In this document: positions 1 through 64,000 of the stretch, piece by piece | Numbering within the stretch: the first letter of the stretch is position 1 | Layout: each line of letters opens with the position of its first letter | DNA from: Shewanella pealeana ATCC 700345 | GTDB taxonomy: Bacteria > Pseudomonadota > Gammaproteobacteria > Enterobacterales > Shewanellaceae | Reading direction: 5' to 3' | NCBI RefSeq assembly: GCF_000018285.1 | Contig: NC_009901.1 | Span: 929,001-993,000, forward strand | DNA length: 64,000 bases | Position numbers and translations under genes: made by a program | The notes under the pieces: generated by a model | Seen by the model: only the letters and a program-made list of their open reading frames with translations | What the model was told of the DNA's origin: nothing | The model's database searches: none

Positions 1-26
1 AATAATTAAACTTTCTGCAATAATTG

Positions 27-48
27 CAACAGCTTGATTAAGCTGTTG
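27..48. other. 9-bp hairpin with GATT loop
   Basis: CAACAGCTT and AAGCTGTTG flank a four-base loop. It lies about 125 bases beyond the 3' end of the secreted-protein gene on the - strand and could be its terminator. There is no clear T-run on that strand, so this is only an inference. Nothing else is recognised in the first 170 bases. Confidence 0.35.
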
Positions 49-174
49 TTGATGTAAGTGCTAAGGCGATATATTTAGTCGCGAGTCTGTTGCCGACTTG
101 CTTGGTTTACATCACAGTTCCCACTAATGCCTCAACTCATGCCTCTATATACCGTATCTGGCATTAATGTCGGT

Positions 175-591
175 TTACTCGGCTTTGCTGGCGACCTGTA
201 TAGTTTGGTAGTCAGTTTCATCGGGGCACCAAACAACCGATACGCTTCGAGTCGCATCATTACTTGCGGTCAATATACGGGTGATAACAGGGGCTGGGTA
301 GTTCGCCTTGTTAAGGTGGTTTTTGACTCTTTCAATACGACGCTCTGCTAACCACTTATTGTACTTACGCTTCTCTTCAGACGACTGATTTTGACTGACA
401 TCAAACTGAAGCAGTAAATAGCCTGTACCAGCTTGGGGATCTCGAGCAAGCTTATCGAGCAGAGAGGCATAATGGCCCTCAAAATAGGAGCTGTTTTTAG
501 CATAGGGAATGTCAACAATATGGGTTTTATTATCACATTGCGCAACCGCGCTTCCTGCGAACAATAGACAAACAGCGGCTAGAGACTTCAT
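175..591 (-). CDS. Small secreted protein, weakly OmpA-like
   Basis: The reading frame can be extended to 612, but the ATG at 591 has an AAGG ribosome site about 9 bases upstream and gives a clean Sec signal peptide (MKSLAAVCLLFAGSAVA), so I prefer it (138 residues). The mature part contains a stretch 'RRIERVKNHLNK' followed by an Ile-Thr segment. This resembles the end of OmpA-like peptidoglycan-binding domains, but the domain is short and I cannot assign it firmly. Two Cys remain in the mature chain, one just after the cleavage site and one near the C-terminus. The gene stands alone. Function is unknown; a periplasmic or envelope location is the safe inference. Confidence 0.7.
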   Translation of the reverse strand: MKSLAAVCLLFAGSAVAQCDNKTHIVDIPYAKNSSYFEGHYASLLDKLARDPQAGTGYLLLQFDVSQNQSSEEKRKYNKWLAERRIERVKNHLNKANYPAPVITRILTASNDATRSVSVVWCPDETDYQTIQVASKAE

Positions 592-612
592 CTTAAACAT
601 CCTTGATAACAT

Positions 613-1075
613 AAGAGTCGTTTGAAAAAATTAATACATAGAAACAGTAGGAACTTTCAAATTCGATTGGAATTTATGCCATTGCAAAGCGAAATGCAAT
701 CATCTTTAGATTAATAATTCTAATGATGAAACAAGTGCTTTTATAACCTTAATTGAGCGATGAAATCGCCCTTGGTTATTTTGGGGAGGCATTGATTGAA
801 ACTCTTGATAACAATTTTTAGTCGGTTACTAGATAGTCTTTCTGGATACTCCCTCTAGAAAGTCCCTTCGAGTGGTCTCTTCGCTAAAGCGGGGCAATTA
901 AAGCATCGATTTTTATCATTAACACAAGTATGTTGGAGTCATACATGTTGATGATTACTAAATAGGCTTATCTAGAACCTGCTTGGGCAACGGTAGAGCA
1001 GAGTGTAGCGCTCTCAAGCATACAGAGAATTCATTCTAGTGAGAGCAAGGCAAGACTCTAATTCAAGGAGCTGAA
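613..1075. other. Intergenic region, no gene seen
   Basis: This 460-base AT-rich spacer separates two divergent genes and presumably holds both promoters. I see no RNA gene or convincing operator. A GGTAGAGCA string near 991 resembles a tRNA D-arm, but no tRNA can be folded around it. Confidence 0.5.
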
Positions 1076-2251
1076 ATGGCGACAGTGGATCTTCTAGTCA
1101 TAGGCGGGGGCATCAATGGTGCCGGTATTGCCCAGTGCGCGGCAGCCGCGGGCTATAGTGTGTTATTGCTTGAGAGAGAGACTATTGCTGGCCAGACTTC
1201 CGCCAACTCCAGTAAGCTCATTCATGGTGGGCTGCGTTATTTAGAGTCAGGCCAACTGCCGTTAGTGAGAAAGTCTCTGGCCGAGCGCAAGGCTCTGCTA
1301 AAGCTTGCTCCCAGCTTAGTTAATCCCATCCCATTCTATATTCCCGTTTATGAAAATAGTCGTCGTAGTCCTTGGGCAATAAGGGCTGGGTTGAGCCTAT
1401 ATGCCATGCTGAGTGATTTCGATGCCCTTGGGCAATTCAAGTCTGTTCCCTGTGTGAATTGGTCGAAAATTAAAGGCCTAAAACTCAAAGGCCTCAAGGC
1501 GGTGTATCAATATTGGGATGCACAAACCGACGATAAGATGTTGACCCAAGCCGTGATTAAGAGTGCGCGCTCACTTGGGGCGGATGTGCTGGAATATGCT
1601 CAATGTACCCATATTGAACATCTACAAGGGCACAGTTTGGTGCGATATCAATATTCATCCATGGAGCAAGAGGTTGAAGCGCTAGCCGTGGTGAATGCCG
1701 CTGGACCATGGGTTAATCAGGTGCTTGAAACAGTTTCTCCACCGATAGCATCTGTGCCGATAGAGTGGGTGCAGGGCAGCCATCTACTGCTCGATATCCC
1801 TGCCAATGACGGCATTCTCTATCTGGAGTCGTGTTTCGACAAGCGGGTAATCTTTGTGATGCCTTGGAAGGGCCGCACCCTTATTGGCACCACCGAAACA
1901 TTGTTGTCGTCGCTGGGTAGCCAACCTAAAGTGACGCCGGAAGAGGTGAATTACCTACTGGGGATCTATAGCCATTACTTTTGCTGCTTTGGTGACGTGG
2001 AAGTGTTAAAGACCCGGGTGCTTGATAGCTTTTGCGGAGTACGAGTATTGCCGAAGCAGGCGGGTAAGGCATTCGATCGCCCAAGAGACACCATACTGAA
2101 AATTCAGCCAAGTCATCCCAATCTACTCAGCCTATATGGCGGCAAGCTTACGACATACAGAACCACGGCGACTGAAGTGCTCGACTGGTTAGAGGGCACC
2201 ATAGGTAAGCGCCAGACCTTGGCTGATTTTGACCAGCTGGTTTTAGATTAA
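1076..2251 (+). CDS. GlpD-like FAD-dependent oxidoreductase, short form
   Basis: The N-terminus has the dinucleotide-binding motif GGGINGAG (about residues 9-16) and then the GlpA/GlpD signature 'SANSSKLIHGGLRYLE' (about 42-57), typical of glycerol-3-phosphate dehydrogenases. The second family motif, GGKLTTYR, lies near residue 360, and the protein ends about 30 residues later at 391. GlpD is normally about 500 residues; the C-terminal cap domain is missing here. An AAGGAG ribosome site sits 6 bases before the ATG. No glpF or glpK is nearby. Oxidation of a glycerol-3-phosphate-like substrate at the membrane is plausible, but the missing domain and the isolation from glp genes make the substrate uncertain. 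Confidence 0.85.
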   Translation: MATVDLLVIGGGINGAGIAQCAAAAGYSVLLLERETIAGQTSANSSKLIHGGLRYLESGQLPLVRKSLAERKALLKLAPSLVNPIPFYIPVYENSRRSPWAIRAGLSLYAMLSDFDALGQFKSVPCVNWSKIKGLKLKGLKAVYQYWDAQTDDKMLTQAVIKSARSLGADVLEYAQCTHIEHLQGHSLVRYQYSSMEQEVEALAVVNAAGPWVNQVLETVSPPIASVPIEWVQGSHLLLDIPANDGILYLESCFDKRVIFVMPWKGRTLIGTTETLLSSLGSQPKVTPEEVNYLLGIYSHYFCCFGDVEVLKTRVLDSFCGVRVLPKQAGKAFDRPRDTILKIQPSHPNLLSLYGGKLTTYRTTATEVLDWLEGTIGKRQTLADFDQLVLD

Positions 2252-2408
2252 TTCATATTGAGCGCCATTTTGAGCACTTATTTGAGCAAGTATTTACGTG
2301 CTGAATTGACGGTTAAGGTTTCATTAAACTGTAACCTTAATGTCATACTATCTAGCTATTAAAAATGATTAAGAGTCGCTTAGTTTTTGACGGCTATTTT
2401 GGGGAGCT

Positions 2409-3596
2409 ATGTTTCAAATTTTTCTTCGTTTCTTTTCGTTAGGCCTAGTGTCATTTGGTGGACCTGCGGCGCATATCGGTTACTTTAGACAGACCTTTGT
2501 GCAAGAGCTTAACTGGCTCGATGACAAACACTACGGCAGCTTGGTCGCATTGAGTCAATTTATGCCTGGGCCGGGTTCAAGCCAAGTCGGCTTTGCCATA
2601 GGTTATCACCGTGGTGGATTATTAGGTGCAGTCGCAGCCTTTGTTGGATTTACGCTTCCCTCGTTTATCTTGCTGTTTTTACTGGCGGTGACCAGTAGCC
2701 AATGGCTGGATTACTCTTTTACCCAGGGCATCATTCATGGCCTCAAATTATTAGCCGTGGTCGTGGTGGCAGACGCTATCTGGATCATGTTTAAGCAGTT
2801 TTGTCAGCGCAAACAGGCCAAGCTGTTAATGGTGACGAGCTGCGTGATTATCTTGCTGCAGCCTTCGATGTTGATGCAATTTGGTTTGCTGATAGCTGCT
2901 GCATTAGTGGGACGCTACTATCTATCGGGGCTGCCTGGCGAGCAGGTTCAAACTCCAGAAGCAGCCCAGCCAAGCGTTAAGCTTAACTTCTTCTGGTTGA
3001 GTATCTTCTGTGGATTATTGATTGCATCTCTGGTGATGATTGGCTTGTCGAAGCAGGCGGGCATTGGGAGTTTAACTGAGCTGTTTAGCCAGTTTTATCA
3101 AGTAGGCAGTATGGTGTTTGGTGGCGGGCATGTGGTATTGCCACTGTTGCAGCAAAGTGTCGGCGATGCCGTCAGTAGTGACCAATTCTTAACGGGTTAC
3201 GCCTTAGCTCAGGCCGTGCCGGGGCCTATGTTTGCCCTCGCGGCGTTTTTGGGCGCAGAGATCTGGGTGCAACAACCGCTCGTTGGTGCCTTAGTCGCGA
3301 CTCTCGCTATCTTCTTGCCGGGTTTTTTATTGATGCTGGTGGCGCTCAAAAGCTGGCATGCCATTAGCGCTAGGCCACAGGTGACAGGCGCAATCGCGGG
3401 TGTGAATGCCTGTGTGGTGGGGTTCTTGTTGGCGGCGCTTTATAATCCAATATTTATCAGTGCAGTACTATCGCCACTCGATATGGCCTTGGTAGTGCTA
3501 GGTTTTGGTCTGTTTAAAATCTTTAAGCCGAATATCTTTATCTTAGTGGCAGGCTTTGGTGTTACTGGCGCGCTTATCGGTGCGTTTGCTGGCTAG
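2409..3596 (+). CDS. chrA: Chromate transporter ChrA
   Basis: This is a bidomain CHR-family membrane protein of 395 residues, the usual length. The N-terminal CHR domain has 'GLVSFGGPAAHIGYFR' and 'QFMPGPGSSQ'; the C-terminal half repeats the pattern with 'GSMVFGGGHVVLPLL' and 'QAVPGPMF'. The internal duplication, the FGG/FGGGH motifs and the PGP motifs are diagnostic. There are roughly 10-12 hydrophobic segments. The family exports chromate from the cytoplasm, probably with proton exchange, although some members may carry other oxyanions such as sulfate. A GGGGAG ribosome site precedes the ATG. It converges on the formate dehydrogenase gene and shares a bidirectional terminator with it. No chrB regulator is visible. 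Confidence 0.92.
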   Translation: MFQIFLRFFSLGLVSFGGPAAHIGYFRQTFVQELNWLDDKHYGSLVALSQFMPGPGSSQVGFAIGYHRGGLLGAVAAFVGFTLPSFILLFLLAVTSSQWLDYSFTQGIIHGLKLLAVVVVADAIWIMFKQFCQRKQAKLLMVTSCVIILLQPSMLMQFGLLIAAALVGRYYLSGLPGEQVQTPEAAQPSVKLNFFWLSIFCGLLIASLVMIGLSKQAGIGSLTELFSQFYQVGSMVFGGGHVVLPLLQQSVGDAVSSDQFLTGYALAQAVPGPMFALAAFLGAEIWVQQPLVGALVATLAIFLPGFLLMLVALKSWHAISARPQVTGAIAGVNACVVGFLLAALYNPIFISAVLSPLDMALVVLGFGLFKIFKPNIFILVAGFGVTGALIGAFAG

Positions 3597-3618
3597 CCTT
3601 GCTTAGTCATACAAAATA

Positions 3619-3654
3619 AAAAGGCGGTAAGAGCATGCTCTTACCGCCTTTTTT
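3619..3654. terminator. Bidirectional terminator, chrA / formate dehydrogenase
   Basis: A perfect 30-base palindrome (15-base arms, no unpaired loop in the sequence, centre GCATGC) is flanked by A-runs on the left and T-runs on the right. It can therefore act as a rho-independent terminator in both directions between two convergent genes. Confidence 0.93.
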
Positions 3655-3672
3655 GATCGACTATGATTCTAG

Positions 3673-6600
3673 CTAGACGAGTTCTGCCTCGGCTAGCTTT
3701 TCAGCCACTTTTTCAGCTTTGACAGCACACACCTTAAACTCAGGGATTTTCGCCACAGGGTCGAGTGCGTTGTTGGTAAGCTTATTGGCTGCCGATTCAA
3801 CAAAGTGGAACGGCAGGAATAATACGCCTGCTTGGGCACGCTTGGTGACGAAGGCTTGGATCTCAATTTCGCCGCGCCTTGTGCTTAGCTTTAGCATGTC
3901 ACCGTTATTCACCCCAAGCTTCTCGGCATCGAATACCGAGATCATCACCTTGGCGCTACCGAGTTGGTTAAGGCCTTCGGTTTTACGGGTCATGGTGCCA
4001 GTGTGGAACTGCTCCAACAAACGGCCTGTCGACAAGAACAGTGGATACTCGTCACATGGCATCTCAGCGGGTAGGCGGTAGTGCACTGGGCGCATCTTAC
4101 CTTTGCCGTGAGTAAACAGAGATGTATGCAGAATTGGTGTACCCGGATGACCTTCTGCCGGGCATGGCCACTGCAGTCCTAGACGACCATTTTCCGTTAG
4201 GCTATCTATCACTTTCCAAGTAATACCACGGTATTGTGGTGTCACTTCGGTGATCTCATGCCAGATCTGTCTTTCATTTTGGTAGCCCCAGTCTTCGCCC
4301 ATTTGGCTAGCAATTAGCTGGATGATCTGCCAATCGTTCTTGGCTAATCCCGGTGGTGTTACCGCAGGCAGCAGCTGCTGTACGCGGCGCTCAGTATTGG
4401 TAAAGTGGCCTAGCTTCTCGGCAAAGGCTGCGGCAGGCAGGACTACGTCGGCTAGCTCGGCAGTTTCGGTTAGGAAGATATCCTGCACCACCACAAATTC
4501 AGCGGCAGCTAAGCCTTGTAGGACATGCTTCTGATCAGGATCGCTTAGCACTGGGTTTTCACCCATCACATATAAGCCTTTTAGCTCGCCGTGTGTCAGG
4601 GCATGCATCATCTCTGTTGCAGAAAAACCAATATCGGCGCAAAGATCTTCTTTGCCCCAAGCTTCACGGAAGCGCATCTGCACTAACGGATCATCAAGTT
4701 TCTGATAACCACTGAAGTAGTTGGGCAGCGCGCCCATATCACAGGCACCCTGTACGTTACTCTGGCCACGAAGTGGGTTAATGCCAGCGCCTTTAAGGCC
4801 GATATTTCCGCACAATAGCTGCAGGTTAGATATCGCGGTAACGTTATCGTGGCCCGAAGTATGCTGGGTGACCCCCATCGCATAATAGACCGCCGTTTTC
4901 TCTGCGGTACCGATAAGGCGCGCCATTTCGATAATATCTTTAGCGCTAACCCCAGTGATTAGCTCAGCATTTTTCGGGCTGTAATCAGGGCTCATCACCT
5001 CATCATAGAGCTGACTGAAGCCTTCGACTCTAGCCTGAATGTAATCTAAGTCATGCCAATCATTCTTGATGATCTGCTGCATAATCGCGTTAAGCAGCAT
5101 CACATCTGAACCCGGTCTTTGTGCCACATAAAGCTGAGCTTTATCGGCAATAGAGACACGTTTAGGGTCGGCAACGATCAGGCGTGCACCATGCTCTTTC
5201 AGCGCTTGTTTGATCTTAGAGGCGATGATTGGGTGAGCACTTTCGGTGTCTGAGCCAAGGATAAAGATAAGGTCACTATCTTTGATGCTCGGAATATCGT
5301 TTGTCATCGCGCCGCTGCCAAGGCTTTCACGCAGGGCTGTTACCGTTGATGCGTGGCAAAGACGGGCGCAGTGGTCGACGTTGTTATTACCCAGCACGCT
5401 ACGGAAGAACTTCTGGAAAACGTAGTTATCTTCGTTGGTAGCTTTGGCAGAAGAAAGTCCTGCAATCGCCTTGTTGCCATAGACTTGTTTTATCTGGGTA
5501 AAGCGCTGAGCAATGACAGATATGGCTTCATCCCAACTTGCAGGAACTAGCTCACCATTTTTACGAATAAGCGGTGTGGTTAGGCGTTTGTCACTGCCAA
5601 CGAAGTCAAAGCCAAAGCGACCTTTTACGCACAACATGCCATCGTTTACTGGTGATGACGCATCGCCACTGATCTGTAAAATCTGGTTCTTCTGCTCATC
5701 GACATGCATGTTGATTCGGCAGCCGATACCGCAGTAGGTACAGATGGTGGATACCGTTTTAAGCGGAGCCTTTTGCGCCGTAGTTAAACCTTGGGTCTTA
5801 TTACGGGCATCGACTAATGCACCCGTTGGGCACACTTGCACGCAGTTACCGCACTGTACGCAGTCACTGTCGTTCATCGAGGCGCTAAAGCCGACACGCG
5901 GCGCTCTACGCTCATCACTATCACGTAAGCTGGCATATGAGCTGGCACATGAGCTATCACAAGAGATAGGGATGGCTTGGTAATGATCTTTGGCAAACGA
6001 GATGGCGTTATGACCACTGGCACTATGACAGATCTCTACACATGAACCACAGCTGATACAGCGGTTAGCATCGAAGGTGATAAATGGTGCACTGGTGTCG
6101 ACACTAAACTGCTGCGCCGCGCTGGTATCTAGCTCAGAAGCCTGAACCTTATATTCGGTAGCGTAATCACGTAGCTTGCAATCAGTGTTGGCCTGACAGG
6201 CGCATTCAAGGCAGCGCGCCGCTTCCTTCATGGCTTCATCGGCTTCAAACCCCAGCTCGACTTCACTGAAGTTTAACGCCCGTTGCAGCTCATTGAGCTC
6301 AGGCATTTTGCTGCGAGCCTGCGCCTGAGTCGACGGATAAAGTGCGTCGGCTTTAAATGATTTAAGGCTGCTAGTTTTAGCCGCCTTGGTCGAATTAAAT
6401 GCCTGCTTTACTAGCTCACAAGTTAGCCCTTGGCTTAGTAGTTTCTCGATAGCATCGGCAGCCTTGCGACCATCAGCAACGGCGGCAACTGCCGTTGCAG
6501 GGCCTGTGCGTGAGTCGCCGATGACAAAGAGTTTATCTAGCCCGGCAGATTGACCCGCCGACATGGTGTGCTCACAGCCTTCGAAGGTGTTCCAGCGGGT

Positions 6601-7995
6601 TAGTGCGACTTCACCAGTGGCTAGCTGGCTCTGAGGGTGCTCAAGAAAGTCCATGTCAGGAGTTTGCGACACCGCAGGGATCACCGTATCGAATGCTTCG
6701 ACAAAGGTTTCACCAGTCGCTACTGGGCTACGACGACCGGAGGCATCTGGCTCGCCAAGTGCCATGACCTCAAAGGTAACGCTGGCCACTCGGCCGTTAT
6801 CATCGCTGTGATTCTCAATCGGGTTGGTCAAGAAGTGGAACTTAATCCCTTCTTGCTCGGCTTCATGAATTTCATAGTCTTCGGCTGGCATCTCGTCGCG
6901 AGTACGACGGTAGACAAGCGTCACATCTGCGCCATCGCGTTTAGCGGTGCGGGCGCAATCAATGGCCGTATTACCGCCGCCGATAACGGCAACCTTCTTG
7001 CCCGTCACATATTGCTTGTTGGTGCAGTAATCTTTTAGGTAATCCACACCTAAATAACAGCCATCGAGTTCGATACCTGGGTAGTTCATTGGCACGGCTT
7101 TTTGCGCGCCAATCGCTAAACAGACCGCATCAAAGCCTTCAATCAAGCCGTTAAGGTGGATATCGCGGCCAAGGCGGGTGTCGGTTTGAATATTGAGACC
7201 GTTTTTACACAGCAGCGCGATCTCTTTATCGAGAATGGCTTTAGGTAGACGGTACTCAGGAATGCCATAACGTAACCAGCCGCCCGCTTGTGGCATAGAC
7301 TCAAAAATCGTCACGTCGTGGCCGTTGTTAGATAGGTAATAACCCGCAGAAATACCTGCTGGGCCACTGCCTATTATGGCGACTTTCTTATTGGTTGCAG
7401 GCGCTCTAGGAGGCACATACGGGCTCTCGCCCTCAAGATCTAAGTCGGCAGCGTGGCGCTTCAATTGGCGAATAGCGACAGGCTCATCTACGAGTCCGCG
7501 GCGGCACTCTGTTTCACAAAAAGCGGGGCAGACACGGCCAATAGACAGTGGCAAAGGTAAGGTCTGCTTAATGACTTTAACCGCTTCGCTGTGGTCACCT
7601 TGAGCAATATGATACAGATAGGACTGCACATCGACGCCAGCAGGGCAGGCAGTTTGGCACGGCGCTTCACAGTCGGCGAAGTGATTTGACAAAATCACTT
7701 GTAGTGCGGCCTTGCGCTGTTTGCTCAGCGCTGCAGACTGGGTGATGACTTCAATGTTTTGCTCATAGATGTCAGCAACTCGTGTCTCACAGGCGCGCAC
7801 ATTGAGGATGTTGTTATCAGGGCCAACAAGCTCTACATGGCAAAGGTTGCAGTGCTGTTTGCTGTCATGGACCAAAGAGCTGGCTTTGCTCTTACAAAGA
7901 TTCGGAATAGCGATGTCTGCGCTTAGTGCTGCATCGAGTAGGGTGTCTTGCTGATTGGCTAGTAGGGACTTGCCATCAATTATTATTTGTTTCAT
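3673..7995 (-). CDS. GltD-formate dehydrogenase fusion (FdhA-like)
   Basis: A 1440-residue iron-sulfur flavo-molybdoprotein. Order of parts: 2Fe-2S domain (Cys34, 49, 52, 69); GltD-type 4Fe-4S region (Cys109-164); FAD site GSGPAG (209-214) and NAD(P) site GGGNTA (339-344) of a glutamate-synthase-small-subunit module; two ferredoxin clusters (Cys646/649/652/656 and 712/715/718/722); then the molybdopterin catalytic part, starting with a 4Fe-4S site (Cys752/755/759/789) and carrying the active-site loop 'HCARLCHAS' with Cys880 where E. coli FdhF has selenocysteine. The design predicts a soluble enzyme passing electrons between formate and NAD(P)H in one chain. Residues about 677-700 look like an extra in-frame insertion. 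No fdhE or fdhD is nearby. Confidence 0.9.
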   Translation of the reverse strand: MKQIIIDGKSLLANQQDTLLDAALSADIAIPNLCKSKASSLVHDSKQHCNLCHVELVGPDNNILNVRACETRVADIYEQNIEVITQSAALSKQRKAALQVILSNHFADCEAPCQTACPAGVDVQSYLYHIAQGDHSEAVKVIKQTLPLPLSIGRVCPAFCETECRRGLVDEPVAIRQLKRHAADLDLEGESPYVPPRAPATNKKVAIIGSGPAGISAGYYLSNNGHDVTIFESMPQAGGWLRYGIPEYRLPKAILDKEIALLCKNGLNIQTDTRLGRDIHLNGLIEGFDAVCLAIGAQKAVPMNYPGIELDGCYLGVDYLKDYCTNKQYVTGKKVAVIGGGNTAIDCARTAKRDGADVTLVYRRTRDEMPAEDYEIHEAEQEGIKFHFLTNPIENHSDDNGRVASVTFEVMALGEPDASGRRSPVATGETFVEAFDTVIPAVSQTPDMDFLEHPQSQLATGEVALTRWNTFEGCEHTMSAGQSAGLDKLFVIGDSRTGPATAVAAVADGRKAADAIEKLLSQGLTCELVKQAFNSTKAAKTSSLKSFKADALYPSTQAQARSKMPELNELQRALNFSEVELGFEADEAMKEAARCLECACQANTDCKLRDYATEYKVQASELDTSAAQQFSVDTSAPFITFDANRCISCGSCVEICHSASGHNAISFAKDHYQAIPISCDSSCASSYASLRDSDERRAPRVGFSASMNDSDCVQCGNCVQVCPTGALVDARNKTQGLTTAQKAPLKTVSTICTYCGIGCRINMHVDEQKNQILQISGDASSPVNDGMLCVKGRFGFDFVGSDKRLTTPLIRKNGELVPASWDEAISVIAQRFTQIKQVYGNKAIAGLSSAKATNEDNYVFQKFFRSVLGNNNVDHCARLCHASTVTALRESLGSGAMTNDIPSIKDSDLIFILGSDTESAHPIIASKIKQALKEHGARLIVADPKRVSIADKAQLYVAQRPGSDVMLLNAIMQQIIKNDWHDLDYIQARVEGFSQLYDEVMSPDYSPKNAELITGVSAKDIIEMARLIGTAEKTAVYYAMGVTQHTSGHDNVTAISNLQLLCGNIGLKGAGINPLRGQSNVQGACDMGALPNYFSGYQKLDDPLVQMRFREAWGKEDLCADIGFSATEMMHALTHGELKGLYVMGENPVLSDPDQKHVLQGLAAAEFVVVQDIFLTETAELADVVLPAAAFAEKLGHFTNTERRVQQLLPAVTPPGLAKNDWQIIQLIASQMGEDWGYQNERQIWHEITEVTPQYRGITWKVIDSLTENGRLGLQWPCPAEGHPGTPILHTSLFTHGKGKMRPVHYRLPAEMPCDEYPLFLSTGRLLEQFHTGTMTRKTEGLNQLGSAKVMISVFDAEKLGVNNGDMLKLSTRRGEIEIQAFVTKRAQAGVLFLPFHFVESAANKLTNNALDPVAKIPEFKVCAVKAEKVAEKLAEAELV

Positions 7996-8284
7996 CGCAT
8001 GGGCCTTTATTTATGGGGTCACTGCTGGCACTTAGCGCTGGGGTCGGCGACCTTAACGTAAAGCCTGCACTCACTGAGACGGACTAGGCGAAATCTTATT
8101 TTTCTGAGTATACCTGCGGCCTTTTTTTACGCTGACAATGCAGTTTAAGTTTTCGCTGAAAATGCCGGTGTGCTCACAGGTGGGGTATGAAATGTGCGCG
8201 TGAATGATTGTAGCTGGTCTGATGTGTGATCTAGGTTTGAAGGGCTGTTTGCGGTGATTCTGCAGCCATTTTTGCATTACTAAT
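7996..8284. other. Spacer upstream of formate dehydrogenase, no gene
   Basis: About 290 bases between two - strand genes. A 68-codon open frame here (8277 to 8071) has no ribosome site or recognisable protein features and is not called. The promoter of the formate dehydrogenase presumably lies here; no FNR-type palindrome is evident. Confidence 0.5.
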
Positions 8285-8292
8285 GTTTGATT

Positions 8293-9285
8293 TTAGCGGG
8301 TCATTTTTTTTACAAAAACCACCACGAATAGCGCAATAGTAAAGCTACCCGTAAAGGCTTCGAAAGCTGCGATAGCCCGAGAGAAGCCTATGGGGGTAAA
8401 GTCGCCATAACCTAGGGTGGTGAAAGTGACGACCGAATAGTAAATACAGTTGAGAAACAGCATGAAGTTAGTGCCGAAATCGTTATTTAGGCTAAAGACC
8501 TGTAACTGATCGCCGTATTGCAGCCCGCTAAAGAAGTAGAGCACTGCGCTGATGAGAATAAGGATAAGTGAGAAACCGACAACCCTTAAAGGCGCTTCGC
8601 CATAGCCGCAAAACAGATCTATGGTCTTAGAGATAATGCGTTTAAGGCAATATCTGGGCATCTGGTAGCGACGCATGGTGAGCTCTTTGCGAATATATTG
8701 GCCTGACATGGCAAATAGTCCCTCCCTGTCGGCGGCTTTACGCAAGTCGCGATAGATCTCTTCGGCCTGCTCTAAATAGTCGGTTGTTCTTTCTGTATCT
8801 CCTGCTTTCTTGGCGGCACGGGCGAGCCTTTCTTGGCGTAGGGTGTTTCCTGTATGCATATTTTCAATTTTGGCGCCGAGCCACTTTACGCCAAGCAGGT
8901 TACAGCCCTGCAAATTGGCACAGTGAACCGTTGCGTCTCGTAAATCGGCCTTCATTAGGCTGGCATTTTCGAGTTTGATATTAAACAGATGAGCACCGCT
9001 TAGATCGGCGCGATAGAGCTCGGCGTTACTTAAATCGAAGCCGATTTTCTCTTGATGACGAACCAGATCGATATTGGCCAGTTTGGCGTGGTTTAGGCTG
9101 ATGCCCCTGAGCTGGCCGCCTTGGCGAGCAAACTGCTCAAGCTTATGAATATCATCGGGATTATTCTTTATGACTTGTGGGTCATGCCAGTAGCACAGGC
9201 CTGAGTCTCCAGCGATCTCTCGGCAGATATGTTGATTATTTTCATGGTAACGGCATTGGTGAGTCGTGTGGCTATCTGTGGGCAT
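8293..9285 (-). CDS. Pentapeptide-repeat potassium channel-like protein
   Basis: The ATG at 9285 is preferred over an in-frame TTG at 9297. Three parts are visible. Residues 11-34 hold a C-x9-C-x9-C-x2-H pattern that could bind a metal. Residues about 55-135 are pentapeptide repeats of the A(D/N)LxX type (for example 'LSNAELYRADLSGAHLFN'). The C-terminal third has two hydrophobic helices around a pore loop with the K+ selectivity signature 'TLGYGDF', as in two-TM Ion_trans_2 channels. The protein should be an inner-membrane, probably tetrameric K+-selective channel with cytosolic sensor or scaffold domains. The gating signal is unknown. It stands alone. Confidence 0.85.
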   Translation of the reverse strand: MPTDSHTTHQCRYHENNQHICREIAGDSGLCYWHDPQVIKNNPDDIHKLEQFARQGGQLRGISLNHAKLANIDLVRHQEKIGFDLSNAELYRADLSGAHLFNIKLENASLMKADLRDATVHCANLQGCNLLGVKWLGAKIENMHTGNTLRQERLARAAKKAGDTERTTDYLEQAEEIYRDLRKAADREGLFAMSGQYIRKELTMRRYQMPRYCLKRIISKTIDLFCGYGEAPLRVVGFSLILILISAVLYFFSGLQYGDQLQVFSLNNDFGTNFMLFLNCIYYSVVTFTTLGYGDFTPIGFSRAIAAFEAFTGSFTIALFVVVFVKKMTR

Positions 9286-9617
9286 AAATAGCGTCAACCA
9301 TCAAAGTGGCTTGGCAAGTGGCTGGGTAATATTGAGTATAGAAGTGCCCTGTAAAGACAGCCAGCCTAAAAACTTCATCTTCGGTTCCTTGAAGCTGGTT
9401 TTTTGCGACTATGTTACGCCAGTATGAGGAGCCAGTTTTACGATGGAATTATCGTTTTTAGCCCTTGAAGGGCATTTGATGAATAAAATTGCTATTTTGT
9501 GCGCTTTTGACGCTAGGTTTCGAGCAAAGCATGGGTTAAAATAGCGGGTTTTCCGTCTGTAGTTACTTACTGTAGAAACCAAGCCTTGTCGCTTAGCAAT
9601 TAAAAGTTGATTAAATC
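9286..9617. other. Divergent intergenic region upstream of prfB
   Basis: The region holds the promoters of the channel gene (leftward) and prfB (rightward). An imperfect hairpin (CTTCA/TGAAG extended by CCAGC/GCTGG) followed by six Ts lies near 9361-9408 on the + strand with no + strand gene in front of it. Its role is unclear; it could end a short upstream transcript. Confidence 0.4.
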
Positions 9618-10716
9618 ATGTTTGAAGTAAATCCAGTTAAATTCAAAATCAAGGAGCTCGCCGACCGTACCGACCTTCTTCGGGGGTATCTTTGACTACG
9701 ATGCCAAGAGTGAGCGTCTAGAAGAAGTCAGCCGAGAGCTTGAAAGCTCTGAAGTTTGGAATGATCCAGAAAACGCCCAAGCCCTAGGCAAGGAGCGTGC
9801 AGCACTTGAAGCGGTAGTGAAGACTATCGACGATATGGACAGTGGCCTAGAAGATATCGAAGGCTTACTAGAGCTAGCCGTTGAAGAGAACGATGAAGAG
9901 ACCTTTAACGACGCCGCTGCGGAATTACAGGGCTTAGAGAAACGCCTTGAGGAACTTGAGTTCCGTCGTATGTTCTCTAAACCACATGATGCTTCAGATT
10001 GTTATTTAGATATTCAATCAGGATCGGGCGGAACAGAAGCGCAAGATTGGGCCAATATGGTGCTGCGTATGTTCTTACGTTGGGGTGAAGCCCACGACTA
10101 TAAGCCGGAACTGATTGAAGTGACTGCGGGTGATGTTGCCGGTATTAAAGGCGCAACCATTAAGTTTACCGGTGAATATGCTTTTGGTTCACTGCGCACC
10201 GAAACCGGTGTACACCGTTTAGTGCGTAAGTCGCCATTTGACTCGTCGGGTAAGCGTCACACCTCTTTCTGTTCGGTATTCGTTTACCCAGAAATTGATG
10301 ATTCGATTGAGATTGATATCAATCCTTCGGACTTAAGAATTGATACCTACCGCGCGTCAGGTGCGGGTGGTCAGCACGTTAACAAAACTGAGTCGGCAAT
10401 TCGTATTACCCATTTACCGACCAATACCGTTGTGCAGTGTCAGAACGACCGTTCGCAGCATAAGAACCGTGATGCTGCGATGAAACAGCTGAAGGCAAAG
10501 CTGTATGAGCTAGAAATGCTCAAGCAGAATGCTGATAAGCAAGCCGCCGAAGATGCCAAGTCTGATATTGGCTGGGGCAGCCAGATCCGTTCATACGTGC
10601 TCGATGATGCACGTATTAAAGATCTACGTACCGGCGTTGAAAACCGAAATACCCAGAGCGTTTTAGATGGCGATCTGGACAAGTTTATTGAAGCTAGCCT
10701 GAAATCTGGCCTTTAA
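9618..10716 (+). CDS. prfB: Peptide chain release factor 2 (programmed +1 frameshift)
   Basis: RF2 recognises UAA/UGA stops and triggers peptide release. Translation starts at the ATG at 9618 ([10 protein letters not shown]...), reads 25 codons to the in-frame UGA at 9693-9695, slips +1 at CTT (9690-9692), and continues from GAC at 9694. The product is 365 residues, the same as E. coli RF2. The SPF anticodon-mimic tripeptide ('RKSPFDSSG') and the GGQ catalytic motif ('[11 protein letters not shown]') are both present. A reader who starts the gene at 9817 loses the first 66 residues. lysS follows after 12 bases, so the two form the usual prfB-lysS operon. Confidence 0.97.
9681..9696 (+). promoter_or_regulatory. 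prfB +1 frameshift site
   Basis: The stretch CGGGGGTATCTTTGAC contains the internal Shine-Dalgarno-like GGGGG, then TAT, the slippery CTT, and the UGA stop followed by C, a poor termination context. This is the autoregulatory element of RF2: when RF2 is scarce the ribosome shifts instead of stopping. E. coli has AGGGGG; here the first base is C. Confidence 0.96.
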
Positions 10717-10728
10717 CGAGAGAAGAAG

Positions 10729-12234
10729 ATGACTGAACAAACCCAAGACGAGAACAAGTTAATTGCAGAGCGTCGTGCTAAATTAGAGCACATTCGTACC
10801 AACTGCCCAGCAAACGGTCACCCGAACAACTTCGATCGAAAACACAAAGCGGCAGATATCCAAGCTGAATTTGGTCACAACACCAAAGAAGAGCTTGAAG
10901 GCATGGGCATTGAGCGTTCAATCGCTGGCCGTGTTATGGCGAAGCGTGGTCCATTCTTGGTGATCCAAGATGTGAGCGGTCGTATCCAAGCTTATGCGGG
11001 TAAAGACGTTCAAAAAGATCTTAAAGAGAAGTTCTTAGGTCTAGATATTGGTGACATCATAGGTGTGACCGGTCAGCTACACCTTTCAGGTAAGGGCGAC
11101 CTATACGTGAACATGGAAGAGTACCAGTTGCTAACTAAGGCACTGCGTCCACTTCCTGAAAAGTTTCACGGTCTAACTGACCAAGAGACTCGCTACCGTC
11201 AGCGTTATGTAGACTTGATCGTTAACGAAGACTCTCGTGAAGCCTTTATCATGCGTTCTAAAGTGGTTTCGGCTATCCGTAACTTCATGGTGAAGAAAGA
11301 GTTCATGGAAGTTGAAACACCTATGATGCACAGCATTCCAGGTGGTGCTTCAGCACGTCCATTCGAGACGCATCATAATGCTCTTGATATCGCTATGTAC
11401 CTACGTATTGCACCTGAGCTATACCTTAAGCGTCTAGTGGTTGGTGGTTTTGAGCGCGTATTCGAAATCAACCGTAACTTCCGTAACGAAGGTCTGTCTC
11501 CTCGCCATAACCCTGAATTCACTATGATGGAATTCTATATGGCGTACGCTGACTTCAACGATCTAATGGATCTGACTGAAGAGATGCTAAGCTCTATCGC
11601 AACTGAGCTATGTGGTTCTCCACAGCTTCCATACGGTGAGCACACTGTTGATTTTGGTGGCCCATATGCACGTTTGAGCATGTTGGATGCAATCAAGAAG
11701 TACAACCCAGACAACGCAACAATCCAGTCTATGACTTATGAAGAAGTTAAAGACGTTGAGTTTATGCGTGACTTGGCTAAGAGCCTAGGCATGACAGTTG
11801 AGAAGTTCTGGACTTGTGGCCAGCTACTAGAAGAGATCTTTGGTGAAACAGCTGAAACTCAGTTGATGCAACCTACCTTCATCACTGGCTACCCAGCGGA
11901 TATCTCTCCACTAGCACGTCGTAACGACGACAACCATTTCATCACAGACCGTTTCGAGTTCTTCATCGGCGGCCGTGAAGTGGCTAACGGTTTCTCTGAG
12001 CTTAACGATGCTGAAGATCAAGACAGCCGTTTCAAGGCTCAGGTTGATGCTAAAGATGCTGGTGATGACGAAGCGATGTTCTATGACGCTGACTACATCA
12101 CTGCACTAGAGCACGGCTTACCACCAACTGCGGGTCAAGGTATCGGTATCGACCGTCTAGTGATGCTATTCACTAACACGCACACTATCCGTGACGTGAT
12201 CCTATTCCCTGCGATGCGTCCACAAGCTAACTAA
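10729..12234 (+). CDS. lysS: Lysyl-tRNA synthetase (class II)
   Basis: This 501-residue enzyme charges tRNA-Lys in the cytoplasm. The N-terminal OB-fold anticodon-binding domain covers about residues 60-150. The class II core has motif 2 '[20 protein letters not shown]' and motif 3 '[11 protein letters not shown]'. Its length matches LysS of enterics (about 505). It follows prfB by 12 bases with a purine-rich ribosome site (GAGAGAAGAAG). Codon use is strongly biased to a small set (CTA, GGT, CGT, AAC), as expected of a highly expressed gene. Confidence 0.97.
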
Positions 12235-12268
12235 TCCTTAGCATATAGCTGCATAGCAGTAAGACTTT

Positions 12269-12298
12269 AAAAACCAGCCACTAGGCTGGTTTTTTTAT
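12269..12298 (+). terminator. Terminator of prfB-lysS
   Basis: AAACCAGCC and GGCTGGTTT form a stem with an ACTA loop, followed by a T-run, 35 bases after the lysS stop. Confidence 0.92.
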
Positions 12299-12880
12299 GT
12301 CACAATTTCAAATTTTGCATTTCTGTGACCAATTTAGATAGATTAAAAGTTAATCTGACGCGTTAGTTGATTTTTATCAAATAAATCAAAGTCGATTCCC
12401 TGTATTTTGTCGCGTTGCTAATATTTCAACCTAGCTTAGCTTGCTGATGTTAGTGATTGTTAATTGCACTTAATTTTGATTTTATTTCGTTTTTAGGCCA
12501 AAGCTGTCGCTGTAGATATAAAGCTGTTGCTGTTGATACATAGCTGAAAACTAATGTATACCTCTAATGGTATAGAGTGGGGCTTTTCTAGTGCTGAATA
12601 TGATTGATGAGCGCTAATGTCTATGATTTTGTTAGTATAAATGATAGATTGATATATTGATTACTCATCTGAAACGTCAACATTTAGTATCGTTAACAGC
12701 ATTTTCTGATGTTGATTTCCTGCGATTTTATCTAGGGTGAACCTTTATCTTCTTAGTCTTAAATACTAAGGTTAAGCCTGTTTTTGATATTTTTATTTGC
12801 AAATTGCTTCATAGCCATCAAACGTCGAGATTTGACAGAATTCTTTTTGGATCACAGTGGAAAACTAATAGGACATAGAG
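12299..12880. other. Long AT-rich intergenic region
   Basis: About 580 bases without a plausible protein gene. Besides the FNR-type box it holds a two-copy 20-base direct repeat (AAAGCTGTCGCTGTAGATA at 12500 and a near copy at 12520). The length allows a long 5' leader or a small RNA, but I see no terminator that would define one. Confidence 0.45.
12367..12380. promoter_or_regulatory. FNR/EtrA-type box
   Basis: TTGATTTTTATCAA is an exact match to TTGAT-N4-ATCAA, the consensus for FNR and its Shewanella homologue EtrA. It lies 500 bases before the next gene and 70 bases past the lysS terminator. The match is seen directly; the regulatory role is inferred. Confidence 0.55.
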
Positions 12881-15400
12881 TTGATTGATATCACAATAAC
12901 GCAAGCTCAACGGGGTGAATGGCAGCAATCTATCGATATGCTGGCACGAATAGCCCAGTGCGGGGCCGCGTTATTACAGCTAAAGCAAACCGATAAGTTT
13001 GTTGCTATCGGCTACGCCAATATTAGTCCTGAGCGACTAGATAAGCTGCAATTGACTCGAGAGCAGGTCTATCGCTGTACTCCAACACAAATGACTGATG
13101 ATAGTGATACTCTCGCCGAAGTCGACACTCGTATTCAATGTTTGATACCAATCAACTGGCCAGCAGGCGCTCTATTCGGATATATCTGCATCTGTCCTGC
13201 TGATGAGGACATTCCTGCTCACTCTATGGCGGCTCAGCAAGCAGAAATTAGACGGCTATTAAAAGTGTGCGCTGACAGCATTGAACAGGACTTAGCTCAA
13301 ATTTATCGTCAATTTAAGCGCGATCAAAACAGTAAGCGCGATGTGAGCCATCAGGCTAGTCAACTTAGTTTACAAGCCTTCATTGATTGCATGAAAGAGC
13401 ATGTGTGGGTCAAAGATACATCAGGCCGCTACATGATGGTTAACCACAGTGTAGAGCTTGCTTGGAACCGCCCTAGAGAGCAGATCTTAAACTTTACCGA
13501 TGATGAGCTGTTTGAACCGCGCTTGGCTAAGCACTTTATTGCCAGCGATATCGAATCTATTCGTCAGGGTGTTCAGGTCAGTGCTGGCGAGTGTGAAGGC
13601 TTAGATATTGGTGATGTAGACTCTTGGTTAGAAACGACTAAGGTACCAGCCATCAATGATGATGGGGAACTCACTGGGGTGATTGGGATCTCGCGTAATA
13701 TCGCATCCCATAAGGCGGCGAAAGATCAGCTGGAGCTGGCTTCGAGAGTCTTCGAAAACTCGGTGGAGGGGGTGATCATTACCGATGTTGACGGTGCGAT
13801 TATCGATGCTCATGGTGCCTATAGCGAGATCACTGGCTATACAAAAGAAGAACTCTTAGGCCAAAACCCTAGAGTGCTTAATTCTGGTCGCCATAAGAAG
13901 GCCTTTTTTACCGAGATGTGGAATGACTTGCTGAGCAAAGGCAAGTGGCACGGTGAGATCTGGAATCGCCGTAAAAGCGGCGCCATCTTTCCACAGATGC
14001 TTAATATCAGTGCTGTCTACGATATTGAGCATCAGATCCGTTTTTTTGTCGCTGTGTTTAATGATATTTCGGCGCAGAAACAGAGTGAAGCCGAACTGGC
14101 TAAGGTCGCGTTTCACGACCCGCTGACTAAGCTACCTAATCGTATGGCGCTTAATACTGGCTTAGAGCAAGAGTTAAAGCAGGCAAGCCACAGCAATACG
14201 CGTCTTGGATTGGTTTATATCGATGTCGATCTGTTTAAGCAGATCAATGAAAGCTATGGCCATCCTGTTGGTGATGAGGTTTTGCTTGAGGTCAGTCGTC
14301 GTTTTAGTCAGAGCTTAGGTGATTTAGTCACAGCCGCTCGATTAGGCAGTGATGAGTTTGCGTTGCTGCTACCCAATATCGACAGTAACGATGCCCTACT
14401 GCAGCAGATTAACAATTTACGTAAGGTATTCGACCAGCCTTTTATTTTAGGTGAACATGGTCAGGCTCGCCTTACCTCAAGCATGGGGGTGGCGATTTAC
14501 CCTGATGATGCCCAAGATCCTAGTGGATTATTAGTTAATGCAGAAATCGCGATGCATAGAGCTAAGCAAGATGGTCGTAATAATTGCGCCTTCTATACCG
14601 AGTCTCTGAATCAAGAGTCCGTCGCTAAACTCAAATTACAGAGTGCGCTTCATGACGCGATAGAGCTAAATGCCTTGTATCTGGTGTATCAACCCAAGAT
14701 CAGCTTTGTAACTGGCGATGTGGTCGGTTTTGAGGCCTTGCTACGTTGGGACGATCCAGCTTTTGGTGCGGTTTCTCCAGCTGTCTTTATTCCTCTGGCT
14801 GAAAAAATCGGCCTAATTCAGGATATTGGCCGTTGGGTGTTAAAGCGCGCCTGTGAACAGGGGCAACGTTGGCGTGAACAAGGCGTGAACTTTGGCCGAA
14901 TCGCGGTGAATGTTGCCGGTCAGCAAATTCAACGCAGTAGTTTTGTCGATGAAGTCGCAGAGACCCTTAAACAAACGGGGTTGCCTGCGAGCTGTTTAGA
15001 GCTGGAAGTGACGGAGAGTTACATGATGTCAGAGCCAGAGCTTGTAAGCCAAGACTTAGCTAAGCTCGGACTGATGGGAGTTGAGCTATCGATTGATGAC
15101 TTTGGCACCGGCTACTCGTCATTGAGTTATCTTAAAAAACTGCCGATCCATAAGCTTAAAATCGATCAGTCATTCATTGCTGGCTTGCCTTTAGATACCC
15201 ACAATACCGCGATAGCCAAGGCGATTATTGCCATGGGGCATGCCTTGAACCTAAAAGTGGTCGCCGAAGGGGTTGAAACACAAGCTCAGGCAGACTTCTT
15301 AAAGGATAACTTGTGCGATCATGCACAGGGCTACTTTTATAGTAAGCCGAAATTAGTCGAAGAACTGACAGACTTTTTGCATAAGGCGCCGCGCAACTAA
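12881..15400 (+). CDS. GAF/PAS-PAS-GGDEF-EAL cyclic-di-GMP protein
   Basis: Starts with TTG; AGGA lies 7 bases upstream and no better start exists nearby. The 839 residues read as a GAF-like N-terminus (about 10-140), PAS1 ('MKEHVWVKDTSGRYMMVN'), PAS2 ('FENSVEGVIITDVDG'), GGDEF (about 405-565) and EAL (about 580-835). The cyclase signature is GSDEF rather than GGDEF, a change that may lower or abolish synthesis. The EAL part is complete: 'GFEALLRW', 'LEVTES', 'IDDFGTGYSS', 'KIDQSFI' and 'AEGVET' all carry the metal and substrate ligands, so c-di-GMP hydrolysis is the likelier activity. No transmembrane segment is seen, so sensing is cytosolic. Confidence 0.93.
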   Translation: MIDITITQAQRGEWQQSIDMLARIAQCGAALLQLKQTDKFVAIGYANISPERLDKLQLTREQVYRCTPTQMTDDSDTLAEVDTRIQCLIPINWPAGALFGYICICPADEDIPAHSMAAQQAEIRRLLKVCADSIEQDLAQIYRQFKRDQNSKRDVSHQASQLSLQAFIDCMKEHVWVKDTSGRYMMVNHSVELAWNRPREQILNFTDDELFEPRLAKHFIASDIESIRQGVQVSAGECEGLDIGDVDSWLETTKVPAINDDGELTGVIGISRNIASHKAAKDQLELASRVFENSVEGVIITDVDGAIIDAHGAYSEITGYTKEELLGQNPRVLNSGRHKKAFFTEMWNDLLSKGKWHGEIWNRRKSGAIFPQMLNISAVYDIEHQIRFFVAVFNDISAQKQSEAELAKVAFHDPLTKLPNRMALNTGLEQELKQASHSNTRLGLVYIDVDLFKQINESYGHPVGDEVLLEVSRRFSQSLGDLVTAARLGSDEFALLLPNIDSNDALLQQINNLRKVFDQPFILGEHGQARLTSSMGVAIYPDDAQDPSGLLVNAEIAMHRAKQDGRNNCAFYTESLNQESVAKLKLQSALHDAIELNALYLVYQPKISFVTGDVVGFEALLRWDDPAFGAVSPAVFIPLAEKIGLIQDIGRWVLKRACEQGQRWREQGVNFGRIAVNVAGQQIQRSSFVDEVAETLKQTGLPASCLELEVTESYMMSEPELVSQDLAKLGLMGVELSIDDFGTGYSSLSYLKKLPIHKLKIDQSFIAGLPLDTHNTAIAKAIIAMGHALNLKVVAEGVETQAQADFLKDNLCDHAQGYFYSKPKLVEELTDFLHKAPRN

Positions 15401-15421
15401 TCGTTGCGCATAGCTTTTAAG

Positions 15422-16015
15422 TTAGATAAAACTGCTTACGGGGAGCACTTCCCCGGGCTGCATCTGTTTAAGACAAATATGGCCAATTCGGACTCTAACT
15501 AACCTTAAGGTCGGCAAACCCACCGCAGCGGTCATCTTTCGCACTTGACGATTTTTACCTTCAGCTATGGTGACACTGAGCCAGCTAGTCGGCCCGTGGC
15601 GAGGATCTCGGATTTTCTTGCCCCGAGCGGGGAGGTTAGGTTCAGTCGTTAGCAGTTCTACCTGACAGGGTAAAGTCAGGTATTTACCACCGCTTATGCC
15701 GATCTCTACCCCTTGTTGTAGCTGTAACAGCTGCGCTTGACTCACAAGACCATCAACCTGCACATAATATTCTTTTTCGATGCTTTTACTGCGAATGAGG
15801 TGGCTCTGCATGCCATCAGTCGTCAGTAGCAACAAGCCTTCAGAGTCATGGTCGAGTCGGCCAATAGCCATCGTCTTATCGGGAAAGTCATAGAGCTGAC
15901 CAAGTAGCGGCTTACTTTTTCGGGTCTCTGGCACAAATTGACTTAAAAAACCGTAGGGCTTGTAGATCAAAAAGTGTTGATGCGCCTGCTCGGCAGCTTG
16001 CTCGATGAAAGACAT
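15422..16015 (-). CDS. rluE: 23S rRNA pseudouridine synthase RluE-like
   Basis: Family of RsuA/RluB/E/F pseudouridine synthases. The catalytic motif 'GRLDHDSEGLLLLTTDG' carries the essential Asp, and 'KEYYVQVDG' and 'EGKNRQVRKMTAAVGLPTLRL' are family landmarks. There is no N-terminal S4 domain, and the 'GPTSWLSVTI' segment matches RluE, which modifies U2457 of 23S rRNA in E. coli. Length is 197 residues, slightly shorter than E. coli RluE (217). It converges on the GGDEF-EAL gene, whose stop lies only 21 bases away. Confidence 0.88.
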   Translation of the reverse strand: MSFIEQAAEQAHQHFLIYKPYGFLSQFVPETRKSKPLLGQLYDFPDKTMAIGRLDHDSEGLLLLTTDGMQSHLIRSKSIEKEYYVQVDGLVSQAQLLQLQQGVEIGISGGKYLTLPCQVELLTTEPNLPARGKKIRDPRHGPTSWLSVTIAEGKNRQVRKMTAAVGLPTLRLVRVRIGHICLKQMQPGEVLPVSSFI

Positions 16016-16114
16016 AGTAGAAACTCAAAGTAATGGAGTAAGCATTATATCGCTAATCGAGCCGCTTAGCTTGAGTCGTGGTAAACAGGGGGGAGGTGTT
16101 AAAATACCAACCGC

Positions 16115-16132
16115 AATGACAGCGTTGTCATT
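16115..16132. promoter_or_regulatory. NagR-type operator
   Basis: AATGACAGCGTTGTCATT is an 18-base near-perfect palindrome. It agrees with the LacI-family NagR motif reported for Shewanella chitin/GlcNAc genes, as I remember it (AATGACA-N4-TGTCATT). It lies 165 bases before nagB, which fits control of amino-sugar catabolism. rluE starts 100 bases to the left. Confidence 0.7.
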
Positions 16133-16296
16133 TGCTCGGTGTAAGGTTATAGTAATGTTACATGGTTAACGGCAAGTTGGTTTTTGCGCTTATCGGTTCG
16201 GCAACGAATTAAGCAAACCTGTTGAATGAAGAGCTGCTTAGCTAGCCTTTAGCTAAAGACTGGCTAACAACGACGAACACATATTGGATCAAGTTT

Positions 16297-17088
16297 ATGC
16301 AAATCGTAATATTAAAAGACAGTGCGTCGGTTGCTGAATATGGCGCAAATATTTTTATTAAGCAGCTGAAGAAGAAGGCGGATTCTGTGCTTGGCTTGGC
16401 GACAGGTTCAACCCCTGTGTCCCTATATCAAAGTTTAATTGCCGCAAATAAGGCTAAGCAGATCTCCTTTAAAGCCGTTACAACGTTCAATCTAGATGAA
16501 TACCTTGGCCTTGAAGGCACGCATCCACAAAGTTATCGTTACTTTATGAATGAGCAGCTTTTTGAGCATATCGATATCGATAAATCTAAGACTTTTGTGC
16601 CGCCGGGAGATGCCGCTAATCCGCTTGAAGCCTGCCAAGCTTATGAGGAAAAGATAAAATCAGCGGGCGGTATCGATATCCAGTTACTCGGCATTGGCCG
16701 TAACGGTCATATCGGTTTTAACGAGCCCTCATCAGGCTTAATGTCGCGTACTCGTGTGAAGACCTTAACCAAGGCGACTATCGAAGATAACGCCCGTTTC
16801 TTCAAAGAAGATGAGTATCAACCACATCTGTCGATCACTATGGGCATAGGCACCATCTTAGATGCCAAGAAAGTAGTGCTATTGGCCACCGGCGAGAATA
16901 AGGCCGATGCCATTCTTGCTACAGTGGAAGGCGCATTAACCGCAGCTTGCCCTGCATCGGCACTGCAACTGCATCAAGATGCGGTATTGGTGATCGATGA
17001 GGCGGCGGCTTCAAAACTGTCTGACAAAGATTTTTATAAGCACATCGAAGCCGAGAACCAAAAGCTGATGGCGAGATTGGGTCTGTAA
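16297..17088 (+). CDS. nagB: Glucosamine-6-phosphate deaminase, classical NagB
   Basis: Converts glucosamine-6-phosphate to fructose-6-phosphate and ammonia, linking GlcNAc/chitin breakdown to glycolysis. Visible motifs are the phosphate loop '[12 protein letters not shown]', the 'FNLDEYLGL' segment with the catalytic Asp, and '[14 protein letters not shown]' with the active-site His and Glu. Length 263, close to E. coli NagB (266). This is the classical type, not the sugar-isomerase-like NagB-II described from Shewanella nag clusters. No other nag gene is adjacent; the upstream NagR-type palindrome supports co-regulation in trans. Confidence 0.95.
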
Positions 17089-17134
17089 ATATGACGCCTT
17101 TGTTTTAATAGGGCTGCTCGGTATCGATTTATTG

Positions 17135-17166
17135 AAGGACAAGCATTAGCATGTCCTTTTTTGTTT
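17135..17166 (+). terminator. Terminator of nagB
   Basis: AAGGACA and TGTCCTT form the stem around AGCATTAGCA, followed by a T-run, about 50 bases after the nagB stop. Confidence 0.88.
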
Positions 17167-17695
17167 TCTGCCCTAAACCACGACTTCAGTAGGTGGTTAT
17201 CATCAATTAGGCTCTGCCTGAATTACGTTCAATGGCATTGGGGAGTAAGGCAATGTTTAACGACTTATAAGCACGCCGACTTTTGTTTCAAGAGAAAGTG
17301 TCCATGGAGGCGAGCTTAGCATCCATGCGATACACGGCTTATAAGTTCATTTAAACATAGCTGATTAACTCAAGTGATACGTGAGCTTTGCTAATGGTGC
17401 GGTACAAGCTTCTAAATCAGGGATGATTTAGTAGAGCCTATAGGGATATATTTACGGCGTCTTGTTAACGCACGGTAGGAAAGCTCCCTTTTAGGGAGTC
17501 TGCTTTATAACAGATGGGCAAAGCCACCTTCTGCAGAAGGTGCATCTTTTACATCTATTCCTTTTCATATTTGGGTAGATCTATTAGCCATAACTGCATG
17601 GGTCAGTGGGCTAGATTTGTCATTTTGTTAATATATTGTTTATTCTTATTTCATACTGCACGTCGGTGCTCATTGCATATTAAGAGTAAATGATC
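17167..17695. other. Palindrome-rich intergenic region
   Basis: No gene is seen. It holds two CTTATAAG palindromes 74 bases apart (17264, 17338), a GCATCCATGC hairpin (17319-17328; CATGGATG loop on the - strand), a small CTCCC/GGGAG hairpin near 17485, and a perfect 18-base palindrome CACCTTCTGCAGAAGGTG (17525-17542). This looks like a degraded member of the intergenic hairpin repeats seen elsewhere in the window. Confidence 0.5.
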
Positions 17696-18232
17696 ATGTT
17701 TAAGAAATTCCTGCTGCTCCTGCTGGTAATAATTGCATTGCCTTTCATTGCGGGACTGTTTGTCGATAAGAATTACTCGGTGACGACTCAAATCACCATA
17801 GATAAACCCGTTGCAGAGGTATTCGATTACGTCAAATACCTCAAGAACCAAGACCAATATAGTGTGTGGGCGCAGATGGATCCTGATATGCAAAAAAACT
17901 ATCGCGGCATAGACGGTATGGTAGGGTTTGTTGCAGGCTGGGCGAGTGACAAAGAAGAGGTCGGCGTGGGCGAGCAGGAGATAGTTCGCATAGATGAAGG
18001 TAAACGCATCGACTATGAGTTGAGATTTTATAAGCCATTTGAATCTACTGACTTTGCCTATATGGAGACACAGGCAATTTCGGCTAATCAGACCCGAGTG
18101 ACTTGGGGCTTTGGCGGGCATTTAGATTACCCGATGAATTTAATGTTCCTGTTTATCGATTTCGAAGGCATGATTACTAACGACTTAAACCAAGGGCTGC
18201 AGCAGCTTAAAACCATAGTCGAAGCTCAGTAG
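17696..18232 (+). CDS. SRPBCC-family lipid-binding-like protein
   Basis: The ATG at 17696 has AAGAG about 9 bases upstream; the ATG two codons earlier is too close to it. One N-terminal hydrophobic segment (about residues 2-20) should act as signal peptide or anchor. The rest fits the START/SRPBCC fold used by polyketide cyclases and ligand-binding proteins: 'TTQITIDKPVAEVFDYVKYLKNQDQYSVW' at the start and a long C-terminal helix. 178 residues. The ligand is unknown. It is followed by the nitroreductase and cupin genes on the same strand with short gaps, suggesting one transcription unit. Confidence 0.8.
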   Translation: MFKKFLLLLLVIIALPFIAGLFVDKNYSVTTQITIDKPVAEVFDYVKYLKNQDQYSVWAQMDPDMQKNYRGIDGMVGFVAGWASDKEEVGVGEQEIVRIDEGKRIDYELRFYKPFESTDFAYMETQAISANQTRVTWGFGGHLDYPMNLMFLFIDFEGMITNDLNQGLQQLKTIVEAQ

Positions 18233-18311
18233 AATAAGCTCAGTAGTTCGCAGGATTGCGACGCCCACTTAGCAATTGCTAACAATAACTAAAATACCTT
18301 GAAGGTAAAAC

Positions 18312-18983
18312 ATGACTGAAGCACATCACCCTTTAAATGACTTTATTGAATACCCTCAATCAGAGATGCTCGAACGCGCCGATGCAAACTATAAACAGGT
18401 GCAGCGACGCCACTCAATACGTAAGTTCTCTGACCGTGCCGTTCCTAGGGAGATCATTGAAAAGTGCATTCTTGCAGCCGGTACAGCTCCCAATGGAGCT
18501 AACCATCAGCCTTGGCATTTTGTTGCCATTAATAGCCCAGAGATCAAGGCGCAAATTCGCCATGAGGCCGAGGCACTTGAGCAGGCATTTTATGCTGGCC
18601 GTGCTGGAGAGGAGTGGCTCGATGCGCTAAAACCGTTAGGCACCAATGCTAGCAAACCTTATCTTGAACATGCGCCTTGGTTGATTGCTATTTTCAGTCA
18701 AAAACGCAGCGAAGAAGAGGGCGAGCAGAAGACTAACTATTACGTGCATGAGTCGGTAGGCATTGCCACAGGCTTTCTTATTCAGGCGCTGCATAATGCC
18801 GGCCTAGGTACCTTAACCCATACGCCAAAACCTATGTCATTTTTAAGCAAGGTGTGCGGCCGCAACAACAGTAATGAACGCCCATATATGTTGATCATTG
18901 CGGGTTATCCGAGCGAAGACGCCACAGTGCCAGAACATGCATTGCAGAAAAAGTCGCTGCAAGAGATCTGCTCCTTTTTGTAA
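18312..18983 (+). CDS. Nitroreductase-fold flavoprotein, iodotyrosine-deiodinase-like
   Basis: FMN enzyme of the nitroreductase superfamily, 223 residues. The FMN-binding 'RRHSIRKFSDRAVP' and 'AAGTAPNGANHQPW' are present. What sets it apart is the substrate lid: Glu90, Tyr94 and Lys115 fall at the spacing (E, +4 Y, +21 K) of Glu157/Tyr161/Lys182 in human iodotyrosine deiodinase, and the C-terminal half ('HESVGIATGFLIQALHNAGLGTLTHTP') also fits that clade. I infer reductive dehalogenation of a halogenated tyrosine-like compound, or a related reduction, rather than general nitroreductase activity. A cupin gene follows by 39 bases. Confidence 0.85.
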   Translation: MTEAHHPLNDFIEYPQSEMLERADANYKQVQRRHSIRKFSDRAVPREIIEKCILAAGTAPNGANHQPWHFVAINSPEIKAQIRHEAEALEQAFYAGRAGEEWLDALKPLGTNASKPYLEHAPWLIAIFSQKRSEEEGEQKTNYYVHESVGIATGFLIQALHNAGLGTLTHTPKPMSFLSKVCGRNNSNERPYMLIIAGYPSEDATVPEHALQKKSLQEICSFL

Positions 18984-19022
18984 TAAGTGTACTAAAGGCC
19001 AAGTAAGGACAACGAAATAGCG

Positions 19023-19340
19023 ATGGAAAAGCACAATATCTTTAAGGCACTGCCACAAGACTTAAGCCAAGAGGTTTTTGAGCCATTAGTTAAAACCGAT
19101 AATGTGTTGGTAGAGAGGATTATCTCTAAAGCCCATGTGACGCCTCAAGGGGAGTGGTACGATCAACCGCGTAGCGAGTGGGTGATGCTGATGCAGGGCG
19201 CCGCCAAGCTTGAGTTTATTGATGGTGAAGTGGTTGAACTTAATGTGGGCGAACATCTAAATATCGCAGCTCATGTTAAACATAGAGTGGCGTGGACGTG
19301 CGAAGAGGTTGAGACTATCTGGTTAGCAGTTCACTATTAA
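19023..19340 (+). CDS. Small cupin-domain protein
   Basis: A single cupin of 105 residues. The core 'WYDQPRSEWVMLMQGAAKLEFIDGEVVELNVGEHLNIAAHVKHRVAW' contains the G(X)nG turn and a late His in the second cupin motif, but few of the usual metal-ligand His residues, so metal binding is uncertain. AAGGA lies upstream of the ATG. Position right after the deiodinase-like flavoprotein suggests co-expression and perhaps action on a related small molecule. Confidence 0.82.
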   Translation: MEKHNIFKALPQDLSQEVFEPLVKTDNVLVERIISKAHVTPQGEWYDQPRSEWVMLMQGAAKLEFIDGEVVELNVGEHLNIAAHVKHRVAWTCEEVETIWLAVHY

Positions 19341-19488
19341 TCGATTTTTCTAATCACTTTTGCCTCATGGCTTTTGTCATCGAAAAAGTTGCTTAAAAAT
19401 TGATTTATATTAGCTAACGCCAAAGCGGGGCAATTTTGCTATAATCTTCGCCCAAAATATTTGTGTTAACCCTTTTTGAGTGATTTTT

Positions 19489-21438
19489 ATGAGCAATGTT
19501 GGCATCTATACTCCTAGCGATAAGCCCGAAGAGACGCTTAAAGACGAGTCGCACTCTCCTGTAGAGCTGCAAAATAACCGTCTAGAGCTATTGGCTCCGG
19601 CTAAAAATGCCGACTTCGGTATTGAAGCTATCCGCCATGGTGCCGATGCCGTGTATATTGGTGGTCCCGCCTTCGGTGCCCGTGCCACAGCCGGTAACAG
19701 CGTCGAAGATATCGCGCGCCTATGTAGCTTTGCTCATCAATATCACGCCCAAGTGTTTGTTGCTATCAATACCATTTTGATGGATGACGAACTGCAAGCG
19801 GCGCAAAAACTTATCTGGGAAGTGTACGAGGCGGGCGCCGATGCGCTTATCGTGCAAGATATGGGCATACTGCAGCTAGATTTGCCTCCTATCGCCTTAC
19901 ATGCCAGCACACAGATGGATAACCGTAGCCCAGAGAAAGTCGCCTTCTTAGAGCAGGTAGGTTTCTCGCAGGTGGTACTGGCTCGTGAACTTGGTTTAAG
20001 CCAAATTCGTGACGTTGCGGCTAACACCAATATGCAGATTGAGTTCTTTATTCACGGCGCACTGTGTGTCGCGTTCAGTGGCCTGTGCAACTTGAGCCAC
20101 TCATTCAGTAATCGTAGCGCCAACCGCGGTGAATGCTCGCAGCTGTGTCGTTTACCTGCCGATTTAAAGACGCGACAGGGAGAAGTACTGGCGCAAAACG
20201 AGCACCTATTATCCCTTAAAGATAATAACCAGACAGACAACTTAGAAGCCTTGATCGACGCGGGCGTACGCTCGTTTAAAATCGAGGGACGTCTAAAAGA
20301 TTTAAGCTATGTTAAAAACGTCACCGCCCATTACCGCCAAGAGTTAGACAAGATCATCGCTCGTCGCAGTGAATTTGTCGCTTCATCCCATGGTCGCTGT
20401 GAGCATACTTTTACGCCTGATCCTGAAAAGACCTTTAACCGCGGCAAGACAGATTACTTTGTCCATGAACGCAGCCAAGGTATGAATGACTTCCGCTCGC
20501 CAAAATATATTGGTGAAGAGGTCGCAACAGTTAAGCGCATAGGTAATGACTATATTGAAGTGACTTCGAATGAGACCTTCAACAATGGTGACGGCTTGTG
20601 TTTCTTCCCAAGTGATTACGCTGAAGCTAAGCAGTCCGATGACAAGCTAAAAGGCCTGCGTGTTAATCGCGCTGAAGGTTTAAAGCTATTTGTGCTGCGT
20701 ATGCCTAAAGAGCTTAAAGTGGGCATGACGATTTATCGTAACCATAACCAAGCCTTTGAGACCGTGTTGGCGAAAGAGTCAGCTAAGCGCATTATCGGCG
20801 TAGACCTAGTATTAGCCGATACCGATGACGGTGTATCGCTTACCATGACTGACGTTTATGGCCACACTGCGACTCAGTCGTTGATTGTTGAGAAAACTGC
20901 AGCCACCGATATTGAAAAAGCGCAGCAAGGCCTGCGTAAACAGCTGGCAAAGCTAGGTAGTACCGACTTTACCGCCCATAACATCAGCATAGAAACCGCT
21001 GAGACCTGGTTTATTCCAACCTCAATGTTAAACGGTCTACGCCGTGACACTGTTGCGGCACTAGAGCAGGCCAGAGTCGAAGGTTATCAGCGCCCTAAGG
21101 CGTGGAAGTACAACCAAGATGCCGTCTATCCGGTTAAGCACTTAAGCTATTTAGGCAACGTGGCCAACGAACAAGCCAAGGCTTTTTATCAGCGTCATGG
21201 GGTGATTGAAATTCAAGATACCTATGAGAAGAACGGGATCAATGAAGATGTGCCGCTGATGGTAACTAAGCATTGTTTACGCTTTAACTTTAATCTTTGT
21301 CCTAAAGAGGTGCCGGGTATTAAAGCCGATCCTATGGTGCTGGAAATTGGTAAAGATGTATTAAAGCTAGTGTTCGACTGTCCGAAATGTGAAATGATGG
21401 TTGTCGGTGAAAACAGACAGGTTCGCACTACTGATTAG
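19489..21438 (+). CDS. rlhA: 23S rRNA 5-hydroxycytidine C2501 synthase RlhA
   Basis: Peptidase-U32-family protein matching E. coli RlhA (YdcP) through its length ('LELLAPAKNADFGIEAIRHGADAVYIGGPAFGAR' in parts, 'GALCVAFSGLCNLSH', 'NRGECSQLCRLP', 'SFKIEGRLKDLSYVKN', and a C-terminal 'KHCLRFNFNLCP' with a late CPKC). The enzyme hydroxylates C2501 of 23S rRNA; the conserved Cys residues are thought to hold an Fe-S cluster. The frame opens at a GTG at 19480, but the ATG at 19489 is the better start (649 residues; E. coli 653). The first 30 residues are specific to this lineage. Confidence 0.93.
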   Translation: MSNVGIYTPSDKPEETLKDESHSPVELQNNRLELLAPAKNADFGIEAIRHGADAVYIGGPAFGARATAGNSVEDIARLCSFAHQYHAQVFVAINTILMDDELQAAQKLIWEVYEAGADALIVQDMGILQLDLPPIALHASTQMDNRSPEKVAFLEQVGFSQVVLARELGLSQIRDVAANTNMQIEFFIHGALCVAFSGLCNLSHSFSNRSANRGECSQLCRLPADLKTRQGEVLAQNEHLLSLKDNNQTDNLEALIDAGVRSFKIEGRLKDLSYVKNVTAHYRQELDKIIARRSEFVASSHGRCEHTFTPDPEKTFNRGKTDYFVHERSQGMNDFRSPKYIGEEVATVKRIGNDYIEVTSNETFNNGDGLCFFPSDYAEAKQSDDKLKGLRVNRAEGLKLFVLRMPKELKVGMTIYRNHNQAFETVLAKESAKRIIGVDLVLADTDDGVSLTMTDVYGHTATQSLIVEKTAATDIEKAQQGLRKQLAKLGSTDFTAHNISIETAETWFIPTSMLNGLRRDTVAALEQARVEGYQRPKAWKYNQDAVYPVKHLSYLGNVANEQAKAFYQRHGVIEIQDTYEKNGINEDVPLMVTKHCLRFNFNLCPKEVPGIKADPMVLEIGKDVLKLVFDCPKCEMMVVGENRQVRTTD

Positions 21439-21514
21439 GCTTGCTACATATCAGTGAGCTAATTAAACAAGCTAATTCAAACTAGCTCTCTCAAACTATT
21501 AAGGAATATAGACG

Positions 21515-21889
21515 ATGGGATTATTAGATTCGCTGATGGGTAATGCATCTGAGGTTAACCTCGATGAGCTTACCCAAGAGTTAAGTCCAATTATGGCCGA
21601 TGGTGAGGCGTTAACCTTAGCTTATAAGGTTATTCGCGATATGTTCGTGTTTACCAACAAGCGTCTTATCTTAATCGATAAACAGGGCGTTACAGGTAAG
21701 AAGGTGAGCTATCACTCGGTGCCATATAAGTCGATAACCCATTTTGAAGTAGAAACTGCCGGCACGTTCGATATGGATTCAGAGCTAAAAATATGGATCT
21801 CGGGCCAAAAAGATCCATTAGTCAAAGAGCTAAAACGTGGCACCGATGTGGTCGGTATCCAAAAGACCATAGCGAACCTATCTTTGTAG
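21515..21889 (+). CDS. Bacterial PH-domain protein (bPH_1 type)
   Basis: 124 residues fitting the DUF1696/bPH_1 family: 'LVYKVIRDMFVFTNKRLILID'-like core here read as 'LAYKVIRDMFVFTNKRLILIDKQG', then 'VSYHSVPYKSITHFEVETAGTFDMDSELKIW'. These small proteins form pleckstrin-homology-like ring assemblies; their cellular role is not settled. Ribosome site GGAAT upstream. Single gene with its own terminator. Confidence 0.88.
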   Translation: MGLLDSLMGNASEVNLDELTQELSPIMADGEALTLAYKVIRDMFVFTNKRLILIDKQGVTGKKVSYHSVPYKSITHFEVETAGTFDMDSELKIWISGQKDPLVKELKRGTDVVGIQKTIANLSL

Positions 21890-21937
21890 CTTTCTCTTCG
21901 CTCTTTTCGAGAGCTTGCATTCTTTAAAGCTAGAGCT

Positions 21938-21970
21938 AAGGCGCATTCGGTAACGATTGCGCCTTTTTAT
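21938..21970 (+). terminator. Terminator after bPH gene
   Basis: AAGGCGCA and TGCGCCTT pair around a 12-base loop, followed by TTTTATTTT. Its mirror also serves csdE, which ends at 22008 on the - strand. Confidence 0.85.
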
Positions 21971-22007
21971 TTTAGGCCCAAAACCATTTCCCTCAGAAAG
22001 TGGATTA

Positions 22008-22454
22008 CTATTCGGCGGCGAGTTTTATCGCCTTGGCGAGTGCTAGCAGGCCATTGGTACGAGAGGGGCTGAGCTGGCCTTGAAGGCCTAGCTGAGTAAA
22101 GTAGCTGTCTGGGCTGAATGCACAGATTTCGCTGCTGCTCTTGCCATTACAGGCGATTAATAACAGGGCGACTAAGCCTTTGACGATGCGAGCATCGCTG
22201 TCTGCTAGGAAGTAATGTTTGCCGTCAATCTCACTGTGATATAGCCAGGCGTTGCTCTCGCAGCCACGTACCTGTGCACCGTCGACGCGCAAGCTGTCAT
22301 CGAGTTTAGGTAGGCTCTTACCTAGCAACATGATTTGACGGTAGCGTTCTTGCCAGTTACCCGCCTGCTCAAATAATGAAAGTGTTGCTTGTGCATCGCT
22401 TTCAAGGGTTAATGCTAAAAACTGCTCTGCAGAGGGGTGAACTGACTGACTCAT
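22008..22454 (-). CDS. csdE: Sulfur acceptor protein CsdE/SufE
   Basis: 148 residues of the SufE family. The catalytic Cys lies in 'QVRGCESNAWLY', the loop that receives persulfide sulfur from a cysteine desulfurase and passes it on to Fe-S cluster assembly or tRNA modification. The C-terminal 'LGLQGQLSPSRTNGLLALAKAI' is also family-typical. It lies downstream of the desulfurase csdA on the same strand, without suf scaffold genes, which favours CsdE over SufE. A 305-base spacer filled by repeats separates the two. Confidence 0.9.
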   Translation of the reverse strand: MSQSVHPSAEQFLALTLESDAQATLSLFEQAGNWQERYRQIMLLGKSLPKLDDSLRVDGAQVRGCESNAWLYHSEIDGKHYFLADSDARIVKGLVALLLIACNGKSSSEICAFSPDSYFTQLGLQGQLSPSRTNGLLALAKAIKLAAE

Positions 22455-22502
22455 ACTCGACCTAAATTGAATTAATAATGTAATAAAAACGTGCTTGGCT
22501 TT

Positions 22503-22757
22503 TATAGGACCTAGGTCCTAGAACGCTTCGCTGCGAGGACGCTTCGCGGCTAGAGCGGACTTCGTCCTGCTATACAAGCAAGTCGCTTATTCATGTAGGT
22601 TGGGCTTTAGCCCATCAAAGATGACGGCATAAATGCCGACCTACAATAGCCCTTCTATTGGTTCTGCTCTTCCGGCTTTGCTCGGCTGTTACCGTCTCAG
22701 CCTGTTCCGTCTTTGCTTTTAACCTAGAACCTGCTTTTCCTAGGACCTAGCCCCTTC
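22503..22757 (-). repeat. CCTAGG-rich repeat, copy 1
   Basis: Reads in the - direction from just past the csdA stop: GCTAGGTCCTAGGAAAAGC ... CGCAGCGAAGCGTTCTAGG ... and ends near AGGACCTAGGTCCT (22506-22519), a 14-base perfect palindrome. Related copies lie at 33.7 kb and 48.3 kb. The copy is interrupted by a second repeat (22594-22645). Mini-hairpins GGAC-TTC-GTCC and GCGAAGCG-type occur near the csdE side. Confidence 0.85.
22594..22645. repeat. Nested TGTAGGT palindromic element
   Basis: A 52-base element with inverted ends TGTAGGTTGGG and GCCGACCTACA and two inner hairpins, GGGC-TTTA-GCCC and GGCAT-AA-ATGCC. It sits inside CCTAGG repeat copy 1 and is absent from the other two copies, so it is a later insertion. 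It resembles REP-like elements common in marine gammaproteobacteria. Confidence 0.8.
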
Positions 22758-22759
22758 TT

Positions 22760-23971
22760 TTATAACAACAACTCTTTCACCGACTCCATAGCCGCAATAA
22801 AGTTGTCGATATCGTCCTTATTAGTATAAACGCCAATTGATGCTCGGCAGCAGCCTTTTAGTCCAAGGCTTTGCATCAGTGGCATGGCGCAGTGGTGGCC
22901 GCAGCGCACGGCAATGCCTTGTTGGTCGAGTAAAATACCCACATCTTGATGATGCTCATCGGCCAGATTAAAAGCGACTGCGCCAAGGTTATCGGTGTGG
23001 GCGCCGTAAAGTACCACATCTCCCATGTTCTTTAACTCGTCTTGCAGGTAATTGAGTAGCTCTTGCTCTTTGGCGTGGATCTGCTCGCTCGGTAAGGCCT
23101 CGATGAAGTCGATAGCCGCGCCTAGGCCAATCACTTCTGCTATCGGCGGGGTGCCAGCTTCTAGGCGGTTGGGTAATACGTTAAACTCTGTAACCTCAAA
23201 GCTGACGCTTTTTATCATCTCGCCGCCGGTGATGAGAGGGCTTAATCTGTCCAGAATATCGAAGCGCCCATATAAGACGCCTATGCCTGTTGGGCCGTAC
23301 ATCTTGTGGCCTGAGAATACATAGAAGTCACAACCGATAGCTTGTACATCGACACCCATATGAGCTATGGCTTGAGCGCCATCGACCAAGGTGATCGCGC
23401 CGACCTGATTGGCTTTGCTGACCAAGTCTTTGACTGGGTTGACAGTGCCCAGAGCGTTGGATACATGACTTAGGGCGACGACAGCTGGCTTTTCACTGAG
23501 TAAAACATCGAAAGCTGCGGTATCGAGGCGGCAATCGGCTGTCAGCGGAATAGGCTTGATAATTGCGCCAGTGCGCTTAGCAAGTTGTTGCCAAGGCACA
23601 ATATTGGCGTGATGGGCGGCGCTATCGATAAGAATAAGGCTGCCTTGCTTTATTTGAGCCGTTAAACCGTTAGCAACTGTGTTGATAGATTCTGTGGTGC
23701 CATGGGTAAAGATGATCTCTTCACGTCGATTGGCATTAATGAATTTACACAGCTTGTCACGCACCGCTTCATACTGGCTGGTGGCACGTGCCGATAGCTG
23801 ATGGGCTGCGCGATGCACATTGGCATTATCATGGTGATAATAGTGATTCATGGCATCGATCACCTGCTGAGGCTTCTGACTGGTAGCCGCCGTATCTAGA
23901 TAACACAGAGGGTAACCATCGTTAGATTGAGCCAGAGTTGGGAACAGTGATCGCAGCGTTGAGAGATCCAT
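22760..23971 (-). CDS. csdA: Cysteine desulfurase CsdA/SufS type
   Basis: PLP enzyme that takes sulfur from cysteine and loads it on CsdE. The PLP-binding Lys is in 'VFSGHKMYGPTGIGVLYG' and the catalytic Cys in 'AVRCGHHCAMPLM', both as in group II desulfurases. The frame opens at a TTG at 23983; the ATG at 23971 with GGA upstream gives 403 residues, matching CsdA/SufS (about 400-406). Followed on the same strand by csdE. Confidence 0.93.
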   Translation of the reverse strand: MDLSTLRSLFPTLAQSNDGYPLCYLDTAATSQKPQQVIDAMNHYYHHDNANVHRAAHQLSARATSQYEAVRDKLCKFINANRREEIIFTHGTTESINTVANGLTAQIKQGSLILIDSAAHHANIVPWQQLAKRTGAIIKPIPLTADCRLDTAAFDVLLSEKPAVVALSHVSNALGTVNPVKDLVSKANQVGAITLVDGAQAIAHMGVDVQAIGCDFYVFSGHKMYGPTGIGVLYGRFDILDRLSPLITGGEMIKSVSFEVTEFNVLPNRLEAGTPPIAEVIGLGAAIDFIEALPSEQIHAKEQELLNYLQDELKNMGDVVLYGAHTDNLGAVAFNLADEHHQDVGILLDQQGIAVRCGHHCAMPLMQSLGLKGCCRASIGVYTNKDDIDNFIAAMESVKELLL

Positions 23972-24003
23972 TAATTGATCCAAGATTATCGATAAAAAGA
24001 AAA

Positions 24004-24033
24004 GGCGCTCAGATCTTGTAAGATCTGAGCCCC
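24004..24033 (-). terminator. Second terminator downstream of tas
   Basis: GCTCAGATCT/AGATCTGAGC (10 bp) with a four-base loop, followed on the - strand by CCTTTTCTTTTT. It lies at the left unit of the duplication, 30 bases before the csdA start, and should isolate csdA from tas. Confidence 0.75.
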
Positions 24034-24099
24034 TAAAGCAAGTTAGACAGTTAAAAATATCGCTTTAAGGGCTGCTGGCAAGGTTATTGATAAAAATAA

Positions 24100-24132
24100 A
24101 GGTGCATAGATTTTTTTAAGATCTAAACACCT
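24100..24132 (-). terminator. First terminator-like hairpin downstream of tas
   Basis: Imperfect stem AGGTG/CACCT plus TAGAT/ATCTA, followed on the - strand by TTTATTTTT. It is the diverged counterpart of the hairpin at 24004-24033. Confidence 0.55.
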
Positions 24133-24171
24133 AAAGCAAGTTAGACGATTAAAAATATCGCTTTAAGGCTT

Positions 24172-25215
24172 TTAAGGGCAAGGGAAACGATATAACAGCG
24201 CGAGTTCATCTAAGCGTAGTTGCAACTCGGGAGAGATAGCGCAGTGAATGCTGTCGATATTCTCTTTAAGCTGCTCAAGGTTGGTGGCGCCAATGATATT
24301 GGATGCGACAAATTTTCTTGAATTAACAAAGGCTAGAGCCATCTCTGCAGGGCTTAGATTGAATTCGCGTGCAAGCTCAACGTAGGCCTGAGTTGCTTCC
24401 AGTGCCATCTGAGTGCCTGTATAGCGAGCAAAGCGCTTAAACAGCGTCATTCTTGCGCCTTCTGGCCATTGGTCATTGAGGTATTTACCCGATAGCGCAC
24501 CAAAAGCCAGTGGCGAATATGCCAGTAATGGCACCTCTTCACGGTGGCTGATCTCCGCCATGCCCACTTCATAGCTGCGATTGAGCAGATTATAGGGGGT
24601 CTGCACCGACACAATTTTAGGTAAGTCATGCTTCTCGGCTAAACGTAGATACTCCATAAAGCCCCAAGGCGTTTCGTTAGATATGCCGATATAGCGGATT
24701 TTGCCCGATTTTACCAGAGAGGCTAGTGCTTCTAGGGTGTCGATGATCGGTGTTTGCTTCTCGTGCTCATCCTGCTGCTGGTAGCCCAGTTCACCGAAGA
24801 AGTTAGTGTTTCTATCGGGCCAGTGGATTTGGTACAGGTCGATAGTCTCTAGCTGTAAGCGTTCGAGCGAGGCATCGACAGCGGCATGAATATTACGCCA
24901 GTCTAGCGCCATATTTGGGCGGATATAATCACTTTTTCCGCCAGGTGCCGCGACTTTAGTCGCGATGATGAGATTATCGCGATTGCCTCTTTGCTTAAGG
25001 TAGTTGCCTAGAATGCGCTCTGTTTCGCCTTGAGTTTCAGCCTCAGGAGGTACTGGGTACATCTCGGCGGTATCGATAAAGTTAATGCCTGCACCGATAG
25101 CATAATCGAGTTGCTCGAATGCTTGTGCTTGGGTGTTCTGTGCTCCCCAAGTCATGGTACCTAAACAGATTTGACTGACATTTAAACTTGAATGCGAAAG
25201 ACGTCTATATTGCAT
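24172..25215 (-). CDS. tas: NADP(H)-dependent aldo-keto reductase Tas
   Basis: The ATG at 25215 (MQYRRLSHSSLNVS...) aligns with the start of E. coli Tas and has AAGTGAG upstream; an earlier ATG at 25248 is less likely. 347 residues (E. coli 346). Aldo-keto reductase signatures are 'LDYAIGAGINFIDTAEMYP' with the catalytic Asp and Tyr, 'IIATKVAAPGG' with the Lys, 'LYQIHWPDRNTNFFGELGY' with the His, and a C-terminal NADPH-binding 'NIIGATNLEQLKENI'. The natural substrate is not known. Confidence 0.92.
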   Translation of the reverse strand: MQYRRLSHSSLNVSQICLGTMTWGAQNTQAQAFEQLDYAIGAGINFIDTAEMYPVPPEAETQGETERILGNYLKQRGNRDNLIIATKVAAPGGKSDYIRPNMALDWRNIHAAVDASLERLQLETIDLYQIHWPDRNTNFFGELGYQQQDEHEKQTPIIDTLEALASLVKSGKIRYIGISNETPWGFMEYLRLAEKHDLPKIVSVQTPYNLLNRSYEVGMAEISHREEVPLLAYSPLAFGALSGKYLNDQWPEGARMTLFKRFARYTGTQMALEATQAYVELAREFNLSPAEMALAFVNSRKFVASNIIGATNLEQLKENIDSIHCAISPELQLRLDELALLYRFPCP

Positions 25216-25340
25216 AAATAACTCACTTCTACGTGAATGCGGTTTCATTTGAGGCTAGCAAGCTTTAAGGTGAAAAACCATAAGCTTATGTTGAGTCTGA
25301 TGCTTAAGGCATACTAATGCTGTTACCCACCCCAATCGGC

Positions 25341-26282
25341 TTATCGAGCGGATAATGACTTGAGCATAGTGATTTCACAGGCATCGTGGCCAGTATCACC
25401 TAAGGGGGCGTCGAGATGTTCAAAACCCAAAGACTCATACAGCTTAATCGCTTCGATTAAGTTGGCCGTCGTTTCTAAATAACAGGACTCATAGCCCTGC
25501 TCACTGGCAAAGCGCAGCCCCTGCAGAGCCAAGCGCTTGGCAAAGCCCTTACCACGCACTCGGGGCAGGAAGTACATCTTCTGTAATTCACAAAGACCTT
25601 GATGTCCGGCTAGTGGCGCTATGCCTGCGCCGCCAAGAATTTCCCCTTCGAACTCTATCACCCAATAGTGGGCGTTATGGGCCTGATAAACTTCAGCAAG
25701 CGAGTCGAGAGTTTTATCGGCTACGCCGTAACCTTTGTCTGCCGTGAGTCCATACTCTGCCGATACCTGACGGATAACCTGTGCTATTTGTGCATTGTCT
25801 CTGGCCTCAATGCTTCTTAGGCAATAACCCTGTTGTGACTTAGACTGGATTACTGCTTTGTTGTATCGCACCAAAGAGATTTCTAGTTCTTCGATATGCT
25901 CTTGGGGAAGCTGAGCCCTTATCTCTGTAAAAAGTTGGTTCTGTTGCTCATTAAGCTTAATGAGTTGTTTCTTTCCCTTAGGAGTAATTTGCACCACTAG
26001 GCTACGGTTATCTCTCGGGTTCGATTGTGACTTGGCAAAACCCTTTTCAACAAGTTGACTCACGGCCCGGCTGGCGTTGGATTTATCGATATTAAGAATT
26101 TCAGCGAGTTTCTTAATGGAGTAACAACTCTCTCCTAACTCAATTAAAGTATGCGCTTGAACAGGGGAGAGAGGCTGATTACCACATGCGGCGTCTAATA
26201 AACCGAGTTGGCGAATAAGTTGCCTAGAAAGGCGACGTAGCTGAAAAGCTGAATTGTAGCTATTAGACTGGGCTTGATTCAT
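25341..26282 (-). CDS. MarR-type regulator fused to GNAT acetyltransferase
   Basis: Residues about 1-145 form a winged-helix MarR domain ('[46 protein letters not shown]'); residues about 155-313 are a GNAT domain with the acetyl-CoA loop '[16 protein letters not shown]' and '[24 protein letters not shown]'. This two-domain architecture is a known family. It may couple DNA binding to acetyl-CoA or an acetylated ligand, but the target genes are unknown. Divergent or nearby candidates are tas and yjjX. Confidence 0.9.
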
Positions 26283-26375
26283 CGAACAGATCTTGTTTAG
26301 TTGCGAGTAACACCTAACCTACGAGGACTATTTTTTAAAATCAAGCACCTTAAGCTAAAAATAATAAAGTTATTG

Positions 26376-26915
26376 CTAATTCATGTACAGTTGCGGGTGT
26401 AGCATAGGCGCCATGGCGAGAATTATCGCCTGAGTATAGTTTCCTTGGCGTGTAGCATGGCCTTCGGTGAGCAAGGCTATCGCGCCACCTTTCTGTTTGA
26501 TATTGACGGTATTGAACATGCTATCCATAACATGGCCTAGTTCTTGGCCCTGGGTTAAAGCGCGATATACCGACATTGGCAATGGTAATTGCGCCCCACG
26601 ACCAACACTCACCTGTGCCTTGTGAGCTATTGCTATATAGGCAAATGTCGCCGGGCCATGCTCGAATAAATCCACTCCGCCTTCCATCGCAATATAGTAA
26701 TCGGCCTGATAATGTTCTTGGCAATATTTGACTCTATTGATTGCTCCCAGTCTTGTTTCGGCCTCTGTCATAGGCTGGTCTGCGACGAACGACGGCGCAT
26801 CGACACCTTGACACTCAATATGCTTATTGGGAAAAAGAGTTGCCAAGGCGTTTTGAGCGGCCCCTACTTTAACGGGATTCTTTGAGCCAACGATGATGCT
26901 GATAGTGTCTTTCAT
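26376..26915 (-). CDS. yjjX: Inosine/xanthosine triphosphatase YjjX
   Basis: Removes non-canonical purine nucleoside triphosphates (ITP, XTP). The ATG at 26915 (MKDTISIIVGSKNPVKV...) fits the family start; an upstream ATG at 26945 adds ten unlikely residues. 179 residues (E. coli 170). Landmarks: 'GSKNPVKVGAAQNAL', 'DQPMTEAETRLGAINRV', 'YYIAMEGGVD' and the C-terminal 'GAIALLTEGHATRQGNYTQA'. Confidence 0.9.
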   Translation of the reverse strand: MKDTISIIVGSKNPVKVGAAQNALATLFPNKHIECQGVDAPSFVADQPMTEAETRLGAINRVKYCQEHYQADYYIAMEGGVDLFEHGPATFAYIAIAHKAQVSVGRGAQLPLPMSVYRALTQGQELGHVMDSMFNTVNIKQKGGAIALLTEGHATRQGNYTQAIILAMAPMLHPQLYMN

Positions 26916-26945
26916 TTTGGTTATATATTCTCGATTAGGGAACAC

Positions 26946-27472
26946 TTTTGTCGTACTAGTTTATTGTATTTTATCTGTATTTTCACCATCAAACATGTGA
27001 GTGGAAAAGGCATTTACTGCTTGAATTTAACTTTGATTAACTCACGTTCAAAAAAAATTAACAAAAACGTCCATTAGATTAACTAATGATAGGGTAAATT
27101 TTGCCACCAAATGCTGTGACTCAATTCAAAAACAGGCATTGAATTGACTGTTCGTGTCTGTAAATTCGGTTTTTTGCGATCTATGTCCGCTGGCAGTTTT
27201 TCACGATTCGAGGTTGTACATGAGCAATTCATGATTTACGTGAATTTAATGTTAATTTAAGGTTCGATTGCGTTGCAATCATGAAGATCAAATGAAAGCT
27301 TATTACATAATTTAAGAGATCTAGCTCTCAATTTGATTAGGATTTGAAAATCAATTACAGAATGTGAACCCAGATCAAGATTTGGCGTATGCATTAGGAT
27401 ATTCTTAACCGCGAAATTACTCACCAAGATCAAAATTAAACGGTGCCACTTAGCACCTTTAAGGTAACAAAA
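26946..27472. other. Long upstream region of sdaC
   Basis: About 525 AT-rich bases between divergent genes, presumably with a long sdaC leader. I see no riboswitch or clear operator. A TGTGA half-site at 27364 lacks a good partner half for CRP. Confidence 0.45.
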
Positions 27473-28759
27473 ATGCAAAAAGACGCGATCTGTACAGAAG
27501 AAGTGGTACAAAATGATACGGCAACGACTAAGTCAATGCCTTGGACACGTCAAGATACAACCTGGATGTTGAGTTTGTTTGGTACAGCCGTTGGTGCCGG
27601 AATTTTATTCCTACCAATTAACGCTGGTATGGGCGGTTTTTGGCCGCTAATGATGATGGTTGCTATCATCGGTCCAATGACTTACCTCGCTCACCGTGGC
27701 TTGTCGCGTTTTGTTTGCTCATCAAGCAAGCCAGGCAGTGACATTACTCACGTAGTAGAAGAGCATTTTGGTGTAGGCGCAGGCAAGGCAATTACTTTGC
27801 TTTATTTCTTCGCTATCTACCCAATCGTTTTAATCTACGGTGTGGGTATTACCAACACTGTTGATAGCTTTATTGTAAACCAGTTAGGCATGGCATCGCC
27901 ACCACGCTTCATTCTATCAGGTGTATTGATCCTTGGTATGATGTCAGTGATGGTTGCTGGTGAGAAGATGATGCTTAAAGTAACTCAGCTATTGGTATAT
28001 CCACTAGTGGGCATCTTAGCATTCATGTCTGTGTATCTTATTCCTGATTGGAAAACAGACGCACTACAAGTTGTGCCAAGCACTGTAGACTTCTTAGGTA
28101 CGGTTTGGTTGACCATCCCAGTACTTATTTTTGCCTTTAACCACTCACCTGCGATTTCACAGTTCTCTGTGTCGCTAAAGCGTGATCACGGTGCAAATGC
28201 AGCACGTAAAGCAGACGTAATCCTACGTAACACCACATTTATGTTGGTTGGTTTCGTGATGATGTTTGTTATCTCATGTGTATTAGCACTATCGCCAGCA
28301 CAGCTTGCTGAAGCGAAATCACTGAACTTGCCAATTCTTTCTTACTTGGCAAACGTGCATGAAAGTGGATTTGTAAGCTACTTCGGTCCATTCATTGCCT
28401 TCGTTGCGATTATCTCTTCTTTCTTCGGTCACTACATGGGTGCTACTGAAGGTATGAAAGGACTAATTACTAAGCAACTACGCTCGAGTGGAAAAGAAGT
28501 TTCAGATTCTAAACTAAACAAGTTTATTTTAGGTTTCATGTTCTTCACTATCTGGGGCGTGGCAATTATCAACCCAAGCATTTTGGGTATGATTGAAGCG
28601 CTAGGCGGTCCAATCATCGCTGCGATTCTTTACCTAATGCCAATGTATGCGATTCACAAAGTGCCAGCGCTAGCTGCATACCGTGGTCGTTTCAGCAACA
28701 TCTTTGTTGTGATTGCAGGTCTACTTGCAATGACTGCAATTCTGTTTGGTATGATGTAA
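27473..28759 (+). CDS. sdaC: Serine transporter SdaC
   Basis: HAAAP-family amino-acid:H+ symporter of the inner membrane, with about 11 hydrophobic helices. The ATG at 27473 has AAGG 8 bases upstream; a GTG at 27443 is in frame but unlikely. 428 residues (E. coli SdaC 429). Early '[21 protein letters not shown]' is the typical first helix. It is followed by the serine dehydratase sdaA, so serine import and breakdown are coupled. Codon use (CTA, GGT, TTG) suggests strong expression. Confidence 0.94.
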
Positions 28760-28933
28760 AAAGATAACGCTAAAAGCTGGGTTGTTTCTTTATGCAGTAG
28801 CATATTTGAAATAGCCTGGCTTTTTAACGTTTAAACGCTTTTTTAAGCGTTAGCCATTAAGTTATATGGTTCCATTATTGTTTGACTAGGCTAGGAATTT
28901 TCCAGGCCTTTCCTCTTTTTTTCGAGGTTTTTT

Positions 28934-30301
28934 ATGTTTAGCGCATTTGATATTTTTAAGATAGGTGTGGGTCCATCGAGCTCTCATACTGTCGGGCCGA
29001 TGAAGGCCGCCAAAGAGTTTATCGATGATGTTCGTCAAACCGGCCAATTTGAACAAGTGACTCGTTTAGGCGTTGAGATTTTTGGTTCTTTATCGTTAAC
29101 CGGTAAGGGTCACCATACCGATATCGCTATCATTGTTGGTTTAGGTGGTAACTCACCTGAGAGCGTAGATATCGATGCGATTCCTGGTTTTATTGCTGAC
29201 GTTGAGCAAACTAAGAAACTGCCTATGGGCAGCGAAAAGCAGCTAGTAGACTTTGGTCATGATGCGGTGGTTTTCCACAGCCATGCATTACCATTGCACG
29301 AAAATGGCATGATGTTGCACGCATACAATGGTGATGAGCTTGTATTAAGCAAGACATACTATTCAGTAGGCGGTGGCTTTATTGTTGAAGAATCAAAATT
29401 CGGCAAAGAAGTTGAAAACCCAGTTGCAGTGCCATACCCGTTTAACTTTGCAGATGAGCTACTAGCGACCTGTAAAGAAACAGGCTTAAGCATCAGCAGC
29501 ATCATGTTCAAGAATGAATTGTGTTTCAACAGTGAAGAAGCTATTTACGATGGCTTTGGTGCAGTATGGGCAACCATGCATCAAGCAATTGAAAAAGGCT
29601 GTCAAACTGAAGGTGTACTGGCTGGTCCGCTAAAAGTAGCTCGTCGTGCACCAGCACTTTATCGCCAGTTATTAACCGGTGAGCGTTTATCTAGCGACCC
29701 AATGGAAATCGTTGATTGGATCAACGTATTTGCAATGGCAGTTAGCGAAGAAAACGCTGCTGGTGGTCGTGTAGTAACGTCTCCAACTAACGGTGCTGCG
29801 GGTATTATCCCTGCGGTATTGGCTTATTATGACAAGTTCATTAAGCCTGTTGGTAAGCAAGATTACACTCGCTTCTTCCTAGCGGCAGCTGCAGTGGGAT
29901 CACTATACAAGCGTAACGCTTCTATCTCGGGCGCCGAAGTAGGTTGTCAGGGTGAAGTTGGCGTAGCCTGTTCTATGGCGGCTGCAGGTCTTGCAGAAAT
30001 CATGGGTGCTAACCCTGAGCAAGTATGTATGGCGGCTGAAATTGGCATGGAGCATAACCTAGGTCTAACTTGTGACCCAGTTGCTGGCCAAGTACAGGTT
30101 CCATGCATCGAGCGTAATGCGATTGCAGCGGTTAAGGCGATTAACTCTACGCGTATGGCGATGCGCCGTAACTGCGCACCAAAGGTGAGCTTAGATAAAG
30201 TTATCGCGACTATGTATGAGACGGGCAAAGATATGCACGTTAAGTACCGCGAAACTAGCCAAGGTGGTTTGGCTATTAAGGTAACCAGCATCTGCGGTTA
30301 A
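28934..30301 (+). CDS. sdaA: L-serine ammonia-lyase
   Basis: Single-chain iron-sulfur serine dehydratase of 455 residues, as in E. coli SdaA/SdaB. It deaminates L-serine to pyruvate. The N-terminal '[21 protein letters not shown]' and the C-terminal catalytic part with '[15 protein letters not shown]', '[16 protein letters not shown]' and '[15 protein letters not shown]', which include the Cys ligands of the 4Fe-4S cluster, are all present. It lies 174 bases after sdaC, without a strong terminator between, so the two are probably one operon. Confidence 0.95.
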
Positions 30302-30337
30302 CTTTACGATTGCCAGATTTAGTCTGGTATGAGTAGT

Positions 30338-30366
30338 AAAAAGGCCATCAGTTGATGGCCTTTTTA
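30338..30366 (+). terminator. Terminator of sdaC-sdaA
   Basis: AAAAGGCCATCA and TGATGGCCTTTTT form a near-perfect stem followed by Ts. It also serves the converging GNAT gene on the - strand. Confidence 0.92.
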
Positions 30367-30384
30367 ATGTCTAGGTTTTGAGCG

Positions 30385-30828
30385 TTATTTTTGCTCGTAC
30401 ATCAAGTAGTAGCTTTGCTCCATCCCAAGTGCGCTGTAGGTGCGTTGGGCATTGGTGTTCTCTTTCTCGACATAGAGTCTAAAACTAGCGGCGCCACCGT
30501 TTTTTGCTGCAATGTCTTTAACGGCTTGATAGAGCTTGCCATAGATCCCTTGGCGGCGATTCTCAGGGCGAATATACACACTCTGGATCCAGTAATAATC
30601 TTTAGCGCGCCAGTCACTCCATTCAAAGGTCACCATTAAGGAGCCAACAATTTCACCGTCGACTTCAGCCACAAGGTAGAAGCCCTTTTCTGGTGATGTC
30701 AGCAGGGTATTGACACCCTTGCTAAGCACTTGACTGTCTAGGCTTAAGCCTTCCGTTTCCTCGGCCATAGCTTGGTTAAAATTAATTAGGGCTTGTAGAT
30801 CTGCCGCTTGGCCTTTACGTATCAACAT
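30385..30828 (-). CDS. GNAT acetyltransferase
   Basis: Start chosen at 30828 because AGGAG lies 8 bases upstream; the frame itself extends to 30861. 147 residues of a GNAT fold: 'MLIRKGQAADLQALINFNQ' opening strand-helix, 'EIVGSLMVTFEW' and the acetyl-CoA loop 'IRPENRRQGIYGKLYQAV'. The C-terminal 'FRLYVEKENTNAQRTYSALGME' is typical. The substrate is unknown. Confidence 0.87.
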   Translation of the reverse strand: MLIRKGQAADLQALINFNQAMAEETEGLSLDSQVLSKGVNTLLTSPEKGFYLVAEVDGEIVGSLMVTFEWSDWRAKDYYWIQSVYIRPENRRQGIYGKLYQAVKDIAAKNGGAASFRLYVEKENTNAQRTYSALGMEQSYYLMYEQK

Positions 30829-30970
30829 ATTTCTGCTCCTTTTTTGGGAGCACTTTAGCACGAAGCCAGTTGATAGGTAGCTGTAGAGTAATTTTATTTT
30901 TGATTTCTCATTCGACTAAAGTCTAACTCTGCTAAGCTTTTTCTATGGCCCGAGTACGAGTGGAGTCGTG

Positions 30971-31258
30971 ATGAAAAAGACGCAATCAACCAATTTAACT
31001 GTCTCTACCAGCCAATCTCAGCGTAGACTACAAGCGCAGCCGATTAAACATGGATGGCACTTTGTGCTAACGCTCCTGACACTAGGGATTTGGGGCCTTG
31101 TCTGGTGGTGGCTTATTTTGCGCGCTGAGGGCAAGCCGTTCTTTTCAGGCTTCGATGATGCTTATTGGAGCTACCTTATGGAACGGGAGCAGCCACCGGC
31201 TGCACTTCATCCAATGCACTTCTCTAAAAATAAGAAAAACTCAAAATTTGAGGCGTAA
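30971..31258 (+). CDS. Small single-pass membrane protein
   Basis: 95 residues from the ATG at 30971, with GGAG 6 bases upstream. One very hydrophobic, Trp-rich segment ('FVLTLLTLGIWGLVWWWLIL', about residues 35-55) follows a polar N-terminus rich in Gln/Ser; the C-terminus is basic. I do not recognise the family. It stands just upstream of the symporter gene but separated by 170 bases. Confidence 0.6.
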   Translation: MKKTQSTNLTVSTSQSQRRLQAQPIKHGWHFVLTLLTLGIWGLVWWWLILRAEGKPFFSGFDDAYWSYLMEREQPPAALHPMHFSKNKKNSKFEA

Positions 31259-31428
31259 AATTATTGATCCCTCAATGACCTTGGAGTTCTTTTTGCATTT
31301 AATCCATTGCCTGATACAGCGTGATGTAGATCATCTCTCACTATTGCAGCATATGCTAAACTGCCGCGTTATTTTTTAGGCTGGCGACTTGCTGGCTGTC
31401 CTTCCTCCCACTATTTCAAGGTCTAAAT

Positions 31429-32727
31429 ATGTCGAATCAACAACCTTCACTTCTGAAAAAAGTGTGGTCTAGCTGGATGTCTGTGCCACTTTGGCTACAG
31501 ATCATGATTGGTATGCTGTTAGGTATTTTAACCGGGGTTAGCTTGGGTGAACAGGCGACCTACTTGAAGCCAATTGGTACTCTATTTGTTAATACTATCA
31601 AAATGTTGATTGTACCATTAGTGTTCTGCTCCCTAATTGTCGGCGTAACTTCTATGCAAGATACCGCCAAGATGGGACGCATTGGTTTCAAGTCGTTCGC
31701 TTTCTACTTAGGCACAACCTCTATCGCAATCACGCTAGGTTTAGCCGTTGGCCACATTATGCAGCCGGGCACGGGCCTTGACATGGTAGCTCATGAAACA
31801 GCTGAAGTGGTCAAGCAAGCGCCGTCAATCATGCAGACCTTGATTGATATCGTGCCAACTAACCCGATTGCAGCGCTTGCTAGTGGCCAGATTTTACAGG
31901 TGATTGTGTTTGCAGTTGCGCTGGGTATTGCTTTAGTACTGATTGGTGAACATGGTAAGCCTGCTATCAAGGTGTTCGAAAGCCTAGCCGAAGCCATGTA
32001 TAAGCTGACTGACTTAGTAATGAAGTTTGCACCATACGGCGTATTTGGCCTGATGGCATGGGTTGCTGGCGAGTATGGTGTCGACATGTTGATGCCGTTA
32101 ATAAAGGTTATTATCGCTGTTTATATTGGCTGTTTCCTGCATGTTGTTGGCTTCTATAGCTTCGTTTTAGTGGTATTCGCTAAGCTTAACCCTATTCAAT
32201 TCTTTAAAGGCATTAGTAATGCGATTGCGGTGGCTTATACTACTTCGAGCTCTGCGGGTACGCTGCCAGCGAGTATGAAGTGTGCCAGTGAGTACTTAGG
32301 CGTTAATAAGAAGATCTCAAGCTTCGTATTGCCATTAGGTACCACCATCAACATGGATGGTACCGCGCTTTATCAAGGTGTTACGGCATTGTTTGTGGCA
32401 CAAGCTTTCGGTATCGATCTGACTTGGGTCGATTACATCACTATCATCTTGACTGCAACGCTAGCCTCTATTGGTACAGCGGGTGTGCCGGGTGCGGGTC
32501 TTGTGATGTTGACGCTAGTATTGACCACTGTGGGTCTACCACTTGAAGGCGTTGCCCTTATTGCCGGTATCGACCGAATTTTGGATATGGCGCGTACCGT
32601 AGTAAACGTCTCTGGTGACTTAGTAGCCACCACAGTTATTGCTAAGTCTGAAGGTGAGATTGACGTTGAGCACTACAATGCTAACGCAGAAGACAGTGCA
32701 GAAATGGCTGAAAAGCTAAACTCTTAA
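31429..32727 (+). CDS. Dicarboxylate/amino acid:cation symporter (DAACS)
   Basis: 432-residue member of the GltP/DctA/SstT superfamily, with eight transmembrane helices and re-entrant hairpins. The serine-rich hairpin 1 'YTTSSSAGTLPASMKC' and TM7 'TTINMDGTALYQGV' are hallmarks of the Na+/H+ coupled glutamate/aspartate carriers, and 'GTAGVPGAGLVMLTLVL' is hairpin 2. Glutamate, aspartate or a C4-dicarboxylate is the likely substrate. A strong terminator follows, and past it the hairpin repeat family. Confidence 0.92.
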   Translation: MSNQQPSLLKKVWSSWMSVPLWLQIMIGMLLGILTGVSLGEQATYLKPIGTLFVNTIKMLIVPLVFCSLIVGVTSMQDTAKMGRIGFKSFAFYLGTTSIAITLGLAVGHIMQPGTGLDMVAHETAEVVKQAPSIMQTLIDIVPTNPIAALASGQILQVIVFAVALGIALVLIGEHGKPAIKVFESLAEAMYKLTDLVMKFAPYGVFGLMAWVAGEYGVDMLMPLIKVIIAVYIGCFLHVVGFYSFVLVVFAKLNPIQFFKGISNAIAVAYTTSSSAGTLPASMKCASEYLGVNKKISSFVLPLGTTINMDGTALYQGVTALFVAQAFGIDLTWVDYITIILTATLASIGTAGVPGAGLVMLTLVLTTVGLPLEGVALIAGIDRILDMARTVVNVSGDLVATTVIAKSEGEIDVEHYNANAEDSAEMAEKLNS

Positions 32728-32772
32728 GCCAAGTGAGCTAAGTTTATGTCCACCGCTAATGGTGGGCCAATA

Positions 32773-32799
32773 AAAAACCGCCGAAAGGCGGTTTTTTAT
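32773..32799 (+). terminator. Terminator of the symporter gene
   Basis: AAAAACCGCC-GAAA-GGCGGTTTTTT, a GNRA-loop stem with a T-run. Confidence 0.95.
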
Positions 32800-32800
32800 T

Positions 32801-32996
32801 TCTGGAACATTTATGCCGATTTACCATGGATGGTGAAAAATCGGCTTTATGTCTGGAACATTTATGTCGACTTGCCAAGGATGGCTTTCTTAACACGGTA
32901 AGTCGACGTTATGTCTGGAACATTTATGTCGACTTGCTAAGGATGGCTTTCTCAGCACCGTAAGTCGACGTTATGTCTGGAACATTTATGTCCGCT
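32801..32996 (+). repeat. Tandem hairpin repeat, TCTGGAACATTTATG family, three units
   Basis: Four copies of the spacer TCTGGAACATTTATG (32801, 32852, 32914, 32976) alternate with three hairpins. Outer stems are GCCGATTT/AAATCGGC (32815/32838), GTCGACTT/AAGTCGAC (32866/32900) and GTCGACTT/AAGTCGAC (32928/32962). Each encloses a small inner hairpin, ACCA-TGGA-TGGT, GCCA-AGGA-TGGC or GCTA-AGGA-TGGC. Periods are 51 and 62 bases. It starts one base past the terminator of the symporter gene. Confidence 0.92.
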
Positions 32997-33026
32997 AAAA
33001 CAGCTAATGCAGAACTAGCTAAGCGA

Positions 33027-33440
33027 TTACTTTTTGCTTAGTACCAAAACGGTTTTGTTATCAGCATCTTTCAATACCAATTTACCTTTCGCCATTTGAG
33101 CTTGGGTCACTTCGGGCATTACTTGCATAACGCGTTGCTCTTGTGCCATCAGTGCATCAACACAGGCTTTCATAGTGCTACCTGCAGGCTGTAGCTGTAG
33201 AGATTGGCCGGCGAGTACGTAATTACCGAAAAAGTTATTGCAGCTATTGTTACCAGTTAGCTTACCGTCGGCTGCAAAGATTAATTCTGCGGGGCTGTAA
33301 TCGATGACAGGTTGGCCATTAGCTGACTCAATATGCCAAGTGCCTTCAATGGTTAAATCTTCTACTTGAGTTTGAGGAGACGACTGACAAGCAGTTAAAC
33401 CCAATAGCAAACTTGCTAGGATGAAGGATTGTTTTATCAT
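33027..33440 (-). CDS. META-domain lipoprotein (HslJ-like)
   Basis: 137 residues. The signal peptide ends in the lipobox LTAC, so Cys18 should be lipidated and the protein anchored in the envelope. The rest is one META domain: 'GTWHIESANGQPV', 'FAADGKLTGNNSCNNFFGNY' and 'KACVDALMAQEQRVMQVM', as in E. coli HslJ, which is linked to novobiocin resistance. The precise role here is unknown. Confidence 0.9.
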   Translation of the reverse strand: MIKQSFILASLLLGLTACQSSPQTQVEDLTIEGTWHIESANGQPVIDYSPAELIFAADGKLTGNNSCNNFFGNYVLAGQSLQLQPAGSTMKACVDALMAQEQRVMQVMPEVTQAQMAKGKLVLKDADNKTVLVLSKK

Positions 33441-33518
33441 GTTCGGGATCCATAGTAGTTAATATCGATATACTGTGAGTAGTTTATACTAAAATCACCA
33501 CAAAGAAGGCGGCAAATA

Positions 33519-33728
33519 GTGCAAAAAAGTGTAATTAAACCCTTAAAAATATTGCATTGGCTAGGTTTAAGCCTGCTGTTATCTGGTGTTGGTATCTATT
33601 TTCTATCTGATCTGTCGCAGCAGGTTGAAGGCATGGTACTGATTGCCTGTCTATCCGGTCTTGGCATGGTGATGATGTCACCTTTCCCCATCGCACTCTT
33701 TTTAGAATGGGCGCAGAAGCAAAAGTAA
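33519..33728 (+). CDS. Small two-TM membrane protein
   Basis: 69 residues, GTG start with AAGGCGG about 8 bases upstream. Two hydrophobic helices (about residues 12-28 and 38-60) with a short loop; basic C-terminus 'WAQKQK'. I do not recognise it. Its stop codon abuts the second CCTAGG repeat. Confidence 0.6.
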   Translation: MQKSVIKPLKILHWLGLSLLLSGVGIYFLSDLSQQVEGMVLIACLSGLGMVMMSPFPIALFLEWAQKQK

Positions 33729-33934
33729 AATAAGGTCCTAGGAAAAGCTGGCATTAGGTTCTAGGGAAAGCCAAGAAAGGTCCTAGGTCCTAGGAAGAGC
33801 AAAGACGGTAAAAGCTAGGAAAGGCTGGAAAAAGATAAAGCGAGAAAACAAAAGATAACAGCCTGACGCTTTTGGCTTTTGCTTTTCCTAGCAGCGAAGC
33901 GTCCTAGAACCTAGCACCTAGGATCTTCTTTTAG
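33729..33934. repeat. CCTAGG-rich repeat, copy 2
   Basis: Fills the gap between two convergent genes from stop to stop. The left end is AAGGTCCTAGGAAAAGC and the right end CCTAGAACCTAGCACCTAGG; the two ends are imperfect inverted complements, so the element can fold as one long hairpin. It includes AAAGACGGTAAAAGC and CGCAGCGAAGCG-type parts shared with copies 1 and 3. Confidence 0.85.
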
Positions 33935-34865
33935 AATCCCGATTTCTTTCCAAATCCGCGAGTGCCTCTTGCTGCATGGGAATTAACGACAGTTGAGTGT
34001 CTGGGGTAAAAAAGCTCTTGCCTACGATTAGGTTAATCTCCGGCGCCTCTTTGTGGATCTGTTTACGTAGGCGTGCAATTAGGCTATCGAGGTTGGATTC
34101 ACTATCGACGAAGGCGAGGATGATAAATTGTTCATCTTGAATTCTGGCCGAGATATCCGCCTCACGCATACTGTCGGAAATGACCCTCGCAATAATGCGG
34201 ATTCGTTGTGACTCGGTATATTTCTGATGGATGTGAGCAGAGGGGCATTCTTGCAATACTATTAGCCCAGCGTGGGAGCCGAAGCGACGGCTCAAGCTTA
34301 ACTGCCTTGGTGCCATTAAGTTAAAGCCGTAAGGGTTGAGCATACAGGTAAACTCATCCTGCACAGATAGGCGCTGTAACTGCTCCATCAGATACATCTG
34401 TTTCAACTCGCCCTGAAACAGTGCCTTAACCGTTTCACAGACTGCAGCAGAGGTGGCAGTCACCTTCTCTTTGGCGGGATCGCAAATGATCATACAGCCA
34501 AATAACCTCCCATCTGGCCAAGTGAGCTTGATAGAAAGCAGTCTGTTAAATGAGGCAAAGCTGCCAGTAACTTTCGCGGGATCGAGATGAACAAGGCCAT
34601 AGCCAATGGTGTCAAAGGTAGCATCAATGACGCTCTCTCTTTGCAGTACATCGCCAGCAGTAAAAAGGCTACCTGCCAGTGCGTTACTCTGCTTATTACA
34701 GCAAGTGATCTGCGCTTTACTACCGTTAGACTGGATAATCAGGCTGGCTCTAGCCTGATAAAGATCGCTGATTAGGTCGACCTGCTGTTGCCATCTAGGA
34801 AGGTTAATCGCGGGATGGTCTAGCTCCCTTAGCCAAATATTGTGATTAATTTTCTGGGCTAACAT
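33918..34865 (-). CDS. GAF-like plus degenerate GGDEF protein
   Basis: ATG at 34865 preferred (AGGTGAG 7 bases upstream; GTG at 34877 in frame). 315 residues. The N-terminal half resembles the GAF-like domain at the start of the GGDEF-EAL protein at 12.9 kb ('WPDGRLFGCMIICDP'). The C-terminal half has the GGDEF fold ('LSVQDEFTCMLNPYGFNL', 'ISARIQDEQFIIL'), but the signature GGDEF is replaced by IQDEQF, so cyclase activity is unlikely. It may bind ligand or partner proteins. The last residues (KRRS) and the stop lie in repeat sequence. Confidence 0.8.
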   Translation of the reverse strand: MLAQKINHNIWLRELDHPAINLPRWQQQVDLISDLYQARASLIIQSNGSKAQITCCNKQSNALAGSLFTAGDVLQRESVIDATFDTIGYGLVHLDPAKVTGSFASFNRLLSIKLTWPDGRLFGCMIICDPAKEKVTATSAAVCETVKALFQGELKQMYLMEQLQRLSVQDEFTCMLNPYGFNLMAPRQLSLSRRFGSHAGLIVLQECPSAHIHQKYTESQRIRIIARVISDSMREADISARIQDEQFIILAFVDSESNLDSLIARLRKQIHKEAPEINLIVGKSFFTPDTQLSLIPMQQEALADLERNRDSKRRS

Positions 34866-35147
34866 GATTGGGCTCACCTATTTGTTTAGGCCATTATCAG
34901 GCTTTATTGAGCTAGAATTGTCGAATAACTATACTGATTTTTATTGGTTGGATAAATGTTAATTATGTGAAAGCTTGATCTGAAGTTGTTTAAACCTCGC
35001 TCATCGGATCACCTAGCGAAAAAATTTATATCACATTAGTCAATCAATAGTTTGAAGCCTAACAAGAGTGAATCTAATTCAGCTATAATCGACATCAAAA
35101 TCGTATTTGTGCTCCAGCAGTATGTAGAGTGGGTGTTGATTAAATAG

Positions 35148-35705
35148 ATGAATATTAGACGAGCTAAAGCGGCCGATATCACGGCATTGGTCGCACTGGA
35201 ACAGACCCATTTACAGGATGAGTTGGTTGCCGAACAACGTGATAACTCGCTGCAGGGGCAGTCTTTCACACAAGCGGACTTAACGACACTGGTTAGCCAG
35301 CATTGGGTTGTGGTGGCTGAAGTTGAACAGACGATTGTGGGTTATGTGATTGCTGGGCGCTGGTCTTTCTTCAAGCAATGGCCGATTTATCGAAATCTAC
35401 TTAATCGTTTACCAAGACTCGATTATGAGCGCGCTAAATTAACCGAAAAAAACTGCTGTCAGTATGGTCCTATCTGGATAGATAGCCGCCATCGTGGCCA
35501 AGGGATTTTTGAGGCCTTAGTGTCTTTTCTAAAGAGGCTGGTCGGTAACGAACTGCCTTATATGCTGACCTTTATCGCCGAAGACAATGCTGGCTCTTTT
35601 GCCGCCCACACTCGCAAAGGCGGTATGCAGGTTGTCGATTACATCAGTTTCGATGAGCGTGATTATTACCTATTAGTCCTGCCAACTTCAGACAGTTTTT
35701 TCTAA
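35148..35705 (+). CDS. GNAT acetyltransferase
   Basis: 185 residues. 'MNIRRAKAADITALVALEQ' and 'VAEVEQTIVGYVIAGRW' open the fold and 'IDSRHRGQGIFEALVSFLKRL' is the acetyl-CoA loop. It is followed after 8 bases by the next gene, so the two are likely co-transcribed. Substrate unknown. Confidence 0.85.
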   Translation: MNIRRAKAADITALVALEQTHLQDELVAEQRDNSLQGQSFTQADLTTLVSQHWVVVAEVEQTIVGYVIAGRWSFFKQWPIYRNLLNRLPRLDYERAKLTEKNCCQYGPIWIDSRHRGQGIFEALVSFLKRLVGNELPYMLTFIAEDNAGSFAAHTRKGGMQVVDYISFDERDYYLLVLPTSDSFF

Positions 35706-35713
35706 GGATATTT

Positions 35714-36064
35714 ATGTTATCTCAATCCGTAGCTGCACTTTTTGCCCCATACCTAACATTAAACTTATCCGGGTTTGATAACCTAAAGCTAGTGGTTGCA
35801 GTGTTAACCGAACAAGGTAAAGAGTGCCATGCTCTAGAAGCCGAGATTACCTTTGAAGGTAAGCTGCAAAGAGCCTATCTAGTGCGTTGGAACAAACACT
35901 TTATCTATTGTGGTCGCACTAACTCTTACGGCAACCCGCTAGATGAAGTGGCCGATTTAGAGTCGATTAACCCTGAGACAATTAAGGTATTGCAGCCTCC
36001 AGTACTTTCTATGCAACAGCTGGAGTTTATGTGCATGGATAATGCACATTTTGACCATTGTTGA
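35714..36064 (+). CDS. Conserved-looking small protein of unknown function
   Basis: 116 residues, soluble, no signal peptide. AAGGA lies 6 bases before the ATG and the previous stop is only 8 bases away. Features include 'EAEITFEGKLQRAYLVRWNKHFIYCGRTNSYG' and a His/Cys-containing C-terminus. I do not recognise a domain. Clean ribosome site and coupling to the GNAT gene support it as real. Confidence 0.75.
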   Translation: MLSQSVAALFAPYLTLNLSGFDNLKLVVAVLTEQGKECHALEAEITFEGKLQRAYLVRWNKHFIYCGRTNSYGNPLDEVADLESINPETIKVLQPPVLSMQQLEFMCMDNAHFDHC

Positions 36065-36348
36065 TGGGGGCGATGGCTGTTAGTGATTGAAAACGATTTC
36101 ACTTTTTATGCCACTCAACAGGCTTGATAAGGACGTGAGATTTCAGCTAACACTTGGCAGAGCAGACTTGGTTGAGCTGGGGAGACGTTAATCAACGGCT
36201 CCCCAATTGCCTCATTCTTTCAAAGGCTCTGTTTTAAAAGGTACAGTTTAAACAGTTTCAAAATTCGCAGTTTCTACAGCAGTGCTTTGAAATAACTAAG
36301 ACTGCCGCGATAGGTGTTACTGCGCGGCGTTAGCCTAGAACTGCATAA

Positions 36349-36885
36349 TTATAATACTGGCACGATTGTACTTTTAAACCAATCGGTGAGTAGGTCTTGC
36401 TCGTAGGGGAAAGGGTCGTTTCCTATGGGCTGGATACCCATTAGAAATCCCATGTTATTAAGCTTTTCACTTCCCGATTTTATGACTTTTCCATTTTGTG
36501 TTAACACATAATCAAAACGTATTTTTGGTGGGTACAGATCGGTAACAATGCGAATATCGTCAGTTGCGCCACCAAAAGTCGGCTGTACATCACCAGCGAG
36601 ATCGACGTTGGTGACGGTCAGGTCTAGCTGTTGGTCTTTAGTTAAGTGCTTATTAGCCAGTTTTGCTAGCTCGTCGGTAAGCTCAGTAAAAAGGTATTGT
36701 TCAAATTTCGACTGTACTCCCGTGGTTGCTTCGATATCGCTATAGTCACTAGGGTTTTGCCAAAGAATGTTTACATTACCATCATTGGTAAGAAAATTTT
36801 GCGGCTCAGTTGATTCCTGTTGTTGGGCACAACCAGCTATTGTTAATGTCGCGGTGATCACTGCTGTCATTAGTAAGTATTTCAT
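36349..36885 (-). CDS. DUF3016-type lipoprotein
   Basis: 178 residues with a lipoprotein signal (lipobox IAGC, Cys19). The mature part has 'VNILWQNPSDYSDIEATTG' and 'LTDELAKLANKHLTKDQQLDLTVTNVDLAGDV', which fit DUF3016, a periplasmic family common in Shewanella and relatives. Function unknown. Single gene. Confidence 0.85.
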   Translation of the reverse strand: MKYLLMTAVITATLTIAGCAQQQESTEPQNFLTNDGNVNILWQNPSDYSDIEATTGVQSKFEQYLFTELTDELAKLANKHLTKDQQLDLTVTNVDLAGDVQPTFGGATDDIRIVTDLYPPKIRFDYVLTQNGKVIKSGSEKLNNMGFLMGIQPIGNDPFPYEQDLLTDWFKSTIVPVL

Positions 36886-37375
36886 ATCGGCTCCGTTAGA
36901 TTTCAGGCTTAACTATTTATAACTCAGTTCTCTGATATTGCGAATTTGGGGTTTATTAGACTACGCCTAACGACTTAGGCAATCAAATTTCCTATGACCT
37001 TAAAGTTAGACTCTGTCTAACAACTTAACGTTGTGGCGTTTCGGTCACACCTGAAGGGAAGTAATCAAACTTCGTTTGATAAAAGTCGTGAACTTCTAGC
37101 TCACACTCGGGCAAAAGGAATGGGTGAGTCAATAGTTATCTCCGCACTTCGGCAAGTTCCAGTCTCAACAATGTTTGATGAAGAGTGACACGTGATGTAG
37201 AACAAGGTATTTTTACGCCGCTATACGCTATCCAGTACTAAGCTGGCATCATAAAGGCGCTAACCTAAAATCATCGAGCTGGCACGAAGAACCAATTGTC
37301 TGGCACATAGAAGCAGCACTGGTTTTTATCTTTACATTTTTTCGAAGCTTGCACGCTTCGCTTGGAAAATAACAC
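36886..37375. repeat. Partial copy of the composite mini-hairpin repeat
   Basis: The region has no gene. It holds GTTAGAC-TCT-GTCTAAC (37005-37021), ATCAAAC-TTC-GTTTGAT (37064-37080), a decayed GTGAACTTCTAGCTCAC (37088-37104), then TCACACTCGGGCAAAAGG and CTCCGCACTTCGGCAAG. These parts match the larger copy at 38.1-38.4 kb in the same orientation, so this is a shortened member. Confidence 0.8.
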
Positions 37376-38074
37376 ATGAGTAGTACATCGACACATAAAC
37401 CTCGGCCTATGGTTGACCTGTTAGTGAGCATCGCTATCCCCGCTTTTATTCTAATGAAGCTAAGTGGAGACGATCAGTTAGGTGCGAGTGGTGGTTTAAT
37501 GCTGGCGTTAAGCTTTCCGCTAGGCTGGGGCGTATTTGAGCTGATCAAATATAAGAAGTTTAATTTTATTGCCTTGCTTGGATTAGCTAATGTGCTGTTA
37601 ACTGGTGGCATTGGTTTACTGGAGCTTGACCTTAAGTGGTTGGCAATCAAAGAGGCCGCTATTCCTGCCGCTATCGGCATTGCTGTACTTGTTTCGACCT
37701 TTACCTCTAAGCCACTAATTAAAGCCCTTGTCTTTAATCCAGCGGTGATGGACGTTGATAAAATCATCGAGCGACTACGTCAGAATAATTGTATGGCCGC
37801 ATTTGAGCAGCGACTCATGACGGCCACCTATTTGGTAGCAGGTTCGTTTGCGTTCTCTGCCACCATGAATTACATATTGGCTAAATGGCTAGTCACCAGC
37901 CCAGCGGGGACCCCTGAGTTTAATGCACAGTTGGGAGAGTTGACCTTATACAGTTACCTGATGATCGCCTTACCGTCTATGGTGATGATGATGGGAATTT
38001 TTTATTATTTATGGCGAACTATTCATGATTTAACAGGGCTTAAACTGGAAGAGGTTTTAGCCAATCAGGGATAG
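37376..38074 (+). CDS. VC0807-family integral membrane protein
   Basis: 232 residues with about six hydrophobic helices. The pattern, 'VDLLVSIAIPAFILMKL', 'ALSFPLGWGVFELIK' and a C-terminal 'SYLMIALPSMVMMMGIFYYLW', fits the VC0807/septation-protein-A-like family, whose function is not known. No recognisable active site. It stands alone, bracketed by members of the composite repeat family on both sides. Confidence 0.75.
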   Translation: MSSTSTHKPRPMVDLLVSIAIPAFILMKLSGDDQLGASGGLMLALSFPLGWGVFELIKYKKFNFIALLGLANVLLTGGIGLLELDLKWLAIKEAAIPAAIGIAVLVSTFTSKPLIKALVFNPAVMDVDKIIERLRQNNCMAAFEQRLMTATYLVAGSFAFSATMNYILAKWLVTSPAGTPEFNAQLGELTLYSYLMIALPSMVMMMGIFYYLWRTIHDLTGLKLEEVLANQG

Positions 38075-38089
38075 TTGTCAGGTTGCGGC

Positions 38090-38400
38090 TGACGTTTCGC
38101 TTTACAGCGGTAAGCAATCAAACTTCGTTTGACCTTTAAGTTAGACTTCGTCTAACAACTAAAGTCGTGAGCTTCCAGCTCACACTCGGGCAAAAGGGGG
38201 ACAACAGCTTCCCCCTCTTGCATCACCCGAGCCGCCCCGACGAAGTTGTTATTCCTCATGCTCCAATAAAAATTGCCTAACGGCTCAGATGGGACATCCA
38301 TGTCCCCCCGAGCCTGAACCATCATCCATGATGGTTCTACGGCATTTTCATCTCCGCACTTCGGCAACTCCGATGGGGAACTGGTGTTTTCTGTGAGTTT
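38090..38400 (-). repeat. Composite hairpin repeat, left copy
   Basis: Read on the - strand: ACAGAAAACACC, CCCCATCGGAGTTGCCGA, hairpins ACCATCATGGATGATGGT (38318-38335) and GGACATGGATGTCC (38292-38305), then CAACTTCGTCGGGGCGGC, GTGAGCT-GGA-AGCTCAC (38167-38183), GTTAGAC-GAA-GTCTAAC (38140-38156) and CAAAC-GAA-GTTTG (38119-38131). It is inverted relative to the copy at 39.97-40.37 kb. A 71-codon frame within it is not called as a gene. Confidence 0.88.
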
Positions 38401-38538
38401 TTTGATTTGTTTAACTTCTGCATAGCAGATCTAGAGAGCTTACTCTGACCTATTTATTCCAATTTGTTCTTTTAACCGTAAACACCAACGCTGCTCTAAA
38501 CTGGAAATACCAAGGGGGGGGAGCCTGTCTTAAATGCG

Positions 38539-39558
38539 TTAAGATTTTAATATACGCACGACTTGTAAGTGCGAGCGCTCTTTAAGTTGCTTGGTACTGA
38601 AATAGTCTTGGAATTCGTTCAAAAATGAATCCAACCATTGATGTAGTTCGACTTTTTCGGTACCTAAAAATAAACGCTTCTTAATCAAAACCTCTAGTTT
38701 TACATTAGATAACCAAGGCGAGTCATATTCACCAGGTAGCAGTTCAGTAGGTATATATGCATTGATAGCACCACAATGGACAAAGAACCGAATCTCAAAC
38801 ACATCACTTGAAATTAGAAGAGAGTTGTCTGATAAACGTTTTAATTCAGCACCAGTTGGCAGTTCCAGTACTAATCGATCGAATATTTCACCTCCTTGCC
38901 CGGTAGCCGAACATAATATAGAGGTACCTCCTTCATCATCATAATCACAGAAAGCTGCTCGTTCTTGGTGATTTCTAGTAATTAATTCTAATACTCGGTT
39001 ACGTAAGATTTCCTTAGACATGCAGTCTCTTGGGATGCTTTTAATTTTAGACTTATCAACTCCTTCATGTACAAAATATGACCCTAGATGCAAGCCAAGC
39101 TTCCTCAAAAATAGAAACTCTGTACACGATGCTACGAGGTTATAGTAGTCCAGCTGATCAGGATCATACTTTGTTGGCGCTGTATCATATTCTTTGTACT
39201 TCTTTTCTAAAGCTCGTGAATAAGCCTTATTCTCGAGTGCAAAAGCACGTAAATAGCGAGACATATCATCATTGTATTCATAACCGATGATAGATTTGCC
39301 TTCTAAAGTGAATGGTTGAAAAAAGTAAGCACCTCTCAATCGCAGTGTGTATTTAGTTTTTGGGTTGATAAATTTACTAGCTAAATATAACGACACTACA
39401 ATCAATAAAGCAGCAACGGCTAGTAGGAATTTATTAGCGCCAATTATCTCTGTCAAAAAGTTAGCTAGAAGCGCAACACCAAGTGCGAGACTCACAGCTG
39501 AAATAGCCACCGTAATCAGGTTAACTGATTGAATTTTTGAATTTGTAACTGGTTTCAT
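38539..39558 (-). CDS. Orphan two-TM protein of unknown function
   Basis: 339 residues. Two adjacent transmembrane helices near the N-terminus (about residues 13-35 and 43-62) are followed by a soluble, mostly charged region of 270 residues, presumably cytosolic. No catalytic motif is recognised; 'LLPGEYDSPWLSNVKLEVLIKKR' and 'CDYDDEGGTSILCSATGQGGEI' are notable. The gene is AT-richer than the housekeeping genes around it and sits alone between inverted composite repeats, suggesting an acquired cassette. Two-TM plus sensor-like domain layouts occur among phage-defence effectors, but nothing here proves that role. Confidence 0.75.
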   Translation of the reverse strand: MKPVTNSKIQSVNLITVAISAVSLALGVALLANFLTEIIGANKFLLAVAALLIVVSLYLASKFINPKTKYTLRLRGAYFFQPFTLEGKSIIGYEYNDDMSRYLRAFALENKAYSRALEKKYKEYDTAPTKYDPDQLDYYNLVASCTEFLFLRKLGLHLGSYFVHEGVDKSKIKSIPRDCMSKEILRNRVLELITRNHQERAAFCDYDDEGGTSILCSATGQGGEIFDRLVLELPTGAELKRLSDNSLLISSDVFEIRFFVHCGAINAYIPTELLPGEYDSPWLSNVKLEVLIKKRLFLGTEKVELHQWLDSFLNEFQDYFSTKQLKERSHLQVVRILKS

Positions 39559-40567
39559 GATTACCTTACTAAATTGAAATTCCTAACACTTGTATAGTGG
39601 GGATGCGGCTAACTACATTAGGCTAGTAATAATGTGAATACGCATTTTTCAAATCTACCGCCCCTAAGGTGGGGCTGCTTAAGTTTTTGATAATAATCGA
39701 TAATTTCTTAAGTGGCAAGTTCAGGTGCGCACACTTTATACTAAAGAGGACCAGAATTGTGCTTGAAATCATTATGACTGTACTAACCTCAGCTAAAGGC
39801 TATTAAGTTATGTGGTTAAAAAAGTTTAATTGCAGTAAGTGAACTGTTTTTAGTAGGCTGAATCGTCTTAATTCATACAAATTTTGATATGGTAAACTCA
39901 CCTAAATACTGTCGGCTATAGCTAGTGTACAGTCTCATAAATTGGCAAATTAAGCCTCGAAATTTACAGGAAACACCTAATCCCCATCGGAGTTGCCGAG
40001 GTCATTGAAGGTTCTTGTAAACATTAGGCGCGTGAGCGAGGCATGGATGCCGAGATAGCCTTAGGTGAGCCATGGACGGCGAATATGAGGCGATAGCGAT
40101 TTTCGAAAATGACAGAGGATCAACAACTTCGTCGGGGCGGCAGGGACTCTTTATGGATGAAATAGGCAAGAGGGGGTTGCCGCTGACTTTTTGACCCCTT
40201 CTTGGCCGTGTGTGAGCTGGAAGCTCACGACTTTGGTCAGGCGCAGCCTGATGCCTTAAAAGTCTTGTGTGGGCGAAGCGCCACGATGTTTATCAAGCGG
40301 AGCTTGATTGAGCTAGTATGTTAGACGAAGTCTAACTGTTAACCCTAGGCCGTAAGGCCTCACCCCCACTAGACTGTGGATTCAACAAGATTCTTATCAG
40401 AGCCCTGATACTTCTAAAACAACTGTTTAATATCATAGGGGCGCCGATGTTATAGCGAAAAGTCTCCTTAGATAGGTGTAGCTGACTTGAATATTATTCA
40501 GGCTAATTAAAAAAGTCGTGTGCTAGGTTTAGTGCTTACTAATTTAACGTTAAGGATAAATGGAATT
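39559..40567. other. Repeat-bearing intergenic region
   Basis: About 1 kb with no supported gene. From 39559 to 39960 I see only AT-rich sequence that may include the promoter of the - strand orphan gene. From 39967 on it consists of the right composite repeat, then a relic of a GNAT gene end (about 40389-40465), then the promoter and leader of the duplicated secreted-protein gene. Confidence 0.7.
39967..40370 (+). repeat. Composite hairpin repeat, right copy
   Basis: Begins ACAGGAAACACC, CCCCATCGGAGTTGCCGA, then hairpins GGCATGGATGCC (40040-40051) and GCCATGGACGGC (40069-40080), CAACTTCGTCGGGGCGGC, and an array of mini-hairpins at 40212-40360: GTGAGCT-GGA-AGCTCAC, TCAGGC-GCA-GCCTGA, ATCAAGC-GGA-GCTTGAT, GTTAGAC-GAA-GTCTAAC and AGGCC-GTAA-GGCCT. 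Confidence 0.9.
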
Positions 40568-41521
40568 ATGCTTAAACTGATATTTACTCTTCTTTTCCTA
40601 TTTTTTAGCGGGGTTGCCAATGCATACCCTCGCTGTTTTGATGAGCCTTGTATCAGCTATGACAAAGGAACTGTTAGTTATCAAATTGACGATACGCTTG
40701 CCGATGGCACACCAGTTAAAATCTCGAGTGAAATAGAAGTGAGCTTTAAAGTGAGCCTGTATCGGGGAGAAATTGTCAATCAACCCACCTTGGTGAAACC
40801 AATAGATACCACAATTACGATTGTCTGTGAGGATGATATAGACTGCGACTCTATGGATGGTTTAAACCGCCATGCAGGTGAGAGACTTGTATTTTATAAC
40901 GATTACCTAAGAGAGAAACCTTTCCTCGACTTAGTCGCGGCGAAACACTTTGTTTACCAAGCTGGAAAAACGGCGTTATTTACGACTACTAATTCACTTA
41001 GCACAAGTCGAAGAGAGCTTCTTAGCGCTCTGGCGAAAAATTTTGTGGATAATTTGATTACCCAAGCAGGGTCTCCAATCATTTACATCCAGTTGAAAGG
41101 TGAGAACGGATTAGTACTGCATTTAAAATTAGAGCTAAGTAATGACTACTGGAAAATTGCTGATACGGCTGAAGAAGGGCTACGAAATGAGCTTAATCAA
41201 CTTACAATTCAGTTTAATCAGAGTGAATATGAAGCATTTTATGCGAACCGCCCATGGAGAGAACATTTTCTATCAGGACTGATAAGAATGAAACGCTGCA
41301 GAGAAACAACTGTCACTTCAACGGTTGTGGACTCTGACGGTATCCCGACTCGAGTGACTCGTACGGTTACGTCCTGTTGGTATGAATACCGGTAACAGAT
41401 ACTCTTTGCCTTCCTCAATAATACTCATGAACTGTGTGTTCATGGGTATTATTCGTTGTAGTTCATTCACCTGAGTTAAATATGCTTAAAAAATAAAACG
41501 AAAGCTATCGTTCAATAACTG
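40389..41521. repeat. Tandem duplication, first unit
   Basis: A unit of about 1133 bases repeated at 41522-42660. It starts with a relic of the 3' end of the GNAT gene (compare 42651-42760), contains one secreted-protein gene, and ends where the next GNAT-end relic begins. Unit boundaries are approximate. Confidence 0.85.
40568..41395 (+). CDS. Duplicated secreted protein, copy A
   Basis: 275 residues from the ATG at 40568 (AAGGA 11 bases upstream; the frame itself opens at 40520). A signal peptide, MLKLIFTLLFLFFSGVANA, directs it out of the cytoplasm. The mature protein has paired Cys ('CFDEPC', 'CEDDIDC') and two late Cys in 'MKRCRETT' and 'SCWYEYR', likely in disulfides. I recognise no domain. 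The first about 240 residues are nearly identical to copy B; the last 50 differ clearly. Confidence 0.75.
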   Translation: MLKLIFTLLFLFFSGVANAYPRCFDEPCISYDKGTVSYQIDDTLADGTPVKISSEIEVSFKVSLYRGEIVNQPTLVKPIDTTITIVCEDDIDCDSMDGLNRHAGERLVFYNDYLREKPFLDLVAAKHFVYQAGKTALFTTTNSLSTSRRELLSALAKNFVDNLITQAGSPIIYIQLKGENGLVLHLKLELSNDYWKIADTAEEGLRNELNQLTIQFNQSEYEAFYANRPWREHFLSGLIRMKRCRETTVTSTVVDSDGIPTRVTRTVTSCWYEYR

Positions 41522-41700
41522 CTGATAACCCCATTAATACCAATTCATTATCAGAACTCTGATCGCTCAATAGCAACAGCTATATATAGCTAAAAGTCTA
41601 CGAAGAAGATGTAGCCGACTTGAATATTATTCAGGCTAATTAAAAAAGTCGTGTGCTAGGTTTAGCGCTTACTAATTTAATGTTAAGGATAAATGGAATT

Positions 41701-42528
41701 ATGCTTAAACTGATATTTACTCTTCTTTTCCTATTTTTTAGCGGGGTTGCGAATGCATACCCTCGCTGTTTTGATGAGCCTTGTATCAGCTATGACAAAG
41801 GAACTGTTAGTTATCATATTGACGATACGCTTGCCGATGGCACACCAGTTAAAATCTCGAGTGAAATAGAAGTGAGCTTTAAAGTGAGCCTGTATCGGGG
41901 AGAAATTGTCAATCAACCCACCTTGGTGAAACCAATAGATACCACAATTACGATTGTCTGTGAGGATGATATAGACTGCGACTCTATGGATGGTTTAAAC
42001 CGCCATGCAGGTGAGAGACTTGTATTTTATAACGATTACCTAAGAGAGAAACCTTTCCTCGACTTAGTCGCGGCGAAACACTTTGTTTACCAAGCTGGAA
42101 AAACGGCGTTATTTACGACTACTAATTCACTTAGCACAAGTCGAAGAGAGCTTCTTAGCGCTCTGGCGAAAAATTTTGTGGATAATTTGATTACCCAAGC
42201 AGGGTCTCCAATCGTTTACATCCAGTTGAAAGGTGAGAACGGATTAGTACTGCATTTAAAATTAGAGCTAAGTAATGACTACTGGAAAATTGCTGATACC
42301 GTTGAAGAAGGGCTACGTAATGAGCTTAATCAACTAACAATTTATTTCAATCAGAGTGAATATGAGGCATTTTCTAATAATCGTGCTTGGGGAGAGCATT
42401 TCCTATATGGGGGAATAAGAGTAAAAACGTGCGAGAAAACAAGCGTGACTTCAACGATTGTTACTCCAGACGGTAGCCCATCTCGAGTAACACGCACAGT
42501 TACTTCCTGTTGGTATGAATACCGGTAA
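41701..42528 (+). CDS. Duplicated secreted protein, copy B
   Basis: 275 residues, same start context and signal peptide as copy A, 1133 bases downstream. Over the N-terminal part I see only a few residue changes (for example Q to H in 'SYHIDD' and I to V in 'SPIVYIQ'). From about residue 228 the two diverge ('FSNNRAWGEHFLYGGIRVKTCEKT' against 'FYANRPWREHFLSGLIRMKRCRETT') but keep the terminal 'RVTRTVTSCWYEYR'. Function unknown. Confidence 0.75.
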   Translation: MLKLIFTLLFLFFSGVANAYPRCFDEPCISYDKGTVSYHIDDTLADGTPVKISSEIEVSFKVSLYRGEIVNQPTLVKPIDTTITIVCEDDIDCDSMDGLNRHAGERLVFYNDYLREKPFLDLVAAKHFVYQAGKTALFTTTNSLSTSRRELLSALAKNFVDNLITQAGSPIVYIQLKGENGLVLHLKLELSNDYWKIADTVEEGLRNELNQLTIYFNQSEYEAFSNNRAWGEHFLYGGIRVKTCEKTSVTSTIVTPDGSPSRVTRTVTSCWYEYR

Positions 42529-42650
42529 CAGATACTCTTTGCCTTCCTCAATAATACTCATGAACTGTGTGTTCATGGGGATTATTCGTTGTAGTTCATT
42601 CACCTGAGTTAGATAAGCTGCTGAAATATACTTAAAAAATAAAACGAAAG

Positions 42651-43124
42651 CTATCGTTCAATAGCACCAGCTAACCCCATTAACACAAGTTCCTTATCAG
42701 AACCCTGATACTTCAAAAACAACTGCTGAATATCATTCGGCGCCGATGACACAGCGCAAAACCCATGTTGTGCATAAAACTGTTCCAAATGCGCTAAGGC
42801 AAAAATATACGTATTGCCATCACAGAGAACAGACTCCAGTTCTCGCATTAAACGATGCCCAACACCTTGGCCACGAAAATCTGGATGAACCAACATCCCC
42901 GTTAAAATGGCTAACTGGCCAATAGGCCTAATTCGCGCACTAGCAGCTATCTCAGAGCAAATAATTTTAGAGGAAGTTAGTTCCCCAAATCTAGCAACAC
43001 TTGGGTCAGCTTGAGTCAACACGCAGAGTGACTCTTTCTGCAACAAGCGTGCATAAGGCATGTATTGGCGATAGAACTTCTTCACCTCGATGCGTTCATC
43101 AGGCGCTAACCAAGTTAATTGCAC
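42651..43124 (-). CDS. GNAT acetyltransferase
   Basis: 157 residues, GTG start with GAGG about 10 bases upstream. The acetyl-CoA loop is 'VHPDFRGQGVGHRLMRELE', followed by 'FALAHLEQFYAQHGFCAV'. Its 3' end is the source of the two relics at about 40.4 and 41.5 kb, so the gene next to which the duplication arose is intact. Substrate unknown. Confidence 0.85.
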   Translation of the reverse strand: MQLTWLAPDERIEVKKFYRQYMPYARLLQKESLCVLTQADPSVARFGELTSSKIICSEIAASARIRPIGQLAILTGMLVHPDFRGQGVGHRLMRELESVLCDGNTYIFALAHLEQFYAQHGFCAVSSAPNDIQQLFLKYQGSDKELVLMGLAGAIER

Positions 43125-43319
43125 TGTGTAAATACCTCATTCTTAGTCTGTAGAGAGCCGCACTGGGAATATTGCCTGTACATTGATAGTAATCAGAGTG
43201 ATACAAATGAAGCAAGTATCCGCAGCAGGGATGCTGTGGTTAAGCCCTCAGGGATGAGTTTATGGCGTCTTGCGTAATTGTGTCACGCTGATGCAAAACC
43301 TAATACAATAAATTCCAGA

Positions 43320-43434
43320 GACAACGACGATTTACTATTTTGAAAAAGTCATCCTTGGCAAATCGTCATAAATGTTCCAGAGATAGCGACGATTTTTTGC
43401 CATCCTTGGCAAATAGTCATAAATGTTCCGGACA
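43320..43434 (-). repeat. Hairpin repeat of the TCTGGAACATTTATG family, two units
   Basis: On the - strand the order is terminator of metK, CCGGAACATTTATG, hairpin 2 (inner GCCA-AGGA-TGGC, 43399-43410), CTGGAACATTTATG, hairpin 1 (outer GACGATTT/AAATCGTC, 43326-43333 and 43360-43367, inner GCCA-AGGA-TGAC). It matches the repeat at 32.8-33.0 kb and also follows a terminator in the reading direction. Confidence 0.9.
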
Positions 43435-43462
43435 TAAAAAAACCGCCAAGCGGCGGTTTTTA
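43435..43462. terminator. Terminator of metK
   Basis: AAAACCGCC-(AAGC)-GGCGGTTTT with A-runs and T-runs on both sides, so it can work in either direction; metK ends 40 bases to the right. Confidence 0.93.
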
Positions 43463-43501
43463 TTGGCGTTGAACAAACAACGCCGAACTAATCGGTGACG
43501 A

Positions 43502-44656
43502 TTAAAGACCTGCGTCAGCGCGTAGTGCGTCAACTTTGTCTGTTGCTTCCCACGGGAACTCGTTACGACCAAAGTGACCGTATGCTGCAGTCGCTTGGTA
43601 GATTGGGCGAGCTAGGTTCAACATCTCTGTTAGACCGTATGGGCGTAGGTCGAAGTGACGACGTACTAGGTCGATCAATAGCTCTTCGCCAACTTTAGCT
43701 GTGCCAAATGTTTCGATGCTGATTGAAGTTGGCTCTGCAACACCAATCGCGTAAGAAACTTGGATCTCACAACGGTCTGCAAGACCTGCTGCAACGATGT
43801 TTTTAGCAACGTAACGTGCTGCGTATGCTGCACTACGGTCAACTTTTGATGGGTCTTTACCAGAGAAAGCACCACCACCGTGACGAGCCATACCACCGTA
43901 TGTGTCAACGATGATCTTACGACCCGTTAGACCACAATCACCTACTGGACCACCGATAACGAAACGGCCAGTTGGGTTGATGAAGTATTTAGTGTCTTTA
44001 GATAACCACTTAGCCGGTAATACTGGCTTGATGATGGTTTCCATTACACCTTCAATTAGGTCTGCTTGAGTCACATCTTCGCTGTGTTGCGTAGATAGAA
44101 CAACTGCATCGATACCAGCAATGCTGCCATCTGAGTTATAAGCAAAAGTCACCTGGCTCTTCGCGTCTGGACGCAACCATGGAAGAGTCTTGTCTTTACG
44201 AACTTCAGACTGACGCTTAACAAGCTTGTGCGAATAAGTGATAGGCGCAGGCATTAGTACGTCAGTTTCGTTGTTAGCGTAACCGAACATTAGACCTTGG
44301 TCACCAGCACCCTGTTCTTTAGGGTCTGCACGATCAACACCTTGGTTGATGTCTGGAGACTGCTTACCAATCACGTTTAAGATGGCGCAAGAATCGGCAT
44401 CAAAACCCATGTCTGAGTGAGTGTAGCCAATGTCGCGTACAGTCTTACGGGTGATCTCTTCGATATCAACCCAGGCTGAAGTGGTAACTTCGCCGCCAAC
44501 CATAACCATGCCAGTTTTGACATAAGTTTCGCATGCTACACGAGCTTTTGGATCTTGCTCCAAAATTGCGTCTAGTACCGCATCAGAAATCTGATCGGCG
44601 ATTTTATCTGGATGACCTTCTGAGACCGACTCAGAGGTAAACAAGTGCTTTGCCAT
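43502..44656 (-). CDS. metK: S-adenosylmethionine synthetase
   Basis: Makes SAM from methionine and ATP. 384 residues, as in E. coli. Signatures: N-terminal '[18 protein letters not shown]', the ATP-binding '[12 protein letters not shown]', and '[22 protein letters not shown]'. Codon bias is that of a highly expressed gene. A MetJ-like operator lies just upstream, predicting repression when SAM is plentiful. It is divergent from tkt. Confidence 0.97.
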
Positions 44657-44684
44657 GATGGAAAATCTCGTCTTTAAACAATTT

Positions 44685-44716
44685 GAATGTGTAGAAGTAT
44701 CTACATCTAGACGGCT
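44685..44716. promoter_or_regulatory. MetJ-like operator (four 8-base boxes)
   Basis: Four adjacent octamers in exact 8-base register match the met box AGACGTCT to varying degree; on the - strand the best is AGCCGTCT (7 of 8), followed by boxes with 5, 6 and 4 matches. It lies 29-60 bases upstream of the metK start codon. MetJ binds tandem met boxes cooperatively, so imperfect boxes are normal. Confidence 0.7.
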
Positions 44717-45162
44717 ATTCTAGTGTAAAACCGAGTTGATGACACCCCCTTCACCAAATTTTGTGCAGTTACTCGCGGTATTTATTTTGTCCACATTGGC
44801 AAAGGTGTATTTTATATTTGGTTTATCGCGCTGTTAATTAAGGTTATTTGTCGTCGGTGTGGGTGAGTGTTCGCAATAAAAAATGATCAAAAAACAGTAC
44901 TAAAAACTCGCAGGGCAGGCTTAAATCAACTTCACTGTAGATAAAAACGACTAGTTTGTTAGCCTTAGGTGGTCTAAGGGTTATTTATCTAACTTAAAAG
45001 TGCCAATTTTTTTCATTCTGGGTGAATTAAATTTGCGTCCTACTGCCTAGTAGGCGAAAATATGGCTCCCAAATTTGCTGTGGTGAAGGGAAAAGCAAAT
45101 ACAAAGTTGCGGCCTTTCACTCTATCTAAGCCTCAATACCTCAAAACCAAGCAGGAGAGAGC
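44717..45162. other. Divergent metK-tkt intergenic region
   Basis: AT-rich spacer of about 445 bases with the promoters for metK and tkt. No gene or further motif that I can support. Confidence 0.45.
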
Positions 45163-47154
45163 ATGTCATCTCGTAAAGAACTCGCAAACGCAATCCGCGC
45201 ATTGACCATGGATGCTGTTCAAAAAGCCAATTCAGGTCACCCAGGTGCACCAATGGGGATGGCTGATATTGCTGAAGTGCTATGGAATGATTTCCTAAAG
45301 CACAACCCAAACAACCCTGAGTGGGTTGATCGTGACCGTTTTATTCTTTCTAACGGCCACGGCTCTATGCTTATCTACTCTTTGCTACACCTTACAGGTT
45401 ATGCACTGCCTATCGAAGAGTTGAAAAACTTCCGCCAGCTTCACTCTAAGACCCCAGGTCACCCTGAATACGGTTACACACCTGGTGTTGAAACGACTAC
45501 CGGCCCACTAGGCGCTGGTATCAGTAACGCTGTGGGTATGGCGATTGCTGAGAAGACATTGGCTGCACAGTTTAACCAGCCTGGTCACGACATCGTTGAT
45601 CACTTCACATACTGCTTCCTAGGTGATGGCTGTTTGATGGAAGGTATCTCTCACGAAGCGTGTTCTCTAGCCGGCACTTTAGGCCTAGGCAAGCTAATCG
45701 CATTCTGGGATGACAACGGTATCTCTATCGATGGTCACGTAGAAGGTTGGTTCACTGACGATACGCCTAAGCGTTTTGAGTCTTACGGCTGGCATGTCAT
45801 TGCTAACGTAGACGGTCACGACAGCGACGCAATTCGCGCAGCTATCGAAGAAGCTAAGTCTGTTACAGACAAGCCAACGATGATCTGCTGTAAAACGACT
45901 ATCGGTTTCGGTTCTCCAAACAAGTCTGGCAGCCACGATTGTCACGGCGCACCACTAGGTGATGCTGAAATTGCTGCTGCACGTGAATTCCTTGGTTGGA
46001 ACCACGGCGCATTCGAAATTCCTGAAAACGTTTACGCGGGTTGGGATGCTAAAGAAACTGGCGCTGCGAATGAAGCAAGCTGGAACGACAAGTTCGCTGC
46101 CTATGAAGCTGCTTTCCCTGAATTAGCTGCTGAATATAAGCGTCGTGTTATCACGGGTGACTTGCCTGCAGATTTCGAAGAAAAAGCACAAGCTTTCGTT
46201 CAAGAGTGTCAAGATAAAGCCGAAGGTATTGCTAGCCGTAAAGCATCACAAAATGCGATTGGTGCATTTGGTGCCATCCTACCTGAAATGCTAGGTGGCT
46301 CGGCAGATCTAGCCGGTTCAAACCTAACGCTTTGGTCTGGTTCTAAAGGCATTCAAGACGACCCAGCTGGTAACTACATCTACTACGGTGTACGTGAATT
46401 CGGTATGAGCGGTATCATGAACGGTGCTTCTCTACACGGTGGTTTCATCAACTACGGCGCAACTTTCATGATGTTCATGGAATACGCGCGTAACGCAGTA
46501 CGTATGTCTGCACTGATGGGCATTCAGAACATCTTCGTTTATACCCATGACTCTATCGGTCAAGGTGAAGATGGTCCTACTCACCAGCCAGTTGAACAGC
46601 TTGCAAACCTTCGTATGACACCAAACATGACAGTATGGCGTCCATGTGATGCGGCTGAAACTGCTGTATCTTGGAAGAATGCAATTGAGCGCCGTAACGC
46701 GCCAACATCGCTAATCTTCAGCCGTCAAAACCTACCTGCGCAAGCACGTACTGCCGAGCAGTTAGCTAACGTAGTTAAAGGTGGTTATGTACTAAGTGAT
46801 TGCGCTGGCACGCCAGACCTAATCCTTATTGCTACTGGCTCTGAAGTTCAGCTAGCACTTGATTCTGCTGCTGCGCTAACTGAGCAAGGTCAGAAGGTTC
46901 GCGTAGTGTCTATGCCATCGACTAACGAGTTCGATAAGCAAGACGCTGCTTATAAAGAGTCGGTACTACCAAGCTCAGTGACTAAGCGTGTGGCGATTGA
47001 AGCGGCTCACGTTGATTTCTGGCACAAGTATGTTGGCTTTGGCGGCGCAGTAGTGGGCATGTCTACCTTCGGTGAGTCAGCGCCAGGCGGCGACTTGCTG
47101 AAGCACTTTGGCTTCACAGTTGACAACGTTGTAGCTACCGTTAACGGGCTATAA
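45163..47154 (+). CDS. tkt: Transketolase
   Basis: 663-residue thiamine-diphosphate enzyme that links the pentose phosphate pathway to glycolysis. The ThDP motif '[19 protein letters not shown]...DDN' and the transketolase signature '[22 protein letters not shown]' are complete; '[22 protein letters not shown]' is the substrate-binding loop. Ribosome site AGGAGAG. Followed by epd after a hairpin. Codon use is strongly biased. Confidence 0.97.
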
Positions 47155-47180
47155 TTAACTGCGGTGTTAAGGCAAATGAT

Positions 47181-47216
47181 ACAACGGCTTACCTAATGAG
47201 GTAGGCCGTTGTTTTA
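47181..47216 (+). terminator. Hairpin between tkt and epd
   Basis: ACAACGGC/GCCGTTGT extended by TACCT/AGGTA around AATG, then TTTT. It may end most tkt transcripts while allowing read-through into epd. Confidence 0.8.
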
Positions 47217-47252
47217 TCAATAAACAGGCTGCTAAAGGGATAGAAAGCTTTC

Positions 47253-48272
47253 ATGATCAGAGTCGCTATTAATGGCTACGGCCGCATTGGTCGTTCAATT
47301 CTTCGTGCACTGTATGAGTCTGCAAAACGCGACCGTATTCAAATTGTGGCGATTAACGAGTTGGCAAAACCAGAAGCCATGCTTCATTTGACTCAGTACG
47401 ACACCACTCACGGCCGCTTCCACACCCAAGTTAAGCTCGATAATCAGCATATGATTATTGGCGACGATGCCATTAAGCTGCTGCATGAACCCGATCCTGC
47501 TAAATTGCCCTGGAAAGAGATGGATATCGATATCGTTTTCGAAGCCACGGGTGTAATTAACGACAGGCTGGAATGTGAGGCGCACATTCAAGCTGGCGCC
47601 AAACAAGTATTAATCAGTCATCCATCATCAAGTGATGTCGATGCCACCATAGTTTTTGGTGTGAACCAAGATTTACTTAAGGCCGAACATACGGTTGTGT
47701 CTAATGCCTCTTGCACAACAAACTGTATCGTACCGGTTATCGATGTGCTCGACAGGCACTTCGAAGTTAAAAGTGGTGCCATTACCACTATCCATTCGGC
47801 GATGAACGATCAGCAGGTGATCGATGCCTATCATGACGATCTGCGAAGAACCCGCGCCGCTGGGCAATCAATTATTCCAGTAGATACTAAACTTGCTCGT
47901 GGTATTGAGCGCATCTTGCCGCATATGAAAGACAAGTTTGAAGCTATCTCTGTTCGAGTTCCGACCATCAATGTTACCGCTATCGACCTTTCCGTTACGC
48001 TAAATAAGCGCGTCGATATCGAGACCGTTAATCAGGTACTAAAACAAGCCACTGAAGGTTCTTTCTCAGGCGTGGTCGGCTTTACCAATGAGCCGTTAGT
48101 CTCTTGTGATTTTAACCACGACCCGCGCTCAAGCATTGTCGATGGCACCCAGACTCGCGTCAGCGATGGCCACTTGGTCAAGTTACTGCTCTGGTGTGAT
48201 AACGAGTGGGGCTTTGCTAACCGCATGCTAGATACCAGTTTAGAGATGATAAAGGCTAAAAGCAGGACCTAG
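47253..48272 (+). CDS. epd: Erythrose-4-phosphate dehydrogenase
   Basis: GapDH-family enzyme of 339 residues, same length as E. coli Epd; makes 4-phosphoerythronate for pyridoxal phosphate synthesis. The catalytic motif '[13 protein letters not shown]' carries the active Cys, '[25 protein letters not shown]' separates it from GapA, and '[14 protein letters not shown]' is Epd-typical. The stop codon TAG falls within the third CCTAGG repeat, so the last residues (about 'KSRT') may be repeat-derived. Confidence 0.94.
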
Positions 48273-48510
48273 GTTTGAGAGCTGAGAAGGTCCTAGGTTT
48301 TAAGAGCTGAGAAGGTCCTAGGTTCTAGGAAAAGCTAAGACGGTGCGAGCCGAGACGGAAAAGCTAAGCCAGTACAAGCAAAGACGGATAAAGCCGGAAA
48401 AGCAAAAGATAACAAACAGTAAAGGTGGTGCTTTTGGCTTTTGCTGTTTCTAGTAGGGCGTAGCCCGTCCTCGCAGCGAAGCGTCCTAGGATCTAGGTCC
48501 TTTTTTTAAA
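48262..48510 (+). repeat. CCTAGG-rich repeat, copy 3
   Basis: Starts AGCAGGACCTAGG at the end of epd, continues with two further AAGGTCCTAGG blocks, GAGACGGAAAAGC-type parts, GGGC-GTA-GCCC, CGCAGCGAAGCGTCC, and ends CCTAGGATCTAGGTCCTTTTTTT. Same orientation relative to epd as copy 1 to csdA. The final T-run after an inverted end could work as a terminator for epd. Confidence 0.88.
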
Positions 48511-48641
48511 GCAAAAGCATTGTACAGAGACTCGAACGTCGGTGTTGTGTCCCGGTGGTCGGGTAATATCGTTTTATTGAATTTTGCTCAACTTAAATTT
48601 TTTAACTTTAATTTTAACTTAGATAGTAAGGAAGCATGAAA

Positions 48642-49817
48642 ATGACGATTCTTAATATGAAAGATTTAGACCTTCAAGGTAAGCGTGTGCTTATTCGTGA
48701 AGATCTTAACGTACCAGTCAGCGATGGTGTGGTAACCAGTGACGCGCGTCTGCGTGCTTCTCTACCAACGATTAAGCTTGCGCTTGAAAAAGGTGCGGCG
48801 GTTATGGTGATGTCTCACCTAGGCCGTCCAACTGAAGGCGAGTTCAATGCTGAGTTCTCTATGCAGCCTGTAGTTGATTACCTAACAAAGGCGCTAGATT
48901 GCCCTGTACGCCTAGCAGCAGACTACCTAGACGGCATCGAAGTGGCTGTCGGTGAAGTGGTAGTGTTTGAAAACGTGCGTTTTAACTTGGGTGAGAAGAA
49001 GAACGACGAAGCGCTGGCTAAGAAGATGGCGGCACTTTGTGACGTATACGTGATGGATGCATTCGGCACGGCTCACCGCGCACAAGCATCGACTCACGGT
49101 GTTGGTCTGCACGCGCCTATCGCTTGTGCGGGTCCATTGTTAGCGGGTGAGTTAGAAGCCTTAGGTAAGGCTCTTGATAACCCAGCACGCCCAATGGTAG
49201 CCATTGTTGGTGGTTCTAAAGTTTCAACAAAACTGACAGTGCTTGAAAGCCTTTCAACTAAAGTTGACCAACTTGTAGTGGGTGGCGGCATCGCCAACAC
49301 TTTCGTTGCTGCAGCAGGCCACAAGGTGGGTAAGTCGCTTTATGAGGCCGACCTGATTGAAGAAGCTCAACGCCTTGTTGCTAATGCGCAGAGCCGTGGT
49401 GGTGACATTCCAGTACCTACTGATGTGGTTGTTGCAGGCGAGTTCAGCCCTACCGCAACTGCAACGCTGAAAGATGTAAGCGATGTATCTGACACAGATA
49501 TGATTTTCGATATCGGCCCAGATAGCGCCGAAGCTTTAGCCGAGATCATCAAAAATGCTGGCACGGTTGTATGGAACGGTCCAGTCGGTGTATTTGAGTT
49601 TGATCAGTTCGGTGAAGGGACTAAGCGTATTGCTCAAGCAATTGCCGAGTCAAATGCCTTCTCTATCGCTGGCGGTGGTGACACATTAGCGGCTGTCGAT
49701 AAGTATGGTATCGCCGACAAGGTGTCTTATATCTCAACGGGTGGCGGCGCTTTCCTAGAGTTTTTAGAAGGAAAAGAGTTGCCAGCAGTTGCCATGCTTG
49801 AGAGCCGCGGCCAGTAA
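48642..49817 (+). CDS. pgk: Phosphoglycerate kinase
   Basis: The ATG at 48642 is preferred: AAGGA lies about 9 bases upstream and the product begins [17 protein letters not shown], aligned with E. coli Pgk; the ATG at 48636 is too close to the ribosome site. 391 residues. Signatures are '[14 protein letters not shown]', 'SHLGRPTEG', '[15 protein letters not shown]' and the C-terminal '[10 protein letters not shown]'. Transfers phosphate from 1,3-bisphosphoglycerate to ADP in glycolysis. Confidence 0.97.
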
Positions 49818-50125
49818 TCGACAACTATACTAGTGGCAACATACAAAAAAATTACCAAACTGGTTGTTGGCGGGCTTTAAATCGACATTTGTCAGAGTTA
49901 CACTAGCCGCCAACAAATCAGTGAACAATTTTGTATAAAAAACAGTTTTAACAAACGCTTTAGTGCTTGTTGATAAGGCTGTTTTACACAGTATAGATAA
50001 CAATAAAAATTAACAGTAACCGCTTTAGTGTTCATCAGTTTAATACTGGTAACGTTAGAGTATAAAAATCCATCCAAACGATAGTGACCTTGGTGAGGCG
50101 ACTCACCCTATTATTGGAGTAAAAA
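49818..50125. other. pgk-fba intergenic region with long hairpin
   Basis: A stem TTGTTGGCGG/CCGCCAACAA (49864-49873 and 49907-49916) with a loop of about 33 bases lies 50 bases after pgk. A ten-base direct repeat CGCTTTAGTG occurs at 49955 and 50020. Both could regulate fba relative to pgk; neither is recognised. Confidence 0.55.
50092..50107 (+). promoter_or_regulatory. Leader hairpin with GCGA loop before fba
   Basis: GGTGAG-GCGA-CTCACC ends 18 bases before the fba start and 8 bases before its GGAG ribosome site. A stable GNRA-loop stem here may protect the 5' end of the mRNA or set translation efficiency; this is inference. Confidence 0.5.
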
Positions 50126-51190
50126 ATGGCCTTAATTTCCCTACGTCAAATGTTAGATCACGCTGCAGAGCACGGATATGGCGTTCCAGCGTTTAACGTG
50201 AATAACCTTGAGCAGATGCGTGCAATTATGCAGGCAGCTGAAGCAACAGACAGCCCAGTAATCGTTCAGGCTTCTGCTGGTGCACGTAAGTACGCACGTC
50301 CACAGTTTCTAAAGTATCTAATGGCTGCTGCACTTGAGCAGTATCCAGATATCCCAGTATGTATTCACCAGGACCACGGTACTGATCCTGATATCTGTCA
50401 GCGTTCTATCCAGTTGGGTATGTCATCTGTAATGATGGACGGCTCTTTGATGGCTGATGGTAAGACACCAGCATCATATGAGTACAACGTAGACGTGACT
50501 CGCCGTACAGTTGCTTTTGCTCACGCTTGTGGTGTGTCTGTTGAAGGTGAAATCGGCTGTCTAGGTAGCCTAGAAACCGGTATGGCTGGTGAAGAAGACG
50601 GTGTTGGCGCAGAAGGTATTCTAAGTCACGACCAACTGCTAACGACGCCTGAAGAAGCGGCGCGTTTCGTTGCTGATACGCACGTCGATGCTCTAGCAAT
50701 TGCTATTGGTACTAGCCACGGTGCTTACAAGTTTAGCCGTAAGCCTACCGGTGACGTTCTGCGTATCGACCGTATCAAAGAGATCCACGCACGTATTCCT
50801 AACACTCACCTTGTTATGCACGGTTCATCTTCAGTGCCGCAAGAGTGGTTAGAGATCATCAACCAGTATGGTGGTGCCATCCCTGAAACTTACGGTGTAC
50901 CACTAGAAGAGATCGTTGAAGGCATTAAGCACGGCGTGCGTAAGGTCAACATCGATACCGATCTACGTCTAGCATCAACTGGTGCGGTACGTAAGTTCCT
51001 TGCTGAAAACCCAGCGGAATTTGACCCACGTAAATTCTTGAAGGCGTCAATGGAAGCGATGGCTGACATCTGTACTACGCGTTACGAAGCTTTCGGTTGT
51101 GCGGGTATGGCGTCTAAGATCAAGCCTAAGTCACTACAAGCTATGTATAAAGCTTACCAGTCAGGCGAACTTGATCCACAAATCAAGTAA
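50126..51190 (+). CDS. fba: Class II fructose-bisphosphate aldolase
   Basis: 354 residues of the class IIB/CbbA type rather than the E. coli FbaA type. Zinc ligands and active-site parts are visible: '[13 protein letters not shown]', '[17 protein letters not shown]', '[12 protein letters not shown]', '[13 protein letters not shown]' and '[13 protein letters not shown]'. Ends the glycolytic cluster tkt-epd-pgk-fba. Ribosome site GGAG. Strong codon bias. Confidence 0.97.
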
Positions 51191-51235
51191 GTTTAACTGT
51201 TAGTACTACTTCGACTAAAGCACCTATGCTTTAGC

Positions 51236-51269
51236 ATAAAAATACCTGCCAATGTGCAGGTATTTTTTT
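51236..51269 (+). terminator. Terminator of fba
   Basis: AAAAATACCTGC and GCAGGTATTTTTTT pair around CAATGT. Confidence 0.93.
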
Positions 51270-51407
51270 GCCTGCTGTTTATTGGCTGTGAGCATAGAAG
51301 TGATTCAATTGCTAATGCCCTTAGCCTAGTTGCATTTCAATTGTTAGTACAAAGTGTTAATATTGCGCCGATTTTTAGGGAGTTTGGTAAACGGAGTACT
51401 AAATATT

Positions 51408-52148
51408 ATGAAAAAAATGCTTACGGCTATGGCTGTGGTAATGGCGGCTCCTTTTGCTGCGCAAGCAGGGGCTGACTTTGTTGAAGGCGATAAGACCTTT
51501 GCTGGTGAAGCCGAGCTCGGTGCGACATTAACCACAGGTAACACTGAAACCTCGTCGGTGAAAGGTCGTCTAAACATGTTGCAAGAGCTAGGTAATTGGG
51601 AAAACCAGTACCTGTTTGAAGGCTTGTATAAAGAAGACACTGGAGAGGTTACTGCTAAGCGTTACTACGGCGGTATTCAAGGTGATTACAAGTTCGATGA
51701 CAAGAACTACATGTATATCACCGGCAACTATGAAGTCGATCCATTTACTGGTTATGACTATAAGGCCGTTGCTTCAGCCGGTTATGGTCACAAGTTTATT
51801 GACAGCGGTAACATGTTCCTAAGTGCTGAGATTGGTCCTGGTTATATCTACAAGAAGTTAGATGATGAGCAGACTGCAATACTCGGTTATGATAACGAAG
51901 ATAGCGTTGTCGCTCACGGCGCGATGAACTTCACCTATGAGTTCAGTGAAACTTCCAAGTTTACTCAACTGTTTGTTGCTGACTATGGTGATAGCTTAGA
52001 AGGTCGTTCTGAGTCGGCAATTACGGCTAATATCGTCGGCGCACTCGCCATGAAATTTGCAGTTATTGTTCGTTACAATGACAGCCCATTAGATGACAAA
52101 GAGAGCACAGATACAGAGACAAACATGACTCTGTTATACGCCTTCTAA
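51408..52148 (+). CDS. DUF481-family outer-membrane protein
   Basis: The ATG at 51408 (GGAG 11 bases upstream) gives a standard signal peptide, MKKMLTAMAVVMAAPFAAQA. 246 residues. 'AELGATLTTGNTETSSVKGRLNM' is the characteristic start of DUF481 (YdiY-like, 'salt-induced outer membrane protein'), alternating beta strands follow, and the chain ends in Phe ('LLYAF'), as beta-barrels do. Role unknown; the ToxR-like pair that follows is a candidate regulator. Confidence 0.9.
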   Translation: MKKMLTAMAVVMAAPFAAQAGADFVEGDKTFAGEAELGATLTTGNTETSSVKGRLNMLQELGNWENQYLFEGLYKEDTGEVTAKRYYGGIQGDYKFDDKNYMYITGNYEVDPFTGYDYKAVASAGYGHKFIDSGNMFLSAEIGPGYIYKKLDDEQTAILGYDNEDSVVAHGAMNFTYEFSETSKFTQLFVADYGDSLEGRSESAITANIVGALAMKFAVIVRYNDSPLDDKESTDTETNMTLLYAF

Positions 52149-52221
52149 ATAGATTGACAGCGAAGATATCGACGTAGCCGATATTTGTCTGTTGCGCTAA
52201 TGAGTGTAAACTTTTGTCAAT

Positions 52222-52249
52222 AAAAGGCACCCAATGGGTGTCTTTTTGT
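52222..52249 (+). terminator. Terminator after the DUF481 gene
   Basis: AAAGGCACCC and GGGTGTCTTT pair with one G-U, followed by a T-run. Confidence 0.85.
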
Positions 52250-52468
52250 TTTTGTTTGGTGTTCTTTTGAGCGGTAAGTTTTTCAAGGATTTAGAAATAC
52301 CAACCCATAAGTCATCTATGTAACCACATGTATCTCCAGTTGGTTAAATAATAACAAAATTAGTGTGCTAGACCTCACGAAAGCTAAATCCGCCTCCCGT
52401 TTCATGCTAATTAATCACGGACTCTATGAGTGAATGCCAGTAAACTATTTGGTAATTATTGAGTCAGA

Positions 52469-53215
52469 GTGGTTAACGTGTATATAGGTCCGTACCGATT
52501 TGATGTCGAGCTTGGCGAGCTGATTTTTACTGGCTCAGAAAAAGCCTCGACATTTAAATTATCTAATATCGAATTTTTAGTCATAGATCAGTTGCTGGCG
52601 GCCAGAGGCCAGGTTGTATCTATAGAATCGATGTGCGATAAGCTTTTACCAACGGTTGTGACCCATCATGATATTGCAACTGCGGTACAAAACATTAAAC
52701 GCTTTCTTGGTACTGAGCATGCTAGTTGGATTGAAGTTATTAGTAAGCAAGGTTACCTATTGCATGTTAAAGCACAAAATAAGCCGATGTTTAACTGCAC
52801 ACTCAATTCATTCTCGATTAAAAACTATGTACTGTGTTTAATTCTTGGGATTTTACTGATCATTTTTCTAGCGACTAATCTACAAACAACATCAGATATT
52901 CGTTTGTCGATGCCAGATAAAGTCAAAATCGCAGGAACTGACTCAATTTTGGTTCCTATATATGAAAATGATGCAGATAGAGACAAGTACCACAGTCGGA
53001 TTAAAGAGCTATCGCAGTCGCTAGCAAGCTGTGACAAGCTTAAGTGGCAACGGGTTTATATTGCACCATCGAGCGATGGTAATAGGCTTGAGTTTTTGAT
53101 GAATAACTTAGCCGATGACGGTAAGGCTTGTAACAATTTAAAAGTGAATAATGTGGCTAATAATTGGCATTTTATTGATAGTGAATGGTTAAAAAAGGCT
53201 GGATTCTGTGAGTAA
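52469..53215 (+). CDS. ToxR-like transmembrane transcription regulator
   Basis: 248 residues, GTG start (a second GTG three codons on is possible). Residues about 1-105 are an OmpR/ToxR winged-helix domain ('FKLSNIEFLVIDQLLAARGQVVSIESMCDKLLP' and 'DIATAVQNIKRFLG...EVISKQGYLL'); a transmembrane helix (about 115-135, 'YVLCLILGILLIIFLATNL') leads to a 110-residue periplasmic part with Cys in 'LASCDKLKWQR', 'GKACNNL' and the final 'GFCE'. This is the layout of ToxR/CadC one-component regulators. It overlaps the next gene by 8 bases. Confidence 0.88.
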   Translation: MVNVYIGPYRFDVELGELIFTGSEKASTFKLSNIEFLVIDQLLAARGQVVSIESMCDKLLPTVVTHHDIATAVQNIKRFLGTEHASWIEVISKQGYLLHVKAQNKPMFNCTLNSFSIKNYVLCLILGILLIIFLATNLQTTSDIRLSMPDKVKIAGTDSILVPIYENDADRDKYHSRIKELSQSLASCDKLKWQRVYIAPSSDGNRLEFLMNNLADDGKACNNLKVNNVANNWHFIDSEWLKKAGFCE

Positions 53216-53738
53216 AGGAATAAATTGCGGGCCGTTTTCTGGTTTCAAGTCTACACCAATACTTGCTACATTAACGTTTATCTTTGGCTTATGTCTGCTA
53301 CTGGATCACGTCATCGACCCAGATGAAGCTTCAATGCTTTCCTGTACCTCGGGGTCTTATCGTGTTGGAACAGGTTTTGAAGCGACTCAACGACTCGAAA
53401 TGACCAATACTCGAAAGGGGGTCGATTTATCGTTAAGCTTTTTTAAGGGAGATCAGCTGGCCCATAAGATTATGGCTAAGGGGAGCGTGACCAAGGTTAA
53501 GGCGCCTATTCTTACCTATGAAGTGGAATTAAAGCAGGGCCAGTATTTAAGAGGCTTGTTACAAGTTGATTATAGTGAGTCATTACAAACGGCAATCACT
53601 GAGGCGCAAAATCAACTTTCTGATGAGCCAAGTAAACCCTTTCTGATAAAGGTACTGGAGATGAATAAAGCCGCAAGTGCCGTTACGATTCAAATTACTC
53701 CTGGTAATCATCTATGGTCTTGTAAACTTAGTAACTAG
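53208..53738 (+). CDS. ToxS-like periplasmic partner protein
   Basis: 176 residues, GTG start overlapping the end of the ToxR-like gene, so translation is coupled. One N-terminal hydrophobic helix (about 16-35) and a periplasmic domain with two Cys ('MLSCTSGSYR' and 'LWSCKLSN'). I see no sequence signature of ToxS, but size (ToxS about 173), topology and position fit an accessory protein that stabilises or gates the periplasmic domain of its partner. Confidence 0.75.
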   Translation: MSKGINCGPFSGFKSTPILATLTFIFGLCLLLDHVIDPDEASMLSCTSGSYRVGTGFEATQRLEMTNTRKGVDLSLSFFKGDQLAHKIMAKGSVTKVKAPILTYEVELKQGQYLRGLLQVDYSESLQTAITEAQNQLSDEPSKPFLIKVLEMNKAASAVTIQITPGNHLWSCKLSN

Positions 53739-53984
53739 CCTTCTTTGATGATAGGCTAGCTTAGTCACTACAAACGCCGAAATTTCAGTTAGACTAAGTG
53801 GAGTCTATGTTATTTATTAAGCATAATTCCTGACGGTTACAGTTCCCTTAATTGTGCTAGCGATAACAAGATCGCGTTTAATTGAATAGGCGAATGGAGA
53901 TCATTAAGCCAGTTGCATCCCTCATACCATAAAGTTAAATTTTGTCAGTACCTCATCATTTTCTTTGTCATTTAAAAGGTCTAT

Positions 53985-55418
53985 GTGTCTAAAGTCAGAA
54001 TAAAGCAGGAAGAAGCGCTATCGATTAAATTTCTTCATCAGATGGAGTCCGGTGATAGCCGACGTCTCGATCTGTATTTTTTTCTTCCTAAAGAGATGGG
54101 CATTAACCCACAGAGCCTTAATGAGGAGGAGTATTATCACTCCTCGATTACTGGGCGCCGCTCATACTATTCATCGGGGCTACATCTGCCTTTAGTACAG
54201 AGTCGCTTTGTGAGCCAGAAAAAGCGCACTGTCGACGAATTCAGGCTCTACTTGAACTTGTTTGCCTACCAGTTTTCGGTGGCGATTGAGACCGACAGCA
54301 AGGAGTTGTCTCAGGTTGAAGATCTTGAGAAATTTTATCACTTACTCGATGAGTTGAGTGAGCAGGTCATTCATCTACTCAAGCGTTTTAGACGTAACGA
54401 ACCCAGTGATGAAAAGTGGAAGTCCTATTTCGAAAACGCCGATAACTATCTGTCTTGGCTATGTGAGCAGCGCTTACTCAAACTGCTTGCCCACGCTCCT
54501 AGAAGCAGTGACTTTACTGAAGTGAGCGAAAAGGTGGTTGCGCTATGTCGAGCCGAGGCCTTGTACCGACAAGAGCATAATTATAACTCGGCACAAACCA
54601 TCAAAGATCCTAACCGTATTGCCAATAAGATGCTGCTGCTACGGCGCTTAATTCAGCAAGGTGTCGTGCTTAAAGAGGAGCTAAAAACCTTAGGAGTTGG
54701 GCTTAAGAAGATGACCACGGGTATTGCTACTGGCATGGTGATGTTGGTGGTCTCTGCATTGATTATCAAGGCTCAGGGCTTTTTTAGCGGCCTGACGATT
54801 GCTTTAGTGCTGACTTTGGCGGTGATCTACGGTTTCCGTGAGATTTTTAAAGACGATATTCGTAATGCGATGTGGCGTATCATTCAAAAAGGTCGGCCAC
54901 GTTGGAGTCGAGTGTTAAGTGATACCACCAGTAAAAATATCATCGCACGCCAATTAGTTTGGCTTGAGTTTATGCGTAAAAAGGAGCTACCTGAAGCCGT
55001 CTCAAAGATCCTGACTAAGCGACATAGCCAGAATAAAGTTGACTCAGAGATCTTCCATTACGGTATCCATACTCGAGTTTCGCAGAAGGACTTCTTAGCG
55101 GGATATTCGATGATCCAGGAGCAGGTTAACTTTAGCTTTGTGCCTTTTGCTCGTAACTTGGAGCGGGGTAAGGCTAAGATCTATAAGGAGCAAGACGGTA
55201 AGATAAGTAATGAGTCCGTTGAACGTCGCTATCAAGTGAATTTGATTGTTGCGCTGCGTGAAGGCAAACAGGAATTCCAATATGCGCGCTACAAAATCAC
55301 CATGAATCGTTCTGCAATTATTGAGATTACTGAGAGTGACTTGCCTTCTGGGGTTGCCTGTATGAAAGAAGCGCCATTCGAAGAGGAACTTAAAGGTGCA
55401 AGCCCTCTCGCTGACTGA
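53985..55418 (+). CDS. Large two-TM protein of unknown function
   Basis: 477 residues. GTG start with AAAAGG 5 bases upstream; the ATG two bases earlier is out of frame and closes at once. Soluble N-terminal part of about 240 residues ending in a helical, Leu-rich stretch ('LLLRRLIQQGVVLKEELKTLG'), two transmembrane helices at about 245-285 ('MVMLVVSALIIKA', 'TIALVLTLAVIYGF'), and a 190-residue C-terminal part ending with charged beta-like segments. I do not recognise a family. Single gene. Confidence 0.75.
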   Translation: MSKVRIKQEEALSIKFLHQMESGDSRRLDLYFFLPKEMGINPQSLNEEEYYHSSITGRRSYYSSGLHLPLVQSRFVSQKKRTVDEFRLYLNLFAYQFSVAIETDSKELSQVEDLEKFYHLLDELSEQVIHLLKRFRRNEPSDEKWKSYFENADNYLSWLCEQRLLKLLAHAPRSSDFTEVSEKVVALCRAEALYRQEHNYNSAQTIKDPNRIANKMLLLRRLIQQGVVLKEELKTLGVGLKKMTTGIATGMVMLVVSALIIKAQGFFSGLTIALVLTLAVIYGFREIFKDDIRNAMWRIIQKGRPRWSRVLSDTTSKNIIARQLVWLEFMRKKELPEAVSKILTKRHSQNKVDSEIFHYGIHTRVSQKDFLAGYSMIQEQVNFSFVPFARNLERGKAKIYKEQDGKISNESVERRYQVNLIVALREGKQEFQYARYKITMNRSAIIEITESDLPSGVACMKEAPFEEELKGASPLAD

Positions 55419-55531
55419 GGGCTCATCTGATGGTTCGAGGCTCATTCTAAGTAAGCTTTATAACTAAATTTATCCTAGGCAAACATAAGCTAAAACTATG
55501 AGTTCAATCTATGTCTCAGTTAAGCGCTTAA

Positions 55532-55643
55532 GTTAATAGCCTAAGTTAATAGACTAAGTTAATAGCCTAAGTTAATAGACTAAGTTAATAGCCTAAGTTA
55601 ATAGACTAAGTTAATAGACTAAGTTAATAGGCTAGGTTAACAG
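55532..55643. repeat. 13-base tandem repeat array
   Basis: Eight units of GTTAATAG(C/A/G)CTA(A/G) plus a partial ninth; C and A variants alternate through the first six, giving a 26-base higher-order period. The last units include the stop codon and final residues of the sensor gene on the - strand, whose end CTGTTAACCTAG is itself a degenerate unit. Confidence 0.95.
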
Positions 55644-57851
55644 TCGGGTGTAGGCCTGGCAGATATTCTGCTCACCAGTCTGTTTTGCCCGCTTTAGGGC
55701 CACTTCGGCATTGGCAATAAACTGCTCAAGATCTTGTCCCTCTTGATAGGAGGCGATGCCGATGCAGATCCCTTCACCTAGTCCATTGTCGGTCAGTTTA
55801 TTGAGAGTCTCAATGGCGAAGTAGTGCGCCTGATCTGAGTCTGTATCGGGCAATACCACGATAAGCTTACCGAGCTGCCAATGGGACATTTGGTAGCGGT
55901 GTGGCAAGTCTCGTAGTAAATGGATCTCGACCTCTTTTTGACGAGATTCAAGCTGGCCAATATCACTCATATGGCTCAACATATCTTCGGCGCTGATATC
56001 TATCATGAGCAAGCTGGAGAAGTCTTTACAGTGTTGGCTTAAATTGTTGAAGTATCTTTCCAGATCGCCTTTGTGGTTGAAGATAGTACTCCTATGGGGG
56101 ACTAAGCCACTGGCGCCTCTATTAGCGGGATCGAGTCTCGCTTGCTCGAAAGTACAGAGAATAAACTCTAGCTCCCCGCCGCTGTCTAGGTGGCCTTTCA
56201 AGGTTGTTTGCAGGCAGGTCTCTTCCTTATGACCAATCTGAGCAAATACAGGCCCTTTCCAAGTGCCTTGAATGATCAACTGTTGCGCTATTTGCGGCCA
56301 ATGGTTGCTAAAGTCCTCACTTAATAAGTGGGTAACATTTAGCGCTTCATCATCTTCAATTTGAAGCAAGGTATTGAAAGCGTTATTTGACTTAACCACA
56401 ATGCCTTTGGGATCGGTCAATACACAGGCCATGGGACCATCGTTAAGTAAGAAGTTTAACATCGCCTCTTTTTGGCTTTGTTTTAGCTCGCTAATATCTT
56501 CAAAAGTGACCAGCATATAGCGACGTTTTTTATCTATGCCCATTTCAATACGAACACGGATCTTAAGCCAGGTATCGGGTTCAACTTCAGAGTTGAGCTC
56601 ACTTTGCCAGTGCTGGACTGTGTCCATCTGCTGCAAAAATTCATTATATTGATCATCATTCAAATTAAGAATGCGTTGTAAACTACGATCTGACAGTTCA
56701 TCGATAGGCAGTGCCAGCAGTTTAGATACAGTAGGGTTAGCGGTTAGCACTCGGCCGCTATCGTTAGTAATGAGGCAACCGACATCACTATCGAATAAAC
56801 GGTTAGTCATTTCAATACTGAACTCACGGGAGCGCTGTACTAATCGGTACGCATGGGTCAAGAAGATGACTAAGCTGACCAATAGCGTTAGCAGTATCGC
56901 CCCTGCAATCAGGATATTGCGCCATTGGGAGAATTTTGCAGCTATGTCTTCATTCTTGATATAAGACACTAAAAAATACTCGCGACGGGTTTCATACTGA
57001 GTCGTTAGCTCTACCTTCAAATAAACGAAAGTGGCAACATCACCGTGGAACTGGCCGAAATTGCTCATGGCCATCTTGCGCCAAAGGGCGGGGTAAGACT
57101 GCTTCAAGCTGCCGCCCATGGTTTCAGGTAATCGGCTAATGTTGGGTTTTGACTGGGCTCCAGCATAGAGTAAGCCTTGGGTATCTAACATCATTAGCGG
57201 CGCCTGTTTACTCGAGTAGGCGGGTTTTATGCTTTTGAGCATTTTCGACATCGAGTTATAGGTAACTAGGTAGCCTCGAATGCTCTGATCGGGGTTTTCA
57301 AGCCATGCAAACTGATACATGAAGGGCTCAAGCTTGCCGTTAATCGGAGTAAATTCAAGTGGTGAGGTGTAAATCTCATTGCCGCCCATATTGCGGGTAG
57401 CACCGAGTAATGCGGGAGGGAGGCTCTCCTTGCCAAAATCATTACTGGTGGCAAATCTGTGCAGGCCTTGTGGATCGTACAGGGCTATTCCTAACAATTC
57501 AGGGACGTTATCGACTAAGATATCCCAGTTAGCGAGTAACTTAGCTTGGTTTTCAGGGCTCGGTAGCGCAAGGTAATGTTTAAGCAGTTCTGACTTTGCA
57601 AACATCTGGGTTCTAAACTGCTGGAAAGTCACTTTATCTGAGATTAACGCGCCAACTGCTTGCAGTTCGCTGTATCTTTGGGTTGCCCAGTCTTCCTGCA
57701 AACGCCTTTCACCTAAGGTGATAATGATATTCGTCAGTATGATCACCGACACAAGCAGCATACAGAGCTGACTAGCGGCGGCTATAATACGAGCTTGGGA
57801 CCAATGGATCCCCTGGGCACTTATCAATAAAGGTAGTTTGCGGGTTAGCAT
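55632..57851 (-). CDS. Membrane sensor with PAS domains and degenerate GGDEF
   Basis: 739 residues. A transmembrane helix (about 23-45), a periplasmic sensor of about 270 residues resembling a double-Cache domain, a second helix (about 315-335, 'ILIAGAILLTLLVSLVIFL'), then two PAS domains ('DVGCLITNDSGRVLTANPT' and 'GPMACVLTDPKGIVVKSNN') and a C-terminal GGDEF-fold. The catalytic signature is missing: 'MSHWQLGKLIVVLPD' stands where RYGGDEF should be, and the DxLTGLxNR element is also lost. It should be a non-catalytic receptor acting through protein contacts. The final codons are part of a tandem repeat. Confidence 0.85.
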   Translation of the reverse strand: MLTRKLPLLISAQGIHWSQARIIAAASQLCMLLVSVIILTNIIITLGERRLQEDWATQRYSELQAVGALISDKVTFQQFRTQMFAKSELLKHYLALPSPENQAKLLANWDILVDNVPELLGIALYDPQGLHRFATSNDFGKESLPPALLGATRNMGGNEIYTSPLEFTPINGKLEPFMYQFAWLENPDQSIRGYLVTYNSMSKMLKSIKPAYSSKQAPLMMLDTQGLLYAGAQSKPNISRLPETMGGSLKQSYPALWRKMAMSNFGQFHGDVATFVYLKVELTTQYETRREYFLVSYIKNEDIAAKFSQWRNILIAGAILLTLLVSLVIFLTHAYRLVQRSREFSIEMTNRLFDSDVGCLITNDSGRVLTANPTVSKLLALPIDELSDRSLQRILNLNDDQYNEFLQQMDTVQHWQSELNSEVEPDTWLKIRVRIEMGIDKKRRYMLVTFEDISELKQSQKEAMLNFLLNDGPMACVLTDPKGIVVKSNNAFNTLLQIEDDEALNVTHLLSEDFSNHWPQIAQQLIIQGTWKGPVFAQIGHKEETCLQTTLKGHLDSGGELEFILCTFEQARLDPANRGASGLVPHRSTIFNHKGDLERYFNNLSQHCKDFSSLLMIDISAEDMLSHMSDIGQLESRQKEVEIHLLRDLPHRYQMSHWQLGKLIVVLPDTDSDQAHYFAIETLNKLTDNGLGEGICIGIASYQEGQDLEQFIANAEVALKRAKQTGEQNICQAYTRLLT

Positions 57852-57976
57852 GTATCGAATTTGATGACAGTTATTATGCTCAGCATCTTAACACGAATTA
57901 ACCCTCTAACCAGTGTTTGTTAATTGCAATTTAACAAGAGCTTCGGGCGTTTCTCTGGCTTTTTGTTAATATAGGA

Positions 57977-58585
57977 TTAACCGACGATATCCAGTTGTCG
58001 CTGTTTAAAGCTAGCACCTCTGCTTTCGACTATCTTACGGCATGCTTGGATATCGACACCTTCTAAGCCATTGATCGCGGAGACCTGCACATCCTTAATA
58101 TACTGAGGTGCAAGCTTAATAAATTCGAGTAGGGCAGGATAAGCACCGGCCAGCTTGGGACGGCAATGCTGTTGATATAGCGCCTCGGTATCGGCATTGA
58201 GTGAAATCGACAGGCTATCAACACAAGTGGCAAGCTCTGGCAAGATATTGCGTCTGTGGAACAGGTTTCCTAGTCCATCGGTATTGACCCTGATCCTGCC
58301 GCCTCGCAGCTTAATCTCTTTCGCGACCTCGAGTAGAGTGGTTAAATTTAACGTTGGCTCGCCATAACCACAAAACACATATTCATCAAATTCTGACACA
58401 TCACCCAATTGCGCAATTAGCTCCTGGCTCTTAGGTTGACGATTAAGGTCAAGTTGATATTGGTGCACCTGTTTACTGCCATTATGTTTCGGGCAAAATT
58501 GGCATCTTAAGGTGCAACGACCGGTAATATTGAGATAGCGGCTATCACGGATATCGTAAACGAGTGTGGCTTGGTTGTCGGTCAT
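57977..58585 (-). CDS. TatD-linked radical SAM protein
   Basis: ATG at 58585 preferred; a GTG at 58612 is in frame. 202 residues. The radical SAM cluster motif is 'CTLRCQFC' (CxxxCxxC, about residues 25-32), with 'YVFCGYGEPTLN' as the GGEP-like SAM-binding element and 'RVNTDGLGN' further on. The short QueE-like fold fits the TatD-associated radical SAM family; tatD is often next door or fused but is not seen here. Chemistry unknown. Confidence 0.85.
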   Translation of the reverse strand: MTDNQATLVYDIRDSRYLNITGRCTLRCQFCPKHNGSKQVHQYQLDLNRQPKSQELIAQLGDVSEFDEYVFCGYGEPTLNLTTLLEVAKEIKLRGGRIRVNTDGLGNLFHRRNILPELATCVDSLSISLNADTEALYQQHCRPKLAGAYPALLEFIKLAPQYIKDVQVSAINGLEGVDIQACRKIVESRGASFKQRQLDIVG

Positions 58586-58688
58586 GAGCGTGTTTATCGA
58601 GAGATGATGCACAAGAGCATAATGGTTCAGGCTGCATAAATCTGTCTGCTAGATCGAATTCTCTAATATAGGGCGTGTGAAGGTGCAT

Positions 58689-58719
58689 TAAAAAGGGAGA
58701 CTCAATGTCTCCCTTTTTT
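58689..58719. terminator. Terminator, probably of the RND operon
   Basis: AAAAAGGGAGAC and GTCTCCCTTTTTT pair around TCAAT. On the left there is no + strand gene to end, while on the - strand the RND operon would run into it if the IS were absent. The IS copy lies between them. Confidence 0.75.
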
Positions 58720-58730
58720 AAATTGGCTTA

Positions 58731-58754
58731 TGTCCCGTCCTGAGATAAGTTGAC
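58731..58754 (+). repeat. IS left inverted repeat
   Basis: Begins TGTCCCGTCC; complements the right end with five mismatches. Confidence 0.88.
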
Positions 58755-58771
58755 ACATTGGAGACTTATCT

Positions 58772-59155
58772 ATGAAACCTTCAGGTTCTATCAGCAATAA
58801 ACGTACTCAGCGTGATTACACATTAGGCTTTAAATTAGCCGTCGTCAGCCAAGTAGAAAAAGGCGAGCTGACCTATAAGCAAGCTCAAGACCACTATGGT
58901 ATCCAAGGAAGAAGTACCGTCCTTACATGGTTACGAAAGCATGGTAGATTAGACTGGTCCCAGCCTATTGAGCACTCTCCTATGTCTAAATCTAAAGAAA
59001 CGCCAGCCCAGAAAATTAAGCGATTGGAGAAGCAAGTCTCTAATCTAGAAATGAAAAACATGATTTATGGCGATATGGTCGAGTTGCTTAAAAACGAATA
59101 CGGCATCGATTTAGAAAAAAAGTACTTAGCCGAACGCTCTGGTTCGCCAAAGTAA
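58772..59155 (+). CDS. IS3-family transposase OrfA
   Basis: 127 residues: helix-turn-helix DNA-binding part ('YTLGFKLAVVSQVEKGELTYKQAQDHYGI') followed by a leucine-zipper-like coiled coil ('KIKRLEKQVSNLEMKNMIYGDMVELL'). It ends after the slippery site; without frameshifting this is the regulatory product. Confidence 0.92.
   Translation: MKPSGSISNKRTQRDYTLGFKLAVVSQVEKGELTYKQAQDHYGIQGRSTVLTWLRKHGRLDWSQPIEHSPMSKSKETPAQKIKRLEKQVSNLEMKNMIYGDMVELLKNEYGIDLEKKYLAERSGSPK
59115..59122 (+). promoter_or_regulatory. A7G -1 frameshift site
   Basis: AAAAAAAG near the end of orfA. A -1 slip enters an open frame that joins the orfB frame without a stop, giving the fused OrfAB transposase as usual in IS3 elements. 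Confidence 0.88.
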
Positions 59156-60000
59156 AAGGCACCATAAAGTTAGCCACAGCGAGTCGGCAGTTCAACTTAT
59201 CTAGACAAGCAATTTATCAATGGAAACAACGCAGAACGGCAAAAGCTGAAACGCTTAAACCTGTGATGAAGATGGTCATGTATTGGCGCCAGTTTATGCC
59301 TAGAGTGGGGACGCGCAAGCTCTACCAGCTCATCAAGCCACAACTGATAGAACAAGGGATAAAGCTCGGTAGAGATGGGTTATTTCAGTATTTGAAGCAA
59401 CAAAATATGCTGGTAAAACCCAGAAAAAATTACACTAAAACGACCAATAGCCATCACTGGCTAAGAAAGTATCCCAACTTACTAAAAGACAGAGCGGTCA
59501 AGCGTGTTGAAGAGGTGCTCGTTAGCGATATCACCTACGTGAAATCAGATGAGGGGACGCACTATTTGTCTCTGGTAACAGATGCGTACTCAAGAAAGAT
59601 AATGGGATATGAGTTAAGCCATGAAATGAAAGCTTGTGACGTGGTCAAAGCATTGAATATGACGATAAAGAATCGTCAGACAACAGGCGATGCCATTCAC
59701 CACTCAGATAGAGGGATGCAGTACTGCTCAGCTGAGTACCAGGAGACGTTAGCGGCAAATGGTATTACTCCGTCCATGACAGATGGATATGACTGCTACC
59801 AAAATGCACTTGCAGAGCGGGTTAATGGGATTTTGAAGCACGAGTTTTTGCTTTATCGCTGCCGTACGATGAAGGAGCTCGATATGTTAATCAAAGAGTC
59901 GATAGAGACTTATAACCATTTAAGGCCGCATCTTAGTTTAGGGATGAAAACCCCTAATGAAGTACATAAAAAAGCCAGTCGGGAGTTCCAACTGGCTTAA
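59121..60000 (+). CDS. IS3-family transposase OrfB (DDE catalytic part, made as OrfAB)
   Basis: The frame is open from the slippery site; the first ATG is at 59263 (245 residues from there). An HTH_21-like part ('PRVGTRKLYQLIKPQLIEQG') precedes the integrase core: 'VSDITYV' with the first Asp, 'AIHHSDRGMQYCS' with the second Asp, and 'QNALAERVNGILKHEF' with the Glu, the DDE triad. 'YNHLRPHLSLGMKTPNEVH' ends the core. Complete, so transposition-competent by sequence. Confidence 0.9.
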
Positions 60001-60008
60001 TAAAAACC

Positions 60009-60032
60009 GTCAACCTATTTTAGGACTAGACA
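60009..60032 (+). repeat. IS right inverted repeat
   Basis: Ends GGACTAGACA; flanked by the TTA target duplication. Confidence 0.88.
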
Positions 60033-60038
60033 TTATGA

Positions 60039-63000
60039 CTATATCGAAGCTTGATCAGACTTAGGTTGCCACCACCAGTGGAAGAAGCGGCTAAAGCCTC
60101 GCTTCACATCGTCCAATATGATGTAAAGAATAGGTACCAAGATTAAGGTGACCACAGTCGAGAACAAAATACCGAATGCCAATGATGCTGCCATAGGGAT
60201 CACAATCTGTGCCTGTAGGCTTCGTTCTAGCAAGATGGGCACTAAGCCCACAAAGGTGGTCAGTGAAGTCAGTATAATCGCCCTGAAACGATAGCAGCCT
60301 GAATTGACCGCGGCCTTGATGATGCTATGACCTTCGGCGCGTGCACGGTTAACAAAGTCGACCAAGATAAGCGAGTCGTTCACCACTACACCGGCTAGTG
60401 CCACTATGCCACAGAGGCTCAAGATACTCATATTCAGTCCGAGGATGAAGTGGCCGAATAGGGCGCCAATCATACCGAATGGGATCACCGACATGATGAT
60501 CAGTGGCTGACTATAAGATTTCAGCGGGATTGCCATCAGGGCATAGATGGTGAACAGCGCGAAGAAGAAACCTTGTAGCAGGCTAATCAGGGCGCTTTGC
60601 TCATCGGCACTGCCGCCATCGAGTGCGGTTGAGATATTAGGGTACTTAGCCTGCAACGCGGGTAGGAAGTCCTTTTGGATTTCGCTGACGACTTTAGATG
60701 GCTCAACCTTATTGGTATCGGCGTTGGCGATAATGCTAATTGCACGGCGACCATCGACACGAGTTATCGAAGAGTAGGAGTCACCCAGCTGCAGTTCCGC
60801 TACCGTTGAGAAGGGAACCGACGCACCGCTAGGAGTGCGAATAAGCATATTCTCGAGATGGCCAACGGTGCGACGCTGCTCAAGCGGATAACGCACCATC
60901 ACCTTTACTTCCTCTTTATTACGCAAAATACGCTGGGCTTCATAACCGTAGAAGCCATAACGCACTTGGCGAGCAAGGTCAGACAGCGTCAGCCCTAATG
61001 CTTCGGCTTCTGGACGGATCTTTAGCTTGATCTCTTGGCTGCCAGAGGAGAAGTTATCAGAAATATCATACACGCCTTCATAGCTACGAAGCTTCTGCTT
61101 GAGTTCTTCAGAGGCTTTCGATAGTTGATCTAGGTTACTCGATGTCAGTCTAAAGGAGATATCACCGCCGGCGTCGTTGGTGCTGGCATTGATACTTAAC
61201 TTCTTCACCGCGACGAGCTCTGGCAATTGCTTGCGCCAAGCGCTCGCAATGGCCTCACCATCGACATCGCGATCTTCACCTTTAGTTAGTTCGGCGAATA
61301 GGAAGGCAGAGGTGCGCGAGCTCATATTGATAAAGCTGTGCTTAACCACCGGGTAGCCAACCTCTTGTTCCATCTCATCGTTCATGGCATACAGGGCTTC
61401 TTCAACTTCCTGCACAACTTTAAGGGTATTTTCTTCAGAGCTACCCTCATCCATATCGATATGAACTTGGATGAAGTCAGATGGGATATCGGGGAAGAAC
61501 ACCCAGCGAACCTGACCACTGATCACCAGCGCGATAGAGAGTATGAGCACCCCAACAAAAACCGCTACCGTATTGTAGCGCTGCACGATACAACGCTCTA
61601 AGAATGGACGGTATTGATTATGAATAAAGTATTGTACCTTGTCATTTAAGCCGGCTTTAAATCGGCCTAGTAATCCAAGCTGCTCTCTGGGCTTACGTGG
61701 TTTCATATGGGCGAGGTGAGCCGGTAAAATCAGTTTTGATTCCACCAAGGAAAACAGCAGACATAAGATCACTATCATGCCGATGGATTTCCAGATAATG
61801 CCTTGAGGCCCGGAGACCATTAACATAGGCATAAAGGCTGCTATGGTGGTTAGTACCCCGAAGGTCGCGGGCATAGCCACTTTCTTGGCTCCTTTGACCA
61901 CGTTCTCTAGGGAGTGGCCATTCTCCTCAATCTCTGTGTAGGCACTTTCGCCGATGACAATGGCGTCATCCACCACTATCCCTAACACCAGAATGAAGGC
62001 AAACAGGGTTAACATATTAATCGATAGCGAGAAGGGTTCTAGCGGCATAAACAGCATGGCGCCGAGGAAACACACCGGCAGCCCCATCATCACCCAGAAG
62101 GCGAGCTTTATCTCTAAAAATAGCGCTAGGATAATAAACACTAGCAGCGCACCATAAAACATGTTGGAAAGCATCATGTTTAAGCGGCCTTTGAGATAGT
62201 GGGTGAGGTCACCCCAAGTATCCAGTTTAGCGCCAGCAGGCAATGCATCACGTTTCTGTTCGATATAACCTTTAACTTGCTCGGAGATATCCAGCGCGTT
62301 TTGATCATCGACACTGAGTACTTCGATGATCGCGGCGGGTTGACCGTTAAAGCGGGTGTACTCTAATCGCTCTTCGAAACTATCGTTAATGGTGGCCACT
62401 TGCGGCAGCATGACTCGGCTACCGTCTGGGCGAGTGCTCACTACGATTTGCGAGAAATCTTCGCCTGTGTAAGCTTGGCCTTTGGTGCGCAGTAAGATGT
62501 CGCCATCTTTAGCGCGAATCGAGCCACCAGGTAGATCGATTGAAGAGTTTTGTACCGCCTGTGCCACCTGTGAGAAAGTCAGGCCATACTCTCTGAGTTT
62601 ATCTTCCGACAGTTCAATGCCTATCTCATATTCTCGTACACCAGTGACTTGAGCTCTGGTGACTGCGGGCAGTAAGGCCACCTCGTCACGTACAGTTTTC
62701 GCCAACTCTTTCATCTCTTGCAGCGACTGATCGCCATAGACTGAAATCCAGATCACATTGTTTTCTGGCTTAATACGAAAAATATTGGGTTTCTCAATAT
62801 TCACCGGAAAGGTGGAGATGGCATCGATGCGCAGTTTGGCTTCATCGAGAATATCTTGCGGATCGTAGCTGTCTTCTACCTCGATAGTGACAGCCCCGAC
62901 CCCTTCACTGGCAACCGAAGAGACCTTCTTGATGCCGTTAATATCTTGAATCGCTTCTTCAATTTTAATATTGATCCCCTCCTCAATTTCTTGAGGGGCG

Positions 63001-63185
63001 GCGCCTGGGTAGGCAACAGAGATCTGTAGATAGTTAAGCTCAAAGGAGGGGAAAATCTCTTTATTAATGATGAGAGTACTAAATAGGCCGCCTATGATTA
63101 AGATCCACATCAGTAGGTTGGCAGCTACATTGTTCTTAGCAAACCAAGCGATAAGCCCTTTTTGGGTGTCGTTTTGGTCGCTCAT
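60039..63185 (-). CDS. RND-family efflux pump, inner-membrane permease
   Basis: 1048 residues of the AcrB/HAE-RND type, with 12 transmembrane helices and two large periplasmic loops. The proton-relay Asp pair lies in TM4 ('ILVLGIVVDDAIVIGESAYTEIEE') and the second half repeats the fold ('LCGIVALAGVVVNDSLILVDFVNRAR'). It exports drugs, detergents or metabolites with an adaptor and an outer-membrane channel. The start codon overlaps the adaptor stop (TAATG). Substrate specificity cannot be read. No tolC-like gene is in the window. Confidence 0.94.
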   Translation of the reverse strand: MSDQNDTQKGLIAWFAKNNVAANLLMWILIIGGLFSTLIINKEIFPSFELNYLQISVAYPGAAPQEIEEGINIKIEEAIQDINGIKKVSSVASEGVGAVTIEVEDSYDPQDILDEAKLRIDAISTFPVNIEKPNIFRIKPENNVIWISVYGDQSLQEMKELAKTVRDEVALLPAVTRAQVTGVREYEIGIELSEDKLREYGLTFSQVAQAVQNSSIDLPGGSIRAKDGDILLRTKGQAYTGEDFSQIVVSTRPDGSRVMLPQVATINDSFEERLEYTRFNGQPAAIIEVLSVDDQNALDISEQVKGYIEQKRDALPAGAKLDTWGDLTHYLKGRLNMMLSNMFYGALLVFIILALFLEIKLAFWVMMGLPVCFLGAMLFMPLEPFSLSINMLTLFAFILVLGIVVDDAIVIGESAYTEIEENGHSLENVVKGAKKVAMPATFGVLTTIAAFMPMLMVSGPQGIIWKSIGMIVILCLLFSLVESKLILPAHLAHMKPRKPREQLGLLGRFKAGLNDKVQYFIHNQYRPFLERCIVQRYNTVAVFVGVLILSIALVISGQVRWVFFPDIPSDFIQVHIDMDEGSSEENTLKVVQEVEEALYAMNDEMEQEVGYPVVKHSFINMSSRTSAFLFAELTKGEDRDVDGEAIASAWRKQLPELVAVKKLSINASTNDAGGDISFRLTSSNLDQLSKASEELKQKLRSYEGVYDISDNFSSGSQEIKLKIRPEAEALGLTLSDLARQVRYGFYGYEAQRILRNKEEVKVMVRYPLEQRRTVGHLENMLIRTPSGASVPFSTVAELQLGDSYSSITRVDGRRAISIIANADTNKVEPSKVVSEIQKDFLPALQAKYPNISTALDGGSADEQSALISLLQGFFFALFTIYALMAIPLKSYSQPLIIMSVIPFGMIGALFGHFILGLNMSILSLCGIVALAGVVVNDSLILVDFVNRARAEGHSIIKAAVNSGCYRFRAIILTSLTTFVGLVPILLERSLQAQIVIPMAASLAFGILFSTVVTLILVPILYIILDDVKRGFSRFFHWWWQPKSDQASI

Positions 63186-64000
63186 TATTGGACCCCTGCG
63201 TTAGCAAGTTGCTTTTCTGTATTCTCGTCTTGAGAGTCTTGGTTAGAGCTAGAATCTTCGCCGACGATCTTTACAATTTGACCATCTTCAACATTGCTCA
63301 GATTGGTCAGAGATACGCGCTCACCATTGTCTAAGCTATCTTTGATATAGACATTTTCTAGATCGGTACGAACTACGTTAACAGAGCGAAGCTCTATGCT
63401 GTTATCGCTATGAACTATGGTGACTTGATTATCTCGAACTAGGTGGCGAGGCAGCTTAACGATGCCCTCTACGGTGCGGCCCTTAATTACAGCGGTAACA
63501 AAGGTGCCGTATTTCAGCGGTAGCTGACCTTCGGCTCGGTGACCTCTAAGGTAAGGATCTTTCACTTCGGCAACTAAGTAAACCATGCGGTTTTCGGCAT
63601 CGATGACGCCTTCGCTACGTACTATCTGGCCTTGCCAAGTGATCACTCGACCAGCGAGATCGGCACTTAAGCTAACATGGGTATCTGGATTGTCGACTGA
63701 CTCTAGATAGGCGAGGTCGTTATTTGACAGCGGCAGTCTGACTTCGGCTATTCGGGTGTCATATAACTCACCTAGATTAGTGCCTAGAGTGACATATTGG
63801 CCAAGGTCAACGTTTCGCGCCTTGATGATGCCATCGAATGGCGCACGAATAACGGTGCGCTCAAGATTGCGTTGTGCGCGTGCGAGGGCTGCTTGCTGGA
63901 ATTTAACATTGGCTTGTTCTTGTTTCAGCTGTGGTAGACGTAGACCTAGTTCTGGCGGAATGCCGCCGTCATAGCCTTTCCAGTCATTCTTAGCGACTTC
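63185..64000 (-). CDS. RND efflux periplasmic adaptor (partial, 5' end beyond the window)
   Basis: The frame is open to the right edge, so the N-terminus is missing; an internal ATG at 63646 is not the start. About 271 residues are visible. 'QLKQEQANVKFQQAALARAQRNLERTVIRAPFDGIIKARNVDLGQYV' (positions about 63780-63920) is the coiled-coil to lipoyl-domain junction of HlyD/AcrA adaptors, followed by beta-barrel and membrane-proximal parts. The C-terminus is polar, with Gln/Asp/Ser. Stop and permease start overlap, so the two are co-translated. Confidence 0.9.
   Translation of the reverse strand, partial: EVAKNDWKGYDGGIPPELGLRLPQLKQEQANVKFQQAALARAQRNLERTVIRAPFDGIIKARNVDLGQYVTLGTNLGELYDTRIAEVRLPLSNNDLAYLESVDNPDTHVSLSADLAGRVITWQGQIVRSEGVIDAENRMVYLVAEVKDPYLRGHRAEGQLPLKYGTFVTAVIKGRTVEGIVKLPRHLVRDNQVTIVHSDNSIELRSVNVVRTDLENVYIKDSLDNGERVSLTNLSNVEDGQIVKIVGEDSSSNQDSQDENTEKQLANAGVQ

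Follow-up and report, generated by a model that had tools for sequence, protein, structure and literature searches.

The best-known CsrA sponges are dedicated sRNA genes, as are CsrB/CsrC and RsmX/Y/Z, in which many GGA sites are gathered into one RNA; in S. oneidensis, CsrB1 and CsrB2 are described as being under the control of BarA/UvrY (PMC3171408). SELEX and NMR work on CsrA/RsmE gave the consensus RUACARGGAUGU, with GGA in a hairpin loop as part of an ANGGAN hexaloop, and most of the SELEX ligands have four or fewer stem pairs (PMC7652899). In E. coli, GGA sites mediate the in vitro binding of CsrA to the read-through sRNAs rrA, rrB and rrF, whose in vivo effects are only modest (PMC8144298), and the Rsm proteins of Pseudomonas putida pulled down intergenic RNA adjoining or resembling the flanks of ISPpu8, one such RNA being a long palindrome (PMC7937890). 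These two cases may serve as precedents for read-through or repeat RNA reaching CsrA/Rsm proteins. Another described structure of this kind is TwoAYGGAY (Rfam RF01731, clan CL00106), recorded from gammaproteobacteria among others, in which two neighbouring hairpins with AYGGAY loops lie inside an outer stem. TwoAYGGAY was described in 2010, and a 2014 paper gives its function as unknown and proposes that it binds CsrA (PMC4333381). Apart from the P. putida pull-down, no dispersed or terminator-linked repeats with CsrA sites appeared in the literature that we searched, which largely excludes subscription journals.

Here we describe dispersed, evolving candidate CsrA sites in two repeat families of Shewanella pealeana, found in a 64,000-nucleotide stretch of DNA (the window; positions 929001-993000 of the 5.17-Mb genome). 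We propose, with a probability of about 0.4, that these repeats are dispersed CsrA-type hairpins that act as many small CsrA decoys, a reading that presupposes that they are transcribed, that CsrA binds them and that enough of it is titrated. A first-pass annotation, made from the letters of the window, had named eight CANGGANG sites in two different repeat families and likened their loops to the CsrA/RsmE consensus. All eight sites were located by a motif search of the window (32825, 32876, 38295(-), 38323(-), 40042, 40071, 43350(-) and 43401(-)), and the third family A unit of the 32.8-kb array, with the loop TAAGGATG, can be added to them. The division into two families is borne out as well, with outer sequences that differ around a common loop, and that loop fits the consensus, being ANGGA with a free N. 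Family A, found at 32.8 and 43.4 kb, is a tandem unit made of the linker TTATGTCTGGAACATTTATG followed by a hairpin topped by CCANGGANGG, so that each unit has two GGA-loop hairpins ~24 nt apart. Its units mostly repeat every 51 or 50 nt, though longer periods of, for example, 57 and 62 nt occur (overall mostly 50-62 nt), and its arrays contain 1 to 19 linker copies. In family B, the ends CCCCATCGGAGTTGCC and CAACTTCGTCGGGGCGGC pair as an outer stem that encloses two hairpins, the same anatomy as TwoAYGGAY. Coordinates of both families and their host genes are collected in Table 1; at 32.8 kb, the T-tract of the symporter terminator passes directly into the array.

Table 1. Repeat elements of families A and B in the window, with the host genes and terminators of the family A arrays.
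Feature	Position in window	Strand	Evidence or remark
Sodium:dicarboxylate-family symporter gene, host of 32.8-kb array	31429-32727	+	Pfam SDF
Intrinsic terminator of symporter gene	32769..32800	+	14-bp inverted repeat
Family A unit 1: GGA-loop linker hairpin and hairpin ACCATGGATGGT	32797..32847	+	model R1, 69.1 bits; main loop open in whole-array fold
Family A unit 2, 62-nt long form, loop CAAGGATG	32848..32909	+	model R1, 48 bits; repeat D3; loop not open in whole-array fold
Family A unit 3, 62-nt long form, loop TAAGGATG	32910..32971	+	model R1, 45.7 bits; loop not open in whole-array fold
Closing linker copy, array end	32972..32992	+	repeat family D1; model R1, 29.6 bits over 32972-33032
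Downstream hairpin GTGAGCTGGAAGCTCAC of 38.3-kb family B element, GGA in loop	38167..38183	-	folds as hairpin
Family B element, TwoAYGGAY-like: outer stem and two CATGGATG hairpins (38316-38337, ~38291-38306)	38231..38378	-	RF01731 at 38278-38339, 41.1 bits, E 1.6e-4
Family B element: hairpins GGCATGGATGCC and GCCATGGACGGC	39982..40141	+	RF01731 at 40035-40092, 31.4 bits, E 0.025
Matching downstream GGA-loop hairpin of 40.0-kb family B element	40212..40228	+	folds as hairpin
Family A unit 2 behind metK, long form	43324..43385	-	model R1, 37.7 bits
Family A unit 1 behind metK, loop CAAGGATG	43386..43436	-	model R1, 64 bits
Intrinsic terminator of metK	43438..43461	-	10-bp inverted repeat
metK, host of 43.4-kb array	43502-44656	-	TIGR01034

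The annotation had proposed counting hairpins with the loop motif against shuffled sequence; in our counts the hairpin context is enriched but the bare motif is not. Bare CANGGANG occurs 29 times in the window against 22.4 +/- 5 in shuffles, with 8 of 100 shuffles reaching at least 29. ANGGAN hexaloops on perfect stems of at least 4 bp occur 6 times in the intergenic DNA of the window, where 0.58 are expected (rank 1 of 256 loop types), and 4 against 0.22 and 3 against 0.11 remain for stems of at least 5 and 6 bp; in a separate 400-kb sample of the S. pealeana genome the corresponding counts are 14 against 2.8 (rank 4), 7 against 1.0 (rank 8) and 3 against 0.52 (rank 15), all of these counts including repeat copies that are not mutually independent. 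Near family A arrays with the units masked, ANGGAN hairpins number 18 against 1.39 expected, again rank 1 of 256, and 13 have stems of at least 5 bp, most of them a single type, GACCCAY. At stems of the form GCCA/TGGC, the same genome has no bias towards the loop (8 of 237 sites, with ~7 expected). Beside the metK array, on the opposite strand, two CAGGGATG motifs lie 23 nt apart at 43226-43233 and 43249-43256 (+), within GCAGCAGGGATGCTGT and CCCTCAGGGATGAG, and may form extra GGA hairpins.

In family A, the loop stays constant while the stems around it change. In the 51-nt register, 105 of 274 distinct units have an outer stem with no fewer than 7 of its 8 pairs, a set picked by the outer stem alone with the loop ignored, and ANGGA is kept in 103 of these 105. 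Its second position is T in 68, G in 22, A in 10 and C in 3 of the 103 units, and is thus free; among stem-picked units in the 50-nt register, ANGGA is found in 33 of 38. A gapless alignment of 64 rows, taken from 303 extracted units by three criteria (a motif score of at least 7, no plain mismatch in at least 7 of the 8 outer pairs, and stems that differ from one another), has 95.5% of its cells paired (79.0 when shuffled), 150 double changes (38.6 when shuffled) and a covariation score of 0.439, against at most 0.137 for slid versions. For 138 units picked by at least 6 of 9 matches to CCANGGATGG and with no stem selection, 1262 of 1518 cells are paired against a shuffled mean of 1007; because these units were chosen by matches to CCANGGATGG their loop counts are biased, and the 105-unit test, in which the loop was ignored, repeats the loop count. 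RNAalifold, applied to the family A alignment, finds the linker hairpin and the long outer helix without guidance but misses the 3-bp inner helix. The linker loop is CTGGA in 229 of the 274 units, the linkers having been located by a pattern that contains this loop and allows 3 substitutions, and the linker helix exchanges A-U for G-C at its first pair. Wobble pairs are mixed, with G-U against A-C counts of 39 and 12 in the linker (30 and 3 at one pair), 37 and 67 in the 51-nt units, and 48 and 24 in the 50-nt units (38 of the 48 at one fixed pair), so this strand test of family A gives no clear pointer to the GGA strand.

The constancy of the loop bears on one explanation of the repeats, that a sequence that happened to hold CANGGANG was amplified by copying. 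Such an origin would fit the flat count of the bare motif in the window, but compensatory stem changes around a persistent loop, and the occurrence of this loop in further hairpins close to the arrays, argue against it. It is already contradicted by the contrast between loop and stem, and we consider it very improbable. Whole-array folds of the family A copies in the window leave the main ANGGA loop open in only one of the three 32.8-kb units and in neither of the two 43.4-kb units. The linkers do not form their hairpins in these folds, and those at 32.8 kb pair with each other instead (fold z of -5.4 for the 32.8-kb array and -2.5 for the 43.4-kb array). Because most of these main loops are not open in the whole-array folds, we hold the reading of the repeats as CsrA decoys with slightly less confidence.

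Family A has a defined position with respect to genes. We collected 162 unique arrays, of which 147 have enough flank for a terminator test and 146 have an upstream reading frame within 260 nt. An intrinsic terminator on the same strand lies within 150 nt upstream of 123 of the 147 testable arrays, and the T-tract starts exactly 3 nt before the linker match in 107 of them, although the array pattern favours T-tracts because it demands TTT before the linker. Of 29 arrays found without that demand, 25 have the terminator, 23 of them at the 3-nt spacing, and the gene upstream shares the strand of its array in all 28 cases scored. The same terminator test succeeds at 14 of 441 random positions of the same loci, and for 141 of 145 arrays overall the upstream gene has the same orientation as the array. 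Grouping the 146 arrays by their upstream reading frames gives 66 gene clusters, 31 of them with at least two arrays, a few clusters containing two arrays of one locus. Nine clusters have best matches to rpoH, arcA, dsbA, sucD, atpC, fabB, fldA, cysS and tyrS, matched by 60-residue C-terminal pieces with scores below whole-protein cut-offs. Among the best-matching 30 of 60 metK loci of the genus, the gene end was located in 26; the terminator, judged by eye, is present at all 26 of these readable sites, with the array behind it at 8. The element has therefore been added behind existing terminators, or lost from them; in an empty-site comparison at metK, no pair was clean enough for reading a target duplication. 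Fail-safe terminators were considered as a role for the units and rejected, T-tracts being absent after the unit hairpins as judged by eye.

A downstream terminator follows within 150 nt in just 7 of 147 arrays, and family A is therefore no ready-made sRNA with its own terminator-bounded transcript of the CsrB/RsmZ type. The many GGA sites that one array would place in a single RNA resemble CsrB/CsrC and RsmX/Y/Z, whereas the repeats here are dispersed behind the terminators of other genes. In position and loops, family A resembles rrA/rrB/rrF, which are likewise RNA behind a first terminator with GGA loops; unlike family A, these come from three operons only, have a second terminator as their boundary and form no tandem arrays. 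In several composite arrays (loci L086, L094, L123, L129 and L166), additional hairpins seen by eye lie between the terminator and the first linker; these are GTATANGGATATAC, and TTATCCCC..GGGGATT around GCNNGGATNGC, apparently with ANGGA loops too. The array with 19 linker copies is at locus L174, from 1806 (+).

An RNA-binding protein or RNase other than CsrA could read the GGA loops, for example while trimming or protecting 3' ends behind terminators. The sense orientation of the arrays behind genes suits such a role at 3' ends, and the stem covariation suits a folded single strand, but ANGGA with a free N is the consensus of CsrA/RsmE. We know of no other protein with an ANGGA free-N loop consensus, and consider this account rather improbable.

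The same linkage to terminators could also arise at the DNA level, if the repeats were mobile hairpin elements, REP/IS200-like or terminator-homing, whose hairpins and loops are recognized as single-stranded DNA by a transposase or reverse transcriptase. Terminators, which also form hairpins, would then be preferred targets, and the GGA loop would be a DNA recognition mark. Consistent with this, the repeats are dispersed, tandem and missing from sister genomes, the metK terminator is present whether or not an array follows, and the register to the T-tract is fixed. Group IIC introns insert just behind intrinsic terminators, a site like that of family A, although family A units are only ~51 nt long. 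REP/BIME palindromes with RAYT transposases are dispersed intergenic hairpins, as are the repeats here, and some marine Shewanella species are reported to have GTAG REP families (PMC3733652). In GTAG-tagged REPs the tag is at the foot of the hairpin, whereas in the 64-row alignment the foot of family A is TTATG and GTAG is absent. REP-type transposases over the NF047646 cut-off occur in 8 of 48 genomes of the genus, and 7 of these 8 carry family A by a hand count uncorrected for kinship, but 10 of the 17 genomes with family A have no transposase over the cut-off. Of the 8 best transposase loci of the genus, one has a family A linker ~1 kb away, while the other 7 have none within 1.5 kb. The GGA loop is moreover common to families with different outer sequences, which a single transposase would not explain, and N is free within it. 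We regard mobile DNA as the foremost alternative explanation of the repeats, a serious one though less probable than CsrA decoys. A REP transposase as the driver was set aside for these 8 loci, where no family A copy adjoins the transposase. In a wider set, a REP-type transposase over the curated cut-off is present in 9 of 60 genomes of the genus, and its co-occurrence with family A could reflect shared ancestry.

Family A is restricted to Shewanella in the genomes searched. The S. pealeana genome has 6 copies by pattern and 10 by covariance model, and the pattern is present in 17 of 48 genomes of the genus, this one included, and absent from 31; no match was found among 31 genomes of other genera. 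An order-wide search with model R1 gave matches in 4 of 295 genomes, all of the same genus (1 of 99 genera), a number that may be an undercount given its stricter filters and 20 candidates scored per genome. In a collection of named genomes, the linker TTTRTGTCTGGAACAYTTATG occurs in at least 120 stretches, and 80 of the 80 records listed by name are Shewanella. The 32.8-kb array has no match in plasmids and phages, and at the gathering threshold Rfam finds no match in the window for family A or anything else. Compared with TwoAYGGAY, family A is a tandem unit of one hairpin plus linker, with no gathering-level match. The annotation had suggested a possibly undescribed distributed sponge: family A is indeed new as far as our literature searches show, but family B resembles TwoAYGGAY, and the proposal that its kind binds CsrA has been in print since 2014.

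The resemblance of family B to TwoAYGGAY is seen in a relaxed-threshold Rfam scan of 37900-40500, in which both elements of the window score below the RF01731 gathering score of 43 bits. The RF01731 alignments place AUGGAU/AUGGAU in the loops at 38.3 kb and AUGGAU/AUGGAC at 40.0 kb; both elements thus have the two adjacent AYGGAY-loop hairpins, and all four loops are open in folds. The fold z of the family B regions is -8.5 at 38.3 kb and -1.62 at 40.0 kb (39978-40240), the latter little better than shuffles. The right-end pattern has 29 matches in the S. pealeana genome and is seen in 28 of 60 genomes of the genus, in some of which no left end accompanies it and the match seems fortuitous. 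In 49 distinct elements that have both ends, GGA is in or at the loop in 62 of 80 inner hairpins of five or more perfect pairs, on many different stems, with some of the copies near-identical. At least one inner hairpin with a GGA loop is found in 34 of the 49 elements; of the other 15, 11 lack any perfect 5-bp hairpin, the 40.0-kb copy of the window among them, and 4 have other loops. The third hairpin, GTGAGCTGGAAGCTCAC, lies within 140 nt downstream in 28 of 50 family B copies examined.

Family B elements are often paired 1 to 4 kb apart, several of the pairs inverted, in a manner that resembles the ends of gene cassettes. In the S. pealeana genome such pairs are found at 38231-40141 of the window and at genome positions 904496(-)/906236(+), 1006920(-)/1009476(+) and 4244110(-)/4245091(+). 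The pair in the window brackets a 339-aa reading frame at 38539-39558(-), and beside it are two adjacent 291-aa frames at 40520-41395 (+) and 41653-42528 (+), none of the three with a Pfam or NCBIfam match. Some copies (loci L351, L354, L261, L263 and L269) have an insert of ~50-70 nt in the second hairpin that carries a hairpin of its own, mostly with TCC in its loop; they look as though a repeat had inserted itself into the loop of another.

The annotation's statement that Shewanella encodes CsrA agrees with the S. pealeana genome, which contains a single CsrA match; the 52 residues compared are all identical to those of a solved CsrA (1y00). Since the loops match the CsrA/RsmE consensus and the genome encodes the protein, we take CsrA binding as the likeliest cause of the loop conservation. 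ANGGAN on a short hairpin is the shared feature of CsrA/RsmE sites and the repeats, with N free in both, although the SELEX ligands mostly have no more than four pairs and many of the repeat stems are longer. Together with the presence of CsrA, our proposal that the repeats are CsrA decoys rests on loop conservation as opposed to stem covariation, sense orientation, linkage to terminators, and enrichment of the loop in hairpins.

In the mechanism that we propose, the conserved feature of the repeats would be an RNA loop, A-N-G-G-A on a short stem, that is recognized by CsrA. Family A would be added in sense orientation immediately after intrinsic terminators, and many of the genes concerned are housekeeping genes. 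As the arrays sit just behind a terminator, transcription of family A, which the annotation had left conditional, means read-through: transcripts from polymerases that pass the terminator would be extended at the 3' end by two GGA hairpins for each unit, or two to nearly forty per array. A CsrA dimer may bridge distances such as the ~24 nt within a unit. Family B would contribute two or three such hairpins, two of them within its outer stem, and the two families together would make many small CsrA decoys. The annotation had weighed decoys alongside CsrA control of genes; of these the decoy is likelier, and control of genes less likely because family A lies behind genes and not at ribosome sites. 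If the proposal is right, the output of family A would track the expression of the host genes; repeat content would help to set the level of free CsrA, and terminator read-through would gain a regulatory product. The repeats would also provide a setting for testing the CsrA binding proposed for TwoAYGGAY.

CsrA could also bind the repeats in the service of the repeats themselves, through RNA stability or copying, with no useful titration for the cell. Their patchy distribution and variable array length would fit such a relationship, as would the binding of P. putida Rsm proteins to RNA beside ISPpu8 copies (PMC7937890). In contrast, the recurrence of arrays behind related upstream genes, in nearly half of the clusters, suggests retention, and we consider it improbable that CsrA binding serves the repeat alone.

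Hairpins with this loop are also abundant in genomes far from Shewanella. The sequence GCCANGGATGGC occurs in 305 of 369 genomes of the class, with high counts (reversed control in brackets) of 383 (2) in G326, 141 (1) in G367, 64 (0) in G087, 61 (0) in its genus mate G349 and 49 (2) in G350. At GCCA-NNNN-TGGC sites, where an NGGA loop is expected in 3.1%, it is found at 383 of 477 sites (80%) in G326, 141 of 241 (59%) in G367, 64 of 251 (25%) in G087 and 49 of 481 (10%) in G350, four genomes chosen as extremes among the highest counts of the 369. The flanks of the sites in these four distant genomes differ from the Shewanella flanks, and one locus of G367 (L215) reaches the TwoAYGGAY gathering score, with 43.1 against 43. 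That different repeats share one loop suggests that the loop itself is what is selected. It is conceivable, though we think it unlikely, that terminator-homing repeats of Shewanella turn housekeeping read-through into CsrA titration, as a distributed sponge that has no dedicated gene and is dosed by host-gene expression, that other gammaproteobacterial repeats do likewise, and that mobile repeats are a general route for tuning CsrA; if so, up to several hundred GGA-loop hairpins per genome would have the same role in other gammaproteobacteria. In G326, several of the NGGA-loop sites occur as two hairpins 34 nt apart.
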